From NCBI GenBank assembly GCA_947646015.1, contig CANSEY010000024.1, forward strand, positions 1 to 60,169: a stretch of 60,169 nt of DNA. The letters run 5' to 3'. A program made the translations under genes and the position numbers. The notes under the pieces were generated by a model. That model was not told where the DNA came from. It did not search any database and saw only the letters and a list, made by a program, of their open reading frames with translations. Source of the stretch: an uncultured Bacteroides sp. (GTDB lineage: Bacteria; Bacteroidota; Bacteroidia; Bacteroidales; Bacteroidaceae). Below, piece by piece: positions 1 to 60,169 of this stretch. Every line of letters starts with the position of its first letter. Position 1 is the first letter of the stretch.

Positions 1-224
1 TGAGAATGAAGGAAATAGAGAAAAAGGGGGTATTTTCTGGGAAAAGGGATAAGTGCTGGTCCGAAAGGGATAGTTGCGATTAAAGCAAGTATGGGGGCAG
101 GGAATTTTAAAAAGCAAGGTTGGGAATGGAAGCGGGAGGAGCTTACTATTAAAACCCACAGGACATTGCTTAAAAACTAATCTTAAAAGTGCTCCAGTAG
201 CCACTAAATTGTAGATAGTACCAT
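1..224. other. Left-edge stretch without a supported gene
   Basis: No start codon with a convincing coding frame is seen. A stop-free plus-strand stretch runs from about 74 to the TAG at 212-214 and another from 19 to the TAA near 180. Neither has a recognisable product, and both could be remnants or chance. Purine-rich composition over 1-150 differs from the AT-rich sequence that follows. Confidence 0.4.
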
Positions 225-707
225 TTATTTATTAATCACATCTATTATATCCAGATTTTCCGGTGATACAATATAATTCTTTCTTTCAGTTTCAATCAAA
301 ATCCAGTTCTTATTTTGAGAAGCATAGATATAAAGGTTCTTGTGTATTTTTGAAGCATAAATACCACAATACCCCCAAACACCTTCAACTGCAAACTTAC
401 GCCACAGACCATTTCTGTCCTTTGCAGTGACGCTTCTTGCTTTCAATATATCGCACTTGGGAATTTTTCTTTTAAATCCATGATTATAAAGCACAATATC
501 CGTATCGGTCACAATAATTTTCCGAGGAATACAAAAATAGGTTACAACCATGATAACTAACAGCAGTAATATTATGCTAATTCCTAACCAATATCCTCCA
601 CTGGCAAATACTATAATAGCTGCGATAATGAAAAGCATCGCAACAATTATGGTCTTAATAATTGTGGTCGTATTAATCGGACAGTTTGTGCTATAATATT
701 TTTCCAT
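225..707 (-). CDS. Small membrane protein with PH-like C-terminal domain
   Basis: This 160-residue protein has two adjacent hydrophobic segments (about residues 16-38 and 40-60) followed by a soluble region starting with PRKIIVTDTDIVLYN. That layout, two membrane helices and then a beta-rich domain beginning just after the membrane, is typical of bacterial PH-domain (bPH) membrane proteins. The exact family is inferred, not certain. No functional partner lies next to it; the next gene is divergent. A TATCTTTG element (713-720) sits almost on the start codon, which would give a nearly leaderless mRNA, and a weaker GATATTTG lies at 730-737. Function unknown. Confidence 0.65.
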   Translation of the reverse strand: MEKYYSTNCPINTTTIIKTIIVAMLFIIAAIIVFASGGYWLGISIILLLLVIMVVTYFCIPRKIIVTDTDIVLYNHGFKRKIPKCDILKARSVTAKDRNGLWRKFAVEGVWGYCGIYASKIHKNLYIYASQNKNWILIETERKNYIVSPENLDIIDVINK

Positions 708-1014
708 AAGTACAAAGATAAAAAAAAATCAAATATCGGTTCTTCAATCTAAAGTATTTTTTGAACTGGACCGAATTATAAACTCTCCCACTCGATTATT
801 ACTAATCCTGAAAGATGTGTTTCGCCTAGTTTTCATAATCCCCTATGTGTTAAGTGCTATAAACAATAGAACTTAAACGAACTTCAAAAAAGATGCTCCA
901 CAATAAACAAAATAAAAATTAAAACTACTCTCTCACATTGCAAACAATTTAGTTATATTTGCATTTTAAACGTATCTTATACTATAGATAAAAGAAACAA
1001 GTTCGATAAGCAGA
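708..1014. other. Divergent intergenic region
   Basis: This AT-rich spacer lies between the small membrane protein (minus) and the ECF sigma gene (plus). It holds promoter-like elements at 713-720 for the minus gene and 954-961 for the sigma gene. No small ORF, hairpin or RNA gene was recognised in the middle. Confidence 0.5.
954..961 (+). promoter_or_regulatory. -7 element of the ECF sigma gene
   Basis: TATATTTG matches the Bacteroides TAnnTTTG consensus and lies 53 bp before the ATG. No good TTTG is seen 19-21 bp further upstream. Confidence 0.55.
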
Positions 1015-1581
1015 ATGCAATCTAATCATCTACTGAAAACACAAAAAAGTTTTTCAGACATATATTCTATATATTATGTGAGAATGCTTCGTTTCTCGCA
1101 AACCTATGTTATTGCGGAAGAGGATGCAGAAAACATAGTGCAAGATACCTTCCTTTATCTATGGGAACATCTGGAGTTATTGGAAGATATAGACCATCTG
1201 GATGCCTTTCTTTTTACTCTTATCAAAAACAGATGTCTGAACTTTCTGAAACATCAGTCGTATATCCAGGCCAAAACCTGTTCGCTCAAAGCAGACGAAG
1301 AACTGGAGTCTCAATTGAACCTATATGCTTTGGAACAATTTGACGAAGCTGTTTCCTCTATTTCGGAAGTAGAAAACCTGTTGAGCCGAACGATGCAAAA
1401 GCTGCCCGAACGTTGCAGAGAAATCTTTTTGCTCAGTCGCATAGAAGGATTAAAATATAAAGAAATAGCCGAACGCCTGGATATATCCGTAAACACCGTT
1501 GAAAATCAGATATCTATCGCACTTCGCAAACTCAGATCAGAACTCAAAGAATATCTTCCTTTACTGGTTTTTATCATTTAA
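1015..1581 (+). CDS. ECF RNA polymerase sigma factor, FecI type
   Basis: The 188-residue protein has the two expected sigma domains. Region 2 covers about residues 15-80, with EEDAENIVQDTFLYLWEH, and region 4 is a C-terminal helix-turn-helix with LPERCREIFLLSRIEGL followed by KEIAERLDISVNTVENQI. Length and content fit the Bacteroidetes FecI-like group that pairs with a FecR anti-sigma. The next gene encodes that FecR protein, and a SusC-type receptor carrying the STN signalling domain follows. The inferred role is to switch on the 2810-10348 uptake operon when the receptor binds its ligand. The C-terminus ends in a short hydrophobic tail (LPLLVFII). Confidence 0.93.
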   Translation: MQSNHLLKTQKSFSDIYSIYYVRMLRFSQTYVIAEEDAENIVQDTFLYLWEHLELLEDIDHLDAFLFTLIKNRCLNFLKHQSYIQAKTCSLKADEELESQLNLYALEQFDEAVSSISEVENLLSRTMQKLPERCREIFLLSRIEGLKYKEIAERLDISVNTVENQISIALRKLRSELKEYLPLLVFII

Positions 1582-1654
1582 TACTTTTTTTTGTATTTCC
1601 TTTGGTGGTAAATGCATTCTCGATTGTCTTTACTATAAAACCACTCAAGGAACC

Positions 1655-2623
1655 ATGAATGATGAATTAGAAAAATATTTCGCAGGCACCCTGTCTGCCA
1701 CCGAAAAAACAGAATTTCTGAATAAACTCCGAGATAATCCGGAAGCTAAAAAAGAATTCGCACGCATGAAGGCAGTATGGGCTGTCTCCGGACTGATGGC
1801 ACAGGAAGGAGACCCTCAAAAGACTGTAAGGGGTATAGCAGAGTTCGATAAACGTCTGAAACGCCGTTCTGTACATCGATTCCGTATAGGGTTCTTTAAA
1901 TATGCGGCTATGATTGTTTTGCTTATTTCCACTACTTGGTTTATCGCTAACTGGTATACACAAAAAGAGCAAAAAAAACAATATACGGAGATCAATGTTC
2001 CCAAAGGGCAACGAGTGAACATGACCCTTCCGGATGGTACTTCCGTATGGTTAAGCCCACAGAGCAAAATCAAAATCCCCAATGAATTCAACCGGAAAAA
2101 CCGTATGGTGGAATTGAACGGTGAAGGATATTTCGAAGTTACCAAGAATGCCAAGAAACCTTTTATCGTGAAGACACAGTTGTTCAATATACAGGTATTA
2201 GGTACCCGGTTCAACGTATTCGCCTATGCAGGAAAAGAGAGTAAGTTTGAAACCTGCCTCGTAGAAGGGCGCGTATTGGTTTATAACAAAAATAATAAAA
2301 ACGAGAAAGTCTATCTGAACCCACACGAAAAAGTATCGTTAGTAAACAACCGCATGGTAGTGTCTACTTCCAACTTCGACAATGAAGAATACCTGAAGAG
2401 TGGTATTTTCAGCTTTCGCTCAAAGCCTTTCGGAGAAATCCTGAGCTATCTGACCCTATGGTACAATGTGCAATTCAATTTTACCGGAGACGTGAAACTG
2501 GACGAACGAATCTCAGGCAAAATCCGACAAAGCGAAGATGTGGATAATATCCTGATAGCCTTGCAGGGAGTATATCCTTTTAAATTCAAAAAAACAGATG
2601 ATGAACATTATGAGATTTACTAA
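1655..2623 (+). CDS. FecR-type anti-sigma factor
   Basis: The reading frame is open from 1499, but that part overlaps the sigma gene. The ATG at 1655 gives MNDELEKYFAGTLS, the normal start of this family, and a 322-residue protein. A cytoplasmic N-terminal region is followed by a single membrane helix (about 81-100), a periplasmic FecR domain containing VPKGQRVNMTLPDGTSVWL, and a C-terminal domain of the DUF4974 type. The protein should hold the upstream sigma factor inactive and receive the signal from the STN domain of the downstream receptor. The gap to the sigma gene is 73 bp, consistent with co-transcription. Confidence 0.92.
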   Translation: MNDELEKYFAGTLSATEKTEFLNKLRDNPEAKKEFARMKAVWAVSGLMAQEGDPQKTVRGIAEFDKRLKRRSVHRFRIGFFKYAAMIVLLISTTWFIANWYTQKEQKKQYTEINVPKGQRVNMTLPDGTSVWLSPQSKIKIPNEFNRKNRMVELNGEGYFEVTKNAKKPFIVKTQLFNIQVLGTRFNVFAYAGKESKFETCLVEGRVLVYNKNNKNEKVYLNPHEKVSLVNNRMVVSTSNFDNEEYLKSGIFSFRSKPFGEILSYLTLWYNVQFNFTGDVKLDERISGKIRQSEDVDNILIALQGVYPFKFKKTDDEHYEIY

Positions 2624-2809
2624 ATACCCATGTCTAACCTTTTAAAACAGATCAGCGCTATGACTTAAAATATCCCCCATCCAAACAAAATAGATAGTGC
2701 GACAAAAAAGGGTGAGCGCTACCAACACTCACCCCCAAAAGAGTCAATACTATCTTTATCCATCTCGAAACAGACCTATAGTATTAATCTTTAAACGTAC
2801 GACAAAGTT
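2624..2809 (+). promoter_or_regulatory. Leader region of the SusC-like operon with hairpin
   Basis: A GGGTGAG (2710-2716) and CTCACCC (2728-2734) inverted repeat lies 76 bp before the receptor ATG. A TATCTTTA (2751-2758) resembles a -7 element at 7 of 8 positions. If the cognate ECF sigma reads this promoter, its recognition sequence is unknown and may not match TAnnTTTG. The hairpin has no U-tract, so it is more likely a leader or regulatory structure than a terminator. Confidence 0.4.
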
Positions 2810-5800
2810 ATGAAAAAAAACTTGTTGCAGAAATGGTATGTCCATCAACAACTTGAATTAACACATATTATACGAATTATGAAACTGTCCGTGTTCTTTA
2901 TATTCGTTTTTCTCTTTCAGCTTCAGGCTGGTAACGTAAAATCGCAAGAGGTCCGTGTGACTCTTTCTAAGAGTAACCTGACTTTCGGCGAATTGATGCG
3001 CGAAATCGAAAAACAGACTAATTATCTGTTCATGTATCGTGATGCAGAAATTGACCTTTCTCAGAAAATAGAGGTAAAAAACACCAGTGCTACGGTAAAG
3101 GAAATCCTGACAACGGCGCTCAGAAACAAAAAGTTGACGTATAAATTCTCTAATAACTACATTTCTCTTTACGTAGACAAAGAGAAAGCTCCTGAGACCA
3201 TGGTTACCCAACAGGAACGAAAAATTAAAATTAAGGGTGTAGTGATCGATCAGGTCGGTGAGCCGATTATCGGAGCCAATATCTCACTAAAAGGGCAGCC
3301 GGGAACAGGAGATATCACGGACATAGAAGGAAACTTCACATTGGAAGTGCCGGAAAAGGCTGTATTAGTAATTTCGTATATCGGATATCTGACTCAGGAA
3401 ATACCTGTGAATGGAAAAGCATCTTTCAACATTCAGATGAAAGAAGATACTAAAACCCTGGATGAAGTGGTAGTTGTAGGCTACGGTTCTCAGAAAAAGC
3501 AAACTGTAACCGCTTCGGCTTCTACACTAAAAGTATCTTCACTCAAAAATGTGCCAACCGCCAACCTGGCTTCTTCACTCGGCGGACGCGTCAGCGGCGT
3601 ATTGATTCAGCAGACCGGTGGCGAGGCCGGATATGACGATCCGACCATCATCATCCGCGGATCCAGTTCGCCTACTTCCTCTTCTCCCCTGATCGTAGTG
3701 GACGGCATCATCGGACGTAGCATGTCGCAACTCGACCCCAGCGAAATAGAAAGTATGACTGTACTGAAGGATGCTTCTGCAGTAGCTCCTTATGGTGCAC
3801 GAGGAGCCAATGGCGTAATCCTGATCACCACTAAACGTGGTAAAAGCGGTAAAGCACAGGTAGACTATAACTTCAAAATAGGATTTGGTACCCCTACCCG
3901 TATGCCCGAAATAGCCAGTTCTTATGACCATGCCCGCTTTATGAACGATGCATGGCGCAACAAAGAAATGGACTTGGGCGAAGATCCGGGTATGTATGGC
4001 ATTTATACTGAAGAAGAGTTGCAGAAGTTCAGAGATGGTTCCGACCCTTACGGTTATCCCAATACGGACTGGAACAAAGAAGTATTGCTTCCGCGTGCCT
4101 GGCAGCAAATGCACAGTCTGACAGCAAGCGGCGGTTCGGATAAGGTGAAATATTTTGCAGGATTCGGCTACGTGAAGCAGGATGCTCTCTATGGCGACAC
4201 ACGCACCAATAAATCAACATCCGGCTTCAACCGATACAATGCACGTGTTAATATAGACGCCAACATTGTAGACAAATATCTGAATTTATCGGCAGACATG
4301 GCTTATCGTCAGGAAGACCGGAACAGCATTGCAGGCAGTACTTCGGATGTATTCAACAATATGCACCGTAACCCGCAGACCGACCCGGGACGCTTTCCTG
4401 ACGGCAACCTGGGTAAAGTGTCACTGGGTGTGAATCCTATCGGACTGGCTACCGAAGGTGGTTGGGTGAAAGACCGTAAAAGTGTATTGAACACACGCTT
4501 CATGCTGGACTTCAATGTTCCGGGACTCGAGGGCTTGAACCTGAAAGGTATTTTCTCCTACGACAAAATATTCAATAGTATCAAAAGATGGACTACTCCG
4601 GTAGACTTCTATGTATGGAACAAAATTACAGGAGAATATGACGGACATTCACCTAACCGTGAAGGTGCCGAACTAAAACAGACATACTCAACCAGTCAAG
4701 CCATGACATTCGAGTTCCAGGCAGCTTACAACAAGACCATTGCACAAGATCACCAATTGGGAGCATTATTCGTGTTCTCACGTTCGGAAGGGGCAGACGA
4801 AAACTTCTGGGCTTCACGCACAAAATATCGTATCTATTCTATCCAGCAATTGTTTGCCGGACCGGACAAAGACAAAGACAACAGCGGCAGTGCCTCCGAA
4901 ACCGGTAAAGTAGGTTCGGTCTTCCGTCTGACTTACAATTACAAAGAGAAATATATGCTGGAGGCTAACGGTCGTCTCGATGGTTCGGAAAAATTCCCGA
5001 AAAGCAAGCGTTATGGTTTCTTCCCATCTGTATCGGCAGCTTGGCGCATATCGGCAGAACCTTTCATGGAACCTTTCTCCGGAGTACTCAGCAACCTGAA
5101 GTTAAGAACTTCATGGGGACGCGCCGGAACAGACAACATCGGTCAATTCCAGTATATGTCCGCTTATGGTACCGGCGGTGATGCCGTATTTGGCGGTCAG
5201 AATCCGGAAATAGCCCCGGGATACACTGAAACCCGTTTCCCGAACCCCAATATCACTTGGGAAACTTCTGAAATGTTCAATATCGGTATAGATGCTTCGT
5301 TCTTTAACGGAAAACTTAATCTGGAAGCAGACTGGTTCTATAAAAAGACAAACGACATCCTGCGCGAACGTACGGATATGCCAGCCATCCTGGGATATAA
5401 ATTGCCGGCAGCCAATGTAGGTAAAGTAGACAACAGAGGTATCGACCTGAATATCACACATCGCAATCACCTGCGCGACTTCAACTATTCTATTGCAGGC
5501 AATCTGACTTGGGCTAGAAACAAAGTCATTGACCTGCTGGAGCCGGCCGGTGAGAAAAACAATCCGAGACAGCGCAGCACGGGACACTCTATGAGCCAAT
5601 ATTTCGGTTATGAAGCATTGGGATTATTCCAGTCGGACGAAGAAGCCAACAACTGGCCTCAACCGCAATTCGGCAAAGCAAAGGCGGGTGATATCAAATA
5701 CAAAGACCAGAACGGCGATGGTATCATCGATGCGGAAGATGAAATAGCTATCGGACGCAGCAACTATCCGGAATTGGTATACGGACTCAATCTGAATGCC

Positions 5801-6250
5801 GAATGGAAAGGTTTTGACATAACCTTCTTCTTCCAGGGAGCAGCACTGGCAGACTTCTATTACAATGGTTACCTGGCCTTCCCATACATCGAAGGACGCG
5901 GAGGAGCCCTGCTCGAACATCACATCGGCAACACGTGGACGCCCGAAAATCCGAAAGCTGAATTTCCACGCTTGTACTATGGAGGCAATGCCAATAACCA
6001 ATTGTTCTCTTCTTTCTGGATGCGTAACGGTTCATACCTCCGTCTGAAAAATGTAGAAATAGGTTATGACTTCAAGAAGTTACTGTTATCCAAGGTATCG
6101 GAAATTCAGGGACTGCGCCTCTACTTCAGCGGCTCCAACCTGCTGACCTGGTCGCAGATCAAGTACTTCGACCCAGAATTGCGTTCCACCGACGGAAGCG
6201 CTTATCCTCAAATGAAAACCTTTGTGTTTGGTGCTAACATTACATTCTAA
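2810..6250 (+). CDS. SusC/RagA-family TonB-dependent receptor with STN domain
   Basis: The 1146-residue outer-membrane protein starts with an N-terminal extension and a hydrophobic signal (residues 24-42). It continues with an STN domain (about 50-120), a carboxypeptidase-regulatory-like beta-sandwich (about 138-215, IKGVVIDQVGEPIIGANIS), the conserved LDEVVVVGYGSQKK stretch, a plug containing SPLIVVDGI, and a 22-strand barrel ending in FVFGANITF. The STN domain is the part that contacts FecR-type anti-sigma factors, which fits the upstream sigma/FecR pair. It should work with the downstream SusD-like lipoprotein to import a ligand with TonB energy. The ligand cannot be read from the sequence. 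A second Met at residue 24 is possible, but the longer start is usual in STN-carrying SusC proteins. Confidence 0.95.
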   Translation: MKKNLLQKWYVHQQLELTHIIRIMKLSVFFIFVFLFQLQAGNVKSQEVRVTLSKSNLTFGELMREIEKQTNYLFMYRDAEIDLSQKIEVKNTSATVKEILTTALRNKKLTYKFSNNYISLYVDKEKAPETMVTQQERKIKIKGVVIDQVGEPIIGANISLKGQPGTGDITDIEGNFTLEVPEKAVLVISYIGYLTQEIPVNGKASFNIQMKEDTKTLDEVVVVGYGSQKKQTVTASASTLKVSSLKNVPTANLASSLGGRVSGVLIQQTGGEAGYDDPTIIIRGSSSPTSSSPLIVVDGIIGRSMSQLDPSEIESMTVLKDASAVAPYGARGANGVILITTKRGKSGKAQVDYNFKIGFGTPTRMPEIASSYDHARFMNDAWRNKEMDLGEDPGMYGIYTEEELQKFRDGSDPYGYPNTDWNKEVLLPRAWQQMHSLTASGGSDKVKYFAGFGYVKQDALYGDTRTNKSTSGFNRYNARVNIDANIVDKYLNLSADMAYRQEDRNSIAGSTSDVFNNMHRNPQTDPGRFPDGNLGKVSLGVNPIGLATEGGWVKDRKSVLNTRFMLDFNVPGLEGLNLKGIFSYDKIFNSIKRWTTPVDFYVWNKITGEYDGHSPNREGAELKQTYSTSQAMTFEFQAAYNKTIAQDHQLGALFVFSRSEGADENFWASRTKYRIYSIQQLFAGPDKDKDNSGSASETGKVGSVFRLTYNYKEKYMLEANGRLDGSEKFPKSKRYGFFPSVSAAWRISAEPFMEPFSGVLSNLKLRTSWGRAGTDNIGQFQYMSAYGTGGDAVFGGQNPEIAPGYTETRFPNPNITWETSEMFNIGIDASFFNGKLNLEADWFYKKTNDILRERTDMPAILGYKLPAANVGKVDNRGIDLNITHRNHLRDFNYSIAGNLTWARNKVIDLLEPAGEKNNPRQRSTGHSMSQYFGYEALGLFQSDEEANNWPQPQFGKAKAGDIKYKDQNGDGIIDAEDEIAIGRSNYPELVYGLNLNAEWKGFDITFFFQGAALADFYYNGYLAFPYIEGRGGALLEHHIGNTWTPENPKAEFPRLYYGGNANNQLFSSFWMRNGSYLRLKNVEIGYDFKKLLLSKVSEIQGLRLYFSGSNLLTWSQIKYFDPELRSTDGSAYPQMKTFVFGANITF

Positions 6251-6272
6251 ACTTAAAAATTGAAACGTGATT

Positions 6273-7892
6273 ATGAAAAAGATAAATACAGCCCTGTTTT
6301 GCTTATTTGTATTGCTCTTCTGTTCGTGCGATGTACTGAACAAAGCTCCACTGGACGAAATAGCGGACGACTCCTTCTGGTCGGACGAAACACTGGTGAA
6401 ATATTACGTAAACGATCTATATAGCGAAATCTCCGTAGACGGACTGCAACTACAAGAAAACCGCAGCGACAATTCCGTCTCGGCACAGCGTGATAAATAC
6501 CGTGCAAGCTGGTTTAAGTTCAACTATGACATGGTCAGTGCTTCCGATCCGCAAGATGACGACGTATGGGAAGATTATTACGTAAAAGTACGTAAATGCA
6601 ACCGTTTCTTCGAACGAATCGGTACATCGACCATCGAAGAAAGTGAGAAGTCAAGGCTAACAGGAGAAGTTCATTTCTTGCGCGCCATGTTCTATTTCGA
6701 AATGGTAAAGCGCTATGGCGGAGTGATCTTGTTGGATAAAGTGCTCACCATGGAAGATAACTGGGAAATCCCCCGTTCATCTGAGAAAGAATGCTATGAC
6801 TTCATTCTGGAAGACCTCAAAAAAGCAACAGAAATGTTGCCTGCCTCGTATGGTTCGAGAGAAAAAGGCCGGGCTACCAAAGGTGCCGCTTATGCACTGA
6901 AATCAAGAGTAGAGTTGTATGACAAACGATATGAAGACGTTATCAAAAGTTGTGCCGAAGTATATAAATTGGGATATGAACTGGTAGATGGAACCACCCC
7001 GGAGAAATATCGCTCTATCTGGTGGACTACCAATAAAGATAACAAGGAAATTATTTTCGATGTACAATACAAAAGCCCGGACGTATACAACAACATGATG
7101 GTGTGTAACATGGTGACGTATATCAACGATAAATACGGTGATCGCGGATGGGGTGGACTCGGTCCTACTCAGGAACTGATTGACGCATTTGAAATGGCAG
7201 ACGGTACTCCCGCTACACAATACTCTCAAGCTCCTGCCGATCAGGTATTCGATATAAACACTTGCGGTATTTACGAGGGACGGGAACCACGATTCTATGC
7301 AAACATCGTGTTCCACGGTTCGCAAATTTTCTTTAATGCAGATAAAGGTGCCGTGACAGTAGACCGCTATCTGATGGATACTCCTGACAAGGGAGACGGT
7401 TCGCTTACCGGATATAATGTCTGGAAATGGATTGATTATGACAACTATAACTATCCGTACGCAGGTGCCGGCAGCCCGGACTTCAGTACTAACTGGATCA
7501 TACTCCGTTATGCAGAGATTTATCTGAATGATGCAGAAGCGCGCCTTGAAACAGGCGATGTGGAAGGCGCACGGAAAGCAGTCAATATGATTCGTCAACG
7601 AGTGGGATTACCGGACCTCACCGAATCGGATCCGGAAAAATTACGTGAATTGATCCGAAAAGAACGCCGTATCGAATTTGCCTTCGAAGAACAACGCTTC
7701 TACGACGTCCGTCGCTGGAAGATCGGCCCCGAGACACAGACCACCCTGCACGGAGTACGTTTTGTTTCTCCTACAGAATTTAAAGTTACCAAGACGGACA
7801 TTCGTACCTGGAATGACCGGTTATACCTGACACCGGTACCTCATGACGAGATTGTCCGCTCCAGCGTTCTAAAACAAAATCCGGGATATTAA
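6273..7892 (+). CDS. SusD/RagB-family outer-membrane lipoprotein
   Basis: The ATG at 6273 (MKKINTALFCLFVLLF) is preferred over the in-frame GTG at 6267. The signal peptide ends in a lipobox, with the acylated Cys in CSCD. The body has the alpha-helical TPR-like layout of SusD proteins, with a typical EVHFLRAMFYFEMVKRYG stretch and a C-terminal ELIRKERRIEFAFEEQRFYD motif. It sits 22 bp after the SusC-like gene and should form the ligand-capturing lid over that barrel. The length (539 residues) is normal for the family. Confidence 0.95.
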   Translation: MKKINTALFCLFVLLFCSCDVLNKAPLDEIADDSFWSDETLVKYYVNDLYSEISVDGLQLQENRSDNSVSAQRDKYRASWFKFNYDMVSASDPQDDDVWEDYYVKVRKCNRFFERIGTSTIEESEKSRLTGEVHFLRAMFYFEMVKRYGGVILLDKVLTMEDNWEIPRSSEKECYDFILEDLKKATEMLPASYGSREKGRATKGAAYALKSRVELYDKRYEDVIKSCAEVYKLGYELVDGTTPEKYRSIWWTTNKDNKEIIFDVQYKSPDVYNNMMVCNMVTYINDKYGDRGWGGLGPTQELIDAFEMADGTPATQYSQAPADQVFDINTCGIYEGREPRFYANIVFHGSQIFFNADKGAVTVDRYLMDTPDKGDGSLTGYNVWKWIDYDNYNYPYAGAGSPDFSTNWIILRYAEIYLNDAEARLETGDVEGARKAVNMIRQRVGLPDLTESDPEKLRELIRKERRIEFAFEEQRFYDVRRWKIGPETQTTLHGVRFVSPTEFKVTKTDIRTWNDRLYLTPVPHDEIVRSSVLKQNPGY

Positions 7893-7929
7893 CGATTGAT
7901 TTCATCACACTTTTAAATATAGCATAATT

Positions 7930-8304
7930 ATGAATAAGATAATTTCTATACTGATTTGCTGCTTCATTGCCGGCTGCCTCTTTGTTTCATGTGAACAACC
8001 CGACATACCGGACGTACCGAATTATGATAAAACGGAGATATTGACATTTAAAGTTTATAATCAGGATAAAGAAGAAGTCGGTACTCCTGTTATTCTTTCG
8101 GATGAAGGAGTCGTTACCATTACGGTAGATGAAGGTACCGATCTGTCCAATGTCTTTGCCACCTGCACCCTCTCTTCCGGAGCTACCTTGTCTCCCGCAC
8201 TCGGAGGTTATCAGGACTGGAGTGGGCTGAACAAAGAATTTACTGTTACCTCGGCCAGTGGCAAACGTTCGAAACCATGGACCGTAATTTTCAAAACCAA
8301 GTAA
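7930..8304 (+). CDS. Small surface lipoprotein of the SusCD operon
   Basis: This 124-residue protein has a lipoprotein signal (CCFIAGCLFVSCEQ) and one small beta-rich domain. The domain resembles the short DUF5018/PKD-like modules found in accessory lipoproteins of Bacteroides uptake loci: an ILTFKVYNQ opening, alternating strands, and a closing WTVIFKTK. It follows the SusD-like gene by 37 bp and precedes the LamG-EEP gene by 7 bp, so it is almost certainly in the same operon. It may be a surface ligand-binding protein, but no binding residues can be named. Confidence 0.75.
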   Translation: MNKIISILICCFIAGCLFVSCEQPDIPDVPNYDKTEILTFKVYNQDKEEVGTPVILSDEGVVTITVDEGTDLSNVFATCTLSSGATLSPALGGYQDWSGLNKEFTVTSASGKRSKPWTVIFKTK

Positions 8305-8311
8305 CCGCATA

Positions 8312-10348
8312 ATGAAATATGTAATAATACTCATCCTCTGCATCTGCTCCTCTCTGCAGATGCAGGGTGCACTTTCCGCCTTAAAAGGCGGAAAGTCTAA
8401 CCTCGCCCTCCACCTCGACGGGAAAGATAACAACGTACGGACAGGTATGGGAATATTGGAACCTTCATGGACACTGGAATCCTGGATTAAAGGGGATGAT
8501 TGCCAATGGGATAGTCTCGAAGTGATCATCGGAGGAGGAGAATATAGTGAACTGAACTGGGTGGATTATCTGCCTTTGGTTGTGAAAGAAGGCAAGATTC
8601 ACTCTAGCCGTGCCAATCTCTCATCACCCCAAACACTGGATGACCAATGGCACCACGTGGCACTGACCTGTGACGGAAAGCAAACCATCCTCTATCTTGA
8701 CGGTAAACAAGTAGACAAAGCTGACACGGCGACAGCTATTCTTCCCGGAGCCATCGGAGTGCATGACGTATATTATACTTTCGGGGGATTAATCGACGAA
8801 GTACGTGTCTGGCGCAGCGCACTTCCGGAGCAAACCATCCGTCGTTGGATGAACCGTCCGGTAGAAGCCACTCACCCGGCATTTAAATCTTTGTGGGGAT
8901 ATTATAACTTCGATGACCTGAAAGATGAAACATCTGTCAATTGGGTAGGTAAAGGACATCAGGCTTATCACATCCGTAACGGACGTAACAAATACAACGA
9001 AAAAGCTCCACTGGCACATGCAGTCCCCAACGACAACCCTGCTTTTAAAGAGTTTGACGGAAACCAACAGTTGTTCAATGCCGTGATTATCCAAAGTGAA
9101 TGGGATGCTGATCAGGGAAGTAAAAACGACCAGGCGCTAAAACTGAGGATTGCCGTACAAGGTTCCAAAAACCCACTGAAACTAACGGAACTGAAACTTG
9201 ACTTCACCGGAACTACCGACCTTGCAGACATTGAGCAAATCCATATCTATTCTACCGGTAGTGAAGCACGTTCCACACAGCGTAAAGAGCTGTTCGGCAA
9301 CGGACATACTCCCGAACAGTCATTGACACTCCGTCCCACTCACGGAGAAGAGATTCTGCTGCAACCGGGCATCAACTATTTTCTTCTCACATTCGATGTC
9401 CGCTCCAAAGCAACTCCTGGACATACCTTATATGCCTCAGTACCTTTCTTCAAGTTGAACGGAAAAAAAATTATTCCCGAAACATCTGCCGAAGAAGTAC
9501 GTAAACAAGTGACTTGCAACAACCAAACACAATCCAATATAGTAAAAGTACTCCAATGGAACATCTGGCACGGAGGTATCCATCTGGGTAACGAAGGCCA
9601 ACAACGAGTACTCGATCTGATTCGAAGCAGTCGTGCAGACGTTATCATGATGCAAGAAGCTTATGGCATCCAACAAATGCTGGCAGATTCGCTAGGATAC
9701 CACCTCAAGACACATTCTCTCAAAGATAACCTGGCCATGTATAGCCGTTTCCCATTGGAAGCAATCGCCTGGAGAGAACCTTTCAAATCGAATCCTGCCA
9801 AAATCACCTTACCGAATGGTAAGCGGATAATGTTTGTTGACTGCTGGTTGCGCTATGCTTACCGCCCGGAATATACTAGCGGCTATGCTGAAAAAGGTCT
9901 CGACCCCTCTGTATGGGTTGCAGAAGATTCCATATTGGCATTACCCGATATCCGAAACATCTATACCAAGGATATAGCCCCGAACCTTGAAACGGACATG
10001 CCAGTCATTGTCACCGGAGATTTTAACTCGTGCAGCCATCTTGACTGGACCGAACGGGCTAAACCATTACACCACGGATATGGTCCGGTAGCTTTCCCGG
10101 CCTCTCGTTATATGCTGGAGAATGGCTTCAAGGACAGCTTCCGCGAGAAGAATCCCGACGAAGTTGCTTATCAGGGAGGTACAGTTGCAGCCATTTACGG
10201 GCAAATGCAAATGTCCCGCATTGACTTCATTTATTATAAAGGAGGACTCAAAGTATTATCTTCCAAGATCGTACGTACTGCTCCTGAAATAGACTATGTA
10301 TGGGCATCAGACCATGCAGCAGTACTGACCGTATTCGAAGTGGAATAA
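8312..10348 (+). CDS. Secreted LamG - BNR-associated - EEP hydrolase
   Basis: A signal peptide (about residues 1-20) leads a 678-residue three-part protein. Residues 25-200 form a LamG/concanavalin-like module (WTLESWIKG, DDQWHHVALTCDGK, IDEVRVWRSALPEQ). Residues about 250-395 resemble the beta-sandwich found N-terminal to BNR-repeat sialidases. Residues about 405-678 are an endonuclease/exonuclease/phosphatase domain with VLQWNIWHGG, a metal-binding Glu in MMQEAYG, the VTGDFNS motif, and a terminal SDHAAV. EEP enzymes cleave phosphodiester or phosphomonoester bonds, so the substrate could be nucleic acid, a phospholipid head group or a phosphorylated glycan. It is the only clear enzyme in this SusCD operon. 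No lipobox is evident, so it is probably periplasmic or secreted. Confidence 0.88.
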   Translation: MKYVIILILCICSSLQMQGALSALKGGKSNLALHLDGKDNNVRTGMGILEPSWTLESWIKGDDCQWDSLEVIIGGGEYSELNWVDYLPLVVKEGKIHSSRANLSSPQTLDDQWHHVALTCDGKQTILYLDGKQVDKADTATAILPGAIGVHDVYYTFGGLIDEVRVWRSALPEQTIRRWMNRPVEATHPAFKSLWGYYNFDDLKDETSVNWVGKGHQAYHIRNGRNKYNEKAPLAHAVPNDNPAFKEFDGNQQLFNAVIIQSEWDADQGSKNDQALKLRIAVQGSKNPLKLTELKLDFTGTTDLADIEQIHIYSTGSEARSTQRKELFGNGHTPEQSLTLRPTHGEEILLQPGINYFLLTFDVRSKATPGHTLYASVPFFKLNGKKIIPETSAEEVRKQVTCNNQTQSNIVKVLQWNIWHGGIHLGNEGQQRVLDLIRSSRADVIMMQEAYGIQQMLADSLGYHLKTHSLKDNLAMYSRFPLEAIAWREPFKSNPAKITLPNGKRIMFVDCWLRYAYRPEYTSGYAEKGLDPSVWVAEDSILALPDIRNIYTKDIAPNLETDMPVIVTGDFNSCSHLDWTERAKPLHHGYGPVAFPASRYMLENGFKDSFREKNPDEVAYQGGTVAAIYGQMQMSRIDFIYYKGGLKVLSSKIVRTAPEIDYVWASDHAAVLTVFEVE

Positions 10349-10355
10349 AAATAAC

Positions 10356-10418
10356 AGGCACGGATGTAGCCGAAAAACAGATATTTATAATCTTGTGAAA
10401 TCCGCATCATCCGTGCCT
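10356..10418. terminator. Inverted repeat between convergent genes
   Basis: Perfect 11-bp arms AGGCACGGATG (10356-10366) and CATCCGTGCCT (10408-10418) are separated by 41 bp. The position just after the LamG-EEP stop and before the convergent M56 gene suggests a shared terminator, though no strong U-tract follows. Confidence 0.55.
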
Positions 10419-10443
10419 AATCTATCAGCATAAGAACACCATG

Positions 10444-12636
10444 CTACAAAATCACGCGTTTATAGGGTTCTTTCTGATAATCTTTTATCTTGATTTTCCA
10501 CCAGTTCCAACTGCTTCCGTTAGTCGGCGAAATAATTCCCGCATCCGGATACTTGTTATAGAAATCAATCGTTTTTACCCTCTTGGGAAGTTTTGGAAAC
10601 ACAAGTGTCAGTAAAACAGAGCGCCCCTGACAACCTTCCACCCACAGCAATTTATTCATTTCAATGCCATGTGCTTCTTCCAGAACCGGATATTCATCAC
10701 CAGTCTTGCAATCTACTATACACAATCCTTTATTGATGACTAACCAATTACGATCATAATGAATAGGTACACTCAAAACAACCAACGTCTTATCAGGCAA
10801 AGTTTCAATCTTCTGAATCTGCGTTCTTCCACCATTGTGACGAGAAGAAACAGACAGCTGATTCGCATTAAGAGTCACTTCTTCCAATTTATCAGAACGT
10901 AGAGGTCGTCCCTCTCTGTCATATTCGGCTTGACGGACAGCTGTCGGCTGAAAATTATCAACTTTCAGATTATCCAACGTCCATGCGCCTCCATTGGGCG
11001 GCGTCAATCCTTTCTCTTCCGGAAAACAATCCCGGATACTTACTGTCTTTACTTTCCGGTCAAGGGGAGGAAATACAAGAGTAAATTCCAACATTTGCCC
11101 TTCTTGCCCCACAACCCAATAAACCCGGTTTAACTCAATCCCACGGGTAACCGAACGAATACGGTAAACATCCTTCGAATCTTCGTCAACGATGGACAAC
11201 CCCTTTTCAAATTGCAACCAATGCCTGTCATAATGTATTGGAATAGCCAAAGTAACACGGGTATCTTCTTTAGACCGTTCAATGAACCGCACATATGCAT
11301 TATTTTTACATGGAGCACGAGACAATACAACCTGATCAGCCCGTAAATCGATATCCACGGTATGATTTATATTTTGCTCCTGTGAAAAAGTTCCATCCGA
11401 GCTCTCTGCCGAAAGTGTATCCAGAGCCTTCGGTACAAAAATTGAGACTTGCGCAAGCGGCTGTCCGGCCCCGGATTGAACGATGTGAGCATCCCTTGAT
11501 TGTACATAGTGAACTATCTTTGGAGTATCCAGCAATAAAAAGTCTTTCTCATTACCGGCACTGTCTACTGTTACTTCGGGTAATACGACTTTCGGAGTTT
11601 CTGCCTTTATCGGCAAAGATACCATCGGCAATACGGGTTCGACCAGCACCGGATTTTCCGTAAAAGAGAATAAAGCCAGTACACCTATACATAAAGGAAG
11701 CAACGCTATCTTGCGTACCCCTGCCAAACGTTCTTTATATTGATGTTTCATCATGATAAATCGTTTTTTAATTAATGAATTATGAAAACCATTTGCAACC
11801 TTCGGGCTGTATCCCATCAACTCTTCGAATAAGATGCTTTGATATTCAAATAATTCAATCTCGCCGGAAAGCAAACAACGATCCACCTGAAATTCATGGA
11901 GGGCTCGCAGTTCACGTTTTACCAGCCAGACAAACGGATTAAACCAACATAAAATAGACAAACCTTCAATAAATAAAGCGTCCCGATAGTGATGATTACG
12001 AATATGCGCCTTTTCATGAAGCAGAACTACACGCAACACTTCGCCTTCTAATTTCCGGTTGATAAAAATCATCCGGTAGAACGAGAACGGCGAAACGACC
12101 TCATTGTTACGTACGATGCAAATCCCATCGGCATCCGTAGTACAAGTTCCCCAACGCTTTAAACGCCAGATCCGCACCATTTCGACCAATAAATGCACCA
12201 AAAGGATAAATACTCCCGAACCGTATACGATCCAGGCTATTTGCCAATAATTCCACGAAACATAAAAAGGTTCTTCGACTATTTCTTCTTCCGTCTGATG
12301 CGTGACAGCTTCATTCACATCCGTCAGCATTGCTGTTGCAAGCGTATCCGGTTGTATCCCATTATTATCTATTTGCATCAAAGAAACTTTATCCGTTTGC
12401 GCTTCCTGCGCCACCACTATCTGTTCCATTTTTACCGGTTTCACCACCTCTACCGGGTAAACCGGAATACGTAACACCGATACTGCCCCGGCCAACAACA
12501 CCGAAAACAGCAAATAATTCCGGCATTGGTTGAAGGGTGCTTTACGATCGAACAACAAGTAATAACACAGCCATAACACAAATGAAGCTCCTATGAAACG
12601 AAGAATAGCCCATTCGCTATAATCAAAATCGATCAT
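10444..12636 (-). CDS. BlaR1/MecR1-type M56 membrane peptidase with tandem C-terminal domain
   Basis: The 730-residue protein has membrane helices near residues 10-28, 40-58, 128-152 and 305-325. Its zinc-peptidase motif HEKAH (207-211) lies in a region typical of the M56 family (WFNPFVWLVKREL). In BlaR1 systems the peptidase cleaves the partner BlaI repressor or itself when a signal is sensed. The partner repressor gene is 3 bp upstream. Instead of a penicillin-binding domain, the C-terminal half carries two copies (about 445-565 and 603-722) of a domain marked by PIHYDRxWL, a Gly-Ile turn and TLVFPxL. The same domain begins the thioredoxin-fold protein at 34452. It probably senses something in the periplasm; what it senses is unknown. 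Confidence 0.88.
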   Translation of the reverse strand: MIDFDYSEWAILRFIGASFVLWLCYYLLFDRKAPFNQCRNYLLFSVLLAGAVSVLRIPVYPVEVVKPVKMEQIVVAQEAQTDKVSLMQIDNNGIQPDTLATAMLTDVNEAVTHQTEEEIVEEPFYVSWNYWQIAWIVYGSGVFILLVHLLVEMVRIWRLKRWGTCTTDADGICIVRNNEVVSPFSFYRMIFINRKLEGEVLRVVLLHEKAHIRNHHYRDALFIEGLSILCWFNPFVWLVKRELRALHEFQVDRCLLSGEIELFEYQSILFEELMGYSPKVANGFHNSLIKKRFIMMKHQYKERLAGVRKIALLPLCIGVLALFSFTENPVLVEPVLPMVSLPIKAETPKVVLPEVTVDSAGNEKDFLLLDTPKIVHYVQSRDAHIVQSGAGQPLAQVSIFVPKALDTLSAESSDGTFSQEQNINHTVDIDLRADQVVLSRAPCKNNAYVRFIERSKEDTRVTLAIPIHYDRHWLQFEKGLSIVDEDSKDVYRIRSVTRGIELNRVYWVVGQEGQMLEFTLVFPPLDRKVKTVSIRDCFPEEKGLTPPNGGAWTLDNLKVDNFQPTAVRQAEYDREGRPLRSDKLEEVTLNANQLSVSSRHNGGRTQIQKIETLPDKTLVVLSVPIHYDRNWLVINKGLCIVDCKTGDEYPVLEEAHGIEMNKLLWVEGCQGRSVLLTLVFPKLPKRVKTIDFYNKYPDAGIISPTNGSSWNWWKIKIKDYQKEPYKRVIL

Positions 12637-12639
12637 ACC

Positions 12640-13014
12640 TTATTCTTTTTTGTTTTCCTTCAGCATTTCAATCAGTTCGTCGATTTCCTGCACCGACATT
12701 TTCTCTTTTTTGGTAAAGAACGAAACCATTGCTTTCACCGAACCGCTAAAAAAGTTATCCACAACCCGATTCATAAAACGATTAGTATAACTCTCTTTTG
12801 AAACCAACGGATAATATTGATAATTCTTTCCGAAACTACGATAAGCTACAAAACCTTTGTTTTGCAACACACGCAACACGGTAGAAACTGTATTATACGC
12901 CGGACGTGGTTCTTCCAGCTCCTGCAAGATTTCATTCACAAAAGCATTTTCTTTCTGCCAAAGCACCTGCATGATCTGGAGTTCTGCTTTTGTCAATTCT
13001 TTCTGTTCATTCAT
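12640..13014 (-). CDS. BlaI/MecI/CopY-family transcriptional repressor
   Basis: A 124-residue winged-helix protein with the family pattern LTKAELQIMQVLWQKENAFV, then PAYNTVSTVLRVLQNKGFV as the recognition region. The C-terminal dimerisation helices contain FFTKKEKMSVQEIDELIEML. It is the first gene of a two-gene operon with the M56 peptidase, as in bla/mec regulators. A perfect 13-bp inverted repeat (13091-13124) overlaps its promoter and is the likely operator, implying autoregulation. Nothing here resembles a beta-lactamase, so the regulated function is unknown. Confidence 0.92.
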   Translation of the reverse strand: MNEQKELTKAELQIMQVLWQKENAFVNEILQELEEPRPAYNTVSTVLRVLQNKGFVAYRSFGKNYQYYPLVSKESYTNRFMNRVVDNFFSGSVKAMVSFFTKKEKMSVQEIDELIEMLKENKKE

Positions 13015-13080
13015 ACCAAGTAATTTTAGATTATACTTCTATTCATCAAGTATTTGGGATACAACCTGAATGGAATGACA

Positions 13081-13088
13081 CAAATATA
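13081..13088 (-). promoter_or_regulatory. -7 element of blaI-like gene
   Basis: On the minus strand TATATTTG lies 67 bp before the repressor ATG and matches the Bacteroides -7 consensus exactly. Confidence 0.6.
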
Positions 13089-13090
13089 TA

Positions 13091-13124
13091 ACTATAAATA
13101 TAGATATAGAACTATATTTATAGT
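13091..13124. promoter_or_regulatory. Putative BlaI-type operator
   Basis: ACTATAAATATAG (13091-13103) and CTATATTTATAGT (13112-13124) form a perfect 13-bp inverted repeat with an 8-bp spacer. It covers the expected -33 region of the promoter whose -7 box is 13081-13088. BlaI/MecI operators are also AT-rich dyads in this position. Binding is inferred. Confidence 0.6.
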
Positions 13125-13170
13125 ATTTCACATATAAAAGTCATATTTAATAAAACATTCACATATAAGA

Positions 13171-13199
13171 AGAGGCCGCCTTTAAATAAGACGACCTCT
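13171..13199 (-). terminator. Terminator-like hairpin after the tricorn-like gene
   Basis: AGAGG and CCTCT arms with further paired CG and CTT/AAG segments and two mismatches form a short hairpin 30-60 bp past the stop. The U-tract is weak. Confidence 0.4.
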
Positions 13200-13228
13200 C
13201 AGTTCAAATATACAATATAGTTAAATCA

Positions 13229-16200
13229 TTATTTCTTTGGCAGTTCTTTCAATAAACAATCTACTGCAGCTTTCAATTGTGCATCTTCACCCTTCAACGA
13301 AGCGGCAGGCTCGTTATAGATCAACACATCCGGTTCAAGTGTATGGTTTTCCAGATAATTACCCTGCATATCCATACAACCTACCTGCGGAATGCCAAAT
13401 ACAAGACTCGGATCGATCTGACGTTCCCACCACACAGCTGTCATAGTTCCGGCCACCGGAGTACCTACAAGTTTGCCGATACCTAATGTTTTGTAAACAT
13501 ATGGAGTACCATGTGCATTACTATAGTTATCTTCACAAACCAGCATACACGAGGGCTTCAGCCATTTATTGAACGGATCGCTACCAATATACTGTCCGCG
13601 GGGAACAAAACGCTGATATTCTTTTCCACTCAGAAGCGTCACCACATCATCGTGCAACCAACCACCTCCATTATGACGGACATCTACGACTACAGCTTCT
13701 TTATTACGGTAGCGTCCCAATAATTCAGAATACATCTTACGGAAACTTTGGCTGTCCATACCTTTAATATGCACATATCCCAAACGGCCACCCGACAATT
13801 CTTCTACTTTCTTGCGATTACGTTCTACCCAACGTTTATACAATAATTCACGCTGCGCGCCATAACTGATTGCTTTCACAGTCTCTTCAAAACGCTTTTT
13901 TGTAGCAGGATCATAGACAGAGAGCAGCACCTTGCGTCCTACTTTCCCCTCAAATAACGGGAAATAGTCTTCACCTTTCTTAATAAGAGTACCGTCCACT
14001 TTCTCGATAATGCAACCCGGCTTCACATCCGTCTTTTTCAATGTAAAGGGACCTTGCTCGATAATTTCTTTTATTTTTAACCCATCACCGTTATATGTAT
14101 CGTCATAGAATACACCCAGTGCTGCTGTTGCCAATGCACCTCCTGCACCGGAATAACGGGCTCCGGTATGTGAAGCGTTCAACTCACCAAGCATCTCACT
14201 CAACAGTTCGGCAAAATCGTAGTTATTATTGATATATGGCAAGAACTTTTCATAGCTCTTCTTATACAAAGGCCAATCTACCCCTTGCAGATCTTTCACA
14301 TAGAACTTATCATCGACCTGCTGCCACACATGATCGAAAATATAAGCACGTTCGCCACCCGGCTGATAATCAAAGAAAGATTCAAATGCAATCGGTGTTG
14401 TTTTACTACCGGCTATCTCAATTTTCTTCATACCCCCACCGGTACACATAAAGATGTTCTCACCTTTTTTATCGGGCAATAACGAACCGCCTCCAACACC
14501 TTTCAACAGAATCTTGGTAGAATTCTCTTTCAGATCATGTTCCCACAAATCATAACCGCTTTCAAAAGCTGCCAGATAATAGAGTTTATCACCTTTCGGT
14601 GTCAATACAGCATCACCCATGAAAGAAGAATTGACGGTCAGGCGTACAATACGGTCAAACCGATTGTCGAGATCGAACTTCAAAGGTTTCACCTCTTCTT
14701 TCTTTTCTTCATCCCCATCTTTCTTGTTTTTCTCTTTGGCGTCTTTTTTCTTATCGTCTTTTTTATTCTCTTTCTTTTTCTTTTCTGCTTTTTCTTTCTC
14801 GGCCTTTTCAGCTTTCTCTGCCTCTTCAAGCAAAGCAAGATCTTCCTTATTCATGCGAAAACGGTCGTAAGCATCTACATCGAAGAACATAATGTAAGCA
14901 TCGTACTGAGCGCCCCAACTACCATGACTGCGATAGCCTGCACGGTCACTGAACCACACCATTGCTTTACCACCCAACACCCATTTTGCATTTCCATCCG
15001 AATATCCACTCTCGGTCAGATTGTGCATTTCTCCTTTACCATCGGCATTCAGAAGCACAATGTCTTTATTATTCCAACCACCGATACCTATAAATTCAGA
15101 AAGAATCCATTTACTATCGGGACTCCACTCAAACCACTGATCACCATCACTGTAAGAATACTGATATTGTGCATCCATCACAGTACGTACCTTCTTAGTC
15201 TTGAGATTGATGACGCGGATTGCCGTACGATTTTCAAGAAATGCGATTTCTTTTCCGTCCGGACTATACTTCGGATTGAATGAAGCGATATCCGAATTAG
15301 TCAGACGTTCTTCTTTCAATTCCGTAGCATAAGTGAACTGTTTTTCGTCTTTCCGTACGATAGTCGAAGTATAGAGTTGCCAGAGTCCGCCACGTTCCGA
15401 AGCATACACCAGAGTGCGCCCATCGGGTGCAAAATCAATACCCCGTTCCTGGCAAGGTGTGTTCGTAACCTGTTTAGTAGTCTTATATTCCACCGAAGTG
15501 ACATACACATCTCCTCTCAGAATAAAAGCAACTTCCTTACCATCCGGAGAAACAGCCATCTCAGTAGCCCCACTGGTCTTAATCTGGCGAATCAGGTCTT
15601 TATCATTTCTATCGGATAGAATCTTTACAGAAACTTTCTGCGGTTTACCGCCGGGAGCCAACGTATAGATCTCACCATCGAAACCATAACAAAGGTTACC
15701 GTTGGAAGCCATACTGAGAAAGCGCACCGGATGTTGCTTGTGGTGAGTCACTTGCTTGGATGTATCCGAACCGGGAGTACGCTGGTAAACATTAAACGTT
15801 CCATTCTCTTCACTCAGATAGTAGAATGATTTTCCGTCCGGTGCCCACACCGGTTCACGGTCTTCACCAATGAAAGTAGTCTGTTTTTCGTAGCGCGGAG
15901 TCTGTCCCGACCGGAGCATCCAGATATCACGGGCAATCGGTGACTTCTGATGCTTGCGCCAGTAATCTTCGTATCCTTTCTTGTCCTGATAAAGAATTGT
16001 TCCTTCTTTATTTATAGAAATACATTCCATCGGCATGGACGAGAACATTACAGGACGTCCGCCCGAAACCGGAATCTGATATATCTGCTGAAATTGTCCG
16101 TTTGAAGGGAATCCGGCATCTTCGGTAGAAGGCATGATATCGGCAGTAAATAAAATATGTCCGGCATCAGTAAAAGCAACCGGAGTTTCGCCCCCCGAAA

Positions 16201-16516
16201 ATGTTGTCAAACGGCGAGGCTCTCCACCGTCTTTCGACACAATAAATACGTCCATACTTCCCATGCGGTCGGAAGCAAAAGCAATCTGCTTACTATCAGG
16301 ACTCCAAATCGGTGTCGTATCAAAAGCTGGATTGGTAGTGATTTGCGTAGCCTTGCCACCGGATACGGGGACTGTAAAAATGTCACCTTTGTAGGTGAAT
16401 GCAATGGTAGTTCCATCGGGAGAGATAGCACAATGACGCATCCACAACGGATTCTCTTGTGCCCAAAGTGCTCCGGCAAACAGAAGGGCCACAGCACTCA
16501 TGAAGAGTTTTTTCAT
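13229..16516 (-). CDS. Tricorn-like S41 family peptidase
   Basis: A 1095-residue protein with a signal peptide (residues 1-19, cleavage after LWAQ). Repeated SPDG/SPDSK motifs (for example CAISPDGTTIAFTYKGD) mark PD40 beta-propeller blades over about 20-560. A Lys/Glu-rich linker (about 565-620) follows, then a second propeller-like part, a PDZ-like region (about 830-900, PGCIIEKVDGTLIKKGEDY), and a C-terminal S41 domain. The S41 part contains LGYVHIKGM, AVVVDVRHNGGGW and the probable nucleophile region CEDNYSNAHG. Tricorn-type proteases degrade peptides. With a signal peptide this one would act in the periplasm or be surface-linked. No obvious promoter match lies directly upstream. Confidence 0.9.
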   Translation of the reverse strand: MKKLFMSAVALLFAGALWAQENPLWMRHCAISPDGTTIAFTYKGDIFTVPVSGGKATQITTNPAFDTTPIWSPDSKQIAFASDRMGSMDVFIVSKDGGEPRRLTTFSGGETPVAFTDAGHILFTADIMPSTEDAGFPSNGQFQQIYQIPVSGGRPVMFSSMPMECISINKEGTILYQDKKGYEDYWRKHQKSPIARDIWMLRSGQTPRYEKQTTFIGEDREPVWAPDGKSFYYLSEENGTFNVYQRTPGSDTSKQVTHHKQHPVRFLSMASNGNLCYGFDGEIYTLAPGGKPQKVSVKILSDRNDKDLIRQIKTSGATEMAVSPDGKEVAFILRGDVYVTSVEYKTTKQVTNTPCQERGIDFAPDGRTLVYASERGGLWQLYTSTIVRKDEKQFTYATELKEERLTNSDIASFNPKYSPDGKEIAFLENRTAIRVINLKTKKVRTVMDAQYQYSYSDGDQWFEWSPDSKWILSEFIGIGGWNNKDIVLLNADGKGEMHNLTESGYSDGNAKWVLGGKAMVWFSDRAGYRSHGSWGAQYDAYIMFFDVDAYDRFRMNKEDLALLEEAEKAEKAEKEKAEKKKKENKKDDKKKDAKEKNKKDGDEEKKEEVKPLKFDLDNRFDRIVRLTVNSSFMGDAVLTPKGDKLYYLAAFESGYDLWEHDLKENSTKILLKGVGGGSLLPDKKGENIFMCTGGGMKKIEIAGSKTTPIAFESFFDYQPGGERAYIFDHVWQQVDDKFYVKDLQGVDWPLYKKSYEKFLPYINNNYDFAELLSEMLGELNASHTGARYSGAGGALATAALGVFYDDTYNGDGLKIKEIIEQGPFTLKKTDVKPGCIIEKVDGTLIKKGEDYFPLFEGKVGRKVLLSVYDPATKKRFEETVKAISYGAQRELLYKRWVERNRKKVEELSGGRLGYVHIKGMDSQSFRKMYSELLGRYRNKEAVVVDVRHNGGGWLHDDVVTLLSGKEYQRFVPRGQYIGSDPFNKWLKPSCMLVCEDNYSNAHGTPYVYKTLGIGKLVGTPVAGTMTAVWWERQIDPSLVFGIPQVGCMDMQGNYLENHTLEPDVLIYNEPAASLKGEDAQLKAAVDCLLKELPKK

Positions 16517-16547
16517 TTTGTATTATTTAAGCATATTAAAAAAAGCA

Positions 16548-16584
16548 AGACCCCACAGCCCTTGTAAAAAGAGTTGTGAGGTCT
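16548..16584 (-). terminator. Intrinsic terminator of mdh
   Basis: Arms AGACCCCACA (16548-16557) and TGTGAGGTCT (16575-16584) pair with one mismatch. On the minus strand they are followed by a T-rich run (TTGCTTTTTTT), a good rho-independent terminator 40-75 bp after the mdh stop. Confidence 0.75.
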
Positions 16585-16622
16585 GCATATTCCATTTTCA
16601 GATTAAAAATCCGGCATTCAGA

Positions 16623-17564
16623 TTAGAGAGCGCCAACTTCTTTCAAAGCAGCATTTGTTTTGTGAACAGCAGCGGCACTGGCAGCAAATTTAGCTTTTTC
16701 GTCAGCATTCAGTTCCAGTTCAACGATCTTTTCGATACCGTTTTTACCCAGAATTACAGGAACACCGATGCAAAGATCAGATTCGCCATATTCGCCTTCA
16801 AGCATTACTGAGCAAGGAACCATCTTTTTCTGGTTGTGGATGATAGATTCTACTACATAAGCTCCTGCTGCACCCGGTGCATACCATGCAGAAGTACCCA
16901 GCAACTTAGTCAGAGTAGCACCACCTACCATAGTAGAAGCAACTACTTCGTTCAGTTTTTCTTCGCTCAGCAATGTGCTAACCGGCTGTCCTTTGTAAGT
17001 AGCCAGACGAGCCAACGGAATCATAGTAGTATCACCGTGACCACCGATCACCATACCTTCTACTTCGTTTGCGTTGCAACCTAAAGCCTGAGACAAGAAA
17101 TATTTGAAACGTGAGCTATCCAAAGCACCGCCCATACCGATTACACGGTTTTTCGGCAATCCGAGTGATTTCAATGCCAAGTAAGTCATTGTATCCATCG
17201 GGTTAGAGATAACTACGATGATTGCGTTCGGAGAGTATTTCAAAAGATTTTCTGCTACTGATTTTACGATACCAGCATTTACACCGATCAGTTCTTCACG
17301 AGTCATGCCCGGTTTACGAGGAATACCAGAAGTGATCACAACCACGTCAGAGTTAGCAGTTTGAGCATAATCATTTGTGCAACCAACGATTGTTGTGTCG
17401 AAACCCAACAACTGAGCAGTCTGCATCATATCCATTGCTTTACCTTCTGAAACGCCTTCTTTTACGTCCAGCATTACTACTTCGTCTGCCACTTCATTGA
17501 AGGCCAGTACATTTGCACATGTAGCACCTACGTTACCTGCGCCTACTACGGTTACTTTTGACAT
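16623..17564 (-). CDS. mdh: Malate dehydrogenase
   Basis: The 313-residue protein is an LDH-like malate dehydrogenase that interconverts malate and oxaloacetate with NAD(H). The Rossmann motif VGAGNVGATCANVLA opens the protein. The catalytic His lies in VIGGHGDTTMIPL, and the substrate-binding arginine region is SGIPRKPGMTREEL. In Bacteroides this step belongs to the reductive branch leading to fumarate and succinate. The gene stands alone, with its own promoter (TACTTTTG at 17618-17625 on the minus strand) and a terminator, and is divergent from the coiled-coil protein gene. Confidence 0.97.
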   Translation of the reverse strand: MSKVTVVGAGNVGATCANVLAFNEVADEVVMLDVKEGVSEGKAMDMMQTAQLLGFDTTIVGCTNDYAQTANSDVVVITSGIPRKPGMTREELIGVNAGIVKSVAENLLKYSPNAIIVVISNPMDTMTYLALKSLGLPKNRVIGMGGALDSSRFKYFLSQALGCNANEVEGMVIGGHGDTTMIPLARLATYKGQPVSTLLSEEKLNEVVASTMVGGATLTKLLGTSAWYAPGAAGAYVVESIIHNQKKMVPCSVMLEGEYGESDLCIGVPVILGKNGIEKIVELELNADEKAKFAASAAAVHKTNAALKEVGAL

Positions 17565-17617
17565 AATACTTATATTTTAATAAAGTTGATAATTAGTTCG
17601 TATCGTTTTCGTGACGA

Positions 17618-17649
17618 CAAAAGTACAACGATAATCGAAATTAAAGAAA
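17618..17649 (-). promoter_or_regulatory. mdh promoter
   Basis: Minus-strand TACTTTTG (17625 to 17618) fits the -7 consensus. TTTC at 17649-17646 lies 20 bp upstream and matches the -33 box TTTG at 3 of 4 bases. Confidence 0.65.
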
Positions 17650-17689
17650 TTTTTCCATAATAATTTTAGTTAAAGAAAAGTGAATAGAC

Positions 17690-17721
17690 TGTGTTACTCT
17701 GTATTGAAATGATTACTTTTG
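17690..17721 (+). promoter_or_regulatory. Promoter of the coiled-coil protein gene
   Basis: TACTTTTG (17714-17721) fits the -7 consensus. TGTG (17690-17693) sits 20 bp upstream as a 3-of-4 -33 match. The gene starts 30 bp downstream. Confidence 0.6.
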
Positions 17722-17750
17722 CAGCGTTTTATCATTCAACCTTATAGAAT

Positions 17751-18623
17751 ATGAATAAAAAGAATCTGCTGATCATTGCCGTATCTGTTCTGGTGCTTGC
17801 ACTCATCGGTCTTACCTATCTGTTATTCTCTGAAAAACAGACTAACCGTGAACTGGTTCAGGAATTCCAACTGGATAAAGAAGACCTTGAAAATGAATAC
17901 ACTCGCTTCGCACAGCAATATGACGAATTAAAACTGACCGTATCGAACGACTCTCTGGCAGACTTGCTGGTCCAGGAACAGGTCAAAACGCAACGCCTTC
18001 TTGAAGAGCTCCGTACGGTAAAGAGCAGCAATGCCACAGAGATAAGACGCCTGAAAAAAGAATTGGCAACACTAAGAAAAGTAATGATCGGTTACATCAA
18101 TCAGATTGACTCACTAAACAAACTGACTGCCCAGCAAAAGCAAGTAATAGCCGAAGTAACGCAAAAATACAATGCCGCTTCACGACAGATCAACAATTTG
18201 TCCGAAGAAAAGAAAAACCTCAATCAAAAAGTTACGTTAGCCGCCCAACTGGACGCAACTAATATCTGGATTGAACCTCGTAACAAACGTGGCAAAAAGG
18301 CTAAAAAAGTAAAGGATATCGTGAAACTGGCCATCGGCTTCACCATCGTAAAGAATATCACAGCCGAAACCGGAGAGCGTACACTTTATATCCGAATCAC
18401 CAAGCCTGATAATGATGCGCTTACCAAGAGCCCGTCAAACACATTCCCTTACGAAAACCGTACGCTGACCTACTCCATCAAAAAATATATCGAATACAAC
18501 GGAGAAGAACAGACCATCAACGTATTCTGGGATGTAGAAGAGTTCTTGTATGCCGGTGCCTACCGGGTAGATATTTTTGCTGACGGAACGATGATTGGGT
18601 CGCAGAAATTCACATTGGACTAA
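17751..18623 (+). CDS. Membrane-anchored coiled-coil protein, function unknown
   Basis: This 290-residue protein begins with a single hydrophobic helix (about residues 5-25) that should anchor it in the inner membrane or act as an uncleaved signal. A long charged heptad-rich region follows (about 30-165, e.g. QEQVKTQRLLEELRTVKSS), predicted coiled coil. The last 120 residues form a compact mixed domain with many beta-type segments (LYIRITKPDND, VDIFADGTMIGSQKFTLD). No family was recognised. It is a single-gene unit with its own promoter and a strong terminator. A role as an envelope scaffold is a guess from shape only. Confidence 0.8.
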   Translation: MNKKNLLIIAVSVLVLALIGLTYLLFSEKQTNRELVQEFQLDKEDLENEYTRFAQQYDELKLTVSNDSLADLLVQEQVKTQRLLEELRTVKSSNATEIRRLKKELATLRKVMIGYINQIDSLNKLTAQQKQVIAEVTQKYNAASRQINNLSEEKKNLNQKVTLAAQLDATNIWIEPRNKRGKKAKKVKDIVKLAIGFTIVKNITAETGERTLYIRITKPDNDALTKSPSNTFPYENRTLTYSIKKYIEYNGEEQTINVFWDVEEFLYAGAYRVDIFADGTMIGSQKFTLD

Positions 18624-18644
18624 AATTTAAAAAACATATACTTT

Positions 18645-18701
18645 AAAGAGAATGTGCCAGAAGCCGGTCACTTAATAACCGGTTTCTGGCACATCCTCTT
18701 T
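18645..18701. terminator. Strong bidirectional terminator hairpin
   Basis: Two 24-nt arms (18645-18668 and 18678-18701) pair with one mismatch and one wobble around a 9-nt loop. AAAGAG/CTCTTT at the base gives A- and T-tracts for both strands. It separates the convergent coiled-coil and fecR genes. Confidence 0.85.
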
Positions 18702-18745
18702 ATTACTTTAATTCTATCTCATTGAATGCTTTCCATCTCAACAAC

Positions 18746-19687
18746 TCAGGATAGTGGTGATACGACTATTTTATTCCCTTCCACTATGAATCTCGCAATT
18801 TGCAAATCATTCAAAACATTTAATATTTCCCCGACAGGAAGGTGACGACTGGCAGAAAAATAAATCCGTTCCTCCAGCAAAGAATGGGAACGGAAAACAA
18901 TATTTGTGTTATACCAAGCCCCGATTTCCTGCATAACATATCCCAGAGTGACATTATCAAAGATAAACAGACCTTCTGTCCAACTCTTTTGCATACAGAT
19001 ATCAGCCTGAGAAATACAGATATCACCTACTCTATCCAGATAAACCTGTTCACCCGGCTTTATCTTACAGGCTTTCGTATTGGCTTTATCACTGACTTGC
19101 ACCGAACCTTCATACAGCACAACTTTAGAAGTCGTACCACATCCATAGGAATCAACATCAAATACCGTGCCCAATACACGCGTTTGTAAACTCCCGGTTT
19201 CTACAATAAAGGGATGTAAAGTATCTCTTTGAACATTAAATCTCGCAGCACCTTCCAACATTACCCGCCGAAGATCACCGGTAAACGCTTTCGGGTATTC
19301 CAAGCGGCTATTGGCGTTCAACAGCACTTCAGTACTGTCAGGCAAATGAATAGTAATAGTGGTAGCGGGTGGCGTTCTGACTGCAATGATCCCTTTATCC
19401 TCTGTCATCACCAATTTATCAGGCGAATTTACAGAAGCAAACACTTCGACTTCTTGGGATAGAAAGTTTTCCTGAGAAAAGCCCCAAAACAAAAGTAATG
19501 CCACGGAAGTAACTGCTGCAAAGCCGAATACCAAAGTTCGGACTCTTTCCTGCCGTCGGCGAGAGGCAAATGCCTGCCAAGCGGTTTCCGTCTCTTCAAC
19601 AGAAGACAGGTCACCAAGAGCCTCTCCGAAAAGATTTTTGAGCCTACGGGAGGCTATATCGTTTTTATTATCCTCTCTCTGTTCCAT
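18746..19687 (-). CDS. FecR-type anti-sigma factor (second copy)
   Basis: A 313-residue single-pass protein. A short cytoplasmic region is followed by a membrane helix (about 51-70, VFGFAAVTSVALLLFWGF), a FecR domain with PPATTITIHLPDSTEVLLNA, and a C-terminal DUF4974-like domain (FDNVTLGYVMQEIGAWYN). Its start overlaps the end of the upstream sigma gene by 20 bp, a sign of translational coupling. It should restrain that sigma factor and respond to the STN-bearing receptor encoded at 20262-22829. Confidence 0.92.
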   Translation of the reverse strand: MEQREDNKNDIASRRLKNLFGEALGDLSSVEETETAWQAFASRRRQERVRTLVFGFAAVTSVALLLFWGFSQENFLSQEVEVFASVNSPDKLVMTEDKGIIAVRTPPATTITIHLPDSTEVLLNANSRLEYPKAFTGDLRRVMLEGAARFNVQRDTLHPFIVETGSLQTRVLGTVFDVDSYGCGTTSKVVLYEGSVQVSDKANTKACKIKPGEQVYLDRVGDICISQADICMQKSWTEGLFIFDNVTLGYVMQEIGAWYNTNIVFRSHSLLEERIYFSASRHLPVGEILNVLNDLQIARFIVEGNKIVVSPLS

Positions 19688-20222
19688 TTGTTTCCTCCTT
19701 TCCGTTCATTTCATTACGTAAAATCCGTAAAGCTTTCGAAATATGTTTCTTCACCGTATCCGGACTTATTTCCAACCGTTCTGCAACTTGCCGATAGGTC
19801 AGTTTCTCCCAATAACAAAGTCTCAAAATGGTACGCGTCGGTTCCGACAGACTGCAAGCAATCGTTTCCGCTTGCTGCAACTGTGCCTCATGCTGCCGAT
19901 ATCCGGTATTCACATCCATCCGGGTCACCTCACGTAAAGTATCCAAATGCTGCTGTTCCACACGCAGGTGCTTTAACCGATTCAGGCACGTATTACGTGT
20001 AGCTGTATAGAAATAAGCGTTCTGCGTTTCTGCCTCCAGTCTATCAAAACATTTCCAAGCCTCTTCCATCACTTCGCCAACAATATCCTTCGCTTCTTCC
20101 CGATCGCTCATTAGCTGAATGGCATAACGCAACAGGCGGGGATATATCTCCACAAACAATTGCCTGAAGCGTTCTTCCCGTGAAATATGTCCACGAAACC
20201 GGAATATCGTTAATTTTGCCAT
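19668..20222 (-). CDS. ECF RNA polymerase sigma factor, FecI type (second copy)
   Basis: The 184-residue protein shows region 2 (about 20-85, SDREEAKDIVGEVMEEAWKC) and region 4 (about 125-175, LSEPTRTILRLCYWEKL and YRQVAERLEISPDTVKKHI). It is followed, with overlap, by a FecR anti-sigma and preceded by a receptor gene ending 39 bp upstream. That is the reverse of the usual sigma/anti-sigma/receptor order. A TAATTTTG element (20237 to 20230, minus strand) lies only about 8 bp before the ATG, so the gene may be transcribed independently with an extremely short leader. Confidence 0.92.
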   Translation of the reverse strand: MAKLTIFRFRGHISREERFRQLFVEIYPRLLRYAIQLMSDREEAKDIVGEVMEEAWKCFDRLEAETQNAYFYTATRNTCLNRLKHLRVEQQHLDTLREVTRMDVNTGYRQHEAQLQQAETIACSLSEPTRTILRLCYWEKLTYRQVAERLEISPDTVKKHISKALRILRNEMNGKEETNGTERG

Positions 20223-20229
20223 AAGTCGA

Positions 20230-20237
20230 CAAAATTA
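20230..20237 (-). promoter_or_regulatory. Possible -7 element of the second sigma gene
   Basis: TAATTTTG on the minus strand fits TAnnTTTG but ends 7 bp before the ATG and has no clear -33 partner. If used, the transcript would be nearly leaderless. Confidence 0.35.
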
Positions 20238-20261
20238 GCGATAATTCTTTTATCAGGCAGA

Positions 20262-22829
20262 CTAAAGGCGCTGCTTTTCACTCTGTCCCGCACCGGTACC
20301 TTTATACTTACTCTTAGTTGCATTAAATTTATAAGATATCTGAATACCAAAACGTTGATTATCATTATATGAACGGGTCAGTATATGACTTCTGACTCCA
20401 TATCCATCCATATAATGATAACGGGTATGAAAAATATCATCGGCTGTAAGTGTTATCATCAGAGCATCTTCCAGAAATGATTTCGACAGGCGGGCATTTA
20501 CCGTACCCTCCCTGTGTATCAAAGAATAACTTTGTTTGGCGGCTGTCGAGATATTCCCGTTCACATTCAAAAACCAACCATCAGGAAAAGTAAAACTATT
20601 ATCAAGTTCAAAATAAAACTGAGGTTCATTCCAATGCCGGGTTATCCCTAAAGAACGAACATCGGCATCATAAAAATACATGCCTCCATTCAATTGCGGT
20701 TGCCAGCACCCGATTTTAGGAGAAACATTAAGATTCATCCCATAAGTATCTGTAGTAGGTATGGAGGCCATGGTAAACAACAACACTCCCGGATGGGTTT
20801 CATCATTATAAGGTTTGAGGAACCTCGTATATAAATCCAATGTTCTATCAAAAAAGAGATTTACAAATGCCCATCTTGATCCGGCATCCAATATAAAGAC
20901 ATGGTGTTTTTGTGGAACCAGTAGGGGATCTCCGCTACGATACATATATTTACTTGAATATGTAATTGAGCTTGAAAGCATGTGATAGTCGGGATTATTC
21001 CTTATTAAGCGATAAGAAAGGGATGCATGCCAACCTTTATCTTCATATCCTACTAAAGCGACAGGAACTATATCATTATACACCGGACTTTGTTCATCTT
21101 GGTGAACCCCATATTCATAATAATCCGTTTTTTGATGTTCATAACGCAGCCCCACAGCAACATTGAATTTATCCAAATGCAGCGAATAATCGGCAAACAC
21201 AGAATAAATAGACTGTTTGATATGATCATCGGCGTTGTCAGAAAAGCCACTTTGAACAAATACGTCGTGCCTGTTCGTAAACGTTTCCTCGGTACCAAAC
21301 GACAATGTCCCTTTTCTGAAAGATCGTTTTACAACCATACGCATAGCATACAGATAGTTCCGGACTTCATTTTCAGATTGAGCGGCTTTATCATCATTGT
21401 TGAAAACTTCATTCGTGGAATTATTCTTTCCCAATAAATAATCAGCATTGAAATCCACATTCCATTGGCCGAACACCCCATTATAGTATCCATTCACCGA
21501 ATGAGTCCAGGTAGGATAAGTATGTGCATGCTGCAAAGAAGATATTTCTTCTATCTTTTCACCATCCTTATACACAAAATTATTGCCAAGGTTAGTCCGA
21601 TTCACAGAACCGACATTTGCACCCGGCATATATCGAGCACCCAAAGAATTCTTGTCATCCAACTCATAGTTGAAACCTACCTCACCGGAGAAATAAACAG
21701 CTTTATGAAAACTGGTAACTCCTCCTTTGACCTCCCATCGGGAAGAAGCGTCAGTTTCCTGATTTAAGATTGATTCCTGATAATAATTTCCATGTTTCAA
21801 GTCACCTTTCACAAATAAATCCAATCCACCCGTACGGTAATTCAAGTATAGATTCTCACTGGCATTATAGCCATGTCCCTGAGAAAAAACACCTCGAAAT
21901 CCACTGCTTATCCCTTGTCCTCGCCGACGGATCGTGCGGATACGAATGACTGAAGATACATCCGAACCATATTCCACTCCTGGTGTAGTAATCACTTCCG
22001 CCGATAAAATATCATCGGCACGCAAACGTTCCAATTCCCCCTGATCACGTATCTTACGGCCATTGATGTAGATAACAGGGACCCCGTGTCCCAGAACCAT
22101 GTATTCCCCTACCCCTCCCGTTACAAAAGGAAGATGGGATATCATTTCTGCAGCAGAACCCATTTTAGCTAAAGGAGTACCAACGACATTAGCCAATAAG
22201 CCATTATCTTTATGTACTATTAAAGGATGATCGACACTAATAACCACTTCTTTCATTAATTGGGTATCGGAAAACAGACATACTTTATTCATTGCACCGC
22301 AAGGTTGGATTTTAGTCTGATAACCGATGTAGGACGTTTTCAAAAGATAATCTCTCCCTTCTTCACCCGGTATCCGGAACGAACCATCCTGATTCGTAAC
22401 CACTCCATTCACAAAAGCAGAGTCTGCTTTGTCCAGCAATAGCACATTGGCGCAAACTAACGGTTCATTGTTTTCATCAATCACACTTCCTCGAATAGTT
22501 ATCAAGCGTTTGTCAATGCTCCCTTTCTGAATGACAAAATAGTTTTCTCGTTCTTTATAAATGAACGGGGTACTTTTCAGAACGATGGAAAGTGCTTCCG
22601 ATTCGTTTCTTTGATGGATAGAGGCAGTGACATGGTAAGTCTCAGTCTCGTTATAGGAAAAAATGATATGCTTCTCCCCCGCTTTCTCAATCAGTTTCAA
22701 AACAGCAGGCAGTGGCTTGTTTCTAAGTTCCAACGTGATTTGACCGGTATTCTGAGCCGAAAAAGGACATGCGCACAATAATAATACCACAGCCATCCAG
22801 CCTCTTCTGTCGTGTATTCCCCAATTCAT
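20262..22829 (-). CDS. TonB-dependent receptor-like outer-membrane barrel with STN domain
   Basis: This 855-residue protein has a signal peptide (about residues 1-25). An STN domain follows (about 30-105, ITLELRNKPLPAVLKLIEKA). Next come a carboxypeptidase-regulatory-like domain (about 112-180, GSVIDENNEPLVCANVLLLD), a plug-like region with VPVIYINGRKI and ADDILSAEVITTPGVEY, and a large beta barrel ending in FGIQISYKFNATKSKYKGTG. It is shorter than SusC, lacks a SusD partner, and resembles the outer-membrane beta-barrel group of STN receptors often linked to metal or peptide uptake or signalling; the ligand is unknown. Its gene precedes its presumed sigma/anti-sigma pair. Confidence 0.88.
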   Translation of the reverse strand: MNWGIHDRRGWMAVVLLLCACPFSAQNTGQITLELRNKPLPAVLKLIEKAGEKHIIFSYNETETYHVTASIHQRNESEALSIVLKSTPFIYKERENYFVIQKGSIDKRLITIRGSVIDENNEPLVCANVLLLDKADSAFVNGVVTNQDGSFRIPGEEGRDYLLKTSYIGYQTKIQPCGAMNKVCLFSDTQLMKEVVISVDHPLIVHKDNGLLANVVGTPLAKMGSAAEMISHLPFVTGGVGEYMVLGHGVPVIYINGRKIRDQGELERLRADDILSAEVITTPGVEYGSDVSSVIRIRTIRRRGQGISSGFRGVFSQGHGYNASENLYLNYRTGGLDLFVKGDLKHGNYYQESILNQETDASSRWEVKGGVTSFHKAVYFSGEVGFNYELDDKNSLGARYMPGANVGSVNRTNLGNNFVYKDGEKIEEISSLQHAHTYPTWTHSVNGYYNGVFGQWNVDFNADYLLGKNNSTNEVFNNDDKAAQSENEVRNYLYAMRMVVKRSFRKGTLSFGTEETFTNRHDVFVQSGFSDNADDHIKQSIYSVFADYSLHLDKFNVAVGLRYEHQKTDYYEYGVHQDEQSPVYNDIVPVALVGYEDKGWHASLSYRLIRNNPDYHMLSSSITYSSKYMYRSGDPLLVPQKHHVFILDAGSRWAFVNLFFDRTLDLYTRFLKPYNDETHPGVLLFTMASIPTTDTYGMNLNVSPKIGCWQPQLNGGMYFYDADVRSLGITRHWNEPQFYFELDNSFTFPDGWFLNVNGNISTAAKQSYSLIHREGTVNARLSKSFLEDALMITLTADDIFHTRYHYMDGYGVRSHILTRSYNDNQRFGIQISYKFNATKSKYKGTGAGQSEKQRL

Positions 22830-23251
22830 TGTTTTTCTATTTTTTAATTAGTTGTTTATTATACTACAACCAAAGTATGCAATCGGGTACGCAATATTAC
22901 AAAAAAAATAATCCGGAAAGACATGATCAATCCGTAGTTAATAAATAAGCAAGTATACAGACTTTCAGCCTGCTAAGTCTTATTGGATAGAGAAAAGGCA
23001 TGATAACACTTAAATGTATGAAAAACAAGATATTCAAAGCACTAAATTCTTGCAGGGAGAAGATTTGCTTTAACACAGTGTTAAAGCTTATGTTTTAAAT
23101 CTAGACAACAAGTCATTTACATGCAAAAGGTTTGTTATTTACATTCGAAAAAGGAGAGACCTCAAGATGACGTTAACAATGTTAATTGAAAAGCAAGAAT
23201 ACATCACCCGGAATTCAAATACAGCACTATATAACAAAAAAAATTAAATCG

Positions 23252-23282
23252 TTTTGCTTTTTAAGATTAACCCTTTATATTT
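23252..23282 (+). promoter_or_regulatory. Promoter of the TolC/HlyD/ABC-2 operon
   Basis: TTTG (23252-23255), a 19-bp spacer and TATATTTG (23275-23282) match the Bacteroides sigma consensus exactly. The leader to the tolC-like ATG is about 120 nt. Confidence 0.8.
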
Positions 23283-23302
23283 GCATCGTTGTTTATGCAA
23301 TT

Positions 23303-23336
23303 ATTGTTTCTTGTCCTAACAAGGATAACAAGAACA
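23303..23336 (+). promoter_or_regulatory. 5' UTR hairpin of the exporter operon
   Basis: TTGTTTCTTGT (23303-23313) and ACAAGAACAA (23327-23336) can pair with a bulge, and CCT/AGG extends the helix inward. It lies about 15 nt after the predicted transcription start. It could be an RNA structure or an operator. Confidence 0.35.
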
Positions 23337-23410
23337 AAACCGGATAAACAAACAGCTCGCAAGCATTGTTCTTTTAAATGAAGTATCACCTTTATAATGT
23401 ATAAGATGCG

Positions 23411-24865
23411 ATGAAAAAATTACTGTTTCTGTTTTTTCTCCTAACAACTCCCTTTTCCCTGAAATCACAGGGGATTCTATCCTTAGATAGTTGCCGTGCA
23501 TTGGCCATTGCCAACAATAAAGAGTTACTGATAAGCGGAGAGAAAATAAATGCTGCACACTACCAAAAGAAAGCAGCCTTTACCAACTACCTGCCTAACT
23601 TCTCCGCCACAGGAGCTTACATGCGCAACCAAAAGGAATTCTCATTGCTTAACAATGACCAGAAAGCGGCTCTATCCGGCTTGGGTACAAGTGTGAGCGG
23701 TCCGTTGCAACAAGCCGCCCAAGTCATCGGACAGCTGCATCCGGAACTGGCCCCCATGCTTTCACAATTGGGAGGAGCCATTGTCCCGGCGCTCAACGAA
23801 GCCGGAACTGCAATTGTAGACGCATTCCGCACCGATACCCGAAATGTATATGCAGGAGCCATCACCCTCACCCAACCGTTATATATGGGTGGCAAGATAC
23901 GTGCATACAATAAAATCACCAAATACGCCGAAGAACTGGCCCGTCAGCAACATAACTCGGGTATGCAGGAAGTGATTCTCAGCACAGACCAGGCTTACTG
24001 GCAGGTTATTTCCTTAGTCAACAAGAAAAAACTCGCGGAAAGTTACCTGAAGCTATTACAAAAACTGGACAGTGATGTAGAAAAGATGATTGCCGAAGGA
24101 GTAGCCACCAAAGCGGACGGCCTGTCGGTTCGGGTAAAAGTAAACGAAGCCGAGATGACACTGACAAAGGTAGAAGACGGATTAAGCCTTTCCCGCATGC
24201 TGCTGTGTCAACTGTGTGGCATCGACCTAAGCACTCCGATTGTTCTGGCTGACGAACAAGTAGACGATCTTCCGCTGATTCCGGCTACTACCAACTTTGA
24301 GATAGAAACAGCCTACGCCAACCGCCCCGAGATCCGCAGTCTGGAACTGGCTGCCAAAATCTATCAACAGAAAATAAACGTGACCCGTTCGGAACATTTG
24401 CCTTCCGTGGCACTAATGGGAAATTACATGGTCACCAACCCGTCTGTATTCAACAGTTTTGAAAACAAGTTTAAAGGCATGTGGAATGTAGGCGTTATGG
24501 TTCAGTTGCCTATCTGGCATTGGGGAGAAGGCATTTACAAAGTGAAAGCGGCCAAAGCCGAAGCACGTATCGCCCAATACCAACTGGAAGATGCCAAAGA
24601 GAAAATCGAGTTGCAAGTCAATCAATCGGCTTTCAAAGTAAACGAAGCCGCAAAGAAACTGGCTATGGCCAAAAAGAACCTTGAAAAAGCGGATGAAAAT
24701 CTGCGTTATGCAACTATCGGATTCGAAGAAGGTGTGATCGCTCCCAGTAATGTACTTGAAGCACATACCGCCTGGCTGTCGGCCCAATCGGAAAAGATAG
24801 ATGCACAGATTGATGTAAAATTGACAGAAATCTACTTGCAAAAGTCACTGGGAACGCTCAAATAA
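23411..24865 (+). CDS. TolC-family outer-membrane efflux protein
   Basis: A 484-residue protein with a signal peptide (MKKLLFLFFLLTTPFSLKSQ). Two OEP repeats of long helices follow, with a conserved LSLDSCRALAIANN opening and ALMGNYMVTNPSVF/VQLPIWHWGEG segments typical of the second half. It should form the trimeric outer-membrane channel for the HlyD-like adaptor and ABC-2 permeases encoded next. It is the first gene of the operon, with its own consensus promoter. An insert around residues 80-135 (rich in Ala, Gly and Leu) is longer than in short family members. Confidence 0.93.
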   Translation: MKKLLFLFFLLTTPFSLKSQGILSLDSCRALAIANNKELLISGEKINAAHYQKKAAFTNYLPNFSATGAYMRNQKEFSLLNNDQKAALSGLGTSVSGPLQQAAQVIGQLHPELAPMLSQLGGAIVPALNEAGTAIVDAFRTDTRNVYAGAITLTQPLYMGGKIRAYNKITKYAEELARQQHNSGMQEVILSTDQAYWQVISLVNKKKLAESYLKLLQKLDSDVEKMIAEGVATKADGLSVRVKVNEAEMTLTKVEDGLSLSRMLLCQLCGIDLSTPIVLADEQVDDLPLIPATTNFEIETAYANRPEIRSLELAAKIYQQKINVTRSEHLPSVALMGNYMVTNPSVFNSFENKFKGMWNVGVMVQLPIWHWGEGIYKVKAAKAEARIAQYQLEDAKEKIELQVNQSAFKVNEAAKKLAMAKKNLEKADENLRYATIGFEEGVIAPSNVLEAHTAWLSAQSEKIDAQIDVKLTEIYLQKSLGTLK

Positions 24866-24942
24866 GGTCAACGACCGAGTGCAAACATTCCTGAAAAGCT
24901 AATCTCAATAGTAATTTGTAAATCGTAAAAACCGTAAATAAA

Positions 24943-25935
24943 ATGACATCACAAAAATCACAGAACAGCAATATGCTGCTTGCATTCCTCACCCTGCTGG
25001 GAGTTATTGTACTGGTTGCAGTTGTCGGTTTCTTCATGCTCCGCAAAGGTCCGGAAATCATTCAGGGACAAGCTGAGGTAACTGAATACCGCGTCTCAAG
25101 CAAAGTGCCGGGACGTATCCTGGAGTTCCGTGTAAAAGAGGGACAAAAAGTCCAGGCAGGAGATACACTCGCCATCCTGGAGGCTCCCGACGTAATAGCC
25201 AAAATGGAACAGGCTCGCGCCGCCGAAGCGGCTGCACAGGCACAGAACGAAAAAGCCATCAAAGGAGCGCGTCAGGAACAAATTCAAGCGGCTTATGAAA
25301 TGTGGCAGAAAGCAATCGCCGGTGTCGATATAGCTGAAAAATCATATAAACGTGTCAAAAATTTATTCGACCAAGGAGTTATGCCGGCACAGAAACTGGA
25401 CGAAGTCACCGCACAACGTAATGCAGCCATCGCAACCGAAAAAGCGGCAAAGGCCCAATACACGATGGCAAAGAACGGTGCCGAACGTGAAGATAAAATG
25501 GCTGCAGCAGCTTTGGTGGACCGTGCCAAGGGAGCTGTTGCCGAAGTGGAGTCGTACCTCAAAGAAACTTATTTGATTGCCCAGGCAGCCGGAGAGGTTT
25601 CCGAGATATTTCCCAAAGTGGGCGAATTGGTAGGTACCGGCGCCCCCATTATGAATATCGCCATAATGGACGATATGTGGGTGACTTTCAATGTACGTGA
25701 GGATCTGCTAAAAAATTTGACCATGGGATCAGAATTCGATGCTATCGTACCCGCATTGGACAATCAGACCATTCGCCTGAAAGTGCATTATATGAAAGAT
25801 CTTGGTACATACGCTGCCTGGAAAGCAACCAAGACCACCGGCCAGTTCGACTTGAAAACATTCGAAGTAAAAGCGACTCCGCTTGAAAAAGTAACTAATC
25901 TGCGTCCCGGAATGTCAGTCATCATCAAGAAATGA
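24943..25935 (+). CDS. HlyD/EmrA-family periplasmic adaptor
   Basis: The 330-residue membrane-fusion protein has an N-terminal membrane anchor (about residues 9-30). A lipoyl/barrel-sandwich half (VSSKVPGRILEFRVKEGQKV), a coiled-coil hairpin rich in Ala, Glu and Gln (about 85-190), and the second lipoyl and beta-barrel parts (IFPKVGELVGTGAPIMNI; MWVTFNVREDLL) follow. The C-terminus RPGMSVIIKK is typical. It links the inner-membrane permeases to the TolC-like channel. Its stop codon overlaps the next start by 4 bp, so expression is coupled. Confidence 0.93.
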   Translation: MTSQKSQNSNMLLAFLTLLGVIVLVAVVGFFMLRKGPEIIQGQAEVTEYRVSSKVPGRILEFRVKEGQKVQAGDTLAILEAPDVIAKMEQARAAEAAAQAQNEKAIKGARQEQIQAAYEMWQKAIAGVDIAEKSYKRVKNLFDQGVMPAQKLDEVTAQRNAAIATEKAAKAQYTMAKNGAEREDKMAAAALVDRAKGAVAEVESYLKETYLIAQAAGEVSEIFPKVGELVGTGAPIMNIAIMDDMWVTFNVREDLLKNLTMGSEFDAIVPALDNQTIRLKVHYMKDLGTYAAWKATKTTGQFDLKTFEVKATPLEKVTNLRPGMSVIIKK

Positions 25936-27113
25936 AAGAAAGAGAAAAGAAATATATAGCCCTGTGGTTAGTCATGAAACGCGAATGCCACCGTCTCGTG
26001 TCTCGCCCGCTCTATCTCTTCTGCATGGTGATAGCTCCGCTGTTTTGCTATATTTTCTTCACCACGCTGATGGACTCGGGGTTACCGACCAATATGCCCG
26101 TTGGCGCTGTAGACCTGGACAATTCTGCCAGCTCACGAAACATTCTCCGCAATCTGGACGCATTCGGGCAAACAGCTGTCGTGGCGCGTTATAGCAGTGT
26201 TAACGAAGCACGTACAGCTATGCAGGAAGGCAAAATCTACGGATTTTTTTATATACCCAAAGGAATGTCGGCCGATGCCCAGAGTCAACGCCAACCCAAA
26301 TTATCTTTTTATACCAACAACTCCTACCTGATTGCCGGCTCATTATTGTTCAAGGATATGAAGATGATGTCCGAACTTGCCTCAGGAGCTGCCGCCCGTT
26401 CAGTTTTATATGCCAAGGGAGCAACGGAAGATCAGGCGATGGGATATTTACAACCCATTGTCATCGATACACATCCGATACAAAATCCTTGGTTAAATTA
26501 TTCGGTCTATCTATGCAATACACTTGTTCCGGGGGTACTGATGTTGTTGATATTCATGGTAACAGTATTTTCCATCGGTGTGGAAATCAAGGACCGCACG
26601 GCCCGGGAGTGGCTGCGACTGAGCAACAACTCCATCTACATCGCATTGGCCGGTAAGTTGCTTCCACAAACCGTGGTATTCTTTATCATGGGTATATTTT
26701 ACAATGTCTATCTGTATGGATATCTGCACTTCCCATGTAACAGCGGAATTCTTCCGATGCTATTGGCAACCCTCTGCCTGGTATTGGCATCGCAATGTTG
26801 CGGTATCCTGATGATAGGCACACTGCCTACCCTTCGCCTCGGTCTGAGCTTCGCTTCGTTATGGGGAGTCATTTCTTTCTCCATTTCAGGCTTCTCTTTT
26901 CCGGTGATGGCCATGAATCCGGTATTGCAGGCACTCAGTAACCTGTTCCCCTTGCGCCACTATTTCCTGATCTATGTAGACCAGGCACTCAACGGATACA
27001 GCATGGCTTATTCCTGGTCAAACTATATGGCATTACTGATTTTCATGTTACTTCCGTTCTTCGTGGTACATCGGTTGAAGGAAGCTTTGATATATTATAA
27101 ATACGTGCCCTAA
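25932..27113 (+). CDS. ABC-2 type permease subunit (first)
   Basis: This 393-residue protein has one N-terminal membrane helix (about 22-45), a large extracytoplasmic loop (about 50-185) and five or six C-terminal helices, the ABC2_membrane_3 layout seen in YhhJ/YbhS-type drug exporters. It starts within the adaptor stop codon and its stop overlaps the next permease start by 1 bp. It should pair with the second permease as a heterodimer. No ATP-binding subunit or ATPase domain is present here or elsewhere in the window. Confidence 0.9.
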   Translation: MKEREKKYIALWLVMKRECHRLVSRPLYLFCMVIAPLFCYIFFTTLMDSGLPTNMPVGAVDLDNSASSRNILRNLDAFGQTAVVARYSSVNEARTAMQEGKIYGFFYIPKGMSADAQSQRQPKLSFYTNNSYLIAGSLLFKDMKMMSELASGAAARSVLYAKGATEDQAMGYLQPIVIDTHPIQNPWLNYSVYLCNTLVPGVLMLLIFMVTVFSIGVEIKDRTAREWLRLSNNSIYIALAGKLLPQTVVFFIMGIFYNVYLYGYLHFPCNSGILPMLLATLCLVLASQCCGILMIGTLPTLRLGLSFASLWGVISFSISGFSFPVMAMNPVLQALSNLFPLRHYFLIYVDQALNGYSMAYSWSNYMALLIFMLLPFFVVHRLKEALIYYKYVP

Positions 27114-28363
27114 TGAAAGATATAAGTTTAAAAGATAAGATAACACAAGGCATCAATGACCTGTTTTATATCTGGAAGCGGGAATTTCGTACTACATTCC
27201 GCGACCAGGGGGTATTGATCTTTTTCGTACTCGTTCCATTGGTATATCCATTGATCTACAGTTTTATTTATACCAACGAAGTGGTTCGTGAAGTGCCTGC
27301 CGTGGTAGTAGATGACTCGCGTTCATCACTCAGCCGCGAATATCTGCGTAAAGTAGATGCCACCCCCGATATACAGATTGTGGCTTATTGTGCCGATATG
27401 GAAGAAGCCAAACAAATGCTCAAAGACCGGCTGGCATATGGCATCATTTATATTCCGAAAGACTTCAGTTCGGACATAGCTCAAGGCAAACAGACACAAG
27501 TCAGCATCTACTGTGATATGAGTGGACTGCTGTACTATAAAAGTATGCTTTTGGCCAATACTGCCGTGTCTTTGGATATGAACGAAGATATCAAAATAGC
27601 CCGCTCGGGCAATACGACCGACCGACAGGACGAAATCACTGCCTACCCTATCGAATATGAAGACGTAGCGATGTTCAATCCGACCAATGGCTTTGCCGCT
27701 TTCCTGATACCCGCCGTGTTGATCCTGATCATTCAGCAAACCTTATTATTGGGTATCGGACTTTCGGCCGGCACGGCACGCGAGAACAACCGCTTTAAAG
27801 ATTTGGTACCCATTAACCGCCATTATAACGGTACTTTGCGCATTGTATTGGGTAAAGGATTAAGTTATTTCATGGTATATGCCTTGGTATCTGTCTATGT
27901 ACTATGCGCCGTCCCCCGTATGTTCAGCCTCAACCAGATAGGACAACCCGGCACACTGGCCCTGTTCATACTCCCCTATCTGATGGCCTGCATCTTTTTT
28001 GCCATGACTGCATCTATCGCTATCCGTAACCGGGAGACATGCATGCTGATATTCGTATTCACCTCTGTGCCTCTATTATTCATCTCAGGTATTTCCTGGC
28101 CGGGAGCTGCCATACCTCCATTCTGGAAATACTTCTCTTACATATTTCCATCAACTTTCGGTATCAACGGATTTGTGAGAATCAACAACATGGGAGCAAC
28201 ACTGAGTGAGATTCCATTTGAATACAAAGCGTTATGGATACAGACCGGCTTCTATTTTCTGACCACTTGCTGGGTATACCGTTGGCAGATTATCAAGAGC
28301 CGTAAACACGTCATAGACAAATACAAAGAAATGAAAAATAGAGGGAAAGAATTCTTTTCATAA
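27113..28363 (+). CDS. ABC-2 type permease subunit (second)
   Basis: A 416-residue paralogue of the previous protein with the same plan: an N-terminal helix (about 32-52), a periplasmic loop (VPAVVVDDSRSSLSREYLR; YGIIYIPKDFSSDIA) and a C-terminal helical bundle with ETCMLIFVFTSVPLLFISGISWPG. The two permeases and the adaptor form a tightly overlapping unit, presumably exporting a small molecule or an envelope component to the outside through the TolC-like channel. The energy source is unclear without an ATPase gene. Confidence 0.9.
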   Translation: MKDISLKDKITQGINDLFYIWKREFRTTFRDQGVLIFFVLVPLVYPLIYSFIYTNEVVREVPAVVVDDSRSSLSREYLRKVDATPDIQIVAYCADMEEAKQMLKDRLAYGIIYIPKDFSSDIAQGKQTQVSIYCDMSGLLYYKSMLLANTAVSLDMNEDIKIARSGNTTDRQDEITAYPIEYEDVAMFNPTNGFAAFLIPAVLILIIQQTLLLGIGLSAGTARENNRFKDLVPINRHYNGTLRIVLGKGLSYFMVYALVSVYVLCAVPRMFSLNQIGQPGTLALFILPYLMACIFFAMTASIAIRNRETCMLIFVFTSVPLLFISGISWPGAAIPPFWKYFSYIFPSTFGINGFVRINNMGATLSEIPFEYKALWIQTGFYFLTTCWVYRWQIIKSRKHVIDKYKEMKNRGKEFFS

Positions 28364-28384
28364 TCACATACGTGTGTATATTTA

Positions 28385-28402
28385 TTCCGGATTTACCCGG
28401 AA
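28385..28402 (+). terminator. Short hairpin after the exporter operon
   Basis: TTCCGG (28385-28390) and CCGGAA (28397-28402) flank a 6-nt loop 22 bp after the stop. The U-tract is missing, so termination strength is doubtful. Confidence 0.35.
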
Positions 28403-28445
28403 ATGTCTGCTATGACAGTTCTGCATAAAAATATATCGAATAGCT

Positions 28446-28477
28446 TTTGCTTGAAACAAAGATAATTAGTACATTCG
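28446..28477 (+). promoter_or_regulatory. Promoter of the GH97 gene
   Basis: TTTG (28446-28449), a 20-bp spacer and TACATTCG (28470-28477, 7 of 8 matches) precede the gene. Transcription from here starts after the upstream in-frame ATG at 28447, which supports the ATG at 28540 as the real start. Confidence 0.55.
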
Positions 28478-28539
28478 AAGCGTCTATATCTTCATGCAGA
28501 AGATGTAAACAGAGCACATACAATAATAAAACACATGTT

Positions 28540-30489
28540 ATGAAAAGAAAAATGATGTCCCTATTACTCGCATTGGCGGTAATAAGCGGAAGTAGCGTGT
28601 ACGCTAAAGTGATTGACGTAATGTCTCCCAACGGAGCCATTAAAGTATCGGTAGACATCAAGGACCGGATTTATTATTCGGTGTCCTATGATAATGACCA
28701 GTTATTAAAAGATTGCTATCTCAACCTGCAACTGCAGAATGAGACGTTAGGTACGAATCCCCACTTACGGAGCACCAAACGTGGAACCATTGACGAAAGT
28801 GTAAAACGTGAAATACCTTTCAAGAATGCGATCGTAAGAAATCACTGTAATACCCTGAGAATGAATTTCAGCGGAAATTATGCCGTTGAATTCCGCGTAT
28901 TCGACAATGGTATCGCTTACCGTTTTGTGACAGATAAAAAAGGAGATAACATCGTAATGGGGGAAGACTTCGCAATTAACTTTCCAACCAATTATAAAGC
29001 TCATCTTTCCCAACCGGATGGCTTTAAAACCTCATACGAATGCCCATATACTCATGTAGATACCGAAAAGTATGCTGCTACCGACCGCATGAGTTACCTG
29101 CCTGTATTGATAGAAACGGATAAAGCATATAAAATACTGATATCTGAAGCCGACTTATCCGATTATCCCTGTATGTTCCTTAAAAGTACCGGTAAGAACG
29201 GAATGCAGTCTATTTTTCCCAAAGCACCTTTAGCCTTCGGAGAAGACGGTGACCGTAGCCTCAAGATTACCGAAGAAGCCGATTACATTGCCAAGACGGA
29301 CGGCAAACGTTCATTCCCCTGGCGCATGATGGTGATTTCGAAAGAAGACAAAGAACTGATTGAAAACGAAATGGTGTATAACCTGTCTGCCCCTTGTGTT
29401 CTTGAAAACTACAGTTGGATCAAACCGGGACAAGTGAGTTGGGAATGGTGGCACGACGCACGCCTCTATGGGGTAGATTTCCGTTCGGGTTTCAATATGG
29501 ATTCCTATAAGTACTACATTGACTTCGCATCCAAGTTCGGTATTCCTTATATCATCATGGACGAAGGATGGGCGAAAAATACACGTGATCCGTTTACCCC
29601 CAATCCCACCATCAATCTTACCGAACTGATAAAATACGGAAAGGACCGCAACGTAAAAATCGTACTTTGGCTGCCATGGCTGACTGTCGAGAATCATTTC
29701 GACCTCTTTAAAACATTTGCCGATTGGGGCATCGCAGGAGTGAAGATCGACTTCATGGACCGCAGTGACCAGTGGATGGTAAACTATTATGAACGTGTAG
29801 CCAAAGAAGCCGCCAAGCATAAACTGTTTGTAGATTTTCATGGTGCTTTTAAACCAGCCGGACTTGAACGCAAATATCCGAATGTGCTTTCCTATGAAGG
29901 CGTATTGGGCATGGAACAAGGTGGTAATTGCAAACCTGAAAACAGCATTTATCTGCCCTTTATGCGTAATGCCGTGGGACCGATGGATTTCACTCCGGGT
30001 TCAATGATCTCTGCACAGCCGGAAGACAACCGTTCCACCCGGGCCAATGCCATGGGCTCAGGAACACGTGCTTTCCAAATGGCTCTTTTCATCATCTTCG
30101 AAAGTGGTCTGCAAATGTTAGCCGACAACCCGGTTTACTATTACAGAGAACTTCCCTGTACCGAATTTATCACAAGTGTTCCCGTCACCTGGGATGAAAC
30201 CAAGGTCCTCTATGCCAAAGTAGGTGAAGCAGTCGTCGTAGCCAAACGAAAAGGAGAACAGTGGTTCATCGGAGGTATCACCGGCAATCAACCACAAAAC
30301 ATCGAGATCGACCTCGGATTCATTCCGGCAGGACAATCATTCACATTAACCTCATTTGAAGATGGCATTAACGCTGACCGTCAAGCAATGGATTACAAGA
30401 AAAAGGAGTCTACCGTGAACAATCAAACCCGCATGACATTGAAAATGGTACGCAACGGGGGATGGGCCGGAACAATTAAAATGAAATAG
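28540..30489 (+). CDS. Glycoside hydrolase family 97, probably a retaining alpha-galactosidase type
   Basis: The ATG at 28540 begins a clean signal peptide (MMSLLLALAVISGSSVYA); the frame is open further upstream, but the promoter lies inside that part. The 649-residue protein shows the GH97 N-terminal beta-sandwich (about 25-280), the catalytic barrel (about 290-560, IIMDEGWAKNTRD) and a C-terminal beta domain. Asp404 in VKIDFMDRSD occupies the place of the nucleophile of retaining GH97 enzymes. Glu453 and Glu459 (SYEGVLGMEQ) match the calcium ligand and acid/base spaced six residues apart. Inverting members such as SusB lack that Asp, so retention is inferred. The substrate is likely an alpha-galactoside or alpha-glucoside released in the periplasm. 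Confidence 0.9.
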   Translation: MKRKMMSLLLALAVISGSSVYAKVIDVMSPNGAIKVSVDIKDRIYYSVSYDNDQLLKDCYLNLQLQNETLGTNPHLRSTKRGTIDESVKREIPFKNAIVRNHCNTLRMNFSGNYAVEFRVFDNGIAYRFVTDKKGDNIVMGEDFAINFPTNYKAHLSQPDGFKTSYECPYTHVDTEKYAATDRMSYLPVLIETDKAYKILISEADLSDYPCMFLKSTGKNGMQSIFPKAPLAFGEDGDRSLKITEEADYIAKTDGKRSFPWRMMVISKEDKELIENEMVYNLSAPCVLENYSWIKPGQVSWEWWHDARLYGVDFRSGFNMDSYKYYIDFASKFGIPYIIMDEGWAKNTRDPFTPNPTINLTELIKYGKDRNVKIVLWLPWLTVENHFDLFKTFADWGIAGVKIDFMDRSDQWMVNYYERVAKEAAKHKLFVDFHGAFKPAGLERKYPNVLSYEGVLGMEQGGNCKPENSIYLPFMRNAVGPMDFTPGSMISAQPEDNRSTRANAMGSGTRAFQMALFIIFESGLQMLADNPVYYYRELPCTEFITSVPVTWDETKVLYAKVGEAVVVAKRKGEQWFIGGITGNQPQNIEIDLGFIPAGQSFTLTSFEDGINADRQAMDYKKKESTVNNQTRMTLKMVRNGGWAGTIKMK

Positions 30490-30515
30490 AATATAAATCA
30501 AGTTCATCATAGAAC

Positions 30516-30590
30516 ACACAGAGTCTTCATCTCTTGTTAATGGAATATTTATGAAAAAAGTTTCTCTGTGAAACTCTGTGTCACTCTGTG
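30516..30590 (+). repeat. CTCTGTG repeat element with 10-bp period
   Basis: CTCTGTG occurs at 30564-30570, 30574-30580 and 30584-30590, exactly 10 bp apart. The middle copy extends to ACTCTGTGT (30573-30581), which is complementary to ACACAGAGT at 30516-30524 and so forms a hairpin. It lies between the GH97 and the first SGNH gene. It resembles a dispersed extragenic repeat, which needs a genome-wide count to confirm. Confidence 0.55.
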
Positions 30591-30611
30591 GTGATATGAC
30601 ATATTACAAAA

Positions 30612-31319
30612 ATGAAAAAGCAAATCATACACCGCTGGATGCTGATGGCTGTCTTCTGCCTCGGAGCATCATTGATAGGAATAAATGCCCAAGAAAAAGA
30701 CTGGGCTAACCTGCAACGTTATGCACAACAAAACGCCGAACTTCCGAAACCGGACAAAAACGAAAAGAGAGTGGTCTTTATGGGCAATTCCATCACAGAA
30801 GGATGGGTAAACACTCATCCTGATTTCTTTAAATCCAACGGTTACATCGGCCGGGGCATCGGCGGACAGACTTCTTACCAGTTCCTGGTACGTTTCAGGG
30901 AAGATGTCATCAACTTATCTCCTGCACTGGTAGTAATCAATGCAGCCACAAATGATATTGCCGAGAACACAGGAGCATATCATGAAGACCGCACTTTTGG
31001 CAATATTGTTTCGATGGTGGAACTGGCAAAAGCCAATCATATAAAAGTGATATTGACCACCACTTTACCGGCTGCCGCTTTCGGTTGGAATCCTGCCATT
31101 AAAGATGCTCCTCAAAAGATAGCTTCACTCAATGCACGTCTGAAAGCCTATGCCCAAACAAATAAAATTCCATTCGTCGACTATTACTCTTCTATGGTGA
31201 GCGGTAGCAACAAAGCTTTGAATCCGGCCTATACCAAAGATGGTGTGCATCCCACTTCCGAAGGATATGACGTTATGGAGAATCTTATTCAACAGGCTAT
31301 AAACAAGACTTTACGATAA
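30612..31319 (+). CDS. Secreted SGNH/GDSL hydrolase
   Basis: A 235-residue esterase-fold protein with a signal peptide (about residues 1-26). Block I is VVFMGNSITEGW with the nucleophile Ser60, the oxyanion Gly lies in GRGIGGQTSYQF, the Asn block is VVINAATNDIAEN, and the catalytic Asp/His pair is in KDGVHPTSEGY. All four SGNH signatures are intact. It follows the GH97 gene and precedes another SGNH gene, suggesting removal of acetyl or other acyl esters from a glycan also attacked by GH97. The substrate is inferred only. Confidence 0.9.
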   Translation: MKKQIIHRWMLMAVFCLGASLIGINAQEKDWANLQRYAQQNAELPKPDKNEKRVVFMGNSITEGWVNTHPDFFKSNGYIGRGIGGQTSYQFLVRFREDVINLSPALVVINAATNDIAENTGAYHEDRTFGNIVSMVELAKANHIKVILTTTLPAAAFGWNPAIKDAPQKIASLNARLKAYAQTNKIPFVDYYSSMVSGSNKALNPAYTKDGVHPTSEGYDVMENLIQQAINKTLR

Positions 31320-31339
31320 CCATATTCAAAAAGGAAATT

Positions 31340-32089
31340 ATGAAACCGTTTATCTCTTTTTGTCTTTTATTGTGTATTTGCTTAGGTAAACTATATGCGC
31401 AAGGCGTAAATATCGTATACATAGGCAACAGTATTACCCAAGGCGCATTATTGAAAACTCCGGTAACGGAGGCGCCGCCGGTACAGGCAAGTCAATACAT
31501 CGAACAAGCAACCAAGCAATCGGTCGCTTTTCGAAATTGTGGAGTAAGCGGAACGACTACTCTGGATTTTCTTCCAATCGCAGAAAGACAATTTCCGAAT
31601 GTAAAATCTGCCGCCCAAGAATTGAGCCAACGTAAAGGAACACTGCTTTTTTCCATTATGCTGGGCACGAATGACAGTGCTTGTAACGGTCCATTCGGTT
31701 CTCCGGTGGAACCGGTGTCCTACTATACCAACATGAAAACAATTATCGACGAACTCCTTTCTTTGTATCCGGAATGCAAAGTGGTGATTCATCAACCAAT
31801 CTGGTATAGCCCGAACACATATAACGGTGCCATGTATCTGGCTGCCGGCCTCAAGCGACTGAAAAGCTACACTCCCATGATCCATAAACTGGTAGACTAC
31901 TATTCACAGGCAAACCCCAATCAAGTCTTTTTAGGAGATACGGCTGCTTCCGATTTCTTCCGGAACAATTATCAGAGTTATTTCACGCCGGAGAATGGAA
32001 ATGCAGGTACTTTTTATCTGCACCCGAATAAAGAGGGAGCCGGTATCTTGGGTAAATACTGGGCAGAGGCTATCCTAAAGGCAATATAA
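31340..32089 (+). CDS. Secreted SGNH/GDSL-like hydrolase with altered block V
   Basis: This 249-residue protein has a signal peptide (about residues 1-20). It has block I IVYIGNSITQG (Ser31), a Gly block NCGVSGTTTLDF and an Asn block FSIMLGTNDSA. The final block reads TFYLHPNKEGAG: the His and the following Pro-Asn are conserved, but the Asp expected three residues before the His is Phe. The triad may use another acid or work as a Ser-His dyad. It is 20 bp after the first SGNH gene, so the two are likely co-transcribed. Confidence 0.85.
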   Translation: MKPFISFCLLLCICLGKLYAQGVNIVYIGNSITQGALLKTPVTEAPPVQASQYIEQATKQSVAFRNCGVSGTTTLDFLPIAERQFPNVKSAAQELSQRKGTLLFSIMLGTNDSACNGPFGSPVEPVSYYTNMKTIIDELLSLYPECKVVIHQPIWYSPNTYNGAMYLAAGLKRLKSYTPMIHKLVDYYSQANPNQVFLGDTAASDFFRNNYQSYFTPENGNAGTFYLHPNKEGAGILGKYWAEAILKAI

Positions 32090-32108
32090 ACAAATACATC
32101 CTCTCAAA

Positions 32109-32191
32109 GGGGCGCCGCAGATTCGCACAGACAACACCGGTAACTGACCAGTTCTTTACCTTTTAAACCGTGCGGATCTGTGGCGCTACCC
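32109..32191. terminator. Long inverted repeat after the SGNH genes
   Basis: The arms (32109-32128 and about 32170-32191) pair as GGCGCCGCAGAT/ATCTGTGGCGC-like segments with a few mismatches, plus CGCAC/GTGCG. The loop is about 41 nt. It is probably a terminator or a repeated extragenic hairpin. Confidence 0.5.
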
Positions 32192-32231
32192 TTAAGTAAT
32201 TCCTTCATTTACATCATTTAACACACTTCAC

Positions 32232-32262
32232 TTTGTTTAGTTACGACCGTTCCGTAGCTTTG
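32232..32262 (+). promoter_or_regulatory. Promoter of the second blaI-like gene
   Basis: TTTG (32232-32235), a 19-bp spacer and TAGCTTTG (32255-32262) fit the consensus exactly. An imperfect TACG/CGTA dyad lies in the spacer and could be an operator. Confidence 0.7.
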
Positions 32263-32289
32263 TAATATAAACGTAATTAAATATACTCC

Positions 32290-32655
32290 ATGGAAAAGTT
32301 GACAATGCAAGAAGAAGAAGTGATGATCTACATTTGGGAACTGGAAAGTTGCTATGTGAAAGACATCGTTGCCAAGTTTGAGCAACCTACTCCTCCCTAC
32401 ACCACGGTGGCTTCCATCGTGAAGAATCTCGAACGGAAAAAATATGTAAAGGCACAGCGTGTAGGAAACACGTATCTGTACACTCCGTCTATTAAAGAAA
32501 GCGAATACAAACGAAGTTTCATGAGTGGAGTCGTACGGAACTACTTTGAAAACTCTTACAAAGAGATGGTTTCTTTCTTCGCCAAAGATCAAAAGATATC
32601 GACCAACGACCTGAAGGAAATCATCGACATGATTGAGAAAGGACAAGAAAAATAA
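32290..32655 (+). CDS. BlaI/MecI-family transcriptional repressor (second copy)
   Basis: A 121-residue winged-helix repressor: LTMQEEEVMIYIWELESCYV, then PPYTTVASIVKNLERKKYV as the recognition region and a dimerisation tail (FFAKDQKISTNDLKEIIDMI). It heads a three-gene unit with an M56 peptidase 20 bp downstream and a thioredoxin-fold protein. Paired BlaI and M56 genes suggest derepression by proteolysis, as in bla/mec regulators. Its recognition helix differs clearly from the copy at 12640, so the two probably bind different operators. Confidence 0.92.
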   Translation: MEKLTMQEEEVMIYIWELESCYVKDIVAKFEQPTPPYTTVASIVKNLERKKYVKAQRVGNTYLYTPSIKESEYKRSFMSGVVRNYFENSYKEMVSFFAKDQKISTNDLKEIIDMIEKGQEK

Positions 32656-32675
32656 TCGCTAATACCCTGAAAGAC

Positions 32676-34409
32676 ATGACTCCCGAACTGGCATATTTTC
32701 TGAAAATAAATATAGCAATTGCTTTATTCTACGCCTTCTATCGGTTGTTTTTCTACAGAGACACCTTCTTCCAATGGCGAAGGACAGCTTTGCTTTGCTT
32801 CCTTGTCATTTCTCCGCTCTATCCGGTACTGAACATTCAGGAATGGATCAGATCGCACGAACCGATGGTAGCAATGGTCGATTTGTATGCAACAATCGTA
32901 TTGCCCGAAATCGAAATAACTCCCGAGGTTAGGGCTGCGGACTGGCAAAGTATCATTTTATCTACAGTAAATATCATCTATTGGTCAGGGGTCACTTTAC
33001 TTTTAGTACGTTTCTTCGCTCAACTTGCCAGTATTCTACGGTTGCGTCTTCGTTGCCGGAAAGATCAGATAGAAGGAATACCCGTCTATCTGCTGGATAA
33101 AGAAAGTGGTCCTTTTTCTTTTTTTCACTGGATTTTCATTTATCCGCAGGCACACCCGCAGAACGAATTAAGTGAAATCCTGACTCACGAAGGAACACAT
33201 GCCCGCCAAAGACATTCCATAGATGTGATTATCAGTGAGCTAATGTGTATTGCCTGCTGGTTCAATCCTTTCATGTGGTTGATGAAACGGGAAGTACGGA
33301 ACAATCTGGAATACATGGCGGATAATCGGGTGCTGGAAGCCGGACATGATTCAAAGTCCTATCAATATCATTTGTTGGGACTGGCACATCAAAAGAGCGC
33401 GATCACCCTTTCCAACAGCTTCAATGTGTTGCCGCTGAAGAACCGTATCACGATGATGAACAAAAAGAGAACCAAGGAGATAGGACGAACCAAGTATCTG
33501 TTATTTATCCCCTTGGCTCTTGCTTTGATGATAGTAAGCAACATCGAAGCAGTGGCACGTACCACTAAAAGTATTGCACAGGAAGTGATGCAAACCGTAG
33601 AAGAACAGATGGAACCCGAAAACGCTGTTGCTGTTAAGGAAAGCACTTCCTCTCCCCAGGCAGCCAATCATATTTCACAACCTCAAGAGAGCGGCATAGC
33701 CGAACAGCCCGCCCAAGAAGAAAGCCGGGAGCAAATCGTATTCGAGGTTGTGGAGAAAATGCCGGAGTTTCCGGGTGGCGTAAGGAATATGAATCATTTC
33801 ATCAACAGCCATCTTCGTTATCCGGTGATCGCCCAGGAAAACGGAACACAAGGCCAAGTCATCGCACAGTTCGTAATTCAGGCAGACGGTACACTCTCTG
33901 ACCTGAAAATAGTGAAAAGCGTAGACCCGTTGCTGGATGCCGAAGCCATGCGCGTGATAAAAGAGATGCCTAAATGGCAACCCGGGAAACAAAGAGGAAT
34001 AGCTGTTGCCACCAGGGTCACAGTGCCGATACGATTCCGACTGATGGATTCCGATTCCGCTCCGTCAACAGACAGCAATAAGAATCAGGAGAATACCATA
34101 TTCGATGTGGTTGAACGAGCACCGGAATTCCCCGGCGGAATGGAAGCCTGCCTGAAATATATGTATAAAAATATAAAATATCCGGCAGTCGCAATGGAAG
34201 CGGGAATACAAGGACAAGTTGTCATACAAATAGTCATTGACAAGGACGGGAAAATACATGATCCCAAGATAGTTCGGGGAGTATCGCCGGAACTGAATGC
34301 CGAAGCGATCCGCGTGATAAGCAACATGCCTCAGTGGATACCCGGAAAACAAAAGGGAAAGAACGTAGCAACCCGATTCACACTTCCGGTCCGCTTCCGT
34401 CTGGCTTAG
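32676..34409 (+). CDS. M56 membrane peptidase fused to two TonB C-terminal domains
   Basis: The 577-residue protein begins with membrane helices (about 8-28, 36-55, 93-118) and the zinc motif HEGTH (171-175) in a classical M56 setting (CWFNPFMWLMKREVRNNLEYMADN). A fourth helix (about 274-292) leads to a low-complexity periplasmic linker and two tandem TonB-type domains (about 361-456 and 481-577). Each has PEFPGG, RYP or KYP, GxQGQVIxQ and MPxWxPGKQ. TonB domains contact outer-membrane receptors, so this protein may link receptor state to BlaI repressor control. It is a BlaR1-like sensor with no penicillin-binding domain. Confidence 0.92.
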   Translation: MTPELAYFLKINIAIALFYAFYRLFFYRDTFFQWRRTALLCFLVISPLYPVLNIQEWIRSHEPMVAMVDLYATIVLPEIEITPEVRAADWQSIILSTVNIIYWSGVTLLLVRFFAQLASILRLRLRCRKDQIEGIPVYLLDKESGPFSFFHWIFIYPQAHPQNELSEILTHEGTHARQRHSIDVIISELMCIACWFNPFMWLMKREVRNNLEYMADNRVLEAGHDSKSYQYHLLGLAHQKSAITLSNSFNVLPLKNRITMMNKKRTKEIGRTKYLLFIPLALALMIVSNIEAVARTTKSIAQEVMQTVEEQMEPENAVAVKESTSSPQAANHISQPQESGIAEQPAQEESREQIVFEVVEKMPEFPGGVRNMNHFINSHLRYPVIAQENGTQGQVIAQFVIQADGTLSDLKIVKSVDPLLDAEAMRVIKEMPKWQPGKQRGIAVATRVTVPIRFRLMDSDSAPSTDSNKNQENTIFDVVERAPEFPGGMEACLKYMYKNIKYPAVAMEAGIQGQVVIQIVIDKDGKIHDPKIVRGVSPELNAEAIRVISNMPQWIPGKQKGKNVATRFTLPVRFRLA

Positions 34410-34451
34410 TTTCTAAGCCCCTAACCTGAAAATCATTTTAATAAAAACAAT

Positions 34452-36353
34452 ATGAAGAAAATCACATTTATTGCTATTCTTTTGCTGTGTATCTGTAGCC
34501 TCACAAAAGCTAAAGAGAAAGTTATAGAGCAACCCCCATTCATCGCCTGGACCAGTACCTCTATTCAAGTGGACAAAGTTGTTCTCAGCGACACAGCTAC
34601 GGTGCTTTATATCAAAGCATTCTATCATCCCAAGCAATGGATTAGGATTTCCGGACAAAGTTTCCTGAAGGACAATAACGGAGAAACTTACGTTCTGCGT
34701 TCGGGAATCGGCATCAAGCCTGACACGGAATTCTGGATGCCCGAATCCGGAGAAGGAGAATTCCGCCTGGTATTCCCACCGATCCCGACCTCGGCTACTT
34801 CGATCGATTTTTCAGAAGGAGACAATGTTCAAGGTGCTTTCAAGATATGGGGCATTCAGCTGAAAGGCAAAGCCCTCCCGGAACTTTTGTTACCTCAAGA
34901 AGCCATCGTACATAAAATCGACATCAACGATGAATTGCCCGAGCCCAAAATTGAATATAAAGACGCTACTATAAAAGGACGGATTCTGGATTATCGCCCG
35001 GGACTCGTCAGCAAAATTGTACCGATTATATTCGATCCGGTAAAAGGTGCCTACGAAAGCGAAGAAGTAAAAATAAACAATGACGGTACATTCGTCACGA
35101 GAGTGAAAGTGCCGACCACCACATCGGCTGCCATCCGTCTTTTTGGTAAAATGATAACTTTCTATGCCGTACCGGGCGAAGAGAGCAGCGTCATTATCAA
35201 TACCCGTGAACTTTGCCGCCAGCAATCCAAGTTTCATAAGGATGACAAACCTTATGGCGAAGCCGTTTATTTCGGCGGAACATTAGCCGGCCTGTCACAG
35301 GAATATTCGAACTGCACCCTAAAAACCTCCATTCTAAATGATTACCGCCAATTATTCAAGGATGTAGCAGGAATGGACGCCGGCGCTTACAAAGACTTTA
35401 TCTATGGAAAGCGGGCCAATCTCCTGGCATCCATAGAGAAAGCTCCAATCAGCAAGGCTCTCAAGGCAGTGTTGGGCAATCAAGTGGATGCCGAGGCTGC
35501 CCAAGCCATCTCCCTGACGGAAATGGTTATCAAGCAAGCCTACACCATGGAGCACAAAATGAGCAAAGAAGAGGCCAGGGAATACTTTAACACGGCTCAG
35601 ATAGAACTGCCTGAAAATTATTATGCGAATGCTTTCAGACCGCTCGCTTCCATCAACACCATGGCAGCACTCTATAATTCCAAGCTCTCCGAACTGATTC
35701 CGTATTATCTACGCCGCCGAACCGATGAACTGACCAAAGCCTGGGGAACCGACAAAGGAATCTACTTCGATATCAACAAAGCAGGCGAACTCTATTCGTC
35801 CATCAAAGAGTTCACCCCGCTGACTGCCGAACAGGAAGTGATACTTGCCACTCTTCCACCTGCCTGTCAGAATGAAGTGCGGGACGCCAACAACCAACTG
35901 CTGAAGACCCTTGAGGCCAATAAAAAGAAGACAGGGTTCACCATCAACGAAGTTGGTGACGTCAGCAATGAAGAGCTGTTTTCATCCATCATCTCTAAGT
36001 ACCGGGGCAAAGTGATTCTGGTAGACTTCTGGGCAACCTGGTGCGGCCCCTGTCGCATGGCCAATAAAGCAATGTTGCCACTGAAGGAAGAGTTGAAAGG
36101 AAAGGACATCGTTTACCTTTACATTACCGGCGAAACCTCCCCCCTGAAAACATGGGAGAACATGATTCCGGATATCCACGGTGAGCATTTCCGTTTAACG
36201 GATGCCCAATGGAGTTTCTTAGGTGATAAATTCGACATAAGGGGCGTACCCACCTATCTCATCATCGATCGGGAAGGAAATGTCAAACACCAAAAGACAG
36301 GATTCCCGGGTGTAGCCCAAATAAAAGAGGAATTGATGAAAGTATATGATTAA
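34452..36353 (+). CDS. TlpA-like thioredoxin-fold protein with M56-shared N-terminal domain
   Basis: The 633-residue protein has a signal peptide (about residues 1-20). An N-terminal domain (about 30-140) matches the tandem C-terminal domain of the M56 protein at 10444-12636 (FYHPKQWIRI, GETYVLRSGIGI, FRLVFPPIPTSATSIDF). A middle region (about 150-480) resembles the DUF4369-like part of Bacteroides thiol proteins. The C-terminal thioredoxin domain (about 495-633) has the redox motif WCGPC in VDFWATWCGPCRM and a cis-Pro in RGVPTYL. It probably reduces disulfides or carries out related redox chemistry in the periplasm. The gene follows the BlaI/M56-TonB pair by 42 bp and is likely under the same control. 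Confidence 0.88.
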   Translation: MKKITFIAILLLCICSLTKAKEKVIEQPPFIAWTSTSIQVDKVVLSDTATVLYIKAFYHPKQWIRISGQSFLKDNNGETYVLRSGIGIKPDTEFWMPESGEGEFRLVFPPIPTSATSIDFSEGDNVQGAFKIWGIQLKGKALPELLLPQEAIVHKIDINDELPEPKIEYKDATIKGRILDYRPGLVSKIVPIIFDPVKGAYESEEVKINNDGTFVTRVKVPTTTSAAIRLFGKMITFYAVPGEESSVIINTRELCRQQSKFHKDDKPYGEAVYFGGTLAGLSQEYSNCTLKTSILNDYRQLFKDVAGMDAGAYKDFIYGKRANLLASIEKAPISKALKAVLGNQVDAEAAQAISLTEMVIKQAYTMEHKMSKEEAREYFNTAQIELPENYYANAFRPLASINTMAALYNSKLSELIPYYLRRRTDELTKAWGTDKGIYFDINKAGELYSSIKEFTPLTAEQEVILATLPPACQNEVRDANNQLLKTLEANKKKTGFTINEVGDVSNEELFSSIISKYRGKVILVDFWATWCGPCRMANKAMLPLKEELKGKDIVYLYITGETSPLKTWENMIPDIHGEHFRLTDAQWSFLGDKFDIRGVPTYLIIDREGNVKHQKTGFPGVAQIKEELMKVYD

Positions 36354-36380
36354 CCCTCCGGACAACAAACAATAAACAAA

Positions 36381-36422
36381 GAACGATCGGCTCCTGCCTA
36401 TGGGACAAGGAACCGATCGTTC
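36381..36422. terminator. Bidirectional terminator hairpin
   Basis: GAACGATCGG (36381-36390) pairs with CCGATCGTTC (36413-36422), and the helix extends inward through TCCT/AGGA. It separates the convergent thioredoxin-fold and mrp genes. Confidence 0.75.
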
Positions 36423-36443
36423 ATCATTTAAAAGCGCTTATCG

Positions 36444-37550
36444 TTACTTATGTAACTCCACAATCTTCGTGGGAGCCATTTCTACATTCCGCTTATCTAC
36501 CTGACGTACCACGCTGGCAGCCAGTGCGAGGAATGCACGACCTGTAACCGTATTTTCGTCCAAAGCAACCGGAGTTCCTTTATCGCCTCCTTCACAGATA
36601 CTCTGAACAATCGGAATCTGTCCCAACAGCGGAACGTTCATCTCTTCGGCCAACTTCTTGGCACCTTCTTTTCCGAAAAGATAATACTTGTTTTCCGGAA
36701 GTTCAGCCGGAGTAAACCAGGCCATATTCTCCACCAATCCGAGGATGGGGACGTTCACTTTATCATTAGTGAACATGTTGATCCCCTTGCGGGCATCGGC
36801 CAAAGCTACAGCCTGCGGAGTGCTGACAACAACAGCACCTGTCAGTGCCAGTGTCTGGACTACCGTCAGGTGAATATCGCTCGTACCCGGCGGAAGGTCG
36901 ATCAGGAAATAATCGAGATCTCCCCAGGCGGCATCCCCGATCAACTGTTTCAACGCATTGCTCGCCATACCCCCGCGCCATAAAGTGGCCTGGTCGGGAT
37001 CGACAAAGAAACCGATAGAAAGCAGTTTCACGCCATACTTCTCGACAGGAATAATCATATCGCGTCCGTCTATCTTCTCAGCGTAGGGGCGGGCATCTTC
37101 CACTTGAAACATCTTAGGCATGGAAGGACCGAAAACGTCGGCATCCAGTAGACCGACTTTATAACCCAACTTAGCCAACGCTACAGCCAGGTTGGCCGAT
37201 ACGGTAGACTTACCCACTCCTCCCTTACCGGAAGAGATGCCGATGATATTCTTCACATGGGGCAGCAATTTGCCCACTTCGGGACGTGCAGCCTGTACTG
37301 TTTTCACACTGATATTTCCAACTATCTCCACCTCTTTGCCCACATGAGTAAGAATAGCTGTTTCGGCAGCTTTTATCACCGACTTCATAAACGGATCGGT
37401 CGGTTTTTCAAAAATCAGGGAGAATGAAACCTTCATTCCCTCTATACGGATGTTATCCTCCACCATACCGGCCTCCACAAGATTCTTTCCGGTTCCGGGA
37501 TAACGCACTGTAGCCAGTGCATCGAGTATTAATTTAGGATAGATTGTCAT
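36444..37550 (-). CDS. mrp: Mrp/NBP35-family P-loop ATPase (iron-sulfur carrier)
   Basis: The 368-residue protein has an N-terminal MIP18/DUF59-like part (about 1-80) and a ParA/MinD-type ATPase. The deviant Walker A is GKGGVGKSTVS, with LLDADVFGPSMPKMF and FLIDLPPGTSDIHL. Mrp/ApbC proteins carry Fe-S clusters to target enzymes. The CxxC pair usually found after VENM is absent; the sequence reads VENMAWFTPAELPENKYYLFG. It is the last gene of a minus-strand run and lies 8 bp after trmB. Confidence 0.92.
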   Translation of the reverse strand: MTIYPKLILDALATVRYPGTGKNLVEAGMVEDNIRIEGMKVSFSLIFEKPTDPFMKSVIKAAETAILTHVGKEVEIVGNISVKTVQAARPEVGKLLPHVKNIIGISSGKGGVGKSTVSANLAVALAKLGYKVGLLDADVFGPSMPKMFQVEDARPYAEKIDGRDMIIPVEKYGVKLLSIGFFVDPDQATLWRGGMASNALKQLIGDAAWGDLDYFLIDLPPGTSDIHLTVVQTLALTGAVVVSTPQAVALADARKGINMFTNDKVNVPILGLVENMAWFTPAELPENKYYLFGKEGAKKLAEEMNVPLLGQIPIVQSICEGGDKGTPVALDENTVTGRAFLALAASVVRQVDKRNVEMAPTKIVELHK

Positions 37551-37558
37551 AGTTTGTA

Positions 37559-38317
37559 TTATTTAGATGTCTGCAATCCGCTCCGTTTGCTACGATTATA
37601 GCTCCGGTACGAATCGAGTTCAATTTCAATATCCGGTTCTCTGAGTTCTCCTTCCTGCGGCAACAGGAATTTGATGTACTTAATGCTTAAACCGCGATCG
37701 AGCCACTGTTGTTCATAATAGGTCTTGATACCCAGAATATCGTCCACCAAATCAGAATGATAAAGATCTTCGGTGATAAACTCTACCGGCAGTCCGTTCT
37801 CCTCAATCATATATTTGGTATAAGTGAACATGAAGTTGCTGTCAGTCTTCAGATGAATGATTCCATTGGATACCAAAAACTTACGGTAGCGTTCCATAAA
37901 ATAGGTAGAAGTCAGTCGCTTGGTAGCTTTCTTCATTTGCGGATCAGAAAAAGTCAGCCAGATTTCGCTCACTTCCCCTTCTGCAAAAAAGCGGTCGATG
38001 ATCTCGATGTTGGTACGCAGGAAAGCCACATTCTTCATGCCGGCCTGAAGAGATTCGGTAGCTCCCGTCCACATACGGGCGCCTTTGATATCTACCGCGA
38101 TAAAATTCTTATCGGGAAACATCCGCCCCAGTCCGACGGTATATTCGCCACGTCCGCAACCCAATTCGAGTACAATCGGGTTATCGTTCTTGAAAAACTC
38201 TTTGTGCCATTTTCCCTTCATGTCAAAAGGCACATTGTCCACTGCCGAGTAAGGATACTCAAAGACATGCGGATAACTTGCCATATCGGCAAACTTCTCT
38301 AATTTATTTTTTCCCAT
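37559..38317 (-). CDS. trmB: tRNA (guanine-N7-)-methyltransferase
   Basis: The 252-residue SAM-dependent enzyme makes m7G46 in the tRNA variable loop. The SAM-binding motif is [15 protein letters not shown], followed by [12 protein letters not shown]. The family motif appears as [17 protein letters not shown], where many bacteria have a Pro in place of the Ser. The C-terminal part contains the expected [12 protein letters not shown] stretch. Its neighbours are mrp and an MBL hydrolase, spaced 8-9 bp. Confidence 0.93.
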
Positions 38318-38326
38318 TCAATAAAG

Positions 38327-39133
38327 TTAAATCGTTTCTACCCAACCGGTATAGTTATAAAACACCCGGTCGTTAAATTGCTGGCGGAACAACGCATATT
38401 TGTCAATGCCGGTACAGTGACAGACTCCCAGACGTTTGGGAAGTTTCATACCCAGAAAGGCCGAAATCACATTGAACTTCTCTTCTTCCGCATTGTGAAT
38501 ATGAAAGCCTCCCATCACCAGTTTGAGTCCCAATCCCGGAAAGGCATTCTGCACGGCACGAATGATATTGGTAATCCCCCGGTGTGAACAGGCACTCAGT
38601 ACCGAAAGAGACTTTTCGCCCTTCAACACCAATGCCAGTTCATCTTCAAAAGTATCGGGACGCATCTCTCCTTCTATCTCCGTAAAGAAGTGTTCGAAGT
38701 GAGTGTCGTTCCTGTCCACCACCTTGACGTCCGGAAACGCAAATACGCCCGGCACAATCTCCGTAGTTTCGTCAACCAGCCAAAAGCGCGACTTATCCAA
38801 TGCTTCGGGATGAAGCATTCCGTTCTCACGCTCGTTCTTGAACTTTTTCCGGAATACCTCACGCTTGCAAACCACCTTCGCTACACTGTTCATCTTCAGA
38901 AAGGCATAAAGCCCCCCTGTATGGTCACGATGTCCGTGAGATAACACCACATATTCCACATCGCTCAGATCGAGTCCCAACAGGCGGGCATTCCGGAGAA
39001 ACAGATCCGAAGCACCGGTATCGAACAGCACTTTGTGTTCCCCCGCTTCAACAAGCAGGGAAAGCCCATGCTCTCCCTGTAATCCCTTACCGTAAACACT
39101 GTTTTCCGCGAGGGTTGTTATTTTGTAGTTCAT
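38327..39133 (-). CDS. Metallo-beta-lactamase-fold hydrolase
   Basis: A 268-residue protein with the MBL metal motif HGHRDH in EYVVLSHGHRDHTGG. Further ligands are in SACSHRGITNI and the C-terminal CHCTG. The arrangement resembles the subgroup often named 7,8-dihydropterin-6-methyl-4-(beta-D-ribofuranosyl)-aminobenzene-phosphate synthase-like, whose bacterial role is poorly known. No signal peptide is seen, so it is cytoplasmic. It sits in the trmB-mrp run with short spacing (11 bp after ilvE). Confidence 0.88.
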   Translation of the reverse strand: MNYKITTLAENSVYGKGLQGEHGLSLLVEAGEHKVLFDTGASDLFLRNARLLGLDLSDVEYVVLSHGHRDHTGGLYAFLKMNSVAKVVCKREVFRKKFKNERENGMLHPEALDKSRFWLVDETTEIVPGVFAFPDVKVVDRNDTHFEHFFTEIEGEMRPDTFEDELALVLKGEKSLSVLSACSHRGITNIIRAVQNAFPGLGLKLVMGGFHIHNAEEEKFNVISAFLGMKLPKRLGVCHCTGIDKYALFRQQFNDRVFYNYTGWVETI

Positions 39134-39144
39134 TTATCGAACGT

Positions 39145-40164
39145 TTATTCAACAATAGTCACCCATCCGTGAGTATCGGGTTCGTCACCATACTGGATGC
39201 CACGCAATTTATTATAAAGCTTCTCACAAACCGGTCCCGGCTTTCCATCTTTCGAAATCACATACGACTTGCCATTCTCAAGGTCGTCAATACGTTCGAT
39301 CGGACTGATAACGGCAGCAGTACCACAAGCTCCCGCTTCTTCGAAAGTGCTCAACTCTTCTTCGGGTACCGGACGGCGCTCTACTTTCATGCCCATATCT
39401 TCCGCCAACTGCATCAAGCTCTTATTGGTGATGGAAGGAAGGATGGAAGTAGACTTCGGAGTGATGTAGGTATTGTCTTTAATACCAAAGAAGTTGGCCG
39501 CACCACATTCGTCAATGTATTTTTTCTCTTTTGCGTCCAGATAGAACTCGCAGGAATAACCCAAGTCGTGAGCCTTCTTATTGGCGCGCAGACTGGCTGC
39601 ATAGTTTCCACCGACTTTGTAGATACCGGTTCCGTGAGGCGCAGCACGGTCGTACTCGCGGATAATGACATAAGGATTGGTAGAGAAGCCACCCTTGAAA
39701 TAAGGACCGACCGGTGTGACAAATACAACAAACATATATTCATCTGCCGGATGGACACCCACCTGGGCACTGGTTCCGATAAGCAACGGGCGAATGTAAA
39801 GAGAAGCTCCACTCTCGTAAGGAGGAATAAAGCGTTCGTTCAATTTTACCACTTTCAGGATAGCTTCCTTGAAACGTTCCGTCGGCAATTCAGCCATCAT
39901 GATGCCCTGACAGGTGGACTGCAGACGCGCAGCATTCTCCTCCAAACGGAAAATACGCACTTTGCCGTCTTTACCACGGAAAGCTTTCAAACCCTCGAAG
40001 GCTTCCTGACCATAATGCAGGCAAGTGGCAGCCATGTGCAGGTTCAACACCTCGCTACTGCTTATTTCGAGTTCGCCCCATGCGCCGTTACGGAAATTGA
40101 TTCTCACATTGTAGTCTGTCTTCATATAACCGAATGACAGATTAGCCCAGTCTATTTCTTTCAT
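39145..40164 (-). CDS. ilvE: Branched-chain amino acid aminotransferase
   Basis: The 339-residue PLP enzyme of fold class IV interconverts leucine, isoleucine and valine with their 2-oxo acids. The PLP lysine is in KVGGNYAASLRANKKAHDLGY (shown across its two parts). Other signatures are GQEAFEGLKAFRG, RPLLIGTSAQVGVHP and EEAGACGTAAVISPI. Its length suits the type II bacterial BCAT group. It probably has its own promoter (TATTTTTG at 40205-40198, minus strand) although it lies within a larger minus-strand run. Confidence 0.95.
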   Translation of the reverse strand: MKEIDWANLSFGYMKTDYNVRINFRNGAWGELEISSSEVLNLHMAATCLHYGQEAFEGLKAFRGKDGKVRIFRLEENAARLQSTCQGIMMAELPTERFKEAILKVVKLNERFIPPYESGASLYIRPLLIGTSAQVGVHPADEYMFVVFVTPVGPYFKGGFSTNPYVIIREYDRAAPHGTGIYKVGGNYAASLRANKKAHDLGYSCEFYLDAKEKKYIDECGAANFFGIKDNTYITPKSTSILPSITNKSLMQLAEDMGMKVERRPVPEEELSTFEEAGACGTAAVISPIERIDDLENGKSYVISKDGKPGPVCEKLYNKLRGIQYGDEPDTHGWVTIVE

Positions 40165-40197
40165 ATCGTTAGTTATTAGTTATTTTCGATTGAGCAA

Positions 40198-40205
40198 CAA
40201 AAATA
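40198..40205 (-). promoter_or_regulatory. -7 element of ilvE
   Basis: Minus-strand TATTTTTG lies 34 bp before the ilvE ATG, in the gap after xseB. No clear -33 box. Confidence 0.5.
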
Positions 40206-40209
40206 ACCT

Positions 40210-40422
40210 TTATTCTTCAGATAGCCTCTTTTCTTGCAGTAATTTTTCAATTTCCTGATCTGCCTTTGTCAGCTTTCCGGTACAGAAAGCTATTATTTCA
40301 TTGGCTTCTTTTATTTTTTCACTCAGTTCGTCAATCTCCAGTTCGTTACTGTCGATCTGCCGAACAATCTTTTCCAGGCGTTCTATAGCCTGTGAATAGG
40401 TCTCTTTCTTCTTGGCTGGCAT
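40210..40422 (-). CDS. xseB: Exodeoxyribonuclease VII small subunit
   Basis: A 70-residue helical protein with the family pattern SQAIERLEKIVRQIDSNELE and SEKIKEANEIIAFCTGKL. It binds the large subunit as an elongated coiled oligomer, and the complex degrades single-stranded DNA. xseA lies 95 bp upstream on the same strand. This gap is longer than the others in the run and holds no second gene. Confidence 0.9.
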   Translation of the reverse strand: MPAKKKETYSQAIERLEKIVRQIDSNELEIDELSEKIKEANEIIAFCTGKLTKADQEIEKLLQEKRLSEE

Positions 40423-40517
40423 ATTACTATTTTACTATTATACAGGAAACCCCTCCTCCGCAGAGCAGGCAGAGAGGTTACCGGATGATTTGGAAAAACA
40501 TTTCAAACGGCATGGAC

Positions 40518-41750
40518 TTATTCGACTCTCGACTTCACTTCTCCTTCGTAAAGGCGGGTTATCAGCTCGTCTCCCGATTGCAGGCAGGCAGCACTCTTCA
40601 CCGCCTTCCCGTCTTTCAGAGTGATGCTATACCCTCGTTTCAACAGTTTCTGAGGCGAAGCGTCCGCAATGCGGTTCTGTAAAAGTTCCAGCCGGTGGTG
40701 CTGGCGGGCCAATAAAGTTTCGGCAACATGCGAGAGATTGTTTTTCGCCATCTGCAACTTTATCCGCGATTCCGACAGTTTACGCATCACTTGTGACGGT
40801 ATGCGTGCCTGTAGCAAAGCAAGCCTCCTGCGTTCTTGCTCCAGGCGGTAGAAAACACGGGTATGCAGTTCTTCGGCCAACGCCCCGAGCCGGTCTGCCG
40901 CCTCTTCCATCCGGTCGATCAGCAGTTCGGCCGCTGCTGTCGGAGTTTTCACGCGGGTATGGGCTACAGAATCGAGTACGGTATCGTCCCGCTCGTGTCC
41001 GATGCCGGTTATGACAGGCAACGGAAACTGTGCACAGGCAGCAGCCAGCAGATAAGTATCAAAGCCGGACAAGTCGGAAGTGGCACCTCCACCACGGATG
41101 ATAACCACCACATCGAACTCGTCCACCCGGGCATTCACTGCATCGAGGGCAGCCAGTACAGACTCCTCCACCTGGTTGCCCTGCATCAGGGCGGGAAAAA
41201 GTTCCGTACGGAAGTAGAACCCGCGCGGGTTGTGCTGCAACTGATGGCAGAAATCGCCATAACCGGCTGCCGTAGCCGAAGAGATGACCGCAATGCGTTG
41301 TGGCAATAACGGCATCTCCAACTCTTTGTTCAGCGTCAACACCCCTTCTTCTTCAAGCTGCCTGAGTATCTCCCGGCGGCGGCGTGCCATATCGCCCAAT
41401 GTATAGGTAGGGTCGATATCCTGCACGGTCAGGCTGTAACCATACAATTCATGGAAAGCAACCGTCACCTTGACCAGCACCTTTATGCCGGAAGTAAACA
41501 ACTGTCCGGTGGACTCCTCAAAATAAGGCTTCAGCAGCCGGTAGATGTTAGCCCAGATCGTTCCTCTTGCCTTGGCTATCAGATTATTGCTGCGGGGATC
41601 TTTCTGGACAAACTCCAGATAGCAATGCCCGGTACTGTTTGTACGGACATCGCTCAACTCCGCCTGTACCCAGTATTCATCGGGCAGGCACTGCTCCAGA
41701 CTCCGCCGGACCAAGGCATTCAGTTCATAAAGAGAAAGCGTGTCTTGCAT
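40518..41750 (-). CDS. xseA: Exodeoxyribonuclease VII large subunit
   Basis: The 410-residue protein starts with an OB-fold (about 10-105, WVQAELSDVRTNSTGHCYLE). The nuclease core follows, with IAVISSATAAGYGDFCHQL, VVIIRGGGATSDLSGFD and TGIGHERDDTVLDSVAHTR. It cuts single-stranded DNA from both ends in recombination and mismatch repair together with xseB. It follows the subtilase gene by 3 bp, so it is in the same transcript. Confidence 0.95.
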   Translation of the reverse strand: MQDTLSLYELNALVRRSLEQCLPDEYWVQAELSDVRTNSTGHCYLEFVQKDPRSNNLIAKARGTIWANIYRLLKPYFEESTGQLFTSGIKVLVKVTVAFHELYGYSLTVQDIDPTYTLGDMARRRREILRQLEEEGVLTLNKELEMPLLPQRIAVISSATAAGYGDFCHQLQHNPRGFYFRTELFPALMQGNQVEESVLAALDAVNARVDEFDVVVIIRGGGATSDLSGFDTYLLAAACAQFPLPVITGIGHERDDTVLDSVAHTRVKTPTAAAELLIDRMEEAADRLGALAEELHTRVFYRLEQERRRLALLQARIPSQVMRKLSESRIKLQMAKNNLSHVAETLLARQHHRLELLQNRIADASPQKLLKRGYSITLKDGKAVKSAACLQSGDELITRLYEGEVKSRVE

Positions 41751-41753
41751 ATC

Positions 41754-43109
41754 TTATTTTTTCTTCGAAACAGATTGATAAGCTTTCCACAGATCGGGCA
41801 CTCCGTATCCGTAGATATTGTCGGGGAAATCGATCCGGTCACCGGATTGACGCACCAGTTCGATGATTTCCTTTGCAGTCAGTTGCGGACAAGCTTGCCA
41901 CAGGCAAGCCACCATGCCGCACAGGATCGGTGAGGCAAACGAGGTTCCACTCGCTTTACGCAGATTACCGTTTGTCCCCATCACATCCGAGTTCAGCCCC
42001 ACGGCAACGACATCGGGTTTCACGCGATTATCGGCTGTGTTGCCGATAGAAGAAAACGAAGCCAACACGCCTCTCCGGTCGATAGCACCTACCGTCAGCA
42101 CATTCTCCGCATCCCCCGGTGTCGTGATTTTCTTCCATGAAGAGGCACCCGAATTACCGGCACTGCACACCAGTACGATTCCTTTATCCGCCATTTTCGA
42201 TGCCTGGCGGGACATCAGTGCATGGTGTCCGTCCAGGTCACGATACTTATAGTTCTTGGTAGAATCATCAAAGGTGAAATATCCCAATGAAGTATTCACC
42301 ACATCTACTCCGACACTATCGGCAAACTCGACAGCCGCCGCCCAGTAGTCCTGCTCCACCAAATGCTCGGACGCTTCATCTTCACTGCGGAGCAACCAAT
42401 AAGAGGCTTCGGGAGCCGTACCCACCATTACATAAGGATCATTCATCGCCATGCAGGAGAGAACGGCCATTCCGTGCGATCCTTTGGCGTAGATATCGCT
42501 TCCCGGTTCCACGAAATCTTTCGTACCCAGGATGCGGATGTTTTTCATAGCCTCTATCTTGTCCACGTTATGATATCCGGCATCGATCACGGCAATGGTC
42601 ATACCTTGTCCCTTAAATCCGGCCTCATGCAATTTTTCGCCGTTACTGATTTCTATCTGCCGGAGGGCAGGACCGTAGTAGTTCTCACTCTTGAGCGGAC
42701 TGTTCGCCAGGGAGTCCCGTTTATCTTCCGCTGCAGGTTTCGACGGGGCAACCCATACCTTCTCGGTAGCACGCACAAAAGGCAGTGCGGCAATTTCGCC
42801 TATCACGGCACTGTCGTTACATGACACGGTGACGAAATTATCCCATTTCCCCATAGCCACAATCTTCACTCCCTTGTCGCGGATGGCATCCACATACCGA
42901 CGGCAGACCGGCAGATCGGTAGAGTCGACAGGCAACTGTTGACGCTGGCGGCGGGCGATGGCTTTTTCCGACAAGAATTTCTCGGGATGATCCAGTGAAT
43001 AAGTGGTCGCAGCCTTATCTTTCAGGCTGATGCGATACTTTAACGTATCCTGTTGTGCCGACGCTCCCAAAGCAACGAAGACCAAGGCAATAAGTGCTAA
43101 TTTTTTCAT
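41754..43109 (-). CDS. S8 family subtilisin-like serine peptidase
   Basis: A 451-residue secreted subtilase: signal peptide (about residues 1-18) and a prodomain-like N-terminal part. The catalytic triad is Asp in TIAVIDAGYHNVD, His in KGSHGMAVLSCMA and Ser in GTSFASPILCG, with an oxyanion Asn in LVCSAGNSGA. It lies between mnmA (27 bp) and xseA (3 bp), an odd partner for tRNA and DNA enzymes. The target is unknown; the signal peptide points to a periplasmic or surface role. Confidence 0.92.
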   Translation of the reverse strand: MKKLALIALVFVALGASAQQDTLKYRISLKDKAATTYSLDHPEKFLSEKAIARRQRQQLPVDSTDLPVCRRYVDAIRDKGVKIVAMGKWDNFVTVSCNDSAVIGEIAALPFVRATEKVWVAPSKPAAEDKRDSLANSPLKSENYYGPALRQIEISNGEKLHEAGFKGQGMTIAVIDAGYHNVDKIEAMKNIRILGTKDFVEPGSDIYAKGSHGMAVLSCMAMNDPYVMVGTAPEASYWLLRSEDEASEHLVEQDYWAAAVEFADSVGVDVVNTSLGYFTFDDSTKNYKYRDLDGHHALMSRQASKMADKGIVLVCSAGNSGASSWKKITTPGDAENVLTVGAIDRRGVLASFSSIGNTADNRVKPDVVAVGLNSDVMGTNGNLRKASGTSFASPILCGMVACLWQACPQLTAKEIIELVRQSGDRIDFPDNIYGYGVPDLWKAYQSVSKKK

Positions 43110-43136
43110 CTCGTATTTTTATTTTTGTTTTTGTTT

Positions 43137-44225
43137 CTATTTCCAGTCTTTGTTCTGTTCAATCACTAACCCGATACCACGTTGCGAAGCGATAAACGCA
43201 CCGCCCAACACCCGCCGGCCTTCATAAAACACGGCCGACTGCCCCGGAGCAATCGCCGACGCCTCCGCCAAGAAACGAACCAGCAGACGCCCGTCTTCAA
43301 GCCTCTTCACCCGGCAAGGAATCGGACGGCTTCTGTAACGGATGCGCACCGCCAGGTCCGGACACGCAAACAATTCATCCTCATCCACAATGTTATCTTG
43401 CTCCGCCACCATGTATTCGGCTCTCAACTGCCCGGCATCACCCAGCATGACGGTGTTCTTCTGCGAATTGATTTTCAAGACATAGGCCGGTTTTCCCAGT
43501 GCGATCTCCAGTCCTTTACGCTGTCCGATGGTATAATAAGGGAAGCCTTTGTGCTGCCCCAGCTTTACACCTTCTGAACTGACAAACCATCCCGGACCTA
43601 CCTCAGCATCCAGCTCCGGACACTGTTCGCGAAGAAAATCGCGATAGTCTCCTTTAATAAAGCATACCTCCATACTCTCCCCTTCCTTCGACTTGGCTTC
43701 ATAGCCTTTCTCATGTAGATAGTCACGGACGGTCTGCTTGGTATAGTTACCCAAAGGAAAAATGCAACGTCGCAGCACGTCCTGTCCCAGTCGCCAGAGG
43801 AAATAGGACTGGTCTTTCTTGTCATCATCACCGGCAACGATATAGATATGCCCGTTCCGCTCTTCCAACCGGGAGTAATGACCGGTGGCTATCCAGTCGC
43901 ACCCCAGCTTGTCAGCCCATTCTATCAACATCCGGAACTTAAATAACGGATTGCACATCACGCAAGGGTTCGGCGTACGCCCCTGACGGTACTCGTCTAT
44001 AAAGTTTTTGACAATGGTATCTTTAAAAGGAACGCGTTCATCGGCCACATAATGCTCTATCCCCATACGTGCCGCCAACTCCCTGGCATCCTGCGGCTCG
44101 TCACCCCAGACACGCATGGTGACCCCCACTATCTCATATCCCTGCTCTTGCAGCATCAGGCAGGTGGCGGTGCTGTCTATCCCCCCACTCATACCGACAA
44201 GAACACGCTTCTTGGATTCTTTCAT
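43137..44225 (-). CDS. mnmA: tRNA-specific 2-thiouridylase
   Basis: The enzyme makes s2U34 in tRNA for Lys, Glu and Gln. The PP-loop is [15 protein letters not shown], the catalytic cysteines are in TPNPCVMCN and MEVCFIKGD, and [14 protein letters not shown] is also diagnostic. The frame is open to 44261, but the promoter -7 element (44251-44258) places the transcript start inside that extension. The ATG at 44225 ([11 protein letters not shown]) is therefore chosen; 44231 (MNMKESK) is also possible. It is first in a likely operon with the S8 peptidase and xseAB. Confidence 0.93.
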
Positions 44226-44250
44226 ATTCATTCTCTTTTTACGAAGAATG

Positions 44251-44281
44251 CAAATGTACAAGATTCCCGGCAGAATACAAT
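44251..44281 (-). promoter_or_regulatory. mnmA promoter
   Basis: Minus-strand TACATTTG (44258-44251), a 19-bp spacer and ATTG (44281-44278, a 3-of-4 -33 match). Confidence 0.6.
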
Positions 44282-45172
44282 CAATTGGACAAGTTAGTAT
44301 ACAAACTTTAAAACTACAGGGGGCATAACAGACCTCATGTCATGGCAATGTCTCCTACATATCCATGAACAGAACACTTGTAGAACGATGCTTTTGTCTT
44401 TCTGTCAATTTGATATCAGAACCTCCCTACATTTCGGTTTTTCGGGCCGACGGAAAGCTTCGTAAGAAAAAACGGCCTACACGCAATCAGCCGATTGTCC
44501 TTTTAGCAGCCGATCGGACAACAACCATACAATAAGAAGCGGAAAGACACAGAAAGAGACCAGTAGAGAAGGCGAATCGTAAAAGGAGGAGCTTTTTATC
44601 ACCTCCCAAAGCTCTCTTAGCGACTAACAACCGGAGAGGAATCGGGCACTTTAGAAGTAAGATTCCGGAACAACAGGAGATATGAGTGAAAACATTAGGA
44701 GATATTTTGAAAACATATAAGCATTTTCGGAAAATGTAACCGTCTTTTGGAGCAAACGCTTCCTTCTTTTTCCCGGAAACAACCGTTCATTTTCCCAAAA
44801 GCCCGGCTCTTCCCCCTCCCGCCCCCGGCTTTCCGTCCTTAAAAGCACTGTTTTCCCGCTCCATTACATCCGGTTTGCCGATCCGGAGAAAAGGGGCTGT
44901 CACGCAAACACCGACTTTAATTACTTTCTGCGCACGAAAAGCGGCCACAAGTAGCAAAAGAACAATAGGAAACCTATGAATGCAGTCGCCGAACTCCTCC
45001 CGGCATTTCCGCCGGGGAACACAAGTATATATCTAAAATGTTATTACATAGTCCTATCCTTTAACTCAACCACAAAAGGGATAGAGCAGAAAAGAGAAAT
45101 AAAAAAAATAGCTAAAAGCATTTGCCTTCTTCAAAAAGAATCAGTATATTTGAAGTATAAGAAGACTCAGAT
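44262..45172. other. Long intergenic region without a confident gene
   Basis: About 910 bp. Seen in it are the mnmA promoter at the left edge, a GAGCTTT/AAAGCTC hairpin (44589-44595 and 44608-44614), a perfect CATTTTC-G-GAAAATG palindrome (44722-44736), a C/T-rich stretch around 44740-44850, and the promoter of the next gene at 45121-45152. A minus-strand ORF (44651-44848, 65 codons) is too weak to call. A non-coding RNA or decayed gene is possible. Confidence 0.45.
45121..45152 (+). promoter_or_regulatory. Promoter of the 45173 gene
   Basis: TTTG (45121-45124), a 20-bp spacer and TATATTTG (45145-45152) match the consensus exactly. The ATG is 21 bp downstream. Confidence 0.75.
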
Positions 45173-46033
45173 ATGGCAAACCCCAAATTACCGGGAATAC
45201 CCGAAGCTGAACAAGCTCTGTTGTATGCCAAACTGAATGAATACAACCGGGGCCGCATGTCTTACAAAGAGGCAGGAGCCTATTTTGTGGTTCTGCCAAG
45301 ACCGGGACATCCCACTTACTCGGTCTGGATCTATTCGCCTACACTCGAGAAGAACAGACTTCTGTTTATTCATGAACTCTCAGCAGACATCAACGAATCA
45401 CTGCGGATGGCAAGCACGCTGTTTTTCTTTTCCAGGCGTTGCCTGCTGATCGTGGAATACAATGAGAAGAGGATGCAAAGCAACGGAGACGATATCATAT
45501 CGTTCGGAAGGTATCGCGGACACTATCTGCACGAAATCCTGAAAGTAGATCCGGCCTACCTGAGCTGGATAGCCTACAAATACACACCCAAAATCCCCAA
45601 GCAGGAGCGTTTTGTAGCCATAGCGCAAGTATATCACTCTGTACATCTGGACATCATGCAACGAAAGGCACGGCAGAAACGCGAAGCCGGCCGTTTTCTG
45701 GGCAACGAGGGTGAAAAGTTGGAGGGCCTGAATCTAAAAGTGGTAAGAGTGCGGCTTGAAGACGATCCGTATAAAACAAGGGTCATGGGTACTTCCGTTC
45801 AGTTCTTTGTACGACAGATAGTAACGTTAACCGATCCGTCCGGAAATCTGGTGGTCCTAAGGATTTCTTCGAAAACACCCAGCCCCGTATCCTGCCAACT
45901 TCCGGCACTGGAACATGAGTTCCGCCCCGGCGAGATAGTCCACATCGCCTCGGCACGGATAGCGCGCACGTACGAAAGTTATGGGTCAAAGTATACACGT
46001 TTGAGCCATGTGAAGTTTCATCCGGCGGATTAA
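45173..46033 (+). CDS. Uncharacterised protein with ExoX-C-like motif
   Basis: A 286-residue cytoplasmic protein. Residues about 108-140 read IISFGRYRGHYLHEILKVDP followed by YLSWIAYKY. This resembles the small FGKYKG...YLxWL domain found at the C-terminus of exodeoxyribonuclease X and in DUF3820-type proteins. The N-terminal 100 residues and the C-terminal beta-rich part (from about 165, KVVRVRLEDDPY onward) were not recognised. It has its own consensus promoter, and its last 4 bp overlap the convergent phosphoesterase gene. It may be involved in nucleic-acid handling, inferred from the motif only. Confidence 0.7.
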   Translation: MANPKLPGIPEAEQALLYAKLNEYNRGRMSYKEAGAYFVVLPRPGHPTYSVWIYSPTLEKNRLLFIHELSADINESLRMASTLFFFSRRCLLIVEYNEKRMQSNGDDIISFGRYRGHYLHEILKVDPAYLSWIAYKYTPKIPKQERFVAIAQVYHSVHLDIMQRKARQKREAGRFLGNEGEKLEGLNLKVVRVRLEDDPYKTRVMGTSVQFFVRQIVTLTDPSGNLVVLRISSKTPSPVSCQLPALEHEFRPGEIVHIASARIARTYESYGSKYTRLSHVKFHPAD

Positions 46034-47040
46034 CGCTTTCTCCAGTCATCCTTTACATAGTCAGACGGATAAGAAGTAGAATCCACGACTCCACCTTTCT
46101 GACGAATCCAGGTATCAAACGTCCGGGTACCCTCATTAAGTACAATAACACGAGCACCATTGGGTAAATGATTGTACTCCGTATTCCCACCGGTAAAACG
46201 GCCGTAAGCTAAAAGAATATTCTTCCACATCACAGCGTAATCATTATCATGATCGTGTCCTACAAAAACGCCCATCACATCTCCCGCCTCTTTCATGGCA
46301 GCAAACATACCGGTATTCAACTGTGGCGCACAAGCCTTTTCCATACGGGTACCACGAAGAATGGCATTCTCGTTGGCAGCAGCTTCATTATACTCCGGAA
46401 GTGGAATATGGAAGAAAGCTAATGCCGGATAAGGTTTGCCACCATTCCGGGCAGTATAGGCGGCACTTTGAGCACGATACCATGAGACTTGACCGAAAGT
46501 CAGCCACGCATATCCGTCTACATCTTTAAGCGAAGAGTAGGAGTGTGAATCCATACAATAAAGCAGTGCAGCATCCTTTGAAGCGTCGGCAGAGGATTTC
46601 ACTGTCAGTATATAGTCCGGCGAAGGAGAAGCACCACGGTCGGGCAACAGATTTCCGGCTACTCCACGAATCAAATCATAAAGTTCGGCACGGGTCTTTC
46701 CCTGTTCATTATCATGATTCCCAAAAGTAACAACGAACGGAAGGTGCCGACGTTCCACTTGCCCAAGCACCTGAAGCATACCTTTATCAGCAGGAGAAGA
46801 ATAAACGACATCACCGGTAAAAATCACAAGATCGGGATGTTCGGCATCCAATACTTCCCCTATACGTTCAAGAGCTACATCCGAAGCCGGATTACCATAC
46901 TTGAAATGTACATCGGTGAACTGGACAATTTTGAACTTACCGTCTTTATTAAATCGCAAAACGGTATTTTGGGCAGCACTATCATTTATTGCCATGAAAG
47001 AAAACAAAACGGCCAATAAGGTCCCAAGAATCTTTTTCAT
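46030..47040 (-). CDS. Secreted calcineurin-like metallophosphoesterase
   Basis: The 336-residue protein has a signal peptide (about residues 1-23) and the two-metal phosphoesterase motifs: DVHF in KIVQFTDVHFKYG, GDVV in LVIFTGDVVYSSP, GNHD in VTFGNHDNEQG, and GHDHDND near the C-terminus. It is of the purple-acid/Dcr2-like group. The substrate may be a phosphomonoester in the periplasm. It is last in the rex-FAH-ispF run (28 bp after ispF), and its end overlaps the convergent 45173 gene by 4 bp. Confidence 0.9.
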   Translation of the reverse strand: MKKILGTLLAVLFSFMAINDSAAQNTVLRFNKDGKFKIVQFTDVHFKYGNPASDVALERIGEVLDAEHPDLVIFTGDVVYSSPADKGMLQVLGQVERRHLPFVVTFGNHDNEQGKTRAELYDLIRGVAGNLLPDRGASPSPDYILTVKSSADASKDAALLYCMDSHSYSSLKDVDGYAWLTFGQVSWYRAQSAAYTARNGGKPYPALAFFHIPLPEYNEAAANENAILRGTRMEKACAPQLNTGMFAAMKEAGDVMGVFVGHDHDNDYAVMWKNILLAYGRFTGGNTEYNHLPNGARVIVLNEGTRTFDTWIRQKGGVVDSTSYPSDYVKDDWRKR

Positions 47041-47068
47041 ACTATGTACGTTTAGGAGATGAATTCAA

Positions 47069-47548
47069 TCACACGCGATTGATCAGCACGGTTGCATAGG
47101 CGGAAATACCTTCTTCCCGCCCGGTAAAACCAAGTTTCTCGGTGGTAGTGGCTTTAATGGAAATATCGTCTGCATCGATCCCCATCACTTCGGCAAGCAC
47201 TTGCTGCATCGAAGGGATATGGGCTTTCAGTTTAGGGCGCTCCGCACAGATAGTGGCGTCGATATTACCGATCTGATAGCCTTTGGCAGCAATCAGCTCC
47301 ACTGTTTTCTTTAATAAAATCTTGCTGTCTATATTCTTATATTCACCGGCATTGTCAGGGAAGTGATAACCGATATCACGCATGTTGGCAGCACCCAGCA
47401 AGGCATCACAAATAGCATGCACCAATACATCGGCATCCGAATGTCCCAACAATCCTTTTTCATGTTCCAAAAGAATGCCTCCTAACCAAAGTTCACGTCC
47501 TTCGACCAATTGGTGGACGTCGAAACCAAAACCTACTTTTATTTTCAT
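47069..47548 (-). CDS. ispF: 2-C-methyl-D-erythritol 2,4-cyclodiphosphate synthase
   Basis: The 159-residue MEP-pathway enzyme converts the CDP-methylerythritol phosphate intermediate to the cyclic diphosphate. The zinc ligands are in GFGFDVHQL (Asp, His) and GLLGHSDADVLVHAICDAL (His), and the substrate loop is IGYHFPDNAGEYK. Length and the C-terminal KATTTEKLGFTGREEGISA are typical. It is flanked by the FAH-family gene (38 bp) and a phosphoesterase gene. Confidence 0.97.
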   Translation of the reverse strand: MKIKVGFGFDVHQLVEGRELWLGGILLEHEKGLLGHSDADVLVHAICDALLGAANMRDIGYHFPDNAGEYKNIDSKILLKKTVELIAAKGYQIGNIDATICAERPKLKAHIPSMQQVLAEVMGIDADDISIKATTTEKLGFTGREEGISAYATVLINRV

Positions 47549-47586
47549 AAGAGTTATTTTATAAATGAATAAAGGAGTATCCGGAC

Positions 47587-48201
47587 TTACCGGATATAGA
47601 AATCAAGCAACTTCTCGGTTTCAAGGTATCCCTCCAAATGCTGGCCGATACTGACCGGACCGACCCCTACAGGCGTACCGGTGAAAAGAAGGTCACCGAT
47701 TTTCAGAGTCACAAAGCGGCTGACATAAGCAATGATATCGTCTACCCGGAACAGCATATCGGCAGTATGCCCCTGCTGTACCGTTTTCCCGTCTATATCC
47801 AGGTGGAAATGAAGATTCTGTACATCGGCCAGTCGCTCCACTGGTACAAATGTGCCAATGGCAGCGGAACTATCGAAACCTTTACATAATTCCCAAGGAT
47901 TGCCGGCCTCACGAAACCTGCGCTGTAAATCGCGTGCAGTGAAGTCGATGCCGACTGTCACCGCATCATAATAACGATGAGCAAAGCGTGAAGCTATATT
48001 CTTTCCCAAGCGATTGATGCGCACTACCAGTTCTGTTTCATAATGCACTTCATTCGAAAAATCGGGAATAAAGAAAGGTTTGCCATCTTTAAGGATGGCC
48101 GAATCGGGTTTCATGAAAATTACCGGCTCTTTATTCTCCAACGTATGTCCCAGTTCCTCGTTGTGCCGGGCATAATTCATTCCAACAGCTATAATCTTCA
48201 T
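47587..48201 (-). CDS. Fumarylacetoacetate hydrolase-family protein
   Basis: A 204-residue member with the metal-binding pattern HYETELVVRI (the E-x-E ligands), GIDFTARDLQRRFREAG, and the closing LLFTGTPVGVGPV. The family includes acylpyruvate hydrolases and oxaloacetate tautomerases or decarboxylases, so the reaction cannot be fixed from the sequence. It is cytoplasmic and follows rex by 3 bp, so redox-controlled expression is plausible. Confidence 0.9.
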   Translation of the reverse strand: MKIIAVGMNYARHNEELGHTLENKEPVIFMKPDSAILKDGKPFFIPDFSNEVHYETELVVRINRLGKNIASRFAHRYYDAVTVGIDFTARDLQRRFREAGNPWELCKGFDSSAAIGTFVPVERLADVQNLHFHLDIDGKTVQQGHTADMLFRVDDIIAYVSRFVTLKIGDLLFTGTPVGVGPVSIGQHLEGYLETEKLLDFYIR

Positions 48202-48204
48202 GCT

Positions 48205-48867
48205 CTATTCTATTTCATTAAAATTCAAACGATTAAACATAACAGCGAGGTGAGCGTAAAGTGATGTGTTCTGCACCACGATATCTTCCGGAACACGAAT
48301 ACGGAAAGGGGTAAAATTCCAGACGGCTTTAATACCACCGGCCACCATCGTATCTGTAATGCATTGGGCAATCTCGATGGGCACGGTCAGTACACCGATG
48401 TGCACACCGTACTCCTGCATCTTCTTCTGAAAATCGTCAGAGTGGAAAATGGGAATCCCATTGAGCGTAGTGCCTACCAGCGACGGGTTTACATCAAAAG
48501 CAGCTACAATCTCCAAGCCGAAATGGCTAAGTCCGGAATCACGCAATAAAGCTCCTCCCAGACTTCCTACACCGAACAGGAAAGCCTTGTGCATATTTGT
48601 AAAGCCAAGAAAATCTTCCAGAACGGCAATCAGCGCATCCACTTCATACCCCACCCGCGTACGACCGGAAATATTAACATACGACAAATCTTTCGCAATC
48701 TGCGAAGCATCGATGTTTATTTCTTTGGAGATCTGGGTAGAAGAGACGTAACGTTCACCTTTCTGCTTCAGCAACTTTACATTCGAAAGATACCAAGGCA
48801 GCCGACGCAAAGTAGGCTCCGGAACCTTTGTACTGTCTTTATGCTGTATCTGATTGTTCATAGTCAC
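48205..48867 (-). CDS. rex: Redox-sensing transcriptional repressor Rex
   Basis: The 220-residue regulator has an N-terminal winged helix (about 15-80, PEPTLRRLPWYLSNVKLL; SSTQISKEINIDASQIAKDL). An NAD(H)-binding Rossmann domain follows (AFLFGVGSLGGALLRDSG; IVAAFDVNPSLVG), and a C-terminal swapped helix ends VMFNRLNFNEIE. It senses the NADH/NAD+ ratio and represses fermentation genes. It leads an operon with the FAH-family, ispF and phosphoesterase genes. A minus-strand -7 match (TAATTTTG, 48903-48896) lies 29 bp before the ATG. Confidence 0.95.
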   Translation of the reverse strand: MTMNNQIQHKDSTKVPEPTLRRLPWYLSNVKLLKQKGERYVSSTQISKEINIDASQIAKDLSYVNISGRTRVGYEVDALIAVLEDFLGFTNMHKAFLFGVGSLGGALLRDSGLSHFGLEIVAAFDVNPSLVGTTLNGIPIFHSDDFQKKMQEYGVHIGVLTVPIEIAQCITDTMVAGGIKAVWNFTPFRIRVPEDIVVQNTSLYAHLAVMFNRLNFNEIE

Positions 48868-48895
48868 TTCATTCTGCTTTTACATTAGCGATTGA

Positions 48896-48903
48896 CAAAA
48901 TTA
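48896..48903 (-). promoter_or_regulatory. -7 element of rex
   Basis: Minus-strand TAATTTTG, full consensus match; no matching -33 box recognised. Confidence 0.5.
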
Positions 48904-48989
48904 CACTATTTTTTCCGAAATGCCATAAGGATGTCATAGAAGCTTAACATAATTTCTACATACAAAAAACGCCCGGGGACACTTAATAG

Positions 48990-49021
48990 TTTGCAAGGTT
49001 CGGAACAATATATTATTTTTG
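48990..49021 (+). promoter_or_regulatory. Promoter of the SUI1 gene
   Basis: TTTG (48990-48993), a 20-bp spacer and TATTTTTG (49014-49021) match the consensus; the ATG is 24 bp downstream. Confidence 0.75.
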
Positions 49022-49044
49022 AACTTAATTAATAGACTGGAATA

Positions 49045-49395
49045 ATGAAGAACAGCGATTGGAAAGACCGGCTGAACGTGGTTTACTCCACCAACCCGGA
49101 TTATAATTATGAGATGGATGATGACGAAGAGCAAGTAACCCTGGAACCGTCACAACAGAACTTACGGGTGCAATTGGATCGGAAAAACCGGGGCGGCAAA
49201 GTCGTAACCCTAATTACCGGCTTTGTCGGCACCGAGAACGACCTGAAAGATTTGGGAAAACTCCTCAAGACGAAATGTGGAGTAGGCGGATCGGCTAAAG
49301 ACGGAGAGATTATCGTTCAGGGAGACTTCAAACAAAAAATAGTAGAACTGCTGAAGAAAGAAGGATATACGAAAACAAAAGCAGTAGGAGGATAA
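49045..49395 (+). CDS. SUI1/eIF1-like translation factor (YciH type)
   Basis: A 116-residue protein with an acidic disordered N-terminus (about 1-45, YEMDDDEEQVTLEP) and a SUI1 domain (about 52-112: GGKVVTLITGFVGTENDLKD, then GVGGSAKDGEIIVQGD). The eukaryotic relative sets start-codon accuracy; bacterial YciH proteins have been linked to translation-initiation control. It is a single-gene unit divergent from rex and convergent with tsf, with its own promoter. Confidence 0.92.
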   Translation: MKNSDWKDRLNVVYSTNPDYNYEMDDDEEQVTLEPSQQNLRVQLDRKNRGGKVVTLITGFVGTENDLKDLGKLLKTKCGVGGSAKDGEIIVQGDFKQKIVELLKKEGYTKTKAVGG

Positions 49396-49531
49396 GGGGA
49401 AACAAATCCCACTTGAAACAGGTCCGGCAAAATGTAAACAAGTTCCGGATCCATTCACTTTATACGCAAAAGTTCTTGTTCCGGATTCTGCGTAAACAGA
49501 TAACCGTAACATTACGGACAGCCACAAAAAA

Positions 49532-49565
49532 AAACGGCCGCTACAGACTTTCTGTGCGGCCGTTT
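49532..49565. terminator. Strong intrinsic terminator of tsf and the SUI1 gene
   Basis: AAACGGCCGC (49532-49541) pairs with GCGGCCGTTT (49556-49565), and ACAGA/TCTGT extends the stem to a 3-nt loop. On the minus strand a run of T residues follows, giving a classic terminator for tsf. It may also stop plus-strand transcripts. Confidence 0.9.
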
Positions 49566-49587
49566 CTATATTCTTGATTCCTTGAGA

Positions 49588-50580
49588 TTATTCAGCTCTC
49601 AAAGTGAAACGTTTGAAATCAACAACCTTCAATTCAGGATCAGCTTCTTTCAACACTTCTCTCACTGTCTTCTTGGCATCCATGATGTCTTCCTGATTCA
49701 GCAAGCAAACTTCTTTCAAGAACTTAGCCAAACGTCCTTTAGCAATGTTCTGAATCATTTGTTCAGGCATATTTGCAGCCTTCTCAGCTGAAACAGTAGC
49801 AATGATTTCTTTTGCCTTTGCAACATCTTCAGCTGTAATCCAGCCTTTAGCCATGTTGCTTTCCATGTGGTCTTCACTGTCCACATGAGCCGGATTGATA
49901 TTAGCTTTCTTCAAAGCAGCTTCTACAGCTTTCTGCACCTGTTCTACTTTAGTCTTTTCAACAGCCACTTCGATTTCTTTCTGCTTCACTTCTTCAGAAA
50001 CGCCATCTTCATCAACTGCGATCGGATTCATAGCAGCAACCTGCATAGCTACTTGCTTAGCCAGCTGTTCGTCAACTTTCTTGTTGAAAGCAACCATGGT
50101 GCAAAGACCGTTTCTGTTCATATGGTTGTAAGCAGCAATTGTAGCGCCTTCCAAAACCATGTAACCATCCAACTCCATCTTTTCACCAGTGATACCGGTT
50201 CTGTCTGTTACAGCCTGAGCTACAGTAGCATCACCCATCGGAAGAGCCAAAACTTCTTCCAGAGTCTTGCACTTGTTAGCTACAGCAGCGTCCAGAATAT
50301 CCTGAGTCAGTTTCACGAAGTCAGCATTCTGAGCAACAAAGTCAGTTTCGCACTTCAAAGCGATGATAGCACCGAAACCTTCTTCTACTTTTACCAAAAC
50401 ACAACCTTCAGAAGCCTCACGGTCAGAACGTTTTGCAGCAACTGCCTGTCCTTTTTCGCGGATGATCTTCATTGCTTTGTCGAAATCGCCTTCAGCATCA
50501 GTCAACGCATTTTTGCAGTCCATCATACCAGCACCGGTCATTTTGCGGAGCTTGGTTATATCAGCCATTGTTACAGCCAT
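49588..50580 (-). CDS. tsf: Translation elongation factor Ts
   Basis: The 330-residue factor recharges EF-Tu with GTP. It has the UBA-like start (MADITKLRKMTGAGMMDCKNAL), the EF-Tu contact motif TDFVAQNADF in ALKCETDFVAQN, and the dimerisation core with a Bacteroidetes-type insert rich in Lys and Glu (about 170-240). It lies 123 bp after rpsB in the minus-strand ribosomal cluster. That gap contains an inverted repeat. Confidence 0.97.
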   Translation of the reverse strand: MAVTMADITKLRKMTGAGMMDCKNALTDAEGDFDKAMKIIREKGQAVAAKRSDREASEGCVLVKVEEGFGAIIALKCETDFVAQNADFVKLTQDILDAAVANKCKTLEEVLALPMGDATVAQAVTDRTGITGEKMELDGYMVLEGATIAAYNHMNRNGLCTMVAFNKKVDEQLAKQVAMQVAAMNPIAVDEDGVSEEVKQKEIEVAVEKTKVEQVQKAVEAALKKANINPAHVDSEDHMESNMAKGWITAEDVAKAKEIIATVSAEKAANMPEQMIQNIAKGRLAKFLKEVCLLNQEDIMDAKKTVREVLKEADPELKVVDFKRFTLRAE

Positions 50581-50625
50581 AATATCTTTTATATTTTAAA
50601 ATGAATAATCGTTTTGAATAAACAA

Positions 50626-50697
50626 AATGTGCCAATCTGCCAATCAAAATGCCCACACCCTTACAGATGCGTCGGCACATTAGCAAATTGGCACATT
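50626..50697. repeat. Inverted repeat between rpsB and tsf
   Basis: AATGTGCCAAT (50626-50636) and ATTGGCACATT (50687-50697) are perfect 11-bp inverted copies 50 bp apart. Extra TGCCAAT and GGCACATT copies lie inside. The element falls within the rpsB-tsf operon. Confidence 0.6.
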
Positions 50698-50703
50698 ATT
50701 ATA

Positions 50704-51540
50704 TTAAGCCTCTTCGTCTTCTTTCAGGAAAGCAGCAGCTTTAGCTGCGTTGATTGCTTCTTCGTCAGATTTATCGAGTCTAGCCTTAGCTGATTTCTTT
50801 TTGCCCTTGTTAGCAGGAGCTTCACCGGCAGCTTCCATATCGATCTTTTCAGCTTTTCTTTCTTCCAGACCTTCGATCATTGCAGCACAGCAAGCATCGA
50901 GGATAACTTCTACTGATTTAGTAGCGTCATCATTTGCCGGAATTACGAAGTCAATGTTTGTAGGATCCGAGTTAGTATCAACGATACCAAATACAGGAAT
51001 ACCCAAACGGTTAGCTTCGCGAACAGCGATATTTTCTTTCATTACATCGATAACGAACAAAGCAGACGGCAGACGAGTCAGGTCAGCGATAGAACCCAAA
51101 GTCTTGTCCAGCTTAGCACGCTGACGAGAAATCTGAAGAATTTCTCTCTTTGACAAGTTTGAGTAAGTACCATCAGCAGTCAACTTGTCGATAGTAGTCA
51201 TCTTCTTCACTGCCTTACGGATAGTAGGGAAGTTAGTCAACATACCACCCGGCCAACGTTCGATAACATAAGGCATGTTTACAGATGCAGCTTTTTCAGC
51301 CACTACCTGTTTAGCTTGTTTTTTAGTAGCAACAAAAAGGACTTTCTTGCCTGATTTTGCAATTTGTTTCAAAGCTTCCGCAGCTTCATCAACTTTTGCA
51401 ACTGTTTTGTGGAGGTCAATGATGTGAATACCATTGCGTTCCATGAAAATATAAGGAGCCATTGCAGGGTTCCACTTTCTTTTAAGGTGTCCGAAGTGGC
51501 AACCGGCTTCCAATAATGTATCAAAATTTGTTCTTGACAT
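50704..51540 (-). CDS. rpsB: 30S ribosomal protein S2
   Basis: A 278-residue protein with LLEAGCHFGHLKRKWNPAMAP, FVATKKQAKQVV, RWPGGMLTNFPTIRKAVKK and GIPVFGIVDTNSDP, all S2 signatures. The C-terminal 45 residues form a Lys/Ala/Glu-rich tail typical of Bacteroidetes. It is separated by 120 bp from rpsI upstream; that leader contains overlapping hairpins (51583-51640). Confidence 0.97.
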   Translation of the reverse strand: MSRTNFDTLLEAGCHFGHLKRKWNPAMAPYIFMERNGIHIIDLHKTVAKVDEAAEALKQIAKSGKKVLFVATKKQAKQVVAEKAASVNMPYVIERWPGGMLTNFPTIRKAVKKMTTIDKLTADGTYSNLSKREILQISRQRAKLDKTLGSIADLTRLPSALFVIDVMKENIAVREANRLGIPVFGIVDTNSDPTNIDFVIPANDDATKSVEVILDACCAAMIEGLEERKAEKIDMEAAGEAPANKGKKKSAKARLDKSDEEAINAAKAAAFLKEDEEA

Positions 51541-51582
51541 CTTGTTTTTTCTTTAAATCGTTTACTTTCTTTTTTGTTTTTT

Positions 51583-51640
51583 CTAAACCAACCGCCGGGT
51601 AGCCTGTATAGTAAGAGTCCCGGTAGTTTAGATACTAAAC
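51583..51640 (-). promoter_or_regulatory. rpsB leader with alternative hairpins
   Basis: Three segments compete: CTAAAC (51583-51588), GTTTAG (51626-51631) and CTAAAC (51635-51640). The central one can pair with the distal arm, together with CCGGG/CCCGG (51595-51599 and 51619-51623), or with the adjacent arm over a 3-nt loop. The region lies 43-100 bp before the rpsB ATG. This looks like a switchable leader, perhaps for autogenous control by S2; that role is inferred. Confidence 0.45.
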
Positions 51641-51660
51641 ATCTTCCGTCAGGCAGCCCA

Positions 51661-52047
51661 TTAACGCTTGCTGAACTGGAATCTTCTACGAGCTTTCGGC
51701 TGACCCGGTTTCTTACGTTCAACAGAACGAGGATCACGTGTCATGAAGCCTTCAGAACGAAGTGCCGGCTTATCTTCAGCGTTGATCTTAACCAGTGCAC
51801 GGGCAATAGCTAAACGCAAAGCCTGAGACTGACCAGTAAAACCACCACCGCACAAGTTCACTTTGATGTCATACTTCTCAGCAACACCAAGCTTGTTCAA
51901 TGGTTGTTTAACAACATACTGAAGAATAGTTGATGGAAAGTACTCTGCAAGGTCTCTCTTGTTAATAGTAATCTTTCCTGTACCTTCGCTTACGAATACG
52001 CGTGCAATAGCACGTTTACGTCTGCCTAATGCATTTACTACTTCCAT
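51661..52047 (-). CDS. rpsI: 30S ribosomal protein S9
   Basis: The 128-residue protein contains ALGRRKRAIARVFVSEGTG, GGGFTGQSQALRLAIARAL and the basic C-terminal tail RRRFQFSKR, which reaches the P-site tRNA. It follows rplM by 6 bp, the standard L13-S9 pair. Confidence 0.98.
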   Translation of the reverse strand: MEVVNALGRRKRAIARVFVSEGTGKITINKRDLAEYFPSTILQYVVKQPLNKLGVAEKYDIKVNLCGGGFTGQSQALRLAIARALVKINAEDKPALRSEGFMTRDPRSVERKKPGQPKARRRFQFSKR

Positions 52048-52053
52048 TATATC

Positions 52054-52515
52054 TTATTTAAGTGAGTTTATATCAATTGCTTTCGGGTTCTGAGCATCGT
52101 GTTTGTGTTCGCTACCTGCGTAAACATACATATTGCTCAGCAACTTAGCTCCCAGTCTGTTCTTCGGAAGCATGCCCTTCACTACTTTTCTCAGTAATCT
52201 GTCTTCACCGTTAGGTTTGGCGATCAAACGAGCAGGAGTCATTTCTCTCTGACCACCCGGGTAGCCAGTATAAGACAAATAAACTCTGTCATTCCATTTG
52301 TTACCACTTAATTTAACTTTGTCTGCATTGATGATAATAACGTTATCACCGCAGTCTACATGAGGAGTAAAGTTTGGTTTATACTTCCCTCTCAACAGTT
52401 TCGCAACTTTTGCGCCCAGACGACCTAAAGTTTGGTCTGTGGCATCAACGATAACCCATTCTTTGGTTACAGTTGCCTTGTTTGCAGAAATGGTCTTGTA
52501 ACTTAAAGTATCCAC
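52054..52515 (-). CDS. rplM: 50S ribosomal protein L13
   Basis: The 153-residue protein shows WVIVDATDQTLGRLGAKVAK, DNVIIINADKVKLSG, YLSYTGYPGGQREMT and KGMLPKNRLGAKL, all L13 signatures. It is the first gene of the rplM-rpsI(-rpsB-tsf) cluster. It has an exact consensus promoter and an approximately 120-nt leader with a stable hairpin. Confidence 0.98.
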   Translation of the reverse strand: MDTLSYKTISANKATVTKEWVIVDATDQTLGRLGAKVAKLLRGKYKPNFTPHVDCGDNVIIINADKVKLSGNKWNDRVYLSYTGYPGGQREMTPARLIAKPNGEDRLLRKVVKGMLPKNRLGAKLLSNMYVYAGSEHKHDAQNPKAIDINSLK

Positions 52516-52562
52516 TCTTAATTTGTTTTTTAAATGTTACTACTAAAAATTTTCTTCACCAC

Positions 52563-52594
52563 TTATCAACCTTCCCCGGACAAAGGAAGATTAA
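52563..52594 (-). promoter_or_regulatory. Hairpin in the rplM leader
   Basis: On the RNA, TTAATCTTCC pairs with GGAAGGTTGA (10 bp with two wobbles) around a 9-nt loop. It lies 48-79 nt before the L13 ATG. An autogenous L13 or S9 binding site is possible. Confidence 0.4.
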
Positions 52595-52641
52595 CTTGCT
52601 ATGAATTAATCTCTTATCCTTTTGAGATAATAATCGGCTTG

Positions 52642-52672
52642 CAAAAGTACGGCTTTTCTTTGAATTGGCAAA
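52642..52672 (-). promoter_or_regulatory. rplM operon promoter
   Basis: Minus-strand TTTG (52672-52669), a 19-bp spacer and TACTTTTG (52649-52642): exact consensus. Confidence 0.8.
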
Positions 52673-52849
52673 CTATTTCTGTCTTTTTTTGGATTTATCC
52701 GGTTGATAACGAGCCACAAGCTATCTGCCGTAAACAGCGCCCAACAAGACAAAAAAAGACTGCAGGCAACAAGCCACACACGATCAATGCTACAATACAT
52801 AATCGGCAGCTTGCTACCTGCAGTCCGTAAGTCGATCTTATAATCTGAA

Positions 52850-53338
52850 TTATCTTACAATGTCTTCCGGGAATTTGTCCGGCATCTCAATACGTTTCCA
52901 AGTCTCTTTATACCAGCAATTCAGTTCATTGCCATTCAGATCCTTCTCTATAAAATATTTAAGATGCAATACTTTATCATCAACGAGTTCGAAAGTAAGA
53001 ACATTATCCTGATTGTCGAGCATCGGCAAATGAATATTCTTTTCAATGCTTTCAGCGTATGTATGATCCGACAACTGCTCATAGCTACCATATCCCGTTA
53101 TAATAGCATCTGCTCCGGGACGAATCGTGAAATTCACAATTCTTCCATCGTCACTCAGTACTTTGAAAGTATTACTCGGTTTAAGTACACCCGGAGCATC
53201 CGGACTTTCTGAAACATAGTGGCACAATTGCCAGATTCCTTTCAGATTAGCTGGCTTAAAGTTAGCCTTTTGTGCCATCACATTTGTTACCGCAAACAGC
53301 ATCGCCGCCAGCATGGTAAAGAAATAAAGCTTTTTCAT
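52850..53338 (-). CDS. Secreted DUF4488-like small protein
   Basis: A 162-residue protein with a signal peptide (about residues 1-22, cut after VMAQ) and a compact lipocalin-like beta domain. The [17 protein letters not shown] opening and [18 protein letters not shown] closing resemble DUF4488 proteins of Bacteroidales. The role is unknown. A minus-strand TATATTTG (53389-53382) lies 44 bp before the ATG and is the likely promoter. It is downstream of asnS on the same strand, separated from it by a terminator. Confidence 0.8.
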
Positions 53339-53381
53339 ATCTGTACGATTTTAGTTAACACTTTAATTCATCTGTCTGTCA

Positions 53382-53389
53382 CAAATATA
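53382..53389 (-). promoter_or_regulatory. -7 element of the DUF4488-like gene
   Basis: Minus-strand TATATTTG, exact match, 44 bp before the start; the -33 region is weak. Confidence 0.55.
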
Positions 53390-53429
53390 AAGATTTCTTT
53401 TATAAAAATAGCAATCTAAAGACATAAAA

Positions 53430-53461
53430 AAACTCGCATAATCAAAAGAATATGCGAGTTT
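53430..53461 (-). terminator. asnS terminator
   Basis: AAACTCGCATA (53430-53440) and TATGCGAGTTT (53451-53461) are perfect 11-bp arms around a 10-nt loop. On the minus strand a T-run follows. Confidence 0.85.
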
Positions 53462-53495
53462 CTTATCATTTGTATGAATATTCAGATATGATTCA

Positions 53496-54899
53496 TTAAA
53501 AATCGGCATTACGTGGGGTACGCGGGAACGGAATTACATCGCGGATATTAGACATACCCGTCACGAAGAGCAACAAGCGTTCAAATCCCAGTCCGAATCC
53601 GGAGTGAGGACAAGTACCGAACTTACGAGTATCCAGATACCACCACATATCCTTCATCGGAATATGCATTTCTTCAATACGCGTCATCAATTTGTTATAA
53701 TCAGACTCACGTTCCGAACCGCCAATGATCTCTCCGATTTTAGGGAAAAGTACATCCATGGCACGCACAGTCTTACCATCCTCATTCTGTTTCATATAGA
53801 AGGCCTTTATTTCCTTCGGATAGTCAGTCAGGATCACCGGACGTTTAAAGTGGTCTTCCACCAGATAACGCTCGTGTTCAGAAGCCAAATCAACTCCCCA
53901 GTAAACCGGGAATTCGAATTTATGTCCTTTGGCAACAGCTTCTTCCAGTATTTTAATACCTTCCGTGTATGGCAGACGGACGAAGTCTTCTTTAAGTACA
54001 CCTTCCAAACGTTCAATTAATCCTTTATCGAACATGTCGTTCAGGAATTTCACATCATCTGCACAGTTATCCAAAGCCCATCTCACACAATATTTAATGA
54101 ACTCTTCAGCCAAATCCATATTCTCCTGAATTTCGTTGAAAGCTACCTCCGGTTCAATCATCCAGAACTCGGCCAAGTGGCGCGGAGTGTTAGAATTTTC
54201 GGCACGGAAAGTAGGACCAAACGTATAGATTGCACCTAAAGCGGTAGCAGCTAACTCACCTTCCAACTGTCCCGAAACAGTCAAACTGGCTTGTTTGCCA
54301 AAGAAGTCATCATCATACACGATAGAACCGTTTTCATCTTTTTTCAGATCATATAGGTTCATGGTAGTCACCTGAAACATTTGTCCGGCACCTTCACAGT
54401 CAGACGCTGTAATGATAGGTGTATGAAAATAGAAGAATCCCTTTTCATGGAAGAATTTATGGATAGCAATAGCCATATTGTGACGAATACGGAATACTGC
54501 TCCAAAAGTATTGGTACGCGGACGCAAATGGGCTATCTCACGCAAAAACTCCATAGAGTGCCCTTTCTTCTGTAGCGGATACGTATTGTCACAAGTTCCC
54601 AGCACTTCAATTTCACGAGCCTGCACTTCAGCCTTCTGTCCGGCGCCTACCGACTCCGTCAACACACCGTTCACGCTCAGACAAGCACCGGTCGTGATTT
54701 GCTTCAGCATCTCTTCATCAAAGTTCGCCAGATCGACTACGACCTGCACGTTATTTATTGTAGAACCGTCATTCAGTGCGATAAAGTTAACTTGTTTGCT
54801 GCCTCTGCGGGTGCGAACCCATCCTTTCACATTGACCATAGCGCCAAAATCTTCGCGCTTCATCAGGTCGACAATTTTTGTTCTACTAATCTTTTCCAT
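53496..54899 (-). CDS. asnS: Asparagine-tRNA ligase
   Basis: The 467-residue class IIb synthetase has an N-terminal OB anticodon-binding domain (about 15-105, [19 protein letters not shown]). The catalytic core has [20 protein letters not shown], and motif 3 is [16 protein letters not shown], near the C-terminus [11 protein letters not shown]. The [11 protein letters not shown] stretch distinguishes AsnRS from AspRS. It ends in a terminator and follows the pseudouridine synthase gene by about 106 bp. Confidence 0.97.
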
Positions 54900-54939
54900 A
54901 CAACTATTTTATATACATTATTATATATAGTAGCCAGAA

Positions 54940-54976
54940 GTCAGCAACCGGGAGTGACAAACGCCCGGTTACTGAC
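54940..54976. terminator. Hairpin between pseudouridine synthase and asnS
   Basis: GTCAGCAACCGGG (54940-54952) pairs with CCCGGTTACTGAC (54964-54976) with one mismatch and an 11-nt loop. The T-run is weak, so termination may be partial. Confidence 0.5.
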
Positions 54977-55005
54977 CACTGACTGCCATCTTCTAAATTC
55001 TTTTA

Positions 55006-56406
55006 TTATTCAAAAGATCCCATCCGGAGGAAGTTAACTTCCTGTTCTGTAAGATAACGCCACTCACCACGGCGCAATCCTTTTTTAGTCAGTCCGGCAA
55101 AGAATACACGGTCAAGTTTCACCACCTTGTAACCCAACGATTCAAATATACGACGGACGATACGATTCTTTCCGGAGTGGATTTCGATACCCACTTGATC
55201 ACGTTTCACCTCGTCAGAATAACTGATGGCATCCGCATGGATTTCACCATCTTCCAGCTGAATACCGGCTGCAATCTGGTCCATATCTGCCTTAGTCAGA
55301 TTCTTATCCAAATATACATGATAGATTTTTTTCTTCAGGTATTTCGGATGTGTCAGTTTAGAAGCTAAATCACCATCATTAGTCAACAGCAATACACCTG
55401 TTGTGTTACGGTCCAGACGTCCTACCGGATAAATACGCTCAGCGCAGGCCCCTTTTACCAGATCCATAACAGTCAGACGAGCCTGAGGATCATCTGAAGT
55501 AGTTACACAATCTTTCGGCTTGTTCAGCAACACATACACCTTACGCTCAATACTAACGGTTTCATCGTGAAACTTCACCACATCAGCGCGCTTGATCTTT
55601 GTACCCAACTCTGTAACAACCTCTCCATTGACAGAAACTACACCTGCCGTGATAAATTCATCAGCTTCACGACGAGAGCAGACCCCTGCATTAGCCAGAA
55701 ACTTATTCAGACGGATCGGTTCATTCGGATCAACAAATTGTTCTTTGTATTCAATCTGTTTTTTCTTACTGTATTTAGCATTCGGATCGTAATCCCCCGT
55801 ACGACGTATCGGACGTGAGAATCCCTGCGATCTGTTATCGTTATTGTATCTCGGACGATAGGGACGGTCACCGCCTTCACGATTGTATGAAGGACGTTGC
55901 GGACGGTCGCCATAGGAACGCTGAGGACGATCACCACCTTCGCTGTTAAAGCGCGGACGGTAGGGACGGTCGCCACCTTCACGGTTATATGAAGGACGTT
56001 GCGGACGGTCGCCATAAGAACGCTGAGGACGGTCACCACCTTCGCTGTTAAAACGCGGACGATAGGGACGGTCACCACCTTCACGATTATATGAAGGACG
56101 TTGCGGACGGTCGCCATAGGAACGCTGAGGACGGTCACCACCCTCGCTGTTAAAACGCGGACGATAGGGACGGTCGCCACCTTCACGATTATATGAAGGA
56201 CGTTGCGGACGATCACCATAAGAACGCTGAGGACGATCTTCACTATTACTATTAAATCTCGGACGATAAGGACGGTCGCCACCTTCACGATTGTATGAAG
56301 GACGACTGTATCCGCCTTCTCTGTTAAAACTTCTGTTACCATCACGGCCGGCGTCCGTATTCTCACTCTTGGAGTCTTCGCGCCATTCTTCGTTTTCTGT
56401 GCTCAT
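55006..56406 (-). CDS. S4-domain pseudouridine synthase (RluB/RsuA family) with long Arg/Gly-rich repeat tail
   Basis: The 466-residue protein has a disordered N-terminal part (about 1-220) made mostly of 34-residue repeats built from SYNREGGDRPYRP and GDRPQRSYGDRPQRP. An S4 RNA-binding domain (about 232-280, LNKFLANAGVCSRREADEF) and the catalytic domain follow, with the essential Asp in YPVGRLDRNTTGVLLLTND. Members modify uridine in 23S or 16S rRNA; RluB is most likely, but RsuA/RluE cannot be excluded. The normal core is about 240 residues, so this one has nearly doubled in length. It is downstream of purB on the same strand. Confidence 0.92.
   Translation of the reverse strand: MSTENEEWREDSKSENTDAGRDGNRSFNREGGYSRPSYNREGGDRPYRPRFNSNSEDRPQRSYGDRPQRPSYNREGGDRPYRPRFNSEGGDRPQRSYGDRPQRPSYNREGGDRPYRPRFNSEGGDRPQRSYGDRPQRPSYNREGGDRPYRPRFNSEGGDRPQRSYGDRPQRPSYNREGGDRPYRPRYNNDNRSQGFSRPIRRTGDYDPNAKYSKKKQIEYKEQFVDPNEPIRLNKFLANAGVCSRREADEFITAGVVSVNGEVVTELGTKIKRADVVKFHDETVSIERKVYVLLNKPKDCVTTSDDPQARLTVMDLVKGACAERIYPVGRLDRNTTGVLLLTNDGDLASKLTHPKYLKKKIYHVYLDKNLTKADMDQIAAGIQLEDGEIHADAISYSDEVKRDQVGIEIHSGKNRIVRRIFESLGYKVVKLDRVFFAGLTKKGLRRGEWRYLTEQEVNFLRMGSFE
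55846..56301 (-). repeat. Tandem 102-bp coding repeats
   Basis: Four full copies and a partial copy of a 34-residue unit (residues 36-187 of the pseudouridine synthase). Copies 2-4 have identical protein sequence; the DNA differs only at synonymous sites (for example cggtcg versus cgatca). The repeats also create long false ORFs in other frames. Confidence 0.85.
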
Positions 56407-56487
56407 TTTCTTATTCGAATAAAAATTAAACTTTTGGCCTCACGGCCTGATTTTAGACACTTATATTATATATAACAATAATCACCC

Positions 56488-57834
56488 TTAAATTCCCGTA
56501 TACGAATGGGGAGTAATTACTCTTAATTCTTTTTTGATTTCTTCGTTCACATCCAATCCTTCAATAAACTCCTTGATAGAAGTTTCTGTGATAGCCTGAT
56601 TCGTACGAGTCAGAGCCTTCAAGGCTTCGTACGGATGCGGGTAAGCCTCACGACGAAGAATAGTCTGGATAGCCTCAGCCACCACACTCCAGCAATTATC
56701 CAAATCACGATAGATAGCCGTTTCGTTGAGCAACAACTTGCGCAATCCTTTCAGCGAACTTTGAATAGCAATCACAATATGCCCGAACGGAGTACCTACA
56801 TTACGCAGCACAGTAGAATCTGTCAGGTCGCGTTGCAAACGTGATACGGGAAGTTTCACTGCGAGGTGTTCCAGAATGGCATTGGCAATTCCGAGATTAC
56901 CTTCTGCATTCTCAAAATCAATCGGATTTACTTTATGCGGCATCGCACTCGATCCCACCTCTCCGGCTTTTATCTTCTGCTTGAAATATTCCATCGAGAT
57001 GTATTGCCAGAAATCACGGTTCATATCGATCATCACCGTATTGATACGCTTCATGGCATCGAAGATAGCCGACAGATTGTCGTAGTTCGAAATCTGCGTT
57101 GTATATTCCTCGCGTTCCAATCCCAGTTTCTCTGCAACAAACTGATTTCCGAATGCTTTCCAATCATATTCGGGATAAGCCACATGGTGTGCATTATAAT
57201 TTCCGGTTGCACCGCCGAATTTAGCAGTTACAGGGCAAGCCTTCAAAGTAGCCAGCTGACGTTCCAGGCGATAAACAAAAACCATAATTTCCTTTCCCAA
57301 GCGAGTTGGAGATGCCGGCTGACCGTGAGTTTTGGCAAGCATCGGAATGGATTCCCATTCAGTAGCATACGTCTTCAACTGCGCAATCAGTTCTTCAATC
57401 AGCGGATAATAAACTTGCTCCAATGCTTCCTTGATAGAAAGAGGGATCGATGTATTGTTAATATCCTGCGAAGTCAGTCCAAAATGAATAAACTCTTTGT
57501 ACTCTTCCAATCCACCCAACTTATCAAACTCTTCTTTCAGGAAATACTCTACGGCTTTCACATCATGGTTAGTCACACTTTCAATATCCTTGATACGCTG
57601 CGCATCGGCTTCCGTAAAATTACGGTAGATATTGCGCAATGACTCGAACACACTCTTATCAATTCCCTTCAGTTGCGGCAACGGCAGTTCGCACAAAGTA
57701 ATAAAATACTCTACTTCCACCTGCACACGGTATTTAATCAACGCATATTCAGAAAAATATGCAGCTAAAGCTTCAGCCTTGCCTCTATATCGGCCGTCAA
57801 TCGGAGAGATGGCCGTAAGTAAATCAAGTTTCAT
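56488..57834 (-). CDS. purB: Adenylosuccinate lyase
   Basis: The enzyme acts twice in purine synthesis, cleaving SAICAR and adenylosuccinate to release fumarate. The signature SSAMPHKVNPIDFEN is intact, with TSQDINNTSIPLSIKEAL and KTHGQPASPTRLGKE. The frame is open to 57864, but the promoter -7 element (57862-57869) overlaps it, so the ATG at 57834 (MKLDLLTAISPIDGRY) is the start, giving 448 residues. It is a normal-length long-type PurB. Confidence 0.96.
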   Translation of the reverse strand: MKLDLLTAISPIDGRYRGKAEALAAYFSEYALIKYRVQVEVEYFITLCELPLPQLKGIDKSVFESLRNIYRNFTEADAQRIKDIESVTNHDVKAVEYFLKEEFDKLGGLEEYKEFIHFGLTSQDINNTSIPLSIKEALEQVYYPLIEELIAQLKTYATEWESIPMLAKTHGQPASPTRLGKEIMVFVYRLERQLATLKACPVTAKFGGATGNYNAHHVAYPEYDWKAFGNQFVAEKLGLEREEYTTQISNYDNLSAIFDAMKRINTVMIDMNRDFWQYISMEYFKQKIKAGEVGSSAMPHKVNPIDFENAEGNLGIANAILEHLAVKLPVSRLQRDLTDSTVLRNVGTPFGHIVIAIQSSLKGLRKLLLNETAIYRDLDNCWSVVAEAIQTILRREAYPHPYEALKALTRTNQAITETSIKEFIEGLDVNEEIKKELRVITPHSYTGI

Positions 57835-57861
57835 ATTGTCGTTTAGATAATTATCAGGCTG

Positions 57862-57869
57862 CAAAATTA
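57862..57869 (-). promoter_or_regulatory. -7 element of purB
   Basis: Minus-strand TAATTTTG, exact consensus, 28 bp before the chosen ATG; the -33 region is weak. Confidence 0.55.
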
Positions 57870-57932
57870 ACTCTTTTTCCTGAGTTATAAGGCATAAGGG
57901 GAGAGAAAGTTTGTATAAAAGAGACTAAAATC

Positions 57933-58050
57933 ACGATGAACGGCCAAAGGTGAACAGTCTTTAAACAATCAACGATGAACTACTTGCATTTTACCATCGT
58001 TGCAAGATAGTTCATCGTTGATCATTCATCATTCAAAAACCGTTCATCGT
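57933..58050. repeat. Nested inverted-repeat element
   Basis: Outer arms ACGATGAACGG (57933-57943) and CCGTTCATCGT (58040-58050) are perfect 11-bp inverted copies. Inside them a 20-nt arm (57969-57988) pairs with a 21-nt arm (58001-58021) with a single bulge and a 12-nt loop. All four arms share CGATGAAC/GTTCATCG. The element sits after the GH35 stop and before the purB promoter. Confidence 0.65.
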
Positions 58051-58055
58051 TTCAC

Positions 58056-59942
58056 TCAGCCCTTAAGCTTCATCAACACCGGTGTTTTCACTGTTTTCAC
58101 TTCTGTTTGAGGGGTTTCATTCAATTGTTCAAAGATAACAATCTTATTTTCACCCTTCTTCAGCCATACACCCGGAACATAGAGTGTTTGCTGAGGACCT
58201 ACTTTCCAGTAACGTCCGATATTAACACCGTTCACAAAAACGATACCCTTTCCCCAGCTTTCCATATCCATAAATGTATCTCCGACTTTATCTAACGTAA
58301 AAGTCCCCTCATAAAGCACCGGACAGCCTTTCAGCTTAGCCACTTCAGACGGTACATTTTTATGTGTATCAGCTTTCAATTTGGTCAAATCGGGCATTTC
58401 GTCCATCGGCAACTGATACATATCCCATCCGCCGACAATTTCCTTACCGGCTATCTGAACCGGGCTAATAATTCCCTTGGTATTATGTACGATCTCGCTA
58501 CCATAATTAATGCGTCCCATATTTTCAACCAGAATCTGCAGAGTAGCATTAAACGGCACCTCTATCTCCATGGAGTAGGTCTTGGTATTCCGATTCAACA
58601 CTCCTACCTGTTCACCATCCACATAAACAACGGCATAGTCACGCAACCCCGGAATTTCAAGTGTTCCGCTAATCGGCTGATTGAAATGACGAGTATACAA
58701 TACATATCCATACCCCTGATTCAATTGCTCAAAAGTCAAGGGAGTATCAGACGACACGGGTTTCTGTTTTTCTGCAAAAGCAAGCACATCCGCAACTTTA
58801 TTCAATTGAATAGAAGGTATTTCGATAACAGGATTAGGAGCCGGAGCTTCAGGAATTGTATATTTAACATATTTCTTGATCACATTGCGAATCGAATCAT
58901 ACTTTGGAGTTACCCAGCCTGCCTCGCTAATAGGAGCATCATAATCATAACTGGTCATATCCGGCTGAATATCACGCTTCTTATCATAATTAGCACCACT
59001 CGTAAAACCAAAATTCGTACCTCCATGCACCATATAGAAGTTGAAAGAAACATCATTTTGCAGATACTTCTCGGTTTGACGAGCAATCCCGGAAGCTCCT
59101 ATCTGCGGGAACGGCTCTGCCCAATGCGACAGCCAACCCGGATAAAATTCTGCAACCATATACGGACCTTTGCCGTCGTGATATTGATCAACCACTTTTT
59201 TCAAGTTCTCAATATCACTTTCGCCATTCGCCGTAGGCAAAGCTCCCGGAGTAGCCCCACCCTCAAAAAGCCAACTGCCATCAGAAGTAAACAGAGGTAC
59301 ATTAAATCCTGCATCAGCCAACTGCTGCTTGATTTTAGCATTGTAAGCGCGATGTTCTTCCAAAGGTATATCCTTACGCTGGGCAACGTATGAACCAAAT
59401 TCATTCTCACACTGCACCATTACAATCGGACCACCCTTTGTACACTGCAAACTACCGACCTCTTTATAAAGACGATCGATATACGCTTTTGTATATTTCA
59501 GAAACTCCGGATTATCTCTCCTGATTTCCATTCCTTTCACATTTTGCAACCACCAAGGATAACCACCGAATTCCCACTCGGCACAAACATAAGGACCGGG
59601 ACGCAAAATAACCATCATCCCCTCTTCACCTGCGGTTTTTATAAATTCAGCCAAATTCTTGTCACCTGTAAAATCCCATTTTCCGGGCTCCGGCTCATGA
59701 AGATTCCAGAACACATAGGTAGCCACTGTATTTAACCCCATACCTTTCATCATCTGCAACCGATGACGCCAATATTGATGAGGGATACGGGCATAATGCA
59801 TCTCACCGGAAAGAACAGGCGTTATCTTTCCGTTACGATAAAAATGTCCATTCTTGATTTCAAACGTAGATTTCGACTGCGAGAACACGCACAATGGCAT
59901 GACAGCCAACAACAAAAGTAAAAAAATCGATTTTGTTCGCAT
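58056..59942 (-). CDS. Glycoside hydrolase family 35 beta-galactosidase
   Basis: The 628-residue protein has a signal peptide (about residues 1-21). The catalytic TIM barrel contains SGEMHYARIPHQYW, TYVFWNLHEPEPGKWDF, the acid/base Glu181 in QCENEFGSY and the nucleophile Glu265 in MVAEFYPGW. C-terminal beta-sandwich domains follow (about 400-628), including GRYWKVGPQQTLYVPGVW. It should remove terminal beta-galactose from glycans in the periplasm. It has no polysaccharide-utilisation partners in this window. A partial -7 match (TTACTTTG, minus strand 59978-59971) lies 29 bp before the ATG. Confidence 0.96.
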   Translation of the reverse strand: MRTKSIFLLLLLAVMPLCVFSQSKSTFEIKNGHFYRNGKITPVLSGEMHYARIPHQYWRHRLQMMKGMGLNTVATYVFWNLHEPEPGKWDFTGDKNLAEFIKTAGEEGMMVILRPGPYVCAEWEFGGYPWWLQNVKGMEIRRDNPEFLKYTKAYIDRLYKEVGSLQCTKGGPIVMVQCENEFGSYVAQRKDIPLEEHRAYNAKIKQQLADAGFNVPLFTSDGSWLFEGGATPGALPTANGESDIENLKKVVDQYHDGKGPYMVAEFYPGWLSHWAEPFPQIGASGIARQTEKYLQNDVSFNFYMVHGGTNFGFTSGANYDKKRDIQPDMTSYDYDAPISEAGWVTPKYDSIRNVIKKYVKYTIPEAPAPNPVIEIPSIQLNKVADVLAFAEKQKPVSSDTPLTFEQLNQGYGYVLYTRHFNQPISGTLEIPGLRDYAVVYVDGEQVGVLNRNTKTYSMEIEVPFNATLQILVENMGRINYGSEIVHNTKGIISPVQIAGKEIVGGWDMYQLPMDEMPDLTKLKADTHKNVPSEVAKLKGCPVLYEGTFTLDKVGDTFMDMESWGKGIVFVNGVNIGRYWKVGPQQTLYVPGVWLKKGENKIVIFEQLNETPQTEVKTVKTPVLMKLKG

Positions 59943-59970
59943 GGTAGTATTAATAGGTTTATTGATGAAG

Positions 59971-59978
59971 CAAAGTAA
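59971..59978 (-). promoter_or_regulatory. Possible -7 element of the GH35 gene
   Basis: Minus-strand TTACTTTG matches TAnnTTTG at 7 of 8 positions and is well placed before the ATG. Confidence 0.4.
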
Positions 59979-60076
59979 AGAAATAAATCACTTTCCCGCC
60001 AAATTTCCCTTTGTTTTCTTTTAAAAAATAACTTGAATTAATACACCATTGTATCAGGTAAAGTACAGAAAAAGAA

Positions 60077-60105
60077 AATCCTTACAGAAATATTCTGCAA
60101 GGATT
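60077..60105 (-). terminator. Terminator of the tRNA-Val transcript
   Basis: AATCCTT and AAGGATT arms plus CAGAA/TTCTG form a stem with one mismatch and a 3-nt loop. On the minus strand T-rich sequence follows. Confidence 0.8.
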
Positions 60106-60115
60106 CCGTATAGAG

Positions 60116-60169
60116 TGGGCGTTGACGGATTCGAACCGCCGACCCTCTGCTTGTAAGGCAGATGCTCTG
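60116..60169 (-). tRNA. tRNA-Val (anticodon UAC), 3' part
   Basis: Read on the minus strand, the sequence shows a TCTGC/GCAGA anticodon stem around loop CTTACAA (anticodon UAC). A T-arm GGCGG-TTCGAAT-CCGTC and the acceptor 3' strand AACGCCC with discriminator A follow. CCA is not encoded. The 5' part (acceptor 5' strand and most of the D-arm) lies beyond the window. Confidence 0.9.

What the first reader, a model, noticed from the sequence alone, without database searches (positions are those of the whole stretch)
10444..11330. A tandem domain in one M56 sensor matches the N-terminus of a redox protein beside the other M56 sensor
The C-terminal half of the M56 protein at 10444-12636 holds two copies (about residues 445-565 and 603-722) of a domain with PIHYDRxWL, a D-x-Y/GDEY turn, a GI/GIE turn, a Trp-containing loop, TLVFPxL and a terminal W...LKV/IKI. 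Residues 30-140 of the thioredoxin-fold protein at 34452 carry the same pattern (FYHPKQWIRI, GETYVL, GIGI, FRLVFPPIP, SIDF, FKIWGIQLK). The similarity is read directly from the protein sequences. Two BlaI/M56 loci 20 kb apart thus share an envelope domain that I cannot name. It could be the sensing module that replaces the penicillin-binding domain of BlaR1. The shared domain may mark one signalling family in which it is either part of the sensor or an output protein.
Basis: partly seen in the sequence, partly recalled or inferred. Interest (0 to 1): 0.72.

Follow-up and report, generated by a model that had tools for sequence, protein, structure and literature searches.

The report
Shared β-sandwich domain in envelope sensor
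A gut Bacteroides membrane protease that probably switches genes on carries, where its best-known relatives carry an antibiotic-sensing part, two copies of an unnamed immunoglobulin-like domain that also caps a redox protein encoded beside a second such protease; the resemblance is real, but the domain is a widely used envelope building block rather than a mark of one signalling family.

Summary
The M56 protein at 10444-12636 ends in two copies (37% identical) of a ~130-residue domain; residues ~22-148 of the TlpA-like protein at 34452 are homologous (profile-profile E 4e-10; a profile without M56 rows finds the tandem M56 tails at E 2e-7 to 8e-10). Predicted models are all-beta, nearest to Ig-like sandwiches (moderate confidence); no Pfam or NCBIfam model names the domain. 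The M56 protein has the BlaR1 layout (HExxH...ExxxD, BlaI beside it) with the tandem domain in the sensor position and no SxxK in the tail; both copies are under as strong purifying selection as the protease. Conserved dyads at Bacteroides-type promoters precede both blaI genes. Best reading: two self-repressed BlaI/M56 systems; in locus 1 the tandem domain is the periplasmic input module, in locus 2 one copy is the docking cap of a co-transcribed TlpA output enzyme. 'One signalling family' is only partly supported: the domain is in 6 of 92 M56 proteins, also in OmpA-, kinase- and many TlpA-type proteins, and M56 and TlpA copies fall in separate clades. Of 81 BlaI/M56 loci, 15 have a thioredoxin-fold neighbour; in 11 it carries the domain (9 are one orthologous operon). 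Ligand and function are untested.

The parts
10444..12636 (-). M56-1: BlaR1-like membrane metalloprotease, 730 aa, with tandem C-terminal domain
   Evidence: PF05569 41.9 bits over cut-off 31; HEKAH at 207, EFQVD at 248, hydrophobic segments 11-29, 41-59, 133-151, 221-239, 304-322
10951..11343 (-). domain copy 1 (residues ~432-562)
   Evidence: dN/dS 0.08 vs B. fragilis
10468..10872 (-). domain copy 2 (residues ~589-723)
   Evidence: dN/dS 0.06 vs B. fragilis; AF2 all-beta model pLDDT 68.9, pTM 0.70
12640..13014 (-). BlaI-1 repressor, 124 aa
   Evidence: PF03965 122 bits
13092..13123 (.). candidate BlaI-1 operator: CTATAAATATAG-N8-CTATATTTATAG, followed within a few bases by a TAnnTTTG element
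   Evidence: alignment of 5 upstream regions: right half identical in 5 of 5, left half in 3 of 5; only place of the paired pattern in the genome held; half-site with up to 2 mismatches 7 times in the window vs 1.5 expected, 4 of the 7 being here
32242..32262 (+). candidate BlaI-2 operator (TACGA-N5-TCGTA type, one mismatch in the window) overlapping a TAnnTTTG element
   Evidence: TACGA and CGTA halves and TAnnTTTG kept in 10 of 10 aligned upstream regions; one exact match to the typed pattern in the own genome, two more with 2 mismatches
32290..32655 (+). BlaI-2 repressor, 121 aa
   Evidence: PF03965 112 bits
32676..34409 (+). M56-2: M56 protease with two TonB_C stretches, 577 aa
   Evidence: PF05569 50.5 bits, PF03544 146 bits; HEGTH at 171, EYMAD at 212
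34452..36353 (+). TlpA-like thioredoxin-fold protein, 633 aa, hydrophobic N-terminus, WCGPC
   Evidence: PF13905 41.3 bits; CGPC at 531
34515..34895 (+). the same domain at the N-terminus of the TlpA-like protein (residues ~22-148)
   Evidence: pN 0.030 over residues 1-130 vs 0.10-0.125 for the middle of the protein; AF2 model pLDDT 64, pTM 0.60

Best explanation
The shared feature is a homologous, Pfam-unnamed, Ig-like β-sandwich domain of Bacteroidota envelope proteins (homology shown by sequence; fold inferred from moderate-confidence models). In locus 1, BlaI-1 represses its own blaI-M56 operon at the dyad upstream of blaI. M56-1 sits in the inner membrane with its zinc protease facing the cytoplasm and its two fused β-sandwiches in the periplasm, where BlaR1 has its penicillin-binding sensor. 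A periplasmic partner (most likely another envelope protein or a cell-wall or outer-membrane component, not a β-lactam) binds the tandem domain, the protease cuts BlaI-1 and the operon is derepressed. In locus 2 the M56 has TonB_C domains instead, and a single copy of the domain sits on a co-transcribed TlpA thiol oxidoreductase, which I read as an output enzyme docked by that domain to its envelope client. Shown: homology, gene order, motifs, purifying selection, conserved dyads. Inferred: topology, co-transcription, operators, BlaI cleavage, ligand binding, output role.
For: Homology: and reciprocal genome searches. BlaR1-type layout: PF05569 and PF03965 neighbours, HExxH + ExxxD signature and hydrophobic segments (77; signature and topology as in PMC9834060, passages), no SxxK in the tail. 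Constraint on the tail: dN/dS 0.06-0.08 for both copies and the segment between them, equal to the protease (0.08), against 0.22 for the linker and 0.36 for the first periplasmic loop. The blaI-M56(tandem domain) pair is kept in B. fragilis, B. bouchesdurhonensis and B. faecalis, and a single-domain version next to blaI in another family, G059. Candidate operators: 50, 51, 56, 57. TlpA link: blaI-M56-TlpA(domain) order in 8 loci including the window, other orders in 3; 12 of 43 places within 5 kb of blaI, one of them an M56 tail; in 11 of 15 BlaI/M56 loci with a thioredoxin-fold neighbour, of 81 loci, the neighbour carries the domain, while these 61 genomes hold 662 Thioredoxin_8 matches (30) against 43 domain places; 0 of the 150 listed Thioredoxin_8 hits lie within 5 kb of blaI (31). 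Fold: both models all-beta, with overlapping lists of solved neighbours.
Confidence: 0.57

Rival explanations
1. Generic module: the domain is an all-purpose envelope spacer or adhesive β-sandwich. Its presence in the M56 tail and in the TlpA of a second M56 locus reflects its general abundance, with no common signal or ligand.
For: Many architectures: TlpA N- and C-terminal, OmpA, kinase-TPR, DUF2059, stand-alone; separate clades for M56 and TlpA copies; 30 of 42 non-M56 places are not within 10 kb of a strong BlaI hit; two genomes carry the TlpA without any BlaI hit.
Against: The three copies found in this genome (held 74.7% complete; 15 of 23 first-look candidates scored) all lie at its BlaI/M56 loci; 11 of 15 BlaI/M56 loci with a thioredoxin-fold neighbour have one with the domain, far above the share of Thioredoxin_8 matches that could carry it (at most 43 places against 662 matches; 16, 30); strong constraint on both M56 copies and on the TlpA copy.
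Confidence: 0.28
2. Tether, not sensor: the tail anchors the protease to the cell wall or outer membrane, as TonB_C tails may do in other Bacteroidales M56 proteins, and the input is read elsewhere (first periplasmic loop or membrane segments).
For: 58 of 85 M56 tails match TonB_C and 19 match Plug; the domain is fused to OmpA-family proteins in other genomes (69).
Against: A tether is itself a way of sensing envelope state; the first periplasmic loop is the least constrained part (dN/dS 0.36).
Confidence: 0.12
3. No homology: convergent β-sandwich with look-alike strands.
For: Pairwise identity is only 19-24% between M56 and TlpA copies; the small secreted rows L010-L012 against TlpA-type profile comparison was weak (8.7%).
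Against: Profile E 3.9e-10 to 1e-12 with the same motif order; an HMM without M56 rows hits the tandem M56 tails at up to 8e-10, and the other 86 M56 proteins are not hit.
Confidence: 0.03

Closest known systems
BlaR1/MecR1-BlaI/MecI β-lactam sensing
   Same: Membrane M56 gluzincin with HExxH...ExxxD, BlaI repressor gene beside it, C-terminal extramembrane module, dyad upstream of blaI (PMC9834060 passages).
   Different: No penicillin-binding domain and no SxxK in the tail; tandem Ig-like domain instead; the operon as read holds only blaI and the M56 gene.
Bacteroidales M56-TonB_C proteins (such as M56-2 here)
   Same: Same membrane protease part, same BlaI neighbour, tail in the same place.
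   Different: TonB_C in 58 of 85 tails; the present domain in 6 of 92 M56 proteins.
TlpA/ResA-type thioredoxin-fold proteins
   Same: Thioredoxin_8 and CGPC in the protein at 34452.
   Different: Carries the extra N-terminal domain and a long middle region.
Secreted Ig-like proteins YjhA (3cfu), MPT63 (1lmi), YcdA (4r4g), YxkC (9a4z) and the B. anthracis protein 3fbq; Pfam DUF5643
   Different: Sequence below every Pfam cut-off; that 3fbq is a DUF4179/DUF5643 protein and YjhA/YxkC are DUF4352 proteins is recalled, not from a call.

Membership tests
Peptidase M56 (PF05569) | score over Pfam cut-off (31 bits) | tested here: met
   41.9 bits for M56-1, 50.5 for M56-2
BlaR1-type antirepressor | HExxH + ExxxD gluzincin signature | tested here: met
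   HEKAH 207, EFQVD 248; signature as in PMC9834060
BlaR1-type antirepressor | adjacent BlaI/MecI repressor gene | tested here: met
   PF03965 122 bits, 3 bases from the M56 gene
BlaR1-type antirepressor | four membrane helices plus re-entrant segment, tail outside | tested here: inconclusive
   hydropathy segments at the expected places; no topology predictor or experiment
BlaR1 β-lactam sensor proper | penicillin-binding sensor domain with SxxK | tested here: not met
   no Pfam hit in the tail, no SxxK after the one at residue 287
BlaR1-type antirepressor | cleaves its BlaI on stimulus | not testable with these tools
   needs biochemistry
TlpA/ResA-like thiol oxidoreductase | thioredoxin fold with CxxC and export signal | tested here: met
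   PF13905 41.3 bits, CGPC 531, hydrophobic N-terminus by hydropathy only; activity not tested
DUF5643 (PF18705) | score over cut-off (34 bits) | tested here: not met
   15.9, 18.5 and 14.5 bits in P0002, L046, L050; no listed match for P0001
DUF4352/telokin-like Ig sandwich | same fold as YjhA/MPT63 | tested here: inconclusive

The most novel reading that the evidence does not exclude
A new sensor class of BlaI/M56 systems that reads periplasmic thiol-redox or envelope-folding state: the two fused β-sandwiches of M56-1 hold the only two tail cysteines kept in all 5 sequences compared (C537 in copy 1, C669 in copy 2, at non-equivalent sites), which could form a disulfide between the copies, while the paralogous locus makes a TlpA oxidoreductase capped by the same domain as its effector.
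Probability: 0.1. Interest if true: 0.75.

Novelty: new variant of a known kind. Interest (0 to 1): 0.42.

Why it matters
BlaR1 is the textbook case of signal transfer through an M56 protease, but none of the 85 M56 tails scanned here from related genomes showed a penicillin-binding domain, and I found no paper on what such systems sense in Bacteroides (searches listed below). Defining a compact, conserved tail domain gives a concrete handle (a deletable input module and a candidate operator to report on) to find the stimulus, and the same domain on a neighbouring redox enzyme offers a testable link to envelope thiol quality control.

Tried and rejected
Naming the domain: Pfam, NCBIfam and PDB sequence searches gave nothing over cut-off for it; a weak PDB sequence hit to 3d4e (E 0.024 over 43 profile positions) was not taken as evidence. 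Foldseek's top rows for the M56 model were mostly cupins with TM-scores near 0.2, set aside as poor alignments. Adaptin-ear and pilin neighbours were read as a common arrangement only.

Chance similarity and convergence: rejected. Recent exchange of the domain between the two loci of this window: rejected, since M56 copies group with the small secreted proteins L010-L012, not with TlpA copies. β-Lactam sensing: not favoured, no PBP domain or SxxK in the tail.

A first neighbour count (54 loci, 12 with a thioredoxin-fold neighbour, 10 with the domain) leaned towards the domain, because I had refetched the short M56 loci only where a domain-bearing TlpA lay near. I fetched the others and recounted over 81 BlaI/M56 clusters (15 and 11); that count is used above. 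In one search I used the 91 strong BlaI rows and left out 17 weak ones (E 2e-6 to 1e-3).

Literature: (open-licence PMC only). I saw search listings, and passages of PMC12578637, PMC10470040, PMC9834060 and PMC11575231. No paper on the function of a Bacteroides BlaI/M56 system turned up in these searches. In PMC12578637 none of the 12 passages shown (of 13) concerned BlaI or M56; in PMC11575231 the BlaI hit was an author name; PMC10470040 only lists a P. gingivalis BlaI-family gene and a neighbouring M56 gene in tables of haemin-dependent methylation and expression.

Viral contigs held no relative of the TlpA protein, so no deeper permitted alignment for the TlpA model was available. One search read some loci on the wrong strand and was redone.

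Full report
What is there. The window (contig C24 of a 4.9 Mb genome, held 74.7% complete) has two BlaI/M56 loci. Locus 1, minus strand: BlaI-1 (12640-13014) then M56-1 (10444-12636), 730 aa. Locus 2, plus strand: BlaI-2 (32290-32655), M56-2 with two TonB_C stretches (32676-34409), and a TlpA-like thioredoxin-fold protein of 633 aa (34452-36353) starting 42 bases after M56-2. The scores for M56, Penicillinase_R, TonB_C and Thioredoxin_8 pass Pfam's cut-offs.

The observation. The two halves of the M56-1 tail match at 37% identity over 131 aa (100 bits), and each matches the TlpA N-terminus at about 31 bits in a pairwise test. With relatives added, 7 M56-type copies against 22 TlpA-type copies give hhalign probability 96.7 and E 3.9e-10; adding 3 copies from small secreted proteins (L010-L012) on one side and 6 from long proteins that I read as TlpA-like (their C-terminal ends were not read in full) on the other, 97.8 and 1e-12. 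A profile with no M56 row hits the tandem tails at per-domain E between 2e-7 and 8e-10 among 2835 ORFs, and the single-domain tail L009 at 4e-4; the other 86 of 92 distinct M56 proteins are hit by none of the three domain profiles at E <= 0.01. One comparison went the other way: the 3 small secreted rows against the TlpA set reached only 8.7% and E 0.0039. I take homology as established.

Distribution and architecture. In 61 genomes (own and relatives) the TlpA copy finds 43 places in 25 genomes and the M56 tail 16 places in 12 genomes. Across a sample of 296 genomes of the phylum, a 19-row profile finds it in 20, a lower bound since at most 15 first-look candidates a genome were scored. Partners seen: TlpA-type proteins with the domain N-terminal or C-terminal, a Ser/Thr-kinase-TPR protein (L045), a protein with a sub-threshold TPR match (L046), DUF2059 (L012 by Pfam, L010 by resemblance; L011 matches no Pfam family), OmpA-family proteins with a sub-threshold carboxypeptidase-regulatory-like match in other families of the class (L154, L171, L173), and short stand-alone proteins. 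The M56 tandem form was found in four named records: B. fragilis Q1F2 and S82, B. bouchesdurhonensis and B. faecalis; a single-copy M56 form lies in another family, G059. Of 92 distinct M56 proteins collected, 6 rows carry the domain; of 85 tails of at least 40 aa (7 shorter ones left out), 58 match TonB_C, 19 Plug, 15 CarboxypepD_reg, and none a penicillin-binding family at E <= 0.001.

Phylogeny. A 32-row tree puts the M56 copies and those of L010-L012 on one side and TlpA, kinase and TPR-type copies on the other (100/99). Copy 1 sequences of window, B. fragilis and G030 group together (99/97), copy 2 sequences likewise but less firmly (84/66). So the tandem duplication probably predates these species, and the resemblance between the two loci of the window is an old one, not a recent exchange.

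Link to BlaI/M56. Of the 43 places, 12 are within 5 kb of one of 91 strong BlaI hits (17 weak ones left out), one of the 12 being an M56 tail; 9 of the other 11 are orthologues of the window's locus 2. Gene orders: blaI-M56(TonB_C)-TlpA in the window and L087, L095, L096, L138-L141; TlpA upstream of blaI-M56 with one ORF between in L090; blaI-TlpA-M56 in L132; blaI-thioredoxin-TlpA-M56 in L137; in L100 they are ~8 kb apart, and L142, L143, L144 show no BlaI; L144 lies near a contig start, while the genomes of L142 (G031) and L143 (G005) have no BlaI hit at all. Of 81 distinct BlaI+M56 clusters, 15 have a thioredoxin-fold ORF within 1.5 kb and in 11 of these it carries the domain; 4 clusters (window, L082, L177, L207) have an M56 with the domain and no thioredoxin neighbour within 1.5 kb. 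The thioredoxin queries were parts of domain-bearing TlpA proteins, which favours such hits. As controls, the 61 genomes hold 662 Thioredoxin_8 matches, of which the best 150 are listed, and 0 of those 150 lie within 5 kb of BlaI. The link is real but rests mainly on one operon family plus two divergent cases.

Working parts. M56-1 has HEKAH at 207 and EFQVD at 248 and hydrophobic segments at 11-29, 41-59, 133-151, 221-239 and 304-322, which fits the BlaR1 layout of four helices, a re-entrant segment and an extramembrane C-terminal sensor (PMC9834060, passages read). The tail has no SxxK. Between the window and B. fragilis, dN/dS is 0.08 for the protease, 0.08 and 0.06 for the two copies, 0.06 for the 26 residues joining them, 0.22 for the linker and 0.36 for the first periplasmic loop. 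In the TlpA protein residues 1-130 (pN 0.030) are more conserved than the middle region (0.10-0.125), though less than the thioredoxin part (0.004). Two tail cysteines, C537 in copy 1 and C669 in copy 2, are kept in all 5 sequences; no other tail cysteine is.

Regulation. Upstream of blaI-1 lies CTATAAATATAG-N8-CTATATTTATAG; the right half is identical in 5 of 5 sequences, the left half identical in 3 and altered in 2, and a TAnnTTTG element follows within a few bases. It is the only place of its kind in the genome held. Upstream of blaI-2 a TACGA-N5-TCGTA dyad (one mismatch in the window) overlaps a TAnnTTTG element; TACGA, CGTA and TAnnTTTG are kept in 10 of 10 aligned sequences. That TAnnTTTG is the Bacteroides -7 consensus, and that BlaI sites resemble TACA-N2-TGTA, are recalled. 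Autoregulation by each BlaI at its own, different site is inferred.

Mechanism and verdict. The best-supported picture is two separate self-repressed BlaI/M56 systems. In the first, the tandem β-sandwich is the periplasmic input module in the place of the penicillin-binding domain; in the second, the M56 has TonB_C tails and the domain sits on the neighbouring TlpA, where I read it as a docking cap of an output enzyme. Homology, order, motifs and constraint are shown; sensing, cleavage, ligand, co-transcription and output are inferred.

Noticed in passing
window 10444-12636 against L081: Synonymous divergence from B. fragilis is uneven along M56-1: pS 0.08-0.47 over residues 1-351, 0.49-0.81 over residues 352-730. 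Local recombination of the protease half or codon constraint could explain it.
   Followed up: partly
window 34452-36353 against L095: The thioredoxin part of the TlpA protein has low synonymous divergence (pS 0.17) compared with 0.45-0.63 elsewhere in the gene.
   Followed up: no
L085 (G059:C11): One BlaI gene followed by three M56-TonB_C genes in a row and a further TonB_C-like ORF.
   Followed up: no
L045:691-3069: A predicted Ser/Thr kinase with the domain between a hydrophobic stretch and TPR repeats.
   Followed up: no
L154, L171, L173: Proteins with an N-terminal copy of the domain and a C-terminal OmpA domain in other families of the class.
   Followed up: no
L176 (G021:C1): The DUF2059 protein with the domain lies less than 100 bases upstream of a thioredoxin-fold gene on the same strand, another tie between the domain and thioredoxin-fold proteins.
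   Followed up: no
L153, L155-L160, L163-L165, L167: Short proteins (open frames of about 134-155 aa) that match the domain profile at E 6e-10 to 2e-5 and often lack an obvious signal peptide by eye; they may be another branch or chance matches.
   Followed up: no
window 13229-16516: A Tricorn-like S41 protease with β-propeller repeats lies directly upstream of blaI-1 on the same strand, also in L082.
   Followed up: no
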